In this document: positions 1 through 33,446 of the stretch, piece after piece
Layout of the letters: each line of letters opens with the position of its first letter
Position numbering within the stretch: position 1 is the first letter of the stretch
Assembly: GCA_946527885.1 (NCBI GenBank)
Contig: CAMMYO010000005.1
Coordinates: 1 to 33,446, forward strand
DNA length: 33,446 nt
Direction: 5' to 3'
DNA from: an uncultured Candidatus Saccharibacteria bacterium
GTDB lineage: Bacteria; Patescibacteriota; Saccharimonadia; Saccharimonadales; Saccharimonadaceae
The notes under the pieces: generated by a model
Databases searched by the model: none
Seen by the model: only the letters and a program-made list of their open reading frames with translations
Told to the model about the DNA's origin: nothing
Position numbers and translations under genes: made by a program

Positions 1-1435
1 CAATCGTAAACAAGGCTCTCTTGTAGTTCAAATCGTATTCCGGGAAATATGCCAGCAAATATTCCGTCTCGTTACCTTTAAATATTTTCGCATTCGACAA
101 AATCGCAAAGTAAAAATCATACAGCGCGTCGCCCACCATTGGCATCGGGTCAATCACTCGAATCTTTCCGTCCTTCAGCAAAAAATTATGCGCGCCGAAA
201 TCACCGTGCATTATCTTTTGCGCCGGCACAACATCCTTCACTTGATACCAAGCCGCCATCACGCGCTCCTGCGATATCTCCGGAATTCGCAACGCCGCAT
301 ATTCAATCTCATCGAGCAAAAACTCGCCCCAACTCGGTTTTTCATGTTCCAAAAAGCCATAGCCATCGTGTGCATATTCCGCGTAGCTACTCACAATATC
401 TGCAATTTGCGCAATCGCTTCGCGCGAATCCAACACGCCATCCTTATAATGCTCACCTTCTATAAAATCAAAACACTCGTAGCGCAACTCGGCATCGCTG
501 CAAAGTAAAGCTTGAAACGCTTCATTAGTATTGTGTCGCAAAAAATCACCCTGCGTTCGCACCGTTTCTGTGTCCGTCATTTTCACCAGGTATCGCTCAT
601 TCGCGCTAAAAACAATCGAATCGGTCGCACCATCCGTATAGAAAACCAGCTGCTCTTTCGTCAAATCCACCCCAATTCTCGCCTTAATATCAGCAAGAAC
701 CAGCAAACGATCAATCAAATCCGCCACCGAGCCGACAACATGATCGTCCCGATATGCGCTACGCAGCTCATCGCGCATGTTACTCATGGCATATCCATCA
801 TATTGCCGTAACATTTCGACATCATTGCCGCCATCGCCAACTGCAAACACCTGTTCGTTTATGTCCCGAATTAGACGATCTAGTGCACGCTCTTTCCCGG
901 CGTCTCCGGACATGATATTGACCGCCGCGCAATGCTCGCCCTTCACGAATTTCGAAATTGGCCGAATGTTATGCGCGCCCAAAATCACATACTTATCACC
1001 AAAACGCTCTTTTATGCGATCGAGCGTCGACTCCATTATCTCGTTGTTTACCGCCCAAATCCGAATCTTGGTTGTCGGACCATCGATATCTGGAAACCCG
1101 CGGAAATTTCTGTCATAGGCGAACTCGAACTTATCGCTCTCCGGCAAAGTCAGCGCAAAATCGGTAATTTCGCGCTGCTCTTCTTCGGCAATCGTCATTT
1201 CGAATTTCATTTTGCCGGCTTCCAAACAAATCGCACCGTTATCGCCAATCAGATAATCAAAATAATCCCAGCAATTCGGCAAAATCTTTTCCAAGCCGCT
1301 TGGACTGCGCCCCGTAACTAGCGCAAAACGATTACCTCGCTCGCGCCAACGCCTAATCGCTTCAAGATTATGCTCAAAATCACCTTCGATATCGCTCCGA
1401 TATAGCGTACCGTCAAAATCACTGAACAGAACCAC
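1..1435 (-). CDS. HAD-superfamily hydrolase fused to aminoglycoside/choline-kinase-like phosphotransferase (APH); partial, runs off left edge
   Basis: Own translation of the minus strand from GTG at 1435: VVLFSDFDGTLYRS (HAD motif I), VGDGGNDVEML (HAD motif IV), then MHGDFGAHNFLL...IDP (APH catalytic loop and DFG-like Asp). Open to base 1, hence absent from the ORF track. Confidence 0.85.
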   Translation of the reverse strand, partial: MVLFSDFDGTLYRSDIEGDFEHNLEAIRRWRERGNRFALVTGRSPSGLEKILPNCWDYFDYLIGDNGAICLEAGKMKFEMTIAEEEQREITDFALTLPESDKFEFAYDRNFRGFPDIDGPTTKIRIWAVNNEIMESTLDRIKERFGDKYVILGAHNIRPISKFVKGEHCAAVNIMSGDAGKERALDRLIRDINEQVFAVGDGGNDVEMLRQYDGYAMSNMRDELRSAYRDDHVVGSVADLIDRLLVLADIKARIGVDLTKEQLVFYTDGATDSIVFSANERYLVKMTDTETVRTQGDFLRHNTNEAFQALLCSDAELRYECFDFIEGEHYKDGVLDSREAIAQIADIVSSYAEYAHDGYGFLEHEKPSWGEFLLDEIEYAALRIPEISQERVMAAWYQVKDVVPAQKIMHGDFGAHNFLLKDGKIRVIDPMPMVGDALYDFYFAILSNAKIFKGNETEYLLAYFPEYDLNYKRALFTI

Positions 1436-2129
1436 GATGCTTCACCTCGTAGCACAATTGTACGTACGAATCATTTAGCGCATTGCACGCCGTGAGTTTT
1501 AATGGCCGAATCGCAGCCAGCTCTTCTGGTGAAGAAATCGCATCGCCGTCAACTAGCGTTGGCGTGTCACGACCACCTACCAATACTGGCGCAATTACAA
1601 TATTTACATAGTCGATCAAATCCTCACGCAAAAAGCGCCCATTCATACTGCCGCCAGATTGAATCGTTATTCTTTCGGCACCATATTTCTCGTGCACATC
1701 TCGCAACATCTGCGCCAAATCCAGCTCTTCGTACTGCAAGACTTCAATATTGTTATACTTTTCTTTGACGTTAAAAACTGGGTGCTCGGGATTCGTCGTC
1801 ACGACAATCAGGCGACCAACCCAACGTGACAAATAATCCAAGCCTGCTTCTGTCAGATGCGGCGCATTATCCATAATAACGAACGTTACTACATCAATTT
1901 TCTCTGGCGGCTCAGTTCGTTCATTGACGCCAATTTTCGCCATCACGCGACCGGTATTAAATGAAAACACGTCCGTGTTGCTTTCGATGTCATAATACTG
2001 CTGCAAGCCTTCGCGTAAACCTTCGATGTTCTTCCAATCTCTATCCACGTCGAGCGCATCAGAGTTTCCACTGTTGATTTTGCCGTCCAGCGATTCGAGC
2101 AAAAACAGCGTTGTAATTGGTCTATTCAT
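1419..2129 (-). CDS. RibD C-terminal domain / dihydrofolate reductase-like protein
   Basis: PITTLFLLESLDGKINSG and ERITIQSGGSMNGRFLREDLIDYVNIVIAPVLVGGRDTPTLVDG match the RibD_C fold; TGA stop overlaps the start of the next gene. Confidence 0.8.
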   Translation of the reverse strand: MNRPITTLFLLESLDGKINSGNSDALDVDRDWKNIEGLREGLQQYYDIESNTDVFSFNTGRVMAKIGVNERTEPPEKIDVVTFVIMDNAPHLTEAGLDYLSRWVGRLIVVTTNPEHPVFNVKEKYNNIEVLQYEELDLAQMLRDVHEKYGAERITIQSGGSMNGRFLREDLIDYVNIVIAPVLVGGRDTPTLVDGDAISSPEELAAIRPLKLTACNALNDSYVQLCYEVKHRGSVQ

Positions 2130-2130
2130 A

Positions 2131-2988
2131 TTATTCTATTATCCCGCCATTACAAATTAGTCGATAGATTAATTCGCCGTCTTTCGTGACTTTCTCTTCA
2201 CCGCGAAAACTTGCCAAGTCGCCTTCTGCTGCGAATTCGTAAACATAGCCGCCTCTTTCAAAATGACGCGGACCACGTACCGGCAAAACGTCTTTATCCT
2301 CGCCAACCATACTCAAAGCCGGTCGTAAAACTGCATCCATCGCCGCCTCCGACATATCTGGCCGTAAAGTTTCTCCGCGATAATTCATGCCCCATTTTGG
2401 TGCACCATCGCCGCAATATACGACTTCTTCACCCATAAAGCGCACACCACCAAAATATGTATCATGATAGGCTAATTTTTCTCCACGCATTTCAGTCGCA
2501 AAATGATAATCATTCGAGCCTTCGCGCGAAGATTGCACTTTCGCATCATCGCCACTCGCATAAGTCTGTTTCTTAGCTTCAACGAGAAATTCACCTAACA
2601 ATTGCAAGTCAAAACCTTCATAATTCGGCATTTGATGCGCCGGCAAACCAATGCTCGCAGCGTATTCCTGCATTTTCACATAATCATCGCGGCTCTTTCG
2701 ATTGATTTTGAAAATCTTATCTCGGAACACTACATAGTGCCAGTTGTCATTTTTAAAATCGCAATACCAGTTACCGCAATGCTCTATATCGATTGCGCTC
2801 GCAAGCCTCTGAGTTACTTCATCGATTGTTGCTTCGGGAACCTCAACCGTATCACAAGTCCACTTCTCTAGCCACGGAGTTTCATGCGCTTCTTCTACGA
2901 CTTCAATTTCCTGAATCAAAATCTTCAACCCGTCGAGCGCACTTTTATCAGCTAAACTCTCTTCAATAATGACGCCTTTATAATCCAT
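2131..2988 (-). CDS. DUF5680-like domain protein with extra N-terminal domain
   Basis: C-terminal half FATEMRGEKLAYHDTYFGGVRFMGEEVVYCGDGAPKWGMNYRG resembles DUF5680; intact 285 aa ORF. Confidence 0.55.
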   Translation of the reverse strand: MDYKGVIIEESLADKSALDGLKILIQEIEVVEEAHETPWLEKWTCDTVEVPEATIDEVTQRLASAIDIEHCGNWYCDFKNDNWHYVVFRDKIFKINRKSRDDYVKMQEYAASIGLPAHQMPNYEGFDLQLLGEFLVEAKKQTYASGDDAKVQSSREGSNDYHFATEMRGEKLAYHDTYFGGVRFMGEEVVYCGDGAPKWGMNYRGETLRPDMSEAAMDAVLRPALSMVGEDKDVLPVRGPRHFERGGYVYEFAAEGDLASFRGEEKVTKDGELIYRLICNGGIIE

Positions 2989-3040
2989 CGCTTCTCCTTT
3001 CTTTAATTATACTAGATAATATGCTACAATACCTTCATTA

Positions 3041-3116
3041 GGGGTGTTAGCTCAGTTGGTAGAGCGATTGGTTCGCAATCAATAGGTCAGGAGTTCGAAT
3101 CTCCTACACTCCACCA
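3041..3116 (+). tRNA. tRNA-Ala (anticodon CGC)
   Basis: GGGGTGT acceptor pairs with ACACTCC including G3:U70 (the alanine identity pair); anticodon loop TTCGCAA; T-arm AGGAG-TTCGAAT-CTCCT; encoded CCA. Confidence 0.93.
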
Positions 3117-3163
3117 TTCAAAGATGACCGCAAGGTCATATTTTTGTTACAGGAGATGAGAAC
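3098..3163 (+). repeat. 66-bp direct repeat copy 1 (tRNA-Ala 3' end plus terminator)
   Basis: AATCTCCTACACTCCACCATTCAAAGATGACCGCAAGGTCATATTTTTGTTACAGGAGATGAGAAC, identical to 3265..3330. Confidence 0.95.
3124..3147 (+). terminator. intrinsic terminator after tRNA-Ala
   Basis: ATGACC-GCAA-GGTCAT hairpin followed by ATTTTTG. Confidence 0.6.
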
Positions 3164-3264
3164 TCCTTGGAGTTCGATAGTCGTAGAAGACGAGCGAAAT
3201 AGAAAATGCTTGCATTTTTATTTCCGAGACGACGCCCGACTATATTCTGAGCGCAGCGAAGAAT

Positions 3265-3330
3265 AATCTCCTACACTCCACCATTCAAAGATGACCGCAA
3301 GGTCATATTTTTGTTACAGGAGATGAGAAC
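3265..3330 (+). repeat. 66-bp direct repeat copy 2 (displaced tRNA 3' end plus terminator)
   Basis: Identical to 3098..3163, offset 167 bp. Confidence 0.95.
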
Positions 3331-3360
3331 AAAAAACGGCCACAAAAGTAGCCGTTTTTA
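3331..3360. terminator. bidirectional intrinsic terminator
   Basis: AAAAAACGGC-CACAAAAGTA-GCCGTTTTT. Confidence 0.8.
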
Positions 3361-3363
3361 TCA

Positions 3364-3999
3364 TTATCGCTCAATACAATAGTACAAATTCCCACTAGAT
3401 TCGAAAGCTAAAATCATCTCGCGACTATCATTCTTCTCAGTAATACCCACCTCCGCATCAGATAGCTGCGTGCTACTCTCTTCGCCATCCAATACGAATT
3501 CATCGGTCGTAAAATCAAGACTATAATAATTAAAATCACCCGAAGCGTTCTGTTTCTTCAGATCAAGCGCTTCGTATGTGCCTTTGTAATGGTTCACATC
3601 TTCATTTCCATATTCACCAAAAACATAGCTACCGCCACGCGTTAGCTTTAGTGTCGCCTCAAAGCCATCCTCTGTTACTGGAGCGCCTTCGTAGTTATAG
3701 CAATCCCATGTACCCGCTACAATTGAGCTGACATCATCCTCTTCCGGTTCATCATCGATCGTTGGCAGCTCAAGATTAATCGAACTATCTGGCAATCTTC
3801 CGCTAGTATCCATATCATTAGTTAGCGAAACCACAAACATGGAAAAGAAGAAAATCCCACCAATAAATAGGAAAAAGATTGCTACGATTATAATAATTAC
3901 CACGATTAACGCAGTGTTTGATTTTTTCGCCGGCGCTGGCGCAGCGCCAGTGTTATTTACAGGCGCTTGTGTATAATTTGGATTTGGTTGTTCGTTCAT
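3364..3999 (-). CDS. membrane-anchored hypothetical protein (Pro/Asn-rich N-terminus, one TM helix, extracellular domain)
   Basis: 211 aa; KKSNTALIVVIIIIVAIFFLFIGGIFFFSMF TM segment followed by acidic linker. Confidence 0.7.
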   Translation of the reverse strand: MNEQPNPNYTQAPVNNTGAAPAPAKKSNTALIVVIIIIVAIFFLFIGGIFFFSMFVVSLTNDMDTSGRLPDSSINLELPTIDDEPEEDDVSSIVAGTWDCYNYEGAPVTEDGFEATLKLTRGGSYVFGEYGNEDVNHYKGTYEALDLKKQNASGDFNYYSLDFTTDEFVLDGEESSTQLSDAEVGITEKNDSREMILAFESSGNLYYCIER

Positions 4000-4052
4000 T
4001 TTAGTTTTTTGTTTTTAAATGATATTACAACCAATATTTTAGCATAATCTCA

Positions 4053-4721
4053 TTAATTATCAAACAACACGCCGACTAGTATATCTCTCATCCTCCTTTC
4101 CTTCTTACTGCATGTCGACAAGATAATAACCTTCTCTTCTGGCGCCATTTCGCTTCTCCCTAGCGCACGCCAAAGCTCCGCCTTTCGCCCCTTCTTATAG
4201 TTCTGAGTATCATAAACCGCATCCGTATTGGCGTCCACCGTCGCATGAAAAATCCACCGAATTTCAAATGTCTCATTCCGCAACCATATTTTCCCTTTTC
4301 TATGCCCTTCCAGATAATCAAAATCTGCAAATTGGGCGAGCTCCGAGAACATCCACTCATTGCTCATACTATGTCCATATATCAACCAAACATCATCATC
4401 AAATTCGTGCCGCCAATCGAAAAATATACTTCCGGCACCCGAAAACTCCCCTTTATAATTTCGCGATAAAAACCAGCTATTATCCTTTCCTTGCATGACA
4501 GGATAGTCGATCATTGTGCCATCAATTTTCAGTCACGCCACCATCGCTTCATTTTCGTCGAATAATAACCCTAAGTCATCCACGTCCTTTACTGCGGGAA
4601 CATCTTCTTCGTGAATCGACTCAATCTCGATATCTTCATATAATCCACACAATGCCAGTATTAATAACGGCGCCATAAAACAGAAAGCCGCAATCTCGAC
4701 TACCCGATCAATCGCATTCAT
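4053..4721 (-). pseudogene. class-B-like sortase interrupted by one in-frame TGA (4533-4535)
   Basis: The 62-aa ORF (4533..4721, TM helix) and the sortase ORF (4053..4514) are in the same frame, joined as ...ENEAMVA-[TGA]-LKIDGTMIDYPVMQGKDNSWFL...; IYGHSM (His) and LSTC (Cys) catalytic motifs are retained. Confidence 0.85.
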
Positions 4722-4754
4722 TTTCGCTACCTAAAAGCGCCCACCCAAACGCTC

Positions 4755-5867
4755 CTATTTTTGTTTAATCTTTTTGCCGGTCAATACAAGCCCAACGCAA
4801 GCCGCTCCGGCTACAGCCAAAAATGGTACCGCTCGCGAAGAAACGCCCGTTAAGACCGCCCCGTCCAATCCGCCATTATAATCGTGTCGGAGATTGGTTT
4901 CGTTTTGTGCCGCAAACCGCTCTTTTGTCGATTGATGTGCATTCGCCGACGGCACCGCCTGAATAGTCTTTTCTGACGACACTAAAGCAGTCGCTTCATC
5001 AACATAGCTAATATAATTTTCCTGATCATCCGAATCGATTGTATAGGTGATGCCAATCGGTAACTGTTTTACACCGTTCGCTATACCAATTGTCACCTCT
5101 TGTCCATGCTTCAAATAGACATAGTTATCATCTGCGCCCGCCACCAACTCGCTCGACGGCGCCAATGCCTCTCCGCCATATACAATCTCGTTGTCTTGGC
5201 CCGTTACGACAAATCGATCGCCATTAGCTGCGCCCGTTAAATTAATTTTGTATCGGAAATATTTATCCGGATCCGCCATATTGCCACTAACCGAGCTGCG
5301 TACCTTTATGTACGAAAAGTTCGCTCGTGTCACAAATACCGCCTCACTCATCTTTTCAGCCTCACCTTCCCTCATAATATAGCTCGGCATTGTTGCTACC
5401 AAATTCCCGGTCGGAACATTATTGTCATCCACTTCATTGCGCACATACACAAAAATATCGTATGTCGAATCTTTATCTGCCGGATAAGTCGTAGTGTCTG
5501 TCGTATTATGCTCTTTGAGCGTAAATCTATAGTCGCCCACTTTTGAAAAACTCAAATTTCCAAGATCTAAATACCCTACTAACTCCGCCTGATTGTTGTA
5601 TGGGGTTGCTGTATCAAAATCAATCTCATAAAAGGACGATAAGTTGCCTACTGGCGCCGGGTTATCGCTATTGGGTATGAGCTTATAACGCGCACCGACC
5701 ACTACTGGATTAGTCACATCTGTAATTATTTTCCTAATCGTTATATCTTGCGCACTCGACAAATTATCCCTAATCCTAGTAGCTTCGACCGCGAACACAT
5801 CTGCACTTTTCAAAGCCGCACTCAACATCAAAATACCAGCTATTCCAAAATATTTCCAAATTTTCAT
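4755..5867 (-). CDS. secreted surface/pilin-like protein, probable sortase substrate
   Basis: Signal peptide MKIWKYFGIAGILMLSAALKSADVFA; FctA/Spy0128-like segment (VGDYRFTLKEHN...STYDIFVYVRN); C-terminal hydrophobic helix with basic tail (GVSSRAVPFLAVAGAACVGLVLTGKKIKQK); AGGAGGAG RBS before the 5867 ATG. Confidence 0.75.
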   Translation of the reverse strand: MKIWKYFGIAGILMLSAALKSADVFAVEATRIRDNLSSAQDITIRKIITDVTNPVVVGARYKLIPNSDNPAPVGNLSSFYEIDFDTATPYNNQAELVGYLDLGNLSFSKVGDYRFTLKEHNTTDTTTYPADKDSTYDIFVYVRNEVDDNNVPTGNLVATMPSYIMREGEAEKMSEAVFVTRANFSYIKVRSSVSGNMADPDKYFRYKINLTGAANGDRFVVTGQDNEIVYGGEALAPSSELVAGADDNYVYLKHGQEVTIGIANGVKQLPIGITYTIDSDDQENYISYVDEATALVSSEKTIQAVPSANAHQSTKERFAAQNETNLRHDYNGGLDGAVLTGVSSRAVPFLAVAGAACVGLVLTGKKIKQK

Positions 5868-6041
5868 AACTCCTCCTCTTTTTATTTTTTGCGCACCCAA
5901 AAATATCACGTCTTAAAACGTTGCATTTCCGCCTCCTTTTCTTTACCTCTCTTCCAAAGCCGCGCGCTTTGTTCTTTTCATTTTACTTACCGACCAAAAA
6001 CGCTCAAGCATAAGTATTATGTCTATCTGTTGCGCCATCAA

Positions 6042-6069
6042 AAAATGTTGTGAATCTCACAACATTTTA
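6042..6069 (-). terminator. intrinsic terminator of GT2 operon
   Basis: AAATGTTGTGA-ATC-TCACAACATTT hairpin with flanking A/T tracts. Confidence 0.75.
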
Positions 6070-7689
6070 TTTCTTTACTGATTTCTCTGTAACGTCAAAT
6101 TTTTCCATATAGCGACCAGTCGCCAAACGTGATTGCGCGTAAAACGCACACAATGACGAATAGACAATCGCATTAACCGGCGCGAGCACCCACTGCAACA
6201 ACATTAGAACATTCTTACTCTTTCGATAACGCTTCGGTCTTGGCGGCAACATCTTCATCGACAACATTACCGAAATCAACAAACCAATCGCTGCAACCGT
6301 CTGAATATAACTTACCACCATCGGCAAGTTATGCGACAGCAAATCGCGACTCTCCAAATGGAACCACAACGGCACCCAACCGCCAAAAGCAATAATCGGC
6401 GCAACCGCAGCAAGCGTCACGTGTCCATCGAGCAAGCGGATGAACTTTGGTAGCAACGAACTGAGTTTCATTTTGCGTTTCTTCGAAAACATATACGTCG
6501 CTACATAAGCCACATCGCTCGCGCCATAATCCCAACGACGCAGCTGCACCCACTGCGCCCTCAGAGTCTTAATCAAAGTGTCGCTCAAAACAGCATCCTG
6601 ATAAATCGCCGAACGAATCGGCAAAACTTCGTAATTACCATCAAAGTAGAACAAACTGCGCCAATACTGGTGACCATCTTCCACAATTGTGCGCACGCTC
6701 CAGAAATTCATTCCAATCAAAGCCTTCAACGGTTGCGAATGCGATGCAAAATTACGTAAAGTATGCGGGCGCATCGTACAAATCAAATTCCAAAACGAAT
6801 TCGTTGTCGCCACTACGCGAGTTACCGCCGGCGCATCCCAAATATTATTCGTAAACAACGAAACCGGCTGATAACTAAGATTCTGACGATCGTCGCGCAC
6901 GATAAACTCATATGCGACTTGACTAAAATAGCTCACATCCGGCCTATTATCGCTGTCTAGCGACGTTACAATCACATTTTCGACCGGGATCTTAAGCGAC
7001 TCAATATATTCTTGCAGACGACGCCCTGCATAAGTCAAGTTTGCACCTTTTCCTACAACCTCCCCCTTAATTCCGTCTGGGTGCTTCGAAAGCAAAAAGC
7101 CATAAAACTTTTTGCTGAATTTCTTTTCTAGCGCCTTCGCAACTTTCTCGCCCGCCTCGCCACCACGCTCTTCATAGGCAATTGTCACGATCATATGCTT
7201 CTTATCGAAAGAAGAATTAACTACGCTCTCTAGCGTAGGCTCCAAAACATCAAGGCTCTCATTGTAGAGCGTGATAATCACCGCATGATAAACATCGTCA
7301 ACCTTCGGATAATCCAACGTTTTTTCTTCGCTGAGTAACTTCAAATTCATCAAATGCTGATTGTAATTATATTCATCGCTTTTTTCGCCCGACAAACGCT
7401 CAAAACTTTGCTCCGGATTTTTCAAATCTTCTAGTCGCTGTTCCCAGTCAACCTTCGTTCCGGCCTTCACGGTCTTATAGCCCTGAACAGTTCGAACCGC
7501 AATGCCGACCGCTTTAACCAAATTCATAATCACAATTACGAGCAGATATAACGCACTCAAAGTCGAAGACGTCGCCGACAAAACCACCAAAAGTACTACC
7601 ATAGTCGTGCTAATCGCAAACGGTAGTATTTCAAAAAAGCGATAAAACTTCGTCCGCTTGCCTTGCGGCAGCTCTATGACTTTAGACAT
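6067..7689 (-). CDS. membrane glycosyltransferase family 2
   Basis: VIITLYNES, TSLDSDNRPD, VEDGHQYWR, QWVQLRRWDYG motifs plus N- and C-terminal TM helices. Confidence 0.85.
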   Translation of the reverse strand: MSKVIELPQGKRTKFYRFFEILPFAISTTMVVLLVVLSATSSTLSALYLLVIVIMNLVKAVGIAVRTVQGYKTVKAGTKVDWEQRLEDLKNPEQSFERLSGEKSDEYNYNQHLMNLKLLSEEKTLDYPKVDDVYHAVIITLYNESLDVLEPTLESVVNSSFDKKHMIVTIAYEERGGEAGEKVAKALEKKFSKKFYGFLLSKHPDGIKGEVVGKGANLTYAGRRLQEYIESLKIPVENVIVTSLDSDNRPDVSYFSQVAYEFIVRDDRQNLSYQPVSLFTNNIWDAPAVTRVVATTNSFWNLICTMRPHTLRNFASHSQPLKALIGMNFWSVRTIVEDGHQYWRSLFYFDGNYEVLPIRSAIYQDAVLSDTLIKTLRAQWVQLRRWDYGASDVAYVATYMFSKKRKMKLSSLLPKFIRLLDGHVTLAAVAPIIAFGGWVPLWFHLESRDLLSHNLPMVVSYIQTVAAIGLLISVMLSMKMLPPRPKRYRKSKNVLMLLQWVLAPVNAIVYSSLCAFYAQSRLATGRYMEKFDVTEKSVKK

Positions 7690-8055
7690 CTAGCCTTCCC
7701 CAATAATACTCAACAAAAAGCGTATCGCAATCACCGCGATCGCCATGCTAACCCCCAAAAACAGTCGAGCCATATCTTTGCCTCGGCGCGTATATAGCCG
7801 CGCGCTTAGCAAAATATGTCCAACGCCAAGTGTTAACGCAATAACAGAAAACGCAATTAAATAATACCAATCACTCTGTGAATATCCATTATTGATATCC
7901 GAATAGCGCGCCCACACCTTTGGCTTCGATGGATTCAGGTTCAAAAGCGGCAACAAAAACAAGAAAACCGAAAGTCCAAACTGCACAAACATCCAGCCGA
8001 ACAATCCGCGATCTTTCTTGAAAATCGTCTTAAAATCGTTAGCCAATTCTTTCAT
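7690..8055 (-). CDS. small membrane protein (hypothetical)
   Basis: 121 aa with several hydrophobic helices; abuts the GT2 gene. Confidence 0.65.
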   Translation of the reverse strand: MKELANDFKTIFKKDRGLFGWMFVQFGLSVFLFLLPLLNLNPSKPKVWARYSDINNGYSQSDWYYLIAFSVIALTLGVGHILLSARLYTRRGKDMARLFLGVSMAIAVIAIRFLLSIIGEG

Positions 8056-8098
8056 AGCTTTTTATTATTTTACCATAAAAACGGCTTTTCTGAAAGTT

Positions 8099-8467
8099 TT
8101 AGCGCTTACGCTTGCTGATCTCCAGCTGCTTTACTCGCTCTTCTAACTCCAGAATACGCGCACGCTCATCCTTCATTGCGATTTTCCGCGCAATCGCCAC
8201 AGACAATACGCAAAAACCTATCATCATCACAATAATACCAAGCGCTATCAAAACCGACATATCGTAAACCGTGCTACGTACATCGCCTACAAAACCCGCC
8301 GGATCGTGTAAAATTCGCGCCGAATCAGCATTTGCTACATTAGCCACCTGCAATGCGCCGAATTCGCAGACGCTCGCACCGGACAAGATTACCGTAACAC
8401 TCAACAAAATGAAGACCCACGCCCATCGTAAGGCATTTCTCCCTTTCGCTTCTTTTACCATAATCAT
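8099..8467 (-). CDS. small membrane protein with C-terminal coiled coil (hypothetical)
   Basis: 122 aa; two TM segments and ARILELEERVKQLEISKRKR tail. Confidence 0.6.
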   Translation of the reverse strand: MIMVKEAKGRNALRWAWVFILLSVTVILSGASVCEFGALQVANVANADSARILHDPAGFVGDVRSTVYDMSVLIALGIIVMMIGFCVLSVAIARKIAMKDERARILELEERVKQLEISKRKR

Positions 8468-8492
8468 ATTATATCATTTTTTTACGTCCAAG

Positions 8493-8520
8493 AAAAACCG
8501 CCCCCAATGGGAGCGGCAAA
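8493..8520 (-). terminator. intrinsic terminator of NUDIX gene
   Basis: CCGC..CCCAATGGG..GCGG hairpin, T-tract on the minus strand. Confidence 0.6.
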
Positions 8521-8531
8521 AGGTACTATGT

Positions 8532-9119
8532 CTAATCTTTATTGTTCTGTCTCCAGAGCATATAGGCCATCAATGCGTACAGTGAATGGCCCGACATAAA
8601 CAATTCTCCGAAGAACTTCTCACCCATAAGGATCTGCTCGCGCACGGAACTCAGAACGGTGTTTTCCGGAACCCAGAAGATTTTTGCATCAATCTGCTCC
8701 GATTCGTCGAGCGCCTGACTTCCCATGCCGTAAACATCCGCCATAGCCACGCCAAAGTTCTCATCGCCCTTCGACGGATCAAGAAGCGACGGTCCCTTCA
8801 CGAAAACATTGATATTGCGAATCAGCAACCCAGTCTCTTCCTGCGTCTCGCGTCTAGCCGCCTGCTCTTCCGTCTCGCCTTCCTCGAGAACGCCGGCCGG
8901 TATTTCATAGTAATACTGTCCGGTCGTCGAGCGGAACTGTCGAATCAGCGCAATTTTCCCCCCTTCGTTTCGCACGATTACAGCGACAGACGGCCTGCTT
9001 CTGACGATCATGTGACTCATAACGAGCTTGCCTTCGCTGTTCTCGTAGTCCACCCGGCATACTTTCATGCGCGGCGTTTCGCAAATCAGGCTTTCATTCG
9101 TCAGTCTAAAGTCTTCCAT
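8532..9119 (-). CDS. NUDIX hydrolase (ADP-ribose pyrophosphatase-like)
   Basis: NUDIX box GVLEEGETEEQAARRETQEETGLL. Confidence 0.9.
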   Translation of the reverse strand: MEDFRLTNESLICETPRMKVCRVDYENSEGKLVMSHMIVRSRPSVAVIVRNEGGKIALIRQFRSTTGQYYYEIPAGVLEEGETEEQAARRETQEETGLLIRNINVFVKGPSLLDPSKGDENFGVAMADVYGMGSQALDESEQIDAKIFWVPENTVLSSVREQILMGEKFFGELFMSGHSLYALMAYMLWRQNNKD

Positions 9120-9230
9120 TATTCACACCCCCCAACAAAGATATTTGGCTTAACTGACCACTGCTATTATAACATGTAACTAAGGAAAAGCAACAAAAAA
9201 CTCCATTCTTTCGAATCGAGTATTTTGGTT

Positions 9231-9306
9231 TGGAGCCGTTGACTGGGATCGAACCAGCGACCTGCTCGTTACGAATGAGCTGCTCTGCCAGCTGAGCTAC
9301 AACGGC
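9231..9306 (-). tRNA. tRNA-Thr (anticodon CGT)
   Basis: GCCGTTG/CAACGGC acceptor, loop TTCGTAA, GGTTCGATCCC T-arm, encoded CCA. Confidence 0.92.
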
Positions 9307-9374
9307 ATTTCCAATAAAAGAATTATATAACACCTTGCATTTTTTAACAACATCCTGTATACTTTAATCAATGC

Positions 9375-9451
9375 GGGCTCGTAGCTCAGTTGGTTAGAGC
9401 GCCTCCCTGTCACGGAGGAGGTCGCGCGTTCGAGTCGCGTCGGGCCCGCCA
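9375..9451 (+). tRNA. tRNA-Asp (anticodon GTC)
   Basis: GGGCTCG/CGGGCCC acceptor, CCTCC-CTGTCAC-GGAGG anticodon arm, GTTCGAGTC T-loop, encoded CCA. Confidence 0.93.
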
Positions 9452-9544
9452 TTAAAGAATTTCTCCTATCAAGGAGTTATTTTTTTGCCCAATTTCCCTA
9501 CTTAACCTTGACCGTAATCGATAAATATGATATAATAGATAAAT

Positions 9545-10267
9545 ATGAAGCTTCCTCGTTACAAGCGCGATTCTCTTGTTTCCTATACTCTCGGCGCTAC
9601 TCTCACTTACGAATTGATCAAAACAGCACCCGAGCAAATTACTCGTATTTTTCTACGCCCAGACATCGAAATCGGCCATGATTTAAGCCGTATTATATCC
9701 GAAGCTAAACGCCTCAAACTCGACATCATCGAGTCACAAAAGCCGTTCAATGTTCTCAACGCAAAAGGCGATTGCCTCATGATTGCCGAATTCAACAAAC
9801 ATTCTAGCGAACTAAACCACCGAGAACCACACGTCGTCTTAGTTAATCCGTCGGATGCCGGCAATCTCGGCACTATCATGCGAAGCGCTGTCGCGTTTGG
9901 CTTCAAAAATATCGCAATCATCACCCCAGCCGTCGATTTTTACGCACCAAAAACAATCCGCGCATCTATGGGCGCGATTTTCCATCTAAATGTCCAAGAG
10001 TTCTCCTCTATCGATGAGTATCGCCAACAAAATCCTGAGCGGCCGCTCTATGCATTCATGCTCAATAGCACCGCCCAACACCTAGCCGAAGCCGCGCAGT
10101 CCGCGCCTGACAATTATTCACTCATATTCGGTAACGAAGCGGCAGGTCTTCCAGCTAATTATGCCGACTTCTGTCAGTCAGTCTTTATTCCGCAAAGCCA
10201 ATACGTCGATAGCCTCAATCTCTCGATTGCGACCAGTATCGCACTTTATAGTTTTCGACAAATCTAA
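9545..10267 (+). CDS. SpoU/TrmH-family RNA 2'-O-methyltransferase
   Basis: NPSDAGNLGTIMRSA, IFGNEAAGLP, IPQSQYVDSLNLSIATSIALYSF motifs. Confidence 0.92.
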   Translation: MKLPRYKRDSLVSYTLGATLTYELIKTAPEQITRIFLRPDIEIGHDLSRIISEAKRLKLDIIESQKPFNVLNAKGDCLMIAEFNKHSSELNHREPHVVLVNPSDAGNLGTIMRSAVAFGFKNIAIITPAVDFYAPKTIRASMGAIFHLNVQEFSSIDEYRQQNPERPLYAFMLNSTAQHLAEAAQSAPDNYSLIFGNEAAGLPANYADFCQSVFIPQSQYVDSLNLSIATSIALYSFRQI

Positions 10268-10273
10268 TTCGAA

Positions 10274-11365
10274 TCACTCTTCTGCCGAAGTATCGCCTTC
10301 GGTATTTTCTTCGCCACCATTCGTTTCGACGTCAGATTCTTCCGACTCTTCCCTGATCTCAATATATTCGGCAACTTTTCCTTCTTCGCGAATCTTCGCC
10401 ATCAGCTCATCAAACTCCGCAAAACGTACCCAAGCCGACGCATAGCCAACTTTACCGTCTTCTTTCCCGGTTAGCTTCACGACGTAATATCCATCACCAT
10501 TCGACGAAACAAACGGCTGAGATACATCGCCAATATTCTCAAGCTTCGACGCCACCATCGCGCGTCCACCATCAAGATTCGAAGTATCCACCAAACCATC
10601 CGTACTTTCCGCTACCGCTGCGCCGGTTGCAGTATAATCACTTACCGCCGCCGAAACATCACCACCATTCTCTTCAATCTTTGTACGAACATCAGCAACA
10701 ATGCGCTTCGCCTCGTTATCATATTCGACCGAGTACTTTTTCTTCGCTAATGAAAGCAAAATCAAACGCTTGTACTCATTAATCGACAAGCCGAAATTAT
10801 CTTTCACAATCCCGCGAAACGCTTCATCGCTACGACGCTCACCATTAATCGTTCTGTGATTTTCGATTACGTCATCAATCTCTTTATCGGAAACCGAAAT
10901 ACCATTCTCGTCCAGCTTCGCCAAAGCATAAGCATAATCCTCAGCCGAGCTCAAAGCCTGACGACGATAGTGGTTGCGCTGCTTTTCCGAATCTTCCGAA
11001 TCATCAAACGCACCCTGCTGATGCTCGATCGACGCGATGCTGCTCCGATAAAGCATCAAATAATCACTATATCGCACCGAAACGCCATCAACCTTTGCCA
11101 CCGGCAAGCCCAACACTTTCGTGAAACGGAAAGCCACCTCGCTCGTGCTCTGAGCCTTGTATAGTTCAGCCCAACCGACCACAACAAAAGCAATCAAAAC
11201 CGTAACGCAAATCACCAAAGTATTAATCACAACTCTGTGCTTCGCATACTGAAAAGGATACTTAAATTTCTTACCCTTAGCCAAAATCTCCTCTCGGCTT
11301 TCCTCGAGATTCGCTTGCGTGATAGTTTTTTTCTTTGCAGTTTTCTTTTTAAAACCAATTTTCAT
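10274..11365 (-). CDS. SurA/PrsA-like peptidyl-prolyl isomerase / chaperone, membrane anchored
   Basis: Basic N-terminus, single TM helix, VAKVDGVSVRYSDYLMLY...SurA_N-like helices, parvulin-like C-terminal region. Confidence 0.65.
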   Translation of the reverse strand: MKIGFKKKTAKKKTITQANLEESREEILAKGKKFKYPFQYAKHRVVINTLVICVTVLIAFVVVGWAELYKAQSTSEVAFRFTKVLGLPVAKVDGVSVRYSDYLMLYRSSIASIEHQQGAFDDSEDSEKQRNHYRRQALSSAEDYAYALAKLDENGISVSDKEIDDVIENHRTINGERRSDEAFRGIVKDNFGLSINEYKRLILLSLAKKKYSVEYDNEAKRIVADVRTKIEENGGDVSAAVSDYTATGAAVAESTDGLVDTSNLDGGRAMVASKLENIGDVSQPFVSSNGDGYYVVKLTGKEDGKVGYASAWVRFAEFDELMAKIREEGKVAEYIEIREESEESDVETNGGEENTEGDTSAEE

Positions 11366-11367
11366 AA

Positions 11368-11868
11368 CTATTCTTCTTCATATTGACGCAACTCATGCGC
11401 CGCATTCTGTAACTCATTATACACTGTTTCAGGATGACTCACCATGCTCATGACGAGATCACCCGCGCCCGTCTGCACCAAAATCGTTCCGTAATCAAGC
11501 ATCGCCCCAAACATACCAGGCACCCCAAACGATATGCTCTGAATTTTTTCCAAATCCAAATCCACTACCGTTTTCTTGAACAGTCCCTTTTGCCTCGTCT
11601 GACGCAAACGCTCAGTCGTGATCATATAAAAGCTAAAATACCAAAGCAGAACCGCATACGCATAGCCCAAAACCCCAATCAGCCCAAAAATTATCCAGAC
11701 AAAAGTCATCTGCGCGTCCTGTTTCCAGATCGCAAACGGCACCGCGCCGAATGCAATCATAAAAAGCATGAACAGAAAGCCTCTACGAGTCGTCGAAAAA
11801 TGACGCCGAAAGATATACAACACCTCCTCGCCAGTACGCTGCCCCTCAAAAGCTTTTTGCATAAGCAT
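11368..11868 (-). CDS. bacterial PH-domain (YdbS/bPH2-like) membrane protein
   Basis: Two TM helices then ITTERLRQTRQKGLFKKTVVDLDLEKIQSISFGVPGMFGAMLDYGTILVQTG. Confidence 0.8.
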   Translation of the reverse strand: MLMQKAFEGQRTGEEVLYIFRRHFSTTRRGFLFMLFMIAFGAVPFAIWKQDAQMTFVWIIFGLIGVLGYAYAVLLWYFSFYMITTERLRQTRQKGLFKKTVVDLDLEKIQSISFGVPGMFGAMLDYGTILVQTGAGDLVMSMVSHPETVYNELQNAAHELRQYEEE

Positions 11869-11899
11869 ATTATACCATAAAAATCAGACCACAAAAAAA

Positions 11900-11975
11900 T
11901 GGTGACCCGGGTGCGAGTCGAACGCGCAACCTTCTCCTTAGGACGGAGCCGCTCTATCCATTGAGCTACCGGGCC
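11900..11975 (-). tRNA. tRNA-Arg (anticodon CCT)
   Basis: GGCCCGG/CCGGGTC acceptor, loop GTCCTAA, GTTCGACTC T-loop, encoded CCA. Confidence 0.9.
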
Positions 11976-11996
11976 AACTCACTATATTTTATCACA

Positions 11997-12737
11997 TCAC
12001 CTTCTCGGCAACGGCGTTTTGAACTGATAATTCTGCATTTCTTCGCTCCCGCCGGCCGCATCAGTACCAACCACGCGTTTGACCTTATAAAACATCTCGA
12101 CATTTTTATCGAAAAACATAAAATCAACATCACCATTCGCCATTGCCACACAATCCACTACTTGCGCCCTATCATCACCCGCCGATCGCCGCACGTTATC
12201 AATAGCATCATCGTGCTGAATCGTATTTCGCAAGTCCTGCGTATCGTAAGTCCCATAATAGCTAGTCAAATCTGGATGTGTATGACCAAAGCACATCACA
12301 GCACGACTGCCGTTTCCATTTGCCCGCACAATTGCATCCTTAAAATCTTGCACCAGTTGTGGATTGCGCGTAAAAACCAAGTTCGGATCACATTCCTGAG
12401 CACTCAATCCCGGAATATCATCAGGCGTCACCGTATAAAAACTATCAAATTTTACCGTATTCGACTCGCCATCCGTCGCGCCAATCATCACGAACGGCAA
12501 TTCTTTCTTTGCTTGCCGCGTATATTCCATCGCAACTTTGATATATTCTGTACAAGTCTGATCGAGCACTACTTCACCGTTCGGTAAACTCTGAATGCAC
12601 TCATGCGGCACCGGCGTCTGCCCGCCATAACCCATTTCTTCATAGCGCGCCACAATATCAGCGAAATCCCCATTCGCAAAAGCTCGACGCATCTGCGCCT
12701 CGAATGGATTATTTCCTAATCGCTCACCACTTCTCAT
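11997..12737 (-). CDS. hypothetical protein, possible JAB/MPN-like metalloprotease
   Basis: 246 aa; GHTHPDLTSYYGTYD fits a relaxed HxHP...D JAMM signature. Confidence 0.45.
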   Translation of the reverse strand: MRSGERLGNNPFEAQMRRAFANGDFADIVARYEEMGYGGQTPVPHECIQSLPNGEVVLDQTCTEYIKVAMEYTRQAKKELPFVMIGATDGESNTVKFDSFYTVTPDDIPGLSAQECDPNLVFTRNPQLVQDFKDAIVRANGNGSRAVMCFGHTHPDLTSYYGTYDTQDLRNTIQHDDAIDNVRRSAGDDRAQVVDCVAMANGDVDFMFFDKNVEMFYKVKRVVGTDAAGGSEEMQNYQFKTPLPRR

Positions 12738-12751
12738 GATTCGATTATAAC

Positions 12752-12785
12752 AAAAAAGAGCCCCGCCAATCGCAGAGGCTCTTTT
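12752..12785 (-). terminator. intrinsic terminator of ndk
   Basis: AAAAAGAGCC...GGCTCTTTT inverted repeat. Confidence 0.75.
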
Positions 12786-12798
12786 ACTAAAAGTTTAC

Positions 12799-13386
12799 TT
12801 AGCGCGTAAACTTTTCAGACAAAGTCTTGTAAATCTGGATTTCCTCAGGCTTGAACCAGTAGGCAACTTCCTGCTCTGCCTCTTCTGGATTGCCGGAAGC
12901 ATGAATCAAGTTCGCAACACCTTCGTTGCGCGCATCAGCATAACCAAAGCTAACGTGCGCATAGTCACCGCGAATCGTACCCATATCGGCAGCCATCGGC
13001 TCGGTCGAACCAACCATCTTGCGCACCACTGGAATCGCCTCTACACCTTCAAGCACCATCGCAATCACTGGACCGGAAGTCATAAAGTCAACCACGAGAT
13101 CAAAAGCCTTTTGACCGCGGCGCGAAATCATCTTCGAAATACCTTCGTAGTGCTGGTAGTAGTGATCCTTATCTGGGTTAACCATCTTTGTACCAACAAT
13201 CTTCAAACCGACGCGCTCAAAACGAGACAAAATCTCACCGACAATACCGCGCTGCACTGCATCCGGCTTGAAAATGATTAGCGTGCGCTGAATCAAATTG
13301 TTCGGATTGTTCGCCTTAGTAAAACCAATATTTGCGGCGGTTACCTCTGGTTTATTTGTCTCTGCTTTTGCTGCTTTTTCTGCCAT
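12799..13386 (-). CDS. ndk: nucleoside diphosphate kinase
   Basis: TLIIFKPDAVQRGIVGEILSRFER, FMTSGPVIAMVLEG, GTIRGDYA, NLIHASGN; start moved to MAEKAAK (GGAGAT RBS). Confidence 0.93.
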   Translation of the reverse strand: MAEKAAKAETNKPEVTAANIGFTKANNPNNLIQRTLIIFKPDAVQRGIVGEILSRFERVGLKIVGTKMVNPDKDHYYQHYEGISKMISRRGQKAFDLVVDFMTSGPVIAMVLEGVEAIPVVRKMVGSTEPMAADMGTIRGDYAHVSFGYADARNEGVANLIHASGNPEEAEQEVAYWFKPEEIQIYKTLSEKFTR

Positions 13387-13442
13387 CAAAAATCTCCTTT
13401 TTTTCAATATATCATAAAAAGCTCGCCTGGCAAGCAAAAGCG

Positions 13443-14366
13443 TTATTCACTAGTTTCGCTATGAAACTTCTCGTGAATCTCTTTCAAATGCGGATCCGTC
13501 ACGTGCGTATAAATCTGCGTCGTCGAAATATTCGAATGCCCCAACAATGACTGCACCGAACGCAAATCCGCCCCATTCATCAACAAATCCGTCGCAAATG
13601 AATGGCGCAAAGTATGCGGCGTCACATGCTTCGTAATTCCCGCTGCCCGCACATATTTATTAATAATCCGCTCGATACTCCGCGGCGTCAGCCTCCGATA
13701 ATCACCCGAAGTTCCTGCCGCTGGCTGATTCCGCGAATTGTTCAAAAACAGCGCCGGCAAAGAATCCCGCCGCTCATCCAAATAATCCTGCACCGCATCC
13801 GCCGCCGACTGCGTCACGAACACCGGCCTATCCTTCTGCCCTTTTCCGCGCACCATAAACTCGCGTCGTTCCAAGTTTACGCTATCTCGATTTAGCGCAA
13901 TCAGCTCTGAAACGCGCAAACCGGTCGAAAATAGCAACTCAAAAATCGCCCGATCGCGCAAACCAGTCTCCGTATCCATCGGAATTTCCGCCAAAATTCG
14001 GTCAATTTCATCCACATGCAAAAACGTCACTTGCGGCCGATGCGTTCGCGGCAATTCCACCAACACCGGATCCAGCGATTTTATCTCGCGCTTTGCCAAA
14101 TACTTCAAAAACCCGCGCAGAGCCACTAAATGAAAAGCCTGCGTCGTCACCGAAAGCCCCTTCTTTTGCGGCGTCTGATAGCGATTCAGCCACAGACGAT
14201 ACTTCCGCAGCCATTCCGGCGTAATATCTTCCGGCTTCGTCTCTTCGCCACTAAACTCTAGCGTTCGATACAAGCACAATTCATAGTTTCGCGCCGTATA
14301 ACGACTGCGCCCGTTTTCGACTTCTAGCGATTCCAAAAAATCGTTTATCAATTCACTCAAATACAT
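13443..14366 (-). CDS. XerC/XerD-like tyrosine recombinase
   Basis: STGLRVSELIAL, VRGKGQKDRPV, PHTLRHSFATDLLMNGADLRSVQSLLGHSNISTTQIYTHV. Confidence 0.93.
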   Translation of the reverse strand: MYLSELINDFLESLEVENGRSRYTARNYELCLYRTLEFSGEETKPEDITPEWLRKYRLWLNRYQTPQKKGLSVTTQAFHLVALRGFLKYLAKREIKSLDPVLVELPRTHRPQVTFLHVDEIDRILAEIPMDTETGLRDRAIFELLFSTGLRVSELIALNRDSVNLERREFMVRGKGQKDRPVFVTQSAADAVQDYLDERRDSLPALFLNNSRNQPAAGTSGDYRRLTPRSIERIINKYVRAAGITKHVTPHTLRHSFATDLLMNGADLRSVQSLLGHSNISTTQIYTHVTDPHLKEIHEKFHSETSE

Positions 14367-15169
14367 CAAAACCTAACCATTTCTAAAATTGGCATTTGCA
14401 AAAAGAAAACCAGCAAAAAGCCCACAATCAAAAACGGACCAAATGGAATTTTGAGCTTCTTTACCTTTTTCGAAGCCGCCACCGGCAGCATTACGACCGA
14501 ACCAATCAAATTCGATGCGAACAATGTAATCATCGCCAACCAAAAATTACCCAAAAACAATGCTAGTGGCAGACACAAAATCCAATCACCGCCACCGACC
14601 CAACGCTCGTTGCTCATTTTGTACATCAAGAAATAAAAACCAGGCAAAATCATCAATGCGCCAGCCAAGCTCAGCCAAATGTCGGTCGATACACCTTCGG
14701 CCGCCAATATGATCACCCGATAAATCACACCGACCGCCACCGAAGCCCACAGCAAATTCGTCGGCATTTCTTTCCACTTCGCATCATAAATGAACAAAAT
14801 CACGAAAATTGCCAACAGTAGAATAAGCAACGCAAACTTTACGCCTTCGATCAGTTCAATACTACCGGCGAAATCCAACCGACCAAACGGCCAAAACCAA
14901 TAACTCAACGCCACCAAAATAGCCATACCGATTTCCGCCAAAAACTCCGCCCAGCCAATCGGCTTGCGACATTTTCGGCACTTCCCGCCCAGCAACAGCC
15001 AGCTCAAAATCGGCACATTGTCATACCAGCGCAGTCTATACTTGCAATTCATGCAATGCGACCAGCGCGATTTGTCACCCTTCCGAATTCGCCAAACCTG
15101 GCAGCAGCCAAACGAACCGAGCATCGCTCCTGCCCAGAAAAACATAAACGTCGCAAAATAATTAATCAT
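14366..15169 (-). CDS. pilD: prepilin peptidase (A24 family)
   Basis: N-terminal CMNCKYRLRWYDNVP...CRKCRKPI zinc motif, polytopic membrane protein with D residues in IYDAKWKEMP and GGGDW. Confidence 0.9.
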   Translation of the reverse strand: MINYFATFMFFWAGAMLGSFGCCQVWRIRKGDKSRWSHCMNCKYRLRWYDNVPILSWLLLGGKCRKCRKPIGWAEFLAEIGMAILVALSYWFWPFGRLDFAGSIELIEGVKFALLILLLAIFVILFIYDAKWKEMPTNLLWASVAVGVIYRVIILAAEGVSTDIWLSLAGALMILPGFYFLMYKMSNERWVGGGDWILCLPLALFLGNFWLAMITLFASNLIGSVVMLPVAASKKVKKLKIPFGPFLIVGFLLVFFLQMPILEMVRF

Positions 15170-15187
15170 AAGTAAATTGTAGCACGC

Positions 15188-15766
15188 TTAGTTATTACTA
15201 GCGCAAAGCACGGCATTATTTTCCGCCAAATATACTAAAGCATAGTTGCCATCACCTGCAGAATGCTGCACCGTTTCTTCATTGTCGCCGCACTTGCTCT
15301 GCACATAAATATTCACCACATTTTCCCCGTCCGCTTGCGCGCTCGAATCAGACAAGACATTCAACTCTTCGGAGGCAGAATAATCCACTGCCTTAATCCG
15401 AAAACGATACAGGCTACCATTCGGATCCGTGAAATACTTGCAACCTTCCTCGCTGTCGCAAGTTTCATTATCATCATTCATGCCATCATCGATGTATCTA
15501 TTCACGAACCCTGAACTCAATTCCCAAGTCGAGCCACCGCCATCCCAAGCCGGAATTTCACGCAAAGCATACGGATTCGTAGCGCCATTTCTCTTGCGAA
15601 ATTCTTCAAAGGCCGACAAAAAACGATTCAAGTCGGCTTTGCGCTCGGTATTTCTTTGCGCGCGTTGCAAAGCTGGCAAACCCAGAAAAACCATCAAAAA
15701 AATCAGACCAGCGATCGCCAAAACCAGCACTACTTCAATAATCGTAAAACCCTTACGCTTACTCAT
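15188..15766 (-). CDS. type IV prepilin 1
   Basis: MSKRKGFTIIEVVLVLAIAGLIFLMVFLGLPALQR class III signal; DPNGSLY; C-terminal Cys pair. Confidence 0.92.
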   Translation of the reverse strand: MSKRKGFTIIEVVLVLAIAGLIFLMVFLGLPALQRAQRNTERKADLNRFLSAFEEFRKRNGATNPYALREIPAWDGGGSTWELSSGFVNRYIDDGMNDDNETCDSEEGCKYFTDPNGSLYRFRIKAVDYSASEELNVLSDSSAQADGENVVNIYVQSKCGDNEETVQHSAGDGNYALVYLAENNAVLCASNN

Positions 15767-15781
15767 ACTATCATTATACAC

Positions 15782-15810
15782 AAAAAACGAGCCCGAAGGC
15801 TCGTTTTTAC
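15782..15810 (-). terminator. intrinsic terminator between pilins
   Basis: ACGAGCC-CGAA-GGCTCGT with flanking A and T tracts. Confidence 0.8.
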
Positions 15811-15823
15811 AATCAAGCAATTA

Positions 15824-16423
15824 CTAGTTACTGATACAGTAGAGAGAACCACCTTCCATCGTATAGAAGAATGCGGTATCACCTTCACCGTTGGTTGGAA
15901 CAACCGTACCTTCAGTGTCAGCGCAGCGAGCAAACTTAACGACATAGATGATGTTATTAACTGCAGTTGGGCGAGTAGTGCCGGCGGTATCGGTATCGGT
16001 ATCGGTACCGGCACTAAATACTTCAGCATTACCACCGGCACCAGCAGTCAAAGCAGTAGCATGAAGCATAGTGAAGCTGTATGGGTTACCGTTCGGATCG
16101 GAAAACTTACTGTTGTCGTTTGTACCGCCGCGAATATAGCGCTGAATATAGTTAGCAACCTCTCGATGCGTAGCATTGTTCTCGAGATTTGGGTCGTTAT
16201 CCGTATCAAAGGCCAAGAATGGGGTTTGATTACCGTTATTTGTACGATAGTTATTCATCTCGGTCATGAAGCGAGAAATATCGTTTTCGCGCTGAGTGTT
16301 GCGCTGGCTTCTCTGCAACGCTGGCAATGCGATGAATACCATCAAGAAGATAAGGCCGGCGATAGCAAGCACCAAGACGACCTCGATGATCGTAAAGCCT
16401 TTTTTGTTGTTATTTTTAACCAT
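15824..16423 (-). CDS. type IV prepilin 2
   Basis: MVKNNNKKGFTIIEVVLVLAIAGLIFLMVFIALPALQR; DPNGNPY; C-terminal Cys pair; AGGAGT RBS. Confidence 0.92.
   Translation of the reverse strand: MVKNNNKKGFTIIEVVLVLAIAGLIFLMVFIALPALQRSQRNTQRENDISRFMTEMNNYRTNNGNQTPFLAFDTDNDPNLENNATHREVANYIQRYIRGGTNDNSKFSDPNGNPYSFTMLHATALTAGAGGNAEVFSAGTDTDTDTAGTTRPTAVNNIIYVVKFARCADTEGTVVPTNGEGDTAFFYTMEGGSLYCISN
15986..16009. repeat. hexanucleotide microsatellite (GGTATC)3GGTACC inside prepilin 2
   Basis: ggtatcggtatcggtatcggtacc; encodes the GTDTDTDTAG segment. Confidence 0.9.
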
Positions 16424-16495
16424 GTTTTCCATACTCCTATATTTTATTATGGTTATGTTATCTATTATTATAAGCACTATTTCAGGATTGTCAAC

Positions 16496-16521
16496 AAAAA
16501 ATGCGCATTTTTGCGCATTTT
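16496..16521 (-). terminator. intrinsic terminator between pilins
   Basis: AAAAATGCGCA-TTTT-TGCGCATTTTT. Confidence 0.75.
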
Positions 16522-16522
16522 T

Positions 16523-17095
16523 CTAATGCGTATCGTAACACAACGTCGCCCCGCCCTGTTGTATATAGACGAAAGCGGTATCGGCCGGGCCATCACCAAC
16601 CATTAATTGCATATCGGAACCACCACAGATTGCATTTGCGAACACTAGAATTCTACGATTCGCAATATCATTATCGACGTCGCCCCTAATCTCGACTACA
16701 TCTCTCACGTTGCCTGTGAGCGCAGGACGAACATTTACGCCGTACGCACTACCACTAGGATCTGTAAAACCAGCACCGCAATGATTGAAATCCGCATGAA
16801 TTTCGCCTGAGGCCGCATGCGAATCATGGCTATGCTCGTCGCAATCTATATCAATATACTCATGGATAAAAGTGTCTACCGACGCTACATCTCTGAATGG
16901 ATTTCTATTGCCATTCGCAGCACGATACTTAATCGACTGTGCCGCAAAACGCTGCAAATCATTGCGTCGTTGAATTGTTCTCTGCTGCCTTTGCAACGCC
17001 GGCATTGCAACAAAGACCATTAGGAAGATAAGTCCAGCAATCGCCAAAACGAGCACCACCTCGATAATCGTAAAACCCTTTTTATTCTTTGCCAT
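16523..17095 (-). CDS. type IV prepilin 3
   Basis: MAKNKKGFTIIEVVLVLAIAGLIFLMVFVAMPALQR; DPSGSAY; C-terminal Cys pair. Confidence 0.92.
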   Translation of the reverse strand: MAKNKKGFTIIEVVLVLAIAGLIFLMVFVAMPALQRQQRTIQRRNDLQRFAAQSIKYRAANGNRNPFRDVASVDTFIHEYIDIDCDEHSHDSHAASGEIHADFNHCGAGFTDPSGSAYGVNVRPALTGNVRDVVEIRGDVDNDIANRRILVFANAICGGSDMQLMVGDGPADTAFVYIQQGGATLCYDTH

Positions 17096-17103
17096 AATCC
17101 TCC

Positions 17104-18303
17104 TTAACCAATCGAGTTCACCAAAGAGTAGATTGGGAACAATACGCCGCCGACGAGCAAGCCAGCGATCAACGCCATCGCTACCATCATAATCGGCTCA
17201 ATCAAAGTCGAAATCGTTGCAACCTTCTCATCGAGCTCGTCTTCATAGACTTGCGCCGCCTTCGCTAACATTTCGTCCATCTTACCAGATTGCTCACCAA
17301 TCGCCGCCATCTGCGGTACGAGATCAAGGATGTAATCCTTATCTTTCAAAGCCACCGAAAGGCCTTTACCGCCTTGTACTTCGGTCGCCGCTTTCTCGAT
17401 TGAATCTTGCACAACTACGTTGTTCATTGCTTCGCCCGAAATGTGCATTGTATCAAGCACTGACACACCAGTCGAAAGCAAAATTGACGCCGTACGCGAG
17501 AAGCGTGCCATGTAAAGCGTACGCATCATACCATTAAACACTGGCACATTCAATTTAATAGTCGCAAAGGTTCGAATACCCGGCTCGGTCTTTCGATATT
17601 GCAAAATTGCACCAACCAAAATACCGACGATAATCAAACATAGCCACCAGAATGAGAAGATAAAGTCCTTGATGCCGACCAAAATCTTCGACAATACCGG
17701 CAATTCCTCGTGCAAATCATTATAGAGACTTTCGACATGCGGAACAACCTCGACCATCATGTAGATGAAGACCACGAAGATGACCGCGAACGTAATCATT
17801 GGGAAGATCATTGCACCCTTAATCTTGCTCATCATCTTGGCGTCTTTCTCTTCCTGCATCGCGATGCGCTTCAAGCTCTCATCGAGCGTACCAGAAACTT
17901 CACCCGCTTTAATCAAGGAGAGATAAACATTACTAAATACATCCGGATGCTTGCTGAATGCCTCGCCGACACTGCGACCAGCCTCGATATCGGCCGAAAT
18001 CGCATCAATCACCGCCTGCATTGGCTTCCTTGATGTTTGTTCGGAAACAGTTCTCAAAGATTGCGCAACCGGCAGACCGGCGCCAATCAAAGTTGCAAAC
18101 TGACGCGTAAACGTAATGCGATCCTTCGCCGTTACGCGGTCAATTTTATCCATGATGCCCGTGCCTTCTTCCCTCAAATTATCAGGAATATAACCTCGGT
18201 CCACCAACAATTTACCAGCCGCACGCTCACTTTCAGCCTGAATAACGCCTTTAATGACTTTTCCGGTGCCTTGTTCTTTAGCGCGATAGGTAAATCGTTT
18301 CAT
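17104..18303 (-). CDS. pilC: type IV pilus inner-membrane platform protein (GspF/PilC)
   Basis: FTRQFATLIGAGLPVAQSLRTVSEQT; two GspF repeats with TM helices. Confidence 0.95.
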   Translation of the reverse strand: MKRFTYRAKEQGTGKVIKGVIQAESERAAGKLLVDRGYIPDNLREEGTGIMDKIDRVTAKDRITFTRQFATLIGAGLPVAQSLRTVSEQTSRKPMQAVIDAISADIEAGRSVGEAFSKHPDVFSNVYLSLIKAGEVSGTLDESLKRIAMQEEKDAKMMSKIKGAMIFPMITFAVIFVVFIYMMVEVVPHVESLYNDLHEELPVLSKILVGIKDFIFSFWWLCLIIVGILVGAILQYRKTEPGIRTFATIKLNVPVFNGMMRTLYMARFSRTASILLSTGVSVLDTMHISGEAMNNVVVQDSIEKAATEVQGGKGLSVALKDKDYILDLVPQMAAIGEQSGKMDEMLAKAAQVYEDELDEKVATISTLIEPIMMVAMALIAGLLVGGVLFPIYSLVNSIG

Positions 18304-19388
18304 CCGCGTGCCAACCTTTCAAATTCTTGCAAATCAACTGCATATTCACGAGCGTTATCGTAAGTAATAATACCCTGCTGAATCATGCGTACCAAAGTGC
18401 GATCCATAGTCTGCATGCCCTGGTCTGCACTTGTCTGAATAATCGTATCAAGCTGGTGCGTCTTGCCTTCGCGAATCACCGAACGAACCGCCGGGTTTGC
18501 TACCAAGACCTCGGCCGCTACAACGCGACCACCGCCAATTGCCGGCACCAAACGCTGCGCACAAATACCCATCAAGATATTCGATAGCTGCGAGCGAATC
18601 TGTGGCTGCTGATGTGGCGGGAAGACATCGATCATACGGTCGATACTCTGGCCTGCTGAGTTCGTGTGCAATGTCGCGAACACAAGGTGACCAGTTTCCG
18701 CAATTGTAATTGCGGCAGAAATAGTTTCAAGATCGCGCATCTCACCAATGAGCACCACGTCCGGGTCCTCACGCAAGACGCTACGCAAAGCGGCAGAGAA
18801 TGAGTAAGTATCATAGTGAACCTCGCGCTGAACAACCACGCTACGAATCGATTTATGCGTAAACTCGATCGGGTCCTCAATCGTAATAATATGGCAAGCT
18901 TTCTCGCGGTTAATCTTATCAACCAAAGCCGCCAAAGTCGTCGACTTACCAGAACCAGTCGGACCAGTCACCAAAACCAAACCGCGCGGGAAATCCGCGA
19001 ACGATGTCACAATTGGTGGCATACCGAGTTCTGAAATCGACTGAATCTCATTCGGGATCAAACGGAAAGCACCCGCCAAATTACCCTTCTCATGGAAGGC
19101 GTTTACGCGGAAGCGACCCAAATCGCCAAACGAGAACGAATAGTCAAACTCTTTATCTTTGATTAAGATTTGTTTTTGATCTTCTTCCAAAGTCGAGAAT
19201 ACTAGGCGCTCAACCGTCGCTTCATCCAAGTTGTCATAACCTGGAATCGCGCGCAAAGCACCATCAATCCTCAAGATTGGCGGAAGACTAACTTGCAAGT
19301 GAAGGTCACTTGCCTTTGTCCTAACGCACTCCTCCAACAAGCTCTCAATGCGTACTTGGCTATTCTGGATAGCATTAGGAGTGCCCAT
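18300..19388 (-). CDS. pilT: type IV pilus retraction ATPase PilT
   Basis: GPTGSGKSTTLAALVDKIN Walker A, REDPDVVLIGEMRDLETISAAITIAETGHLVFATLHTN; start at MGTPNA (RBS plus promoter position). Confidence 0.94.
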   Translation of the reverse strand: MGTPNAIQNSQVRIESLLEECVRTKASDLHLQVSLPPILRIDGALRAIPGYDNLDEATVERLVFSTLEEDQKQILIKDKEFDYSFSFGDLGRFRVNAFHEKGNLAGAFRLIPNEIQSISELGMPPIVTSFADFPRGLVLVTGPTGSGKSTTLAALVDKINREKACHIITIEDPIEFTHKSIRSVVVQREVHYDTYSFSAALRSVLREDPDVVLIGEMRDLETISAAITIAETGHLVFATLHTNSAGQSIDRMIDVFPPHQQPQIRSQLSNILMGICAQRLVPAIGGGRVVAAEVLVANPAVRSVIREGKTHQLDTIIQTSADQGMQTMDRTLVRMIQQGIITYDNAREYAVDLQEFERLARG

Positions 19389-19418
19389 ATTTACCTGCCC
19401 ACTTTGTTCCATATCATC

Positions 19419-19447
19419 ATTATACTTGTGCTTTTTCAAAAGTACAA
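19419..19447 (-). promoter_or_regulatory. sigma70-like promoter upstream of pilT
   Basis: TTGTAC-N17-TATAAT on the minus strand. Confidence 0.7.
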
Positions 19448-19472
19448 GAATCATTTCAGTCAACAATCACGA

Positions 19473-19499
19473 CAAAAAAGAGCCCATCAGGGCTCTTCC
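19473..19499 (-). terminator. rpoD terminator
   Basis: AAGAGCCC-TGAT-GGGCTCTT followed by T-tract on the minus strand. Confidence 0.8.
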
Positions 19500-19505
19500 G
19501 AGAAT

Positions 19506-20480
19506 CTATCTCAAATATTCGTGTAATTTTTTCGTGTCCTTATTTTTGCGCAATTTCGCCAAAGCCTTTGCTTCAATCTGGCGAATACGTTCGCGCGTAA
19601 CTGAAAACTCCGCGCCAACTTCTTCGAGCGTATGGCTCTTACCGCCACCAATACCAAAGCGCATCTTGATGATTTTCTGCTCGCGATCGGTCAAAGTCTG
19701 CAAAATCGCCGCAATCTGCTCTTTCAAAAGCTGTGTCGTCGCCGAATCCTCTGGCGATACGCGATCTTCATCTTCAATGAAATCACCAAGCGAAGAATCA
19801 TCATCTTCGCCATCACGGCCAACCGACGCATCGAGCGACGCGATATCCTGCTTGATCTTCATCACGTACTCAATCTTGTCCGCATCCATACCCATCGCTT
19901 TCGCAATTTCTTCAGTCGATGGCTCGCGGTTCAATTCCTGCGTCAAACGGCGCTGCGTACGCAAAACTTTATTAATCGTCTCAACCATATGAACCGGAAT
20001 ACGAATCGTGCGCGCCTGATCCGCAATTGCACGCGTAATGGCCTGACGAATCCACCAAGTCGCATAAGTCGAAAACTTGAAGCCCTTATCCGGATCGAAC
20101 TTCTCAACCGCGCGCAACAAACCGGTATTACCTTCCTGAATCAAATCCAAGAAATCCAAACCGCGACCAGAATAACGCTTTGCAATCGAAACCACCAAGC
20201 GCATGTTCGACTCAGCCATTTTATCCTTGGCCTTTTTCTTCTCTTTTTCAGTACCGTGAATAATTTTCTGCGCCAATTCGAACTCTTCTTCGGTCGTCAA
20301 AAGCGGAATTTTACCGATTTCGCGCAAATATAGTTTTACCGAGTCATCCGCTACATCGTCGTAGTTTACGGAATCAAAATCGATAGCAAGATCCTCATCA
20401 TCGCCCTCTTCCATGTCGTCGAAATCTGGCTCGTCCATCATGTCATCAAGCATGCTCAAATCTTTATCGTCTTCGTCCAT
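19506..20480 (-). CDS. rpoD: RNA polymerase primary sigma factor (short RpoD/SigA)
   Basis: [43 protein letters not shown] and region 4 [23 protein letters not shown]. Confidence 0.96.
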
Positions 20481-20663
20481 ACAACTCCTCTAGCGAACAA
20501 AAGCTCCTGCCCGCCAATTAAAAAATATTTGTTTGTTTTGGAATTTTTTGTCAGATTTCATCTCGCCTGGATGGGCTAGTACAAAATAACGCCCGCTAAT
20601 CCAGCACATTAATCCAAAAATACCACAAAAATCAAGCCCCCGCAATATTTTTTCAATTTATTT

Positions 20664-22292
20664 TTACTTTTCTCGCAACATTTTGCTCAACTGCGCCATC
20701 AACTCCTGAATTTTTTCCTCATCATTCGCCGCTTCCGCCTCAGAAATCTTCGCTTCCAACTCGCGCCGCTCCAAATCACGTCGCTCGCGCTTTACTTTCA
20801 CCAATAATTCTTGCGCCTCGCGCTCCAAATCCGCCTGCGATAGCTGCGCATATCGTTCCTCAAATATCAAAGCCAACTCATCCTTGTTAAATTCCATCGG
20901 TTCAAAATCGTCAGTTTTGATTTTTCCGGACGCCGCCAAAGCCGCCAAGTTCTTCTCCGCCCGACTGACCGCCGGCGCCGCCTTACTAGCATCGAGATTC
21001 GGCTTCTTCAAACGCTTTGGCTCCGGCGCAGCAATCTTTTTCGCCCGAAAAGCTTCCAGTGAAATCCCTAAGCGCTCCGAAACAATCCGTTCGTACCGCT
21101 CGCGCAATACCGTGTCCGCCGGATCAATCTCATCGATCAAACGCTTCGCTTCATTGCAATACTCCTGAAAACCTCGCTCGGTCTTCAGATTATATTTCAC
21201 CTCATATTTTTCTAGCAACCACTCCAAAGCCGGTCGATAGTTTTCTGTCGCTTCTTGCCATAATTTCGGATCTTTCTGAATCAATTCATCCGCGTCTTTG
21301 CAACCGTGATAATCGTCAATCACCGACAGATAAATGCCAAACTTCGAAGCCATCGAAATCGCCCGCTCTGCCGCTCGAATACCCGCCTCATCACCATCGT
21401 AAGCCAAACGAATATCCTTCGTCATCCGCGCAAAACTCTTCAGATGATTTTCCGTCATCGCCGTGCCCGCCGTCGCCACCGCTTGGCAAACCCCAGCCTG
21501 ATGCGACGAAATCACGTCCATATTCCCCTCGACCACCACCACAAAATCCGACCGCCGAATCGCATCACGCGCCTGGCTCAAACCAAAAATATGTCGCCCT
21601 TTGTTATACAAAATTGTTTCCGGCGTATTCAAATATTTCGGCGCATTATCATCCTTTTCAATAATTCGTGCCGTAAAACCAATCACTTTCCCCGTTACAT
21701 CCATCAACGGCACCGTCATGCGACCCTTAAATAAATCTCCGCCAAACCGATTCGTCAGCCCGGCATCTTCCATCTCTTGCGCCGTATAGCCACGCTTTTT
21801 CAAAAAGTCTACCAGCGCTCGCCCTGACTTTGGCGCATAGCCAATCCGAAAATTCTCTACCGTCTTTTTATTCAAATTTCTCTGATAAAAAACATACTGC
21901 ATCACTGCCTTGTTTTTCGTCAAACAAAATTGAAAGTACTTCGTCGCCAACTCGAGCACATCGTACAATCTTTGCCTTCGTTGCGCCTGTTGCTTGTCAT
22001 CCTTACTATAACGGCGCAATTCCACACCCGCCTGCTGCGCCAACTTTTCCATCGCCTCGCGGAAAGTACAACCCTCCATCTCCATGATAAAGGTAAAAAT
22101 GTCACCGCCCTTGTTGCTCGAAAAATCATGCCAAATCCCCTTATCTGGCGATACCATAAAGCTCGGCGTCCTATCAGTCCCCCAAGGTGAATGCCCCTTC
22201 AAGCTCCGACCCGCACGCTTCAACTCAATATATTGGCCAATCACATCCTCAATGGCCAATCGCGCCCGAATCTCCTCTTTCGCATCCTCCAT
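20664..22292 (-). CDS. dnaG: DNA primase DnaG with degenerate zinc ribbon
   Basis: KGHSPWGTDRTPSFMVSPDKGIWHDFSSNKGGDIFTF, VVVEGNMDVISSHQAG, YDGDEAG (Toprim). Confidence 0.95.
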   Translation of the reverse strand: MEDAKEEIRARLAIEDVIGQYIELKRAGRSLKGHSPWGTDRTPSFMVSPDKGIWHDFSSNKGGDIFTFIMEMEGCTFREAMEKLAQQAGVELRRYSKDDKQQAQRRQRLYDVLELATKYFQFCLTKNKAVMQYVFYQRNLNKKTVENFRIGYAPKSGRALVDFLKKRGYTAQEMEDAGLTNRFGGDLFKGRMTVPLMDVTGKVIGFTARIIEKDDNAPKYLNTPETILYNKGRHIFGLSQARDAIRRSDFVVVVEGNMDVISSHQAGVCQAVATAGTAMTENHLKSFARMTKDIRLAYDGDEAGIRAAERAISMASKFGIYLSVIDDYHGCKDADELIQKDPKLWQEATENYRPALEWLLEKYEVKYNLKTERGFQEYCNEAKRLIDEIDPADTVLRERYERIVSERLGISLEAFRAKKIAAPEPKRLKKPNLDASKAAPAVSRAEKNLAALAASGKIKTDDFEPMEFNKDELALIFEERYAQLSQADLEREAQELLVKVKRERRDLERRELEAKISEAEAANDEEKIQELMAQLSKMLREK

Positions 22293-22406
22293 ACTCAAAT
22301 TATAACACCTACGCAACCCTTTACCACCACTTCGATTACGCAATATTCAAGCAAAAAGTCAAGCATAATCGCAAAACTCACCGCATTATGTTAAAATAAA
22401 AACAAT

Positions 22407-23021
22407 ATGGATAATAAAGCTTATCTTGATCAAATCGCCGTCAAAGGCAAAAATGTCGAGAAAAAACCAATTCTTACTCCAGGCCTTCTCAAAATAATCG
22501 GGCTTGGTCTTCTCGTCATCGTCACTCTGCTCGCTCTTGTTGTCGTCGTTTCAAACGCCAACAAACGCGATTACGCATCGTACGAGTCACTCTATCTTCG
22601 TACGACCAAACTTGCCGACAAAAAGTCACCAATTCACACCTATACCGAAAAACTCAAATCATCCGAATTGCGCTCTTGGTCATCCCTTCTCAGCGCTTCG
22701 CTCGATCAACTCAATGCTGGTCTCGCTAGTCAGCTCAAAAACGAAGGCGCCGATGTCACGAATATCTCCGCCGAAGTCAAAACTAGCGAGAATGCGCTCT
22801 TCTCGAGCTACGAATCAGCCATCGAAGATGCCTACTTGAGCGGCATGCTCGACCGCACTTACGCTTACGAGACTTCCTATCAGATTTCGCTCATCATCTC
22901 CGCCGAAGAAGCTGTCATTAGTCAATCAACCGACGGGACCCTCAAAGGAACGCTCGAAAAAAGCATCGAGGATCTCGAAATTCTCGAAGAAAAATTCCTC
23001 GACTATAGCAACAAGCACTAA
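22407..23021 (+). CDS. hypothetical membrane-anchored protein
   Basis: 204 aa, single TM helix near the N-terminus, followed by terminator. Confidence 0.7.
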   Translation: MDNKAYLDQIAVKGKNVEKKPILTPGLLKIIGLGLLVIVTLLALVVVVSNANKRDYASYESLYLRTTKLADKKSPIHTYTEKLKSSELRSWSSLLSASLDQLNAGLASQLKNEGADVTNISAEVKTSENALFSSYESAIEDAYLSGMLDRTYAYETSYQISLIISAEEAVISQSTDGTLKGTLEKSIEDLEILEEKFLDYSNKH

Positions 23022-23026
23022 TCAAA

Positions 23027-23053
23027 AAATCCCGGTCTAACCCGGGATTTTTT
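23027..23053 (+). terminator. intrinsic terminator
   Basis: AAATCCCGG-TCTAA-CCCGGGATTTTTT. Confidence 0.8.
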
Positions 23054-23059
23054 GTTGCC

Positions 23060-23386
23060 TTATTCTTCTGGCGCCGACATTTCGTAGCTATGGCGCACTA
23101 AATCTAGTACATCGGTCGCATCAAGCTGCCCAGTACATAGCAACTCGATACCACCGCGCCCGAGCACCAAGCTCTGCATCACGCTCTCGTAGCGTTCGCG
23201 CAAGGTCGCCCCCAGCTTCGCATCACAGCGCAAATTCAATCGAATCGGCGTAGCACCCTGGCTCATCACCAAGAAAATCCGCTCACCGCGACAAAAAATC
23301 CGCTGCTTTGTATCCGGCTCCACCTCGCGTTCCGTCACGCCTTCTAGTGCCGTTGCAAACTTTACGATATCATCTTCCGATACCAT
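23060..23386 (-). CDS. MmcQ/YjbR-like protein
   Basis: IRLNLRCDAKLGATLRERYESVM and overall YjbR-like fold cues; start at MVSEDD with GAGGAG RBS. Confidence 0.5.
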   Translation of the reverse strand: MVSEDDIVKFATALEGVTEREVEPDTKQRIFCRGERIFLVMSQGATPIRLNLRCDAKLGATLRERYESVMQSLVLGRGGIELLCTGQLDATDVLDLVRHSYEMSAPEE

Positions 23387-23898
23387 TTCAGCTCCTCTAT
23401 ACTTCCGCGAATATCGTCTAGCGCGCGATGATTCTCTGGCTTTGCGAACTTTCGATGCAATGCATTCTCGAAATAAATCTTCCAAGCGCTCACATCGAGC
23501 ATTCTGTAATGTAAACGCGCATTCAACTCTGGCCATTCGCGTTCGATAAACTTTCTGTCTTGATGAATCGAATTTCCTGCCAGATACACATCTTCGTCGC
23601 CACAGTTTCGCTTGACGAATTCTAGCAACTCTTGCTCGACCTGTTTTGCCGGCAAGCCACTGGCATTTTGCGCCATCAACGCATCATAGGAAGCTTTATT
23701 CTTTTCCCAAAATTCGCCAACCATTCGCTCGCGCATCAGCTTTTCGCTCACCTTCACGACGCCGGTATAAGTCTCAAATTCCTCAAAATCCCAGTCCGTC
23801 GCAATCGCGGCCACTTCCAAAATCCGGTCTTTCTCCGGAGACAAACCTGTCATCTCCAGATCAATCCATAACAAGCTAGCAGTTTTCTTTTTTGTCAT
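23362..23898 (-). CDS. orn: oligoribonuclease
   Basis: LLWIDLEMTGLSPEKDRILEVAAIATD, LAGNSIHQDRKFIEREWPELNARLHYRMLDVSAWK, HRALDDIRGSIEELKWYR. Confidence 0.94.
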   Translation of the reverse strand: MTKKKTASLLWIDLEMTGLSPEKDRILEVAAIATDWDFEEFETYTGVVKVSEKLMRERMVGEFWEKNKASYDALMAQNASGLPAKQVEQELLEFVKRNCGDEDVYLAGNSIHQDRKFIEREWPELNARLHYRMLDVSAWKIYFENALHRKFAKPENHRALDDIRGSIEELKWYRKMIS

Positions 23899-24263
23899 TA
23901 TTTTTTAACGTCAAGCTTCAATAGTTTGATTACGAGATAAATCACAAAGGCCAATACACAGAAATTAATCAAATCGTTGATAAACGCACCGAGCGCAATC
24001 ACTGCGCCAGTATTGCCGAGCGCAATCGTCACGCCGCGCAAACCCTCTGCCGAGCCAAGCAACAAACCTAGCGGTGGCATAAATACGTTATCAATCAACG
24101 AGTTGACCAACGCCCCAGCGTGCGTACCAAGCACCAAGCCAACCGCCAAACCGACAATATTCTGCTCCTTGATGAAGGTCATGAATCCACTCATGCCGCC
24201 CTTCAGTTTTGCTGCGCCAGCCTTCGCTGCGCCTTTTGCTTTTTCGCGATCGATTTTCGCCAT
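23898..24263 (-). CDS. mscL: large-conductance mechanosensitive channel
   Basis: FIKEQNIVGLAVGLVLGTHAGALVNSLIDNVFMPPLGLLLG...FINDLINFCVLAFVIYLVIKLL. Confidence 0.9.
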   Translation of the reverse strand: MAKIDREKAKGAAKAGAAKLKGGMSGFMTFIKEQNIVGLAVGLVLGTHAGALVNSLIDNVFMPPLGLLLGSAEGLRGVTIALGNTGAVIALGAFINDLINFCVLAFVIYLVIKLLKLDVKK

Positions 24264-24309
24264 ATTATTCTCCCTTTATTTGCCCTTACTATACCATATT
24301 TGCATGCAT

Positions 24310-24338
24310 TTGACAAAACACCTAAACAATGCTACAGT
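24310..24338 (+). promoter_or_regulatory. near-consensus sigma70-type promoter
   Basis: TTGACA-N17-TACAGT. Confidence 0.75.
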
Positions 24339-24383
24339 ATTTTCACTAACTCTTCTGACCCATACAGAAAGGGGTGTTCTTTA

Positions 24384-24935
24384 ATGACTATCGAGATGAC
24401 AAGCATCAACAAGTATGAGCCAATCAATCTCGATGCGATTGATAAGTTCTGGAAGCAGACAATGCGCTGCACTGGACCCGACGTTTTCCGAATTATGCAC
24501 TTTTCGACACCCGGAGATGCAACCCTCATTCAGTGGAGTCGTCTCCCGTGCAAAGGCGAGAAAGCCGTCCGCAAAGAGGACATTACGGTACCGCTCGCCG
24601 TTATCGACAAGGCCCTCAAGAAAAACGCCGCTAAGGCTCTCGAGCAGATCAGCAAACCGTTCCACTTCTACGAAATGGCCAGCAACAGATACGTCTTGGT
24701 CTACGCTCAAGCCAAGGACGGCATCATCGGCGCCGCTTGGTACAATGATGGCGACCGCCACAAGGCAAAAAGTCTTTGTTATTTTTTGCTTTACGCGCTC
24801 GGTGTCATCAATGTTAGCTACGACGACATCCTCTGGGACGCAACCTTCACTAGACTGCCATTCCGACGCCGCTTCGACCGCAACATCGCCGACGACATCC
24901 TGGAAGAATTCGACCTCATGCCGCCCCAGGACTAA
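24384..24935 (+). CDS. orphan hypothetical protein (183 aa)
   Basis: ATG after AAAGGGG RBS; flanked by promoter and terminator; no recognised domain. Confidence 0.75.
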   Translation: MTIEMTSINKYEPINLDAIDKFWKQTMRCTGPDVFRIMHFSTPGDATLIQWSRLPCKGEKAVRKEDITVPLAVIDKALKKNAAKALEQISKPFHFYEMASNRYVLVYAQAKDGIIGAAWYNDGDRHKAKSLCYFLLYALGVINVSYDDILWDATFTRLPFRRRFDRNIADDILEEFDLMPPQD

Positions 24936-24939
24936 GATC

Positions 24940-24967
24940 ATCCCCCGACATTGCTCGGGGGATTTTG
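24940..24967 (+). terminator. intrinsic terminator
   Basis: ATCCCCCGA-CATTGC-TCGGGGGATTTT. Confidence 0.85.
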
Positions 24968-24985
24968 CTATCTTTTTAAAACCAT

Positions 24986-25011
24986 AAAAAAGCCCCCACT
25001 ATTGCGGGGGC
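24986..25011 (-). terminator. intrinsic terminator for 25054 gene
   Basis: AAAAAAGCCCCC-ACTATT-GCGGGGGC. Confidence 0.75.
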
Positions 25012-25053
25012 CCTGCGTGGTGGTGGATTACGAATGAATAGCGTCAAGAAACG

Positions 25054-25557
25054 TCAGGCCGCCGTGATGCCACTGAGATAATGCTTGGCAGCCACGTAGT
25101 CGCCGTTATCGATTGCCTTCTTCAGACGAGCAGCAAGCTCGAACTGGTACTCGTATAGAGCGAGAATCTGAAGAAGGCGTTCGCTGTTACAGTTAGCGAC
25201 CGCCAGCCGTATATCTGCACGAAACTGTGCGTAATCTCGCGCATCCGGGCCTTGATAGCGCCACTCGTGCGGCTCTTCCGCCATGAATTCCTCAACCTCG
25301 GCGATGATTTCGTCGGGAACTTCCTCTTCAATGTCCGCATAGCTGTCGAAATCGTCGTCGGGGTCTGCTTCTGCGCCCATGTACTCTTCTGGCATCTGTG
25401 CAGGCTCATCCAAGTATTCGTCGGGAACGAGATAGCAATGCAAGAATTCAGGAACAAGAGCGACATCGGTGACGGCATCAAAGCCATCCTCGGGCGTAAG
25501 ACCTTCAAGGCCATCCGCATAGAATTGGGGTTGGGGCTTCTTTTTTCTTCTTTTCAT
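25054..25557 (-). CDS. orphan acidic hypothetical protein (167 aa)
   Basis: CGGAGGT RBS; basic MKRRKKK N-terminus then strongly acidic centre; promoter and terminator present. Confidence 0.7.
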   Translation of the reverse strand: MKRRKKKPQPQFYADGLEGLTPEDGFDAVTDVALVPEFLHCYLVPDEYLDEPAQMPEEYMGAEADPDDDFDSYADIEEEVPDEIIAEVEEFMAEEPHEWRYQGPDARDYAQFRADIRLAVANCNSERLLQILALYEYQFELAARLKKAIDNGDYVAAKHYLSGITAA

Positions 25558-25719
25558 GATACGTACCTCCGAAATTTGGGCGTTTCGCCCATGATAAGAT
25601 GGGTAATTTTCGCTTGTCCGGAGAATTCACTCAGGACCAGCTTTTCCTCCCCTCAGAAAAAGCTGATCCCGAGCCGTAAATCCACTAAAAGTACTGCGAC
25701 TCTAGGAGCCACTACCTCC

Positions 25720-25747
25720 ACTATATCACAAACGGCGAAAAAGTCAA
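25720..25747 (-). promoter_or_regulatory. sigma70-type promoter of 25054 gene
   Basis: TTGACT-N16-TATAGT on the minus strand. Confidence 0.75.
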
Positions 25748-25795
25748 TGAATCCCTCCGTTTTAGGAGCTCGAAAAACATATTCTAAAATAATTC

Positions 25796-25824
25796 TTGAC
25801 AAACTGCAAATAAATCCGTATAAT
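25796..25824 (+). promoter_or_regulatory. perfect-consensus sigma70 promoter of 25950 gene
   Basis: TTGACA-N17-TATAAT. Confidence 0.85.
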
Positions 25825-25949
25825 ATGTATTGCTTTTAGCATTTGCACCTTATCAATGGAAAATTACCCGGAACCGGCGAAAGGTGCATTTACCTATTTT
25901 ACCGCGCCTCACAAAAGAGGCTCCGTCTCAAATTGAAAGGATTTGCCCT

Positions 25950-26678
25950 ATGAACGAAATCATTATGCGCACGCCCCAGGATCCCAAGCTGCCCGCAATC
26001 CCCACCATTGACATCGTCGAACATGTACCGACCGCAATCGGCCGCCTGCTCGACGCCGACCACCTGTCCAAGCTGCTCGCCGCAGCTGTGAGCGCGACCT
26101 GCACTAATGACGAATCCGAGCCTCTCATCCAGAAAGTTTTCGAACTGGTCGAGCTCGCGCTTTCAACCACAGAAGACTGCGACGTCTGCGAAATCCGCAT
26201 GACGCTCAAAAAGCTCATTTCTGACATCGACATGCTGCCCGAACCCAACTACGACGTCAAGGTCACGCTGAATCCGCTCATCGATGACAATCCGCTCTGG
26301 TTGCTCGCAGCCTACTCCTACTTCCACGATTGCCGCAGCCAGCTGGGCGCTGACCGAGCGGACGACATCACGCTCACCCTGCTCAATGCCACCAAGGCGC
26401 ACGGCCTCATCTATGCCGATTTCGGCAGCAGCAACGAGAAAGACATCGAGATCTCTTCTTATTTGATCGAGGTTCTGTCGGAAGAAATCCTGACACTCAT
26501 CACGCGCATCGGCATCGCTGTTTCCGACCCCGACGACGAAACAAACAACATCTTCCTTGCCGGATACTATGGCAAAAGATGGAAAGAAACTTGGAAAAAC
26601 ATCGTTACAGAAGCCATTAACTCTGCTTCCGACAACGATTTCGGCAACCCGGACGACCCCGACAATCCCGACGAGTAA
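25950..26678 (+). CDS. orphan hypothetical protein (242 aa)
   Basis: ATG after GAAAGGA; acidic C-terminus DNDFGNPDDPDNPDE; promoter, structured leader and terminator. Confidence 0.75.
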   Translation: MNEIIMRTPQDPKLPAIPTIDIVEHVPTAIGRLLDADHLSKLLAAAVSATCTNDESEPLIQKVFELVELALSTTEDCDVCEIRMTLKKLISDIDMLPEPNYDVKVTLNPLIDDNPLWLLAAYSYFHDCRSQLGADRADDITLTLLNATKAHGLIYADFGSSNEKDIEISSYLIEVLSEEILTLITRIGIAVSDPDDETNNIFLAGYYGKRWKETWKNIVTEAINSASDNDFGNPDDPDNPDE

Positions 26679-26693
26679 TTTTCCCAACAAAAC

Positions 26694-26716
26694 CCGCGCT
26701 TCGGCGCGGGTTTCTT
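26694..26716. terminator. intrinsic terminator
   Basis: AACCCGCGC-TTCG-GCGCGGGTTT. Confidence 0.85.
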
Positions 26717-28417
26717 TTACATCTTGCTTGGAATCTCAATCCCAAGCAAGCCTAGCGCATGCGATAGTACAAAATCAGCCTTCTCTACCAACCACAGACG
26801 CGCCGAGCGCTCCATATCATTCGCCTGCAAGATCGGCGTTTTTTCATAATAGCGATTCAGCGCCTGCGCCAATTCAAAACAATAACCCGCAATCCGATGC
26901 GCTTCAAGATTCTCGCCAACCGTCGCCACTAAATCTGGGAATTTCAGCAATAGGCGCAAGATGTCCTTCTCGCTCGCCCAATCGTAATCCGCAAAATCCA
27001 CTCGCTCAAAATCCGCATTTTTCTCCAAAATCCTGCGCAAACGCACGTCCGCATATTGGCAGAACGGACCAGAACAACCAGTCAGCGCAAAAATCTTATT
27101 CGGGTCATACAAAATACCCGTCTTGCGATCCGCCACGAAGTCACTATACTTAATCGCGCCTGTCGCAATCTTCGCGATATCCTCATCGCTCAAATCACTC
27201 GCGCCCGTCGATGCAAAGTTCGCCCGCACTCGCGCCTCGGCGTCATCCAACATCGCCTCGAGCAAAACTACACCCTTGCGGCTCGACATTTTCTCACGCT
27301 TGCCGTCCTCGGACACCTGATCAATCGTGCCGAACCAGATGTGAACGTTCTCGACGTCATAGCCAAGCTTCTTACCCATCGCAAAAAGCTGCTCAAAATA
27401 GAACTTCTGCTCTGCTCCCACGCAATAGATATTCTTGTCTGGATGCCATTCGCGCACGCGATAATCCATACAGGCCAAATCAGTCGTTGCATACAGCGCC
27501 GTACCATTACTTTTCAAAACCAAAATCGGCACATCGATACCGTATTCATCGAGACGGCAAATCACCGAGCCGTCATCATTCTGCTCAAACTTGCCCTCGG
27601 CAAGATATTTTTTCACGAGTTCCTTGCCAGGCTCCGCAAAGAAACTTTCACCCAACTCGTAATCTGTCGAGATACCAAGGCGCCTCATTACTTCGTGCGT
27701 ATGATCAAGCGAAATCTTCTTAAATGTTTCGGCGTATTTTACCGCCTCCGCATCTTTCGCCTCAAGCTTCTTTAGCCATTCCTGGACTTCGTCCGCCAAT
27801 TCATGCTTATCTTCAGCCGCCTCGTCCTTGAGCGCCTTCTTCATCTGGATATAAATCTCGCCCAAATCGTAAATCGTCACCTCATCGAGCGACTTACCAG
27901 AGCGCAAAAAGCCCAAAGTCCAAATACCGAACGGAGTACCCGTGTCGCCAAGATGGTTATCGGTAATCACCTTCCAACCATTCGCCTCGAGAATCTGCTT
28001 AGTAGCCCAACCCTGCGTACCTGGGCGCAAATGCCCTACCGAGTAAGGCTTTGCCATATTCGTACTCGGAAATTCCACGACCGCAACCTTACCTTCGCCA
28101 GATTTATTGCGACCGTAATCGTCCGACCAAGCCTCAGCTAGCTGTTTTTGCAGGCTCGTGCCCGAAATCTCTACATTGATAAAGCCCGGGCCAGCAATCG
28201 TAAAGACAAAACCATCGGAATCTTGACGCAGACGCTCGACAATCTCCTCCGCAATTTGACGCGGAGCCTTGCCAGCCTGTTTCGCAATACGCATCGCCGC
28301 ATTCGTCGAGTAGTCGCCCGGAATGTCCGCAGGAACATCCGCAAAATCGACTATCGCGCCGTCAATGGCGTAAAGCTCTTTGATAACTTCTGCGATTCGA
28401 TTCTTTAAGTTTTCCAT
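26717..28417 (-). CDS. argS: arginyl-tRNA synthetase
   Basis: FPSTNMAKPYSVGHLRPGTQG (HIGH-like), REKMSSRKGVVLLE (KMSK), GPFCQYADVRLRRIL. Confidence 0.95.
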   Translation of the reverse strand: MENLKNRIAEVIKELYAIDGAIVDFADVPADIPGDYSTNAAMRIAKQAGKAPRQIAEEIVERLRQDSDGFVFTIAGPGFINVEISGTSLQKQLAEAWSDDYGRNKSGEGKVAVVEFPSTNMAKPYSVGHLRPGTQGWATKQILEANGWKVITDNHLGDTGTPFGIWTLGFLRSGKSLDEVTIYDLGEIYIQMKKALKDEAAEDKHELADEVQEWLKKLEAKDAEAVKYAETFKKISLDHTHEVMRRLGISTDYELGESFFAEPGKELVKKYLAEGKFEQNDDGSVICRLDEYGIDVPILVLKSNGTALYATTDLACMDYRVREWHPDKNIYCVGAEQKFYFEQLFAMGKKLGYDVENVHIWFGTIDQVSEDGKREKMSSRKGVVLLEAMLDDAEARVRANFASTGASDLSDEDIAKIATGAIKYSDFVADRKTGILYDPNKIFALTGCSGPFCQYADVRLRRILEKNADFERVDFADYDWASEKDILRLLLKFPDLVATVGENLEAHRIAGYCFELAQALNRYYEKTPILQANDMERSARLWLVEKADFVLSHALGLLGIEIPSKM

Positions 28418-28537
28418 ATCTTATATTTTACACTATTTTTCAAAATTCTTGCACATCTCCCAAAATAGTTTATAATAGCGGCCACATGTCGCTCATTTTT
28501 CTTGCACATTTCCCAATGCGAGCTGTTGCGACACACC

Positions 28538-28565
28538 TTGCATTTTTGGCAAAATAATATATAAT
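28538..28565 (+). promoter_or_regulatory. promoter of ncRNA candidate
   Basis: TTGCAT-N16-TATAAT; a second similar promoter TTGCAC-N16-TATAAT lies at 28449-28476. Confidence 0.65.
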
Positions 28566-28571
28566 ACGCAT

Positions 28572-28831
28572 TGACAGTACAGGTGTAAGTTGAACTGCGC
28601 AAGCGGCATTATAAATGCCACCTCTGCGTCCCGCTTTTCTTCCGGGTGCGCGCCCATGATTTCATTCGGCGGCGCCGAGATACTGTCGTTCCTTTGCGAC
28701 CTGCGATACATGTTGCCGTGCGGGATTCCGCAATCTTCGATTGCCTCACTTTAGTGAGCCCATGGAATCCCTATAACTCAAGCACGGCACCTCCGCAAAA
28801 TACAGCCGGCCATTTCTGACCGGCTTTTTTA
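28572..28831 (+). ncRNA. structured non-coding RNA candidate of unknown family
   Basis: Between a promoter and an intrinsic terminator (AGCCGG-CCATTTCTGA-CCGGCTTTTTT). Nested helices TGCCGTGC/GCACGGCA and GGGATTCC/GGAATCCC enclose hairpins GCAATC-TTC-GATTGC and CTCAC-TTTA-GTGAG; a further helix GACAGTA/TACTGTC. Confidence 0.7.
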
Positions 28832-28836
28832 TGATC

Positions 28837-29331
28837 TTAATCTGAGTGACTGCCACTAGAGCCATCGTGGCACGCTGCATCTATCGCAATATTCACCAAC
28901 AGTGCTGGCAATTCCTCCGTTTCATCCACGATATCGAGAATATAGGTATCGCCCCAACTCAATAACTTTTTCTGTACATAGAACACAGTCTGACCGTTCG
29001 CCTCGCACCGATAACTCCAGCCAAACAAATCGCCTTCAACTTGCCAACCTCCATAATCGACTTCAAACTTCGGTTTCAAGAACGAAAACAGCCGCTTAAT
29101 GCGCCCTACTGACTGTCCATGTATGAAAATTTCATATTCCTGCAGCAGCACCAGCACCTTCTGCTTAATGTATCCAACTTCTTCATTTGTCGCCTTGTCG
29201 TAGATATGAATGCTCTTCCCCAGGCTAAACAAATCAGCTTTCACATAATATTTCGCCTGCATTTTCTCGTCATAAACGTCATAAGTATCCGACCAAGAAA
29301 ACACGCGCTGCTTAATCAGAAGTTGGCTCAT
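28837..29331 (-). CDS. LURP-one-related (LOR/YxjI-like) protein
   Basis: KQRVFSWSDTYDVYDEKMQAKYYVKADLFSLGKSIHIYDKATNEEVGYIKQK. Confidence 0.8.
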   Translation of the reverse strand: MSQLLIKQRVFSWSDTYDVYDEKMQAKYYVKADLFSLGKSIHIYDKATNEEVGYIKQKVLVLLQEYEIFIHGQSVGRIKRLFSFLKPKFEVDYGGWQVEGDLFGWSYRCEANGQTVFYVQKKLLSWGDTYILDIVDETEELPALLVNIAIDAACHDGSSGSHSD

Positions 29332-30923
29332 TTTTTCGACGCCGCCTTTAGCAAACCGGCAAACATCGGATGCGCGCGATACGGACGACTACGATATTCT
29401 GGATGACCTTGCGTTGCTACGAAATAATCACAATTTGGCGCTTCAACAAACTCTACCAACGCGCCGTCTGGGCTTGTACCTGCAATTTCCAAACCGCCCG
29501 CGCGAATTTGCTCAGTAAACTCTTGATTTACTTCATAGCGATGGCGATGTCGTTCAATAACTTCCGTCGCGCCATAAATTTTCGCCAACTTCGTTCCTTT
29601 CTTCAGGACCGCAGGATAGTTACCCAAACGCATCGTACCGCCGGTGCTTTCCTTGCCTTGCTGGCCCTCCATGATGTAGACCACGTTCTTGCCTTCTTGC
29701 GCGCCGAACTCTTCCGAATTCGCACACTTTACGCCGCCACGACGTGCTGCTGCAATCACGGCTACTTGCATACCAAGACACAAACCAAGATACGGCTTAT
29801 TATGCTCCAAGCAGTACGCCGCTGCTGCAATCTTGCCTTCGACGCCACGAATGCCGAAGCCACCAGGCACCACAATGCCGTCAACATCAGCAAAATCCGC
29901 ATCCGTTGCTTCTTCAGCGTTTATCCAAACCGTCTTCAAATCAACGCCAGCTTCCCAAGCCGCCGCCTTTAGCGCCTCGGTCACCGAAAGATAAGTATCA
30001 GTGTTATCGACGTACTTCGCCACCATACCAATACGCACAGTTTTTGTCGGCTTCGACTCAATTCGCTTCACAAGCTTTTCCCACTGCGACATATCCGGAT
30101 CGCCATGATCAATAAAGCGCTCCAATGGCGCCAACACGCCACTCTTCACCGCATTCAACGGCACCTCATATACGCTTTTTGCGTCCGGCATCAAGACCAC
30201 CGCATCTTCGCGTACGCCACAGAAAGTCGCCAACTTCGAAGCAACATGCGGCGCTTTCACTAACTGATCAACATCCATGCGCGCAACAACCATATCTGGA
30301 ATAATGCCAAATTGACGCAAGTCGCGCAACGAATTCTGCGCCGGCTTCGTCTTAAACTCCTGCGAAGTCGATAGCCACGGCACGTAGCAAACATGCACAT
30401 AAAGACAATTTTCGCGACCAACCTTTGTCGGAAACTCACGCACTGCTTCGATAAAGTGTAAACCTTCGATATCACCAACCGTGCCGCCAATCTCGACAAT
30501 ATGCACATCTGACTCAAAATCACGTGCATTATCCAAGAAAGTTTGCTGCACCATATTCGTCACATGCGGCACCAGCTGCACGGTTTTGCCGCCAAATTTA
30601 CCCGAACGCTCCGCATCAATCAAAGTCTTGTAAAGCTTACCGGAAGTCCAAATCGAGTTGCCCGTCATTTCCTCATCGAGAAAACGCTCATAATGCCCCA
30701 AGTCCAAATCAGTCTCGGCGCCATCACGCGTCACGAAACATTCACCATGCTCGCGCGGATTCAATAAGCCAGCATCGACATTAAAATACGGGTCGCACTT
30801 CTGAATCGAAACCTTCAATCCCTTCGCCTTCAAAATTGCGCCCATACTAGCCGCCATAATCCCCTTTCCTACACCAGAAATTACGCCGCCTGTCACAAAG
30901 ATATATTTCGTTTTTGTTTTCAT
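29328..30923 (-). CDS. pyrG: CTP synthase
   Basis: KYIFVTGGVISGVGKGIMAASMGAILKAKGLKV, glutamine amidotransferase GLCLGMQ, RHRHRYEVN. Confidence 0.97.
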   Translation of the reverse strand: MKTKTKYIFVTGGVISGVGKGIMAASMGAILKAKGLKVSIQKCDPYFNVDAGLLNPREHGECFVTRDGAETDLDLGHYERFLDEEMTGNSIWTSGKLYKTLIDAERSGKFGGKTVQLVPHVTNMVQQTFLDNARDFESDVHIVEIGGTVGDIEGLHFIEAVREFPTKVGRENCLYVHVCYVPWLSTSQEFKTKPAQNSLRDLRQFGIIPDMVVARMDVDQLVKAPHVASKLATFCGVREDAVVLMPDAKSVYEVPLNAVKSGVLAPLERFIDHGDPDMSQWEKLVKRIESKPTKTVRIGMVAKYVDNTDTYLSVTEALKAAAWEAGVDLKTVWINAEEATDADFADVDGIVVPGGFGIRGVEGKIAAAAYCLEHNKPYLGLCLGMQVAVIAAARRGGVKCANSEEFGAQEGKNVVYIMEGQQGKESTGGTMRLGNYPAVLKKGTKLAKIYGATEVIERHRHRYEVNQEFTEQIRAGGLEIAGTSPDGALVEFVEAPNCDYFVATQGHPEYRSRPYRAHPMFAGLLKAASKK

Positions 30924-31060
30924 TTTCTGGGCACCTCCTCTTCTGCCCACCATATATATTATATTTTAAGCATAAAAAATAATCGCAGCCCGCGCAAGCA
31001 TTGACATTCCATATTTAGTGTCATAATACTTGCGCAAACCGCTACATTTAGTGCTTATTA

Positions 31061-31435
31061 CTAAGCGCCAACTTTCTTTTTGTCTTTCGAACGCCCTACG
31101 AAGAACAGGATGATACCTGTTATAAAGCTAATTCCGCCCAAAATAATCGGGATTGCTGCGGCCCCAAGCAAGATAATAACTCCCCAGCCGCGTGGATCCT
31201 CTCCGTTACCATCCCACTTAGTAGTCGCCATAATCCAAGCGAATATCGCCGCAGTAACAAGCCCAGGCAGCAACCCAATAATTGTCAGGATAATGCCCGC
31301 AATCGTCATGCCACCCTTCTTCGGTTTACTCGTTGCTGTATTGTTCTGAGGCTGCGCCACGTTAGTATTGTTCTGAAGCTGCGTCACGTTATTTTCTAAC
31401 GGAGCCGCCTGTTCCATTCCGTTATTGCTTTCCAT
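31061..31435 (-). CDS. small membrane protein with Asn/Gln-rich N-terminus
   Basis: 124 aa, LQNNTNVAQPQNNT repeats, two hydrophobic segments. Confidence 0.65.
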   Translation of the reverse strand: MESNNGMEQAAPLENNVTQLQNNTNVAQPQNNTATSKPKKGGMTIAGIILTIIGLLPGLVTAAIFAWIMATTKWDGNGEDPRGWGVIILLGAAAIPIILGGISFITGIILFFVGRSKDKKKVGA

Positions 31436-31475
31436 ACTCTTATTCTATCAGAGAAATTATTATATAATATAAAAA

Positions 31476-32435
31476 ATGAAGCTCTTCTACGATATCCGTT
31501 ATCGCTGTTTTAATCGTCAATGCAAGAAGCCACTTTGCTTTTTCTTGCTCAGCGATATTCATTTTGCGCCAAAAGTTACGAGCGAAACACTCGACAATCT
31601 CATTGCAGCAGCCAAATCAAAACAACCGGACTACATTATTGTTCCGGGCGATCTCATCGACTATCTCGACATTATCGACGACAAATCCGAGCTAAAACGC
31701 TTCCTTTCTTGGTTCGAGCGCCTCGGTCGCATTGCGCCAACTCTTATTGGACTCGGCAATCACGATTTTTATCGCATCAACCACGATCGAAAACCAAAAT
31801 TCCTTGGTCGCTATCCATGGCTCATCGAATATCCAAATCATCTTATCGAGCAACTTAGCGCACTCGAAAATATCCACCTACTCAATAATTCCACCTATGA
31901 AGACGACCGCATTTACGTTTTCGGCTTTACGCAAACTCCCGAATATTTCAGCCTCGATAGCTCCGACGAGCCAACCATCCGCTCAAATATTGAAGATTGC
32001 GGCATTATGCTTCACGATTTACGCGAAATTCCAGCTGACAAACTTCACAATCTTCCGCCAAACAAGGTCAAACTCGCCCTCGCACACTCGCCGTTTTGTC
32101 TCTTCAACCAAGAAGTCGAAACTTTCTTTAGTGGTTTCGATTTCACAATCTCTGGCCACACTCACAATGGCGCCGTCCCGCCTATTATCAACGATTTCTG
32201 GCGTTCCGATCGCGGTCTCTCCGCACCAGGTAACGCAAAGATCTTTCCAGACCACGCCCGCGCCGGCCTTTTTGGCAAACACCTCATCTGTGGCGCCGTC
32301 ACAACTATCAGCACTTCCGCCCGCAAACTCAGCTTTCTCAATACCGCCTTCCCTATTAATATCGCCACACTCGAGCTCAGCAACAACATTGTTTATCAGC
32401 GCAAACCGAATATCAAACGCAAATATCACAACTAG
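31476..32435 (+). CDS. metallophosphoesterase (calcineurin-like)
   Basis: LLSDIHF, VPGDLIDY, GLGNHDF, SGHTHNG. Confidence 0.93.
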   Translation: MKLFYDIRYRCFNRQCKKPLCFFLLSDIHFAPKVTSETLDNLIAAAKSKQPDYIIVPGDLIDYLDIIDDKSELKRFLSWFERLGRIAPTLIGLGNHDFYRINHDRKPKFLGRYPWLIEYPNHLIEQLSALENIHLLNNSTYEDDRIYVFGFTQTPEYFSLDSSDEPTIRSNIEDCGIMLHDLREIPADKLHNLPPNKVKLALAHSPFCLFNQEVETFFSGFDFTISGHTHNGAVPPIINDFWRSDRGLSAPGNAKIFPDHARAGLFGKHLICGAVTTISTSARKLSFLNTAFPINIATLELSNNIVYQRKPNIKRKYHN

Positions 32436-32443
32436 GAGCCACT

Positions 32444-33304
32444 ATGTCCAAAGTGCTATTCTTCATCAATAACCCCGCTAATCTCGACGATTTTCGCCAT
32501 CGTCTCGCAGCCGAGAATATCGAAACCACCGTCGCAGACTATACCGATCTCGAGCTCATCCTCGACACAGACAAATCTTCCATCAAGCTCGCCTCTACTG
32601 GCGCTGATTTGGCCGATTTTGACCTAATTATGAACATCAGCACCCCAGCACACAATCTCATGCACATTTTCAGCTCGATCGCCTGCTACTGTCGCAAAAA
32701 ATCCATCAAAATGATCGACAACTCCTTCACGAACACTTCCGGTAAGCTTTTTGAGATGTGGCGACTCTGGGAAAAAGATCTCTCCGTTCCAAAAACCGCC
32801 TACGGCAATCTCAATCACCTCTCGCGCTGCCTGATTGAATTTGGCGGCACCGGCATTCTCAAAATTACGCACGGCGCCAAAGGTCGCGAAAACTACCTCG
32901 TTCATTCCACCGAAGAACTCGCCGCCATTCTTGCTGGCAAAAATCCTTACGATTACATTTTGCAAAATTTCATCCCGAACAACGGCGACTATCGCATTGT
33001 AACCTTCGATTTCAAACCAAAACTCGGCATTTATCGCCAAGCTAGCGGCACCGACCACCGCAATAACACTTCGCTTGGCGCTCAAGCTAGCATCGTCGAG
33101 CCAGATTCCGAAGTTGCCAGCCTTGCCGCCAACGCCGCCGAAGCGCTCGACATCCGTTTTGCTGGCGTCGACATCATTACCGACAAAAACACCGGCGCCA
33201 ACTACGTGCTCGAAATCAATCGCACGCCGCAGTTCACGACCGGTTCGTTCTTGGATGAAAAATATGCCACCCTGCTCAGCTACTTGCGCAGCCTAAATAT
33301 CTAG
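32444..33304 (+). CDS. RimK-like ATP-grasp ligase
   Basis: Full-length 286 aa; ILKITHGAKGRENYLV, ILQNFIPNNGDYRIVTFD, FAGVDIITDKNTGANYVLEINRTPQF. Confidence 0.88.
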   Translation: MSKVLFFINNPANLDDFRHRLAAENIETTVADYTDLELILDTDKSSIKLASTGADLADFDLIMNISTPAHNLMHIFSSIACYCRKKSIKMIDNSFTNTSGKLFEMWRLWEKDLSVPKTAYGNLNHLSRCLIEFGGTGILKITHGAKGRENYLVHSTEELAAILAGKNPYDYILQNFIPNNGDYRIVTFDFKPKLGIYRQASGTDHRNNTSLGAQASIVEPDSEVASLAANAAEALDIRFAGVDIITDKNTGANYVLEINRTPQFTTGSFLDEKYATLLSYLRSLNI

Positions 33305-33446
33305 TCCACTCATCATATAGAGCACGTTGCGATGCTCTGCGCCATCTAGCGTATTTAATCGCGCCGCTTTGCGCGGGTCGGACACAAAATTCTCTTTGTT
33401 CTGGTCTGCCTCGGCGCGAATTTTTTCGCGCGTCTCCGCTTCATAG
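33293..33446 (-). CDS. C-terminus of unidentified protein (partial, right edge)
   Basis: Open frame to window end: ...YEAETREKIRAEADQNKENFVSDPRKAARLNTLDGAEHRNVLYMMSGLDI*; convergent overlap with the ATP-grasp stop. Confidence 0.6.
   Translation of the reverse strand, partial: YEAETREKIRAEADQNKENFVSDPRKAARLNTLDGAEHRNVLYMMSGLDI

Follow-up and report, generated by a model that had tools for sequence, protein, structure and literature searches.

Convergent orphan genes restricted to one Saccharibacteria genus and a probable new cis-acting leader hairpin upstream of one of them

Data from the present analysis suggest that two of the three orphan genes located between mscL and argS in an uncultured, parasitic-type gut bacterium of Candidatus Saccharibacteria (ORF1 and ORF2) constitute an old, genus-restricted and dispensable accessory module, in which the two genes are convergent and each would form its own strong transcription unit, and that the mRNA of ORF2 starts with a long leader which is probably a new cis-acting RNA element. 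The third gene, ORF3, appears to be a genome-specific gene of the same type. We give this explanation as a whole, an old accessory module together with a cis-acting leader hairpin, a probability of about 0.6. It draws on the conservation, covariation and placement of the hairpin and on the co-occurrence, losses and relocation of the genes, all of which can be read directly from the genomes compared. The stretch analysed (the window, 33,446 nt) is one whole contig of a genome of ~930 kb in 52 contigs.

In the ORF call of the window, mscL and argS flank three ORFs on the strands +, − and +, in agreement with an earlier sequence-only reading of this DNA. ORF1 (24384–24935, +) encodes a soluble, neutral protein of 183 aa, its convergent partner ORF2 (25054–25557, −) a protein of 167 aa, and ORF3 (25950–26678, +) a protein of 242 aa. 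That reading had seen no recognisable domains, and indeed searches with Pfam, NCBIfam, PHROGs and PDB profiles returned nothing significant for the three ORFs, only matches at chance level. It had also assigned a near-consensus promoter and a strong terminator to each ORF, and we found promoters with 10–12 of 12 consensus positions and, behind each gene, a GC-rich hairpin with a T run. The ORF1 promoter (TTGACA-17-TACAGT, 10/12; 24310–24338, +) overlaps a divergent promoter-like site of mscL (24316–24288, −). The ORF2 promoter (TTGACT-16-TATAGT, 10/12; 25720–25747, −) has an extended −10 element, and the ORF3 promoter (TTGACA-17-TATAAT; 25796–25824, +) is perfect (12/12). The terminators of ORF1 (24940–24963, +) and ORF2 (24989–25014, −) lie back to back, and the inverted repeat of the ORF3 terminator (26690–26713, +) also serves argS on the opposite strand. 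Nine promoter-like sites were counted in the region versus 3.5 (sd 2.0) in shuffled sequences.

Two of the proteins had been described as highly acidic, and by pI ORF2 (4.20) and ORF3 (4.22) rank with the most acidic proteins of the genome. The suggested preference for C- or G-ending codons was borne out for ORF1 (GC3 0.67, 98th percentile) and ORF3 (0.72, in the highest class), but it is weak for ORF2 (0.56, 78th percentile), the genome mean being 0.52 (sd 0.06). A promoter of at least 10/12 was found for 24% and a terminator for 37% of the own-genome genes, and both for 52 of them (15%), according to approximate, script-made calls of 353 genes over ~424 kb. Hence neither signal is rare singly, and three such units in a row are notable. 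These signals were also kept among relatives: a promoter of at least 10/12 precedes ORF1 in 33 of 37 relatives and ORF2 in 26 of 29, and a terminator follows ORF1 in 28 and ORF2 in 24 of the same sets, while promoter frequency at the flanking genes ranges from 0 to 51%. Judging from the promoters, the island genes would be highly expressed.

The proposal of structured leaders held strongly for ORF2 and failed for ORF3, whose leader of 119 nt (25831–25949, +) is not unusually structured (z = −0.9); the ORF1 leader is only 40 nt long. The ORF2 leader extends over 156 nt from promoter to start codon (25558–25713, −) with a folding energy of −60.4 kcal/mol (z = −4.7). It begins with a 5′-terminal hairpin (25696–25712, −), just past which lies GUACUUUU (25687–25694, −), an instance of a recurrent G-N-N-C-(U/A)-U-U-(U/A) element, and continues with the core hairpin (25623–25680, −), a stem of 19 bp with the apical loop AGGGGAG. 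When 429 kb of the own genome were searched with a model of this hairpin, R1, the copy in the window scored 58.7 bits (E = 3e-12). In relatives the ORF2 promoter (at least 10/12) is 144–241 nt upstream of the start codon, implying a long leader throughout; these leaders, 130–200 nt in length, share the hairpin.

The 19 pairs form in 23 leader sequences, and at 16 of the 19 we observed compensatory, two-sided changes. Of all cells, 93.6% are paired (77.2% after shuffling), and covariation scores 0.599, compared with 0.284 in shuffles (0/500) and at most 0.203 for slid-partner controls. Thus, as expected of a structured cis-acting leader, a covarying helix which exceeds its controls lies within the leader on the sense strand. 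The apical loop is GGGGAG in most copies, and other, longer loops occur in one subclade (G042, G037, G019 and G044). A long, near-perfect inverted repeat near a promoter might also work as DNA, i.e. as an operator or the end of a mobile element. We consider this improbable, since G-U wobble pairs are frequent in the stem and the ORF2 sense strand mostly scores 15–40 bits above the opposite strand, both of which point to RNA; moreover, the conserved loop is one-sided, and the place and orientation of the repeat between promoter and ribosome-binding site are constant.

In a search of 45 genomes of the genus, R1 matched 33 at E ≤ 0.01 and 32 at E ≤ 1e-4, whereas no match at E ≤ 1e-4 was obtained in 349 genomes from 60 other genera. 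Due to the fact that R1 was built from ORF2 leaders, the matches to those leaders arise by construction, and the independent evidence is the covariation and the absence elsewhere. No genome has the hairpin at E ≤ 1e-4 without ORF1, and two (G014 and G017) have ORF1 without the hairpin at this threshold; in G038 the match at this threshold belongs to an additional copy ahead of a different gene, the ORF2 copy being weaker (24 bits). At E < 0.01, leave-one-out profiles recognised 18 of 27 ORF2 proteins (that of the window with E = 9e-5) and missed 9, and nearly all of the unrecognised ones still carry the leader hairpin; at L030 and L035, the sequence behind the hairpin was confirmed to contain a hidden ORF2 gene. 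Hence conservation is higher in the leader than in the protein downstream of it, which is unusual in itself.

Comparison of the same locus among Candidatus Saccharibacteria genomes, one of them derived from horse faeces, showed that most of the genus has ORF1 and ORF2 in this slot, in the convergent order argS>ORF2> <ORF1 mscL>, and revealed no ORF3. The ORF1 profile matched 34 of the 45 genus genomes, where homologues are divergent (20–36% identity), and outside the genus only one genome of the 246-genome family sample, weakly. The slot is empty (9–65 bp) in six genomes. In the argS tree, an empty-slot clade (G003, G023 and G039) is nested among carriers, which fits a loss of ORF1 and ORF2; the empty state takes three changes on this tree, from which we draw the nested loss alone, many of its branches being weak and two very long. 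ORF1 and ORF2 have relocated jointly in four genomes (G016, G035, G008 and G025): in three genomes a DUF2625-type gene occupies the slot and the pair lies at a second site adjoining a sugar transferase and a metallopeptidase-like gene, and G025 is the fourth genome with the pair at the second site.

The sequence-only reading had suggested recent acquisition, and the three genes could then have arrived together by horizontal transfer, bringing odd codons and promoters of their own. Such a foreign island would agree with the extreme GC3 of ORF1 and ORF3, with the presence of ORF3 in this genome only and with the other cargo, e.g. DUF2625, which the slot carries in relatives. For ORF1 and ORF2, recent acquisition is contradicted by synteny over deep branches of the genus, with empty slots nested in carriers; moreover, high GC3 is also seen in many orphan units in the rest of the genome, and scans of phage and plasmid collections and of viral contigs (the latter with sub-family alignment A2) gave no match to ORF1. 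Thus a joint arrival of the three genes is unlikely, and only ORF3 shows the sporadic occurrence and the absence from close relatives expected of a recently acquired gene. We found no homologue of ORF3 in the 45 genus genomes and the family sample and no match in a scan of plasmids, and in the nearest relative, G005, other genes occupy its place. For ORF3 the suggestion therefore stands as a possibility, and it may be a young gene; a sequence link between ORF3 and other orphans was looked for and not found.

Both proteins diverge rapidly. Where argS is at least 85% identical between two genomes (mean 89%), mean identity was 41% for ORF1 and 31% for ORF2; the two genes change at about 10 times the rate of argS, and the selection on them is purifying. 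The dN/dS of ORF1 was 0.09–0.13 and that of ORF2 about 0.18, compared with 0.01–0.05 for argS, dnaG and orn, leaving out argS of L034/L062 (partial, misaligned) and ORF2 of L021/L023 (saturated dS). These values gave no sign of gene-wide positive selection in ORF1 or ORF2 and indicate that both are real, loosely constrained proteins.

Type II toxin–antitoxin modules consist of two small adjacent genes, one of them acidic, with patchy distribution, and ORF1 and ORF2 resemble them in each of these respects. In such a pair, or in an effector–immunity pair, ORF1 would be toxic and the acidic ORF2 its antidote, and it would be natural that two small, fast-diverging, genus-variable genes stay and relocate together and that in three genomes a DUF2625 gene takes their slot. 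We nevertheless regard this as rather doubtful. The genes are convergent units with separate promoters and terminators instead of a two-gene operon, and no toxin, antitoxin or defence family was matched, nor did any PADLOC model match members of the ORF1 family in a scan of these. In addition, G014 (at L073) carries ORF1 alone, and both genes were cleanly lost in some genomes. For ORF1 and ORF2, this reading and that of a recent island fit less well than an old accessory module does.

Weaker R1 matches (E from 2e-5 to 8e-3) were found in six genomes (G037, G038, G019, G010, G001 and G039), and the own genome has one (L093:15462–15519). The gene behind each of these secondary copies is a further small orphan, the hairpin being placed between its promoter and start codon, and a clear near-consensus promoter precedes all of the copies except that of G037. 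In G039 the secondary hairpin is present with neither ORF1 nor ORF2, and thus the hairpin can exist without the pair, which argues against either protein as its partner.

A strong promoter, a terminator, high GC3 and an early-leader G-N-N-C-(U/A)-U-U-(A/U) element are also features shared by many of the orphan genes in this genome. This element was defined after viewing these leaders, and its enrichment is descriptive and not a test: it is present in 20 of 26 own-genome orphan leaders (2.7 expected), in 11 of 36 other strong-promoter genes (3.4 expected) and in 22 of 25 ORF2 leaders of relatives (4.9 expected). Twenty proteins were compared with Pfam, 19 from orphan-type genes (own genome or G005) and one from the DUF2625 cargo; 18 had no match above the family cut-off, and the other two come from the DUF2625 gene and from a G005 gene of metallo-beta-lactamase-like type. 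High GC3 is shared by orphan genes native to this genome outside the island, and judged by these sequence features, the island is one instance of a class of strong single-gene orphan units that are dispersed over the genome. The view of these genes as lineage-specific and strongly expressed agrees at the sequence level with the near-complete confinement of ORF1 and ORF2 to the genus, the retained promoters and terminators and the similar orphan monocistrons.

In the mechanism we propose, a near-consensus, housekeeping-type promoter would produce an ORF2 mRNA with a leader of 130–200 nt, laid out as a 5′-terminal hairpin, the GNNC(U/A)UU element and a long hairpin, usually with a G-rich, Shine–Dalgarno-like loop. 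This hairpin likely acts in cis at the RNA level, where it would set how well strongly transcribed mRNAs are translated or how long they persist, its loop being read by a factor or by the ribosome, and the weaker copies would do so for other orphan genes of the genus. The 16S 3′ end of the own genome is ACCTCCTTTCTAG, and the G-rich loop could pair with it or bind a GGA-reading protein. The fold of the window had given the idea that the GNNC(U/A)UU element masks the ribosome-binding site; when each element was scored against its own versus all other ribosome-binding sites, p was 0.92, which rejects such masking, and thus no switch was demonstrated.

Known leader families resemble this RNA in part. 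Like the members of the Rfam class "Cis-reg; leader", it is a conserved, covarying RNA located from promoter to start codon with diverged genes downstream, but it is a single long G-loop hairpin confined to one genus, and it matches no Rfam family at a useful score. At gathering threshold, the window yielded only tRNAs with Rfam; the leader hairpin gave nothing up to E = 10, and at the relaxed threshold terminator stretches alone were matched. CsrA/RsmA-type leaders carry GGA in a hairpin loop, as most copies of the ORF2 leader do in the apical loop; the difference is that here the loop is lost in a subclade and the stem is conserved in sequence too. In the literature library searched, we came across no paper on the ORF2 leader or on comparable orphan genes.

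The type IV secretion system of Saccharibacteria has an unknown role, and effector delivery by it is speculation (PMC11665869; also PMC10633639). One may imagine that the orphan class, the island genes included, encodes cytoplasmic proteins which this system delivers into the host bacterium, and lineage-restricted, fast-evolving, apparently soluble and strongly promoted genes would suit that role. No secretion signal was recognised and ORF1 shows no shared C-terminus, and with purely circumstantial support this is a tentative idea, which we hold to be less probable than not by some way. More speculative still is a dispersed regulon of this genus, in which the leaders of strongly transcribed orphan mRNAs would carry a common code, made up of the 5′ hairpin, the GNNC(U/A)UU element and partly also the G-loop hairpin, and a single RNA-binding factor would read it to dose host-acting proteins. 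That the ORF1 and ORF2 proteins interact with the host is plausible, and a role of the island in the episymbiotic life style is our guess.

Saccharibacteria have tiny genomes and live on other bacteria, and the genes behind this life style are mostly unnamed. A genus-specific leader which marks strongly promoted, fast-evolving and dispensable genes would define a set of such genes, predict that they share regulation and offer a tractable RNA.

The module formed by the convergent, genus-restricted orphan genes ORF1 and ORF2 occurs a second time in genus genome G012, on contig G012:C9 (L069), in a copy that looks identical to the module on G013:C5 (L070): the ORF2 protein and the score of the covarying hairpin in the ORF2 leader RNA are the same in both. 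This second copy is probably a contamination of the assembly.

In genomes carrying the pair at another site, the slot between mscL and argS is occupied by a DUF2625-type gene (L081:1863-2504, L082:6295-6936 and L084:4724-5356). The slot of G005, the nearest relative, holds a metallo-beta-lactamase-like gene (L016:6399-7112) with weak likeness to anti-Pycsar Apyc1, and a similar gene lies elsewhere in the own genome of the window (L108:3424-4149).

Within the window, the gene at 22407-23021 encodes a membrane-anchored protein diverging nearly as fast as ORF1, with about 42% identity where argS has 93%. Three pilin-like genes stand in tandem at 15188-17095 (GFTIIEVVLVLAIAGLIFLMVF), one of which has a promoter with 12/12 matches to TTGACA and TATAAT.

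Orphan monocistrons form a scattered class in the own genome, with 11-12/12 promoters, leaders of 80-150 nt, strong terminators and high GC3; four members lie in tandem at L097:16164-19267, and others at L094:13026-13589, L105:16982-17620, L106:11086-11634, L104:832-1836 and L102:17628-18101. Three orphan proteins (L097:17128-17811, L097:18596-19267 and L102:17628-18101) have the C-terminus D/N/A-D-I-P-W, which resembles an SSB tail (the own-genome SSB terminates in DLSEIPF); one of the three shows no sequence relationship with its two counterparts. The element G-N-N-C-(U/A)-U-U-(A/U) recurs near the transcript 5′ end, often immediately 3′ of a 5′ hairpin, in the leaders of ORF1, ORF2 and many orphan genes.

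Follow-up and report, generated by a model that had tools for sequence, protein, structure and literature searches.

What kind of gene lies between argS and the gene of a LURP-one-related protein (LOR) in a metagenome-assembled genome of Saccharibacteria, and what might its product do? The window analysed here, a stretch of 33,446 nt, carries a predicted plus-strand transcript in this gap, and pyrG (CTP synthase, minus strand) comes next after LOR. The relatives of its argS are from rumen and gut Candidatus Saccharibacteria. The initial annotation had read the element as a free-standing structured non-coding RNA of unrecognised family and had described a promoter, helices, a bulge and a terminator. 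All of these elements are present at their described positions (Table 1), and the reading as a whole holds up: two other species carry orthologues that share the promoter, the terminator and a covarying structure, and Rfam gave no credible match at 28573-28830, either at the gathering threshold or at E<=10. A conserved structured RNA gene very probably exists at this locus, as judged from only three sequences. On the basis of sequence comparison, we regard it as a new family of small RNAs with a narrow distribution, lineage-specific to gut and rumen Saccharibacteria.

Table 1. Positions of the features discussed in the text (window coordinates unless a contig is named).
Feature	Position	Strand	Remarks
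argS	26717-28417	-	Pfam tRNA-synt_1d; one flank of the RNA gene
Sigma-70 type promoter	28538-28565	+	TTGCAT (at 28538)-N16-TATAAT (28560-28565); perfect pattern match
Structured small RNA	28573-28830	+	258 nt, predicted transcript; start inferred 7-8 nt past the -10 box
5' domain, three-way junction (P1, P2, P3)	28573-28687	+	Helices fit all three orthologues; covariation tally
P1a	28573-28579/28681-28687	+	GACAGTA / TACTGTC
P1c	28582-28585/28673-28676	+	5' domain helix
Junction strand J1/2	28586-28597	+	UAAGUYGAACUG; most conserved unpaired stretch, one Y varies among the three orthologues
P2	28598-28601/28625-28628	+	5' domain helix
P3	28631-28634/28669-28672	+	5' domain helix
3' domain	28714-28789	+	P4, one-sided bulge, P5, apical hairpins
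P4	28714-28721/28782-28789	+	TGCCGTGC / GCACGGCA
P5	28722-28729/28764-28771	+	GGGATTCC / GGAATCCC
P6, apical (capping) hairpin	28730-28744	+	Joined by hairpin CTCAC-TTTA-GTGAG
One-sided bulge	28772-28781	+	TATAACTCAA
Proposed anti-Shine-Dalgarno seed	28786-28794	+	GGCACCUCC; P4 end and unpaired CCUCC, complementary to the pyrG Shine-Dalgarno
Intrinsic terminator	28804-28830	+	GCCGGCC-ATTTC-TGACCGGC (stem 28804-28825), then T6; stem and T-run kept in all three orthologues
LURP-one-related gene (LOR)	28837-29331	-	PF04525; other flank of the RNA gene
pyrG ribosome-binding site	30921-30938	-	GGAGGTGCC-CAGAAA-ATG; suggested target
Tandem units of the sister clade	L034:3254-3373, L034:3421-3603	+	Also in L035 and L036

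The locus shows several features of a structured bacterial sRNA: a promoter and an intrinsic terminator that belong to it alone, the lack of a conserved ORF and a covarying structure (on three sequences). Perfect promoter matches with 16-nt spacing occur only twice in the window, both just upstream of the RNA, and four sites with at most one mismatch were found where 0.44 were expected. Both orthologues have exactly the same -35 block, TTGCATTTTT, and the same TATAAT box. The second perfect match, TTGCAC-N16-TATAAT at 28449-28476 (+), lies 89 nt upstream of the RNA promoter, with a small hairpin and a T-run behind it at 28477-28502; this upstream promoter is missing from both orthologous loci. 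A generic promoter/terminator scan missed both the RNA promoter and its plus-strand terminator, because it assumes TTGACA as the -35 consensus and scored the terminator on the minus strand only. That minus-strand match was found at the RNA terminator, which is probably bidirectional and also serves the minus-strand pyrG-LOR operon; such a role can explain the A-run after CCUCC.

The transcript folds more stably than expected by chance, at -91.8 kcal/mol versus -73.6 +/- 4.6 kcal/mol for shuffled sequences (z = -3.9), and none of 200 shuffles was as stable. Its architecture became clear by comparison with orthologous promoter-RNA-terminator units, which we located by taking argS from relatives and inspecting the DNA upstream of it. 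Such units are present at the corresponding position upstream of argS in two other species (L032, UBA4387; L033, CAMJQQ), whose argS is 93% and 90% identical to that of the window. The RNAs share 56-64% identity versus 82-86% for argS DNA, and therefore the letters of the RNA evolve fast. Seven helices nevertheless fit all three sequences, at a cost of 4.6, 0.6 and 2.6 kcal/mol above the unconstrained optimum. The joiners of the 5' junction are 12/2/0, 12/2/0 and 13/2/0 nt long, and the one-sided bulge of the 3' domain measures 10, 11 and 10 nt. Two species show a clear P1a; in the third it is weak (5 bp, including one G-U). When the RNAs of the relatives were folded independently, their minimum-energy structures again contained P4-P6, the one-sided bulge and stems like P2 and P3.

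Many of the substitutions in these helices are compensatory. For the 3' domain, standard pairs make up 93.6% of the pair cells in the model alignment, versus 24-38% when the partners are slid against each other; six pairs changed on both sides, where 2.7 were expected, and only 3 of 500 shuffles did as well. When the strands of all helices were placed by hand, two-sided changes still paired in 38 of 43 cases, a count biased towards structure since the placement was guided by complementarity. The matched letter changes in the stems indicate that the RNA is maintained by natural selection.

The family is narrowly distributed. A 14-letter junction pattern, J1/2 with its adjacent CG, occurs in only three of the 45 genus genomes, and a search with a 3'-domain covariance model placed the family in exactly these three. 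BLASTN of the RNA in 60 relatives recovered only the two orthologues by sequence, the remaining matches being terminators or chance. Covariance models of both domains detected no credible member beyond the three species in 396 genomes of the order, a sample drawn evenly from a larger group with one genome per species, so that rarer members may be missed. Additional matches to the 3' domain model in the genus and the order were, where inspected, terminator-only or in coding sequence, and additional weak matches to the 5' domain model lay within or overlapped open reading frames. In viral contigs, 24 pattern matches were obtained and none was backed by the covariance models; phage and plasmid records yielded no match to the RNA. 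Intrinsic terminators whose loop region reads CATTTCTG (e.g., CGGTCATTTCTGACCG) are found repeatedly in the genus at unrelated positions (e.g., in L132, L134, and L135), which accounts for weak false matches to the RNA model. The initial annotation had considered a "new small RNA class"; a new sRNA family is what the data show, and "class" overstates so narrow a distribution. In a sister clade (L034-L036; argS 78% identical), two other promoter-RNA-terminator units lie in tandem between argS and pyrG. No homology of these tandem RNAs to the present RNA and no Rfam match were detected, and their pairing with their own pyrG leader was no better than that of shuffles.

The RNA probably acts as a small regulatory RNA. 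The best explanation of the whole, which we advance tentatively, is a lineage-specific, trans-acting sRNA that works in an anti-Shine-Dalgarno (anti-SD) mode and has pyrG among its targets. Its plus-strand transcript would start and stop at the promoter and terminator of the RNA gene itself and would act on other RNAs through base pairing. Pairing would be seeded on SD sequences by the conserved CCUCC that lies 3' of P4 and 5' of the terminator, would extend into GGCA and open the end of P4, and would thereby block translation start, with the leader of the neighbouring pyrG mRNA, which reads GGAGGUGCC in all three species, as a candidate target. The 5' three-way junction may be a stabilising domain or one for sensing or protein binding. 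Blocking of the SD by exposed C-rich motifs is an established sRNA mode in Firmicutes, as in LhrC (PMC4132741) and IsrR (PMC9410917), which led us to look for GGAGGTGCN(1-10)ATG in the three genomes. Only two such sites are present in the genome of the window, one of which is at the pyrG start, and the pattern is also found at pyrG in both other species. On the side of the RNA, the site reads GCACCTCC, GCACCTCC and GCATCTCC in the three orthologues, so that (G)GCA[C/U]CUCC is kept in all of them.

The predicted helix between the RNA and pyrG (GGCACCUCC/GGAGGUGCC) comprises 9, 8 and 9 bp in the three species, with energies of -18.0, -14.7 and -15.4 kcal/mol; the third species carries GCAUCUCC, which results in one G-U wobble. 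The helix of the window ranks second among its 34 start regions. Shuffled RNAs reached the energy of the pyrG pairing in 12 of 500 cases for the window and in 47 (9%) and 94 (19%) of 500 for the other two species. When the cost of opening each partner's own structure is included, accessibility scoring gives the pairing no advantage, and the predicted accessibility of CCUCC ranges from 0.17 to 0.77 depending on the species. CCUCC could also pair with many SD sequences. Furthermore, the leader motif GGAGGUGCC is equally conserved in many congeners without the RNA, and therefore no co-evolution of RNA and target is visible. Taken together, the computed pairing is suggestive of anti-SD action as the most likely mechanism and of pyrG as the best single candidate target; the combination of this mode with pyrG among the targets is possible and at present rather doubtful.

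The pyrG leader has a structure of its own. At 30921-30955 (-), it contains a conserved hairpin, GGUGGGC-(N)-AAGGAGGU-GCCC-AUG, with the SD in the loop. The hairpin is also present in L061, L062, L066-L068, L073, L080, L082, L083, L087-L089, L091, L093, L095, L122, and L124, with a compensatory GGGU/ACCC in L091 and G-U in L083 and L124, and it is lost in the clade of L063-L065. It resembles a cis-regulatory hairpin that sequesters the SD of CTP synthase.

The C-rich anti-SD sRNAs of Firmicutes (LhrC, IsrR, RsaE, and FsrA) are, like the present RNA, free-standing with their own promoter and terminator, and both have a C-rich stretch able to pair with the SD (here CCUCC). The present RNA differs from them in that it has no sequence relation or Rfam match to them, is larger and far more structured, and has a single conserved C-rich site just 5' of the terminator; its candidate target was predicted by computation.

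The main rival to the anti-SD mode is a protein-binding or scaffold RNA, in which the three-way junction and/or the repeated unpaired motifs CUUAUGUCCAAAU, CUCAUGUCCA, and UUUAAGCCAA titrate a protein without mRNA pairing. 6S and CsrB-type RNAs bind and titrate a protein. Consistent with such a role, conservation is highest in the UAAGUYGAACUG strand of the junction and in the 2-nt joiner rather than in CCUCC alone, and the bulge is the most accessible segment of the RNA (97-100% unpaired by prediction), with its CC-AA end repeated in the apical loop of both relatives. However, the genomic context suggests no protein partner and the RNA matches none of the protein-binding RNAs in Rfam, so we judge this reading somewhat unlikely. 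A further binding partner, either a protein or a ligand, is suggested by how strongly the junction is conserved. The covarying stems of the junction around an almost invariant strand resemble three-way-junction riboswitch aptamers, a likeness of general architecture only: the present RNA has no Rfam match, no same-strand downstream gene and no visible expression platform. An aptamer-like or protein-sensing junction that controls the exposure of the CACCUCC anti-SD and tunes pyrG translation would make the RNA a trans-acting, signal-responsive sRNA of new architecture, which we regard as a long shot.

Little seems to have been described of regulatory RNAs in Saccharibacteria and other Patescibacteria, and our literature searches did not find a paper on the small RNAs of these bacteria themselves. 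A covarying sRNA with a strong promoter and terminator restricted to one young clade would provide a concrete new regulatory RNA in streamlined episymbionts. If the trans-acting anti-SD sRNA does target pyrG, it would be tied to nucleotide supply in these bacteria; if the junction controls the anti-SD, the translation of CTP synthase would be adjusted in an episymbiont with few regulators.

A divergent housekeeping RNA, i.e., 6S, SRP RNA, RNase P or tmRNA, is very unlikely. SRP RNA was not found in the three genomes (G000, G003, and G024, of which G003 is rated 100% complete) with two bacterial SRP models (RF00169 and RF01854), and 6S was not found in the genus, which leaves both unaccounted for; the size of the RNA would also suit a large SRP RNA. 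On the other hand, an RNA present in only 3 of 45 congeners, and in three species in all, does not fit a housekeeping RNA. The models of 6S, SRP, RNase P and tmRNA gave no match at the locus at E<=10 and the GGAA core motif of SRP domain IV is absent. The class A model places RNase P RNA at another site in each of the three genomes, and tmRNA likewise lies at another site in two of them (G003 and G024); ARAGORN found no tmRNA in the window. The SRP RNA of the three genomes may be either divergent or really absent.

The suggestion of a divergent 6S RNA in particular is not supported. Like 6S RNA (RF00013), the present RNA is stable, free-standing and highly folded, but 6S RNA is a single rod with a central bubble whereas the present RNA consists of a three-way junction and a separate bulged 3' domain, and, unlike 6S RNA, it is confined to three species. 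The 6S model was unmatched both at the locus and in the genus genomes, and literature searches did not find a report of 6S RNA for Saccharibacteria or Patescibacteria. At L128:1501-1654 (-), in a genome from another family of the order (G038), the 6S model gave a match below threshold (32 bits, E 2.7e-5); it lies near an RNase P RNA gene (L128:768-1104) and is a possible candidate for a 6S RNA of Saccharibacteria.

A minus-strand leader of argS, such as a T-box-like element, would be compatible with the position of the region just upstream of argS and with the stable fold of the minus strand as well. However, inspection by eye shows that, throughout the genus, argS keeps a TAAAAT-like -10 box no more than about 20 nt from its ATG, located between the element and the gene, and therefore the element is not the argS leader. 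Both the perfect promoter and the T-run argue for the plus strand, three variable pairs are G-U when read as plus-strand RNA and would become A-C mismatches on the minus strand, and no T-box match was obtained at the locus, which makes this reading highly improbable. A small mRNA for a short peptide, as might be imagined from the unrelated plus-strand short-ORF genes at this place in other congeners, can be dismissed almost completely because, as had been noted earlier, there is no convincing ORF: the plus-strand candidates lack an SD, their frames are not conserved between species, and the indels are not multiples of three.

The slot upstream of argS is also occupied in congeners L038-L041, L043-L045, L047, L048, L050-L053, L055, and L058. 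There, it holds a unit opposite in strand to argS, with a strong promoter, a hairpin-bearing 5' leader, a strong SD and a small-to-medium ORF that encodes a charged protein.
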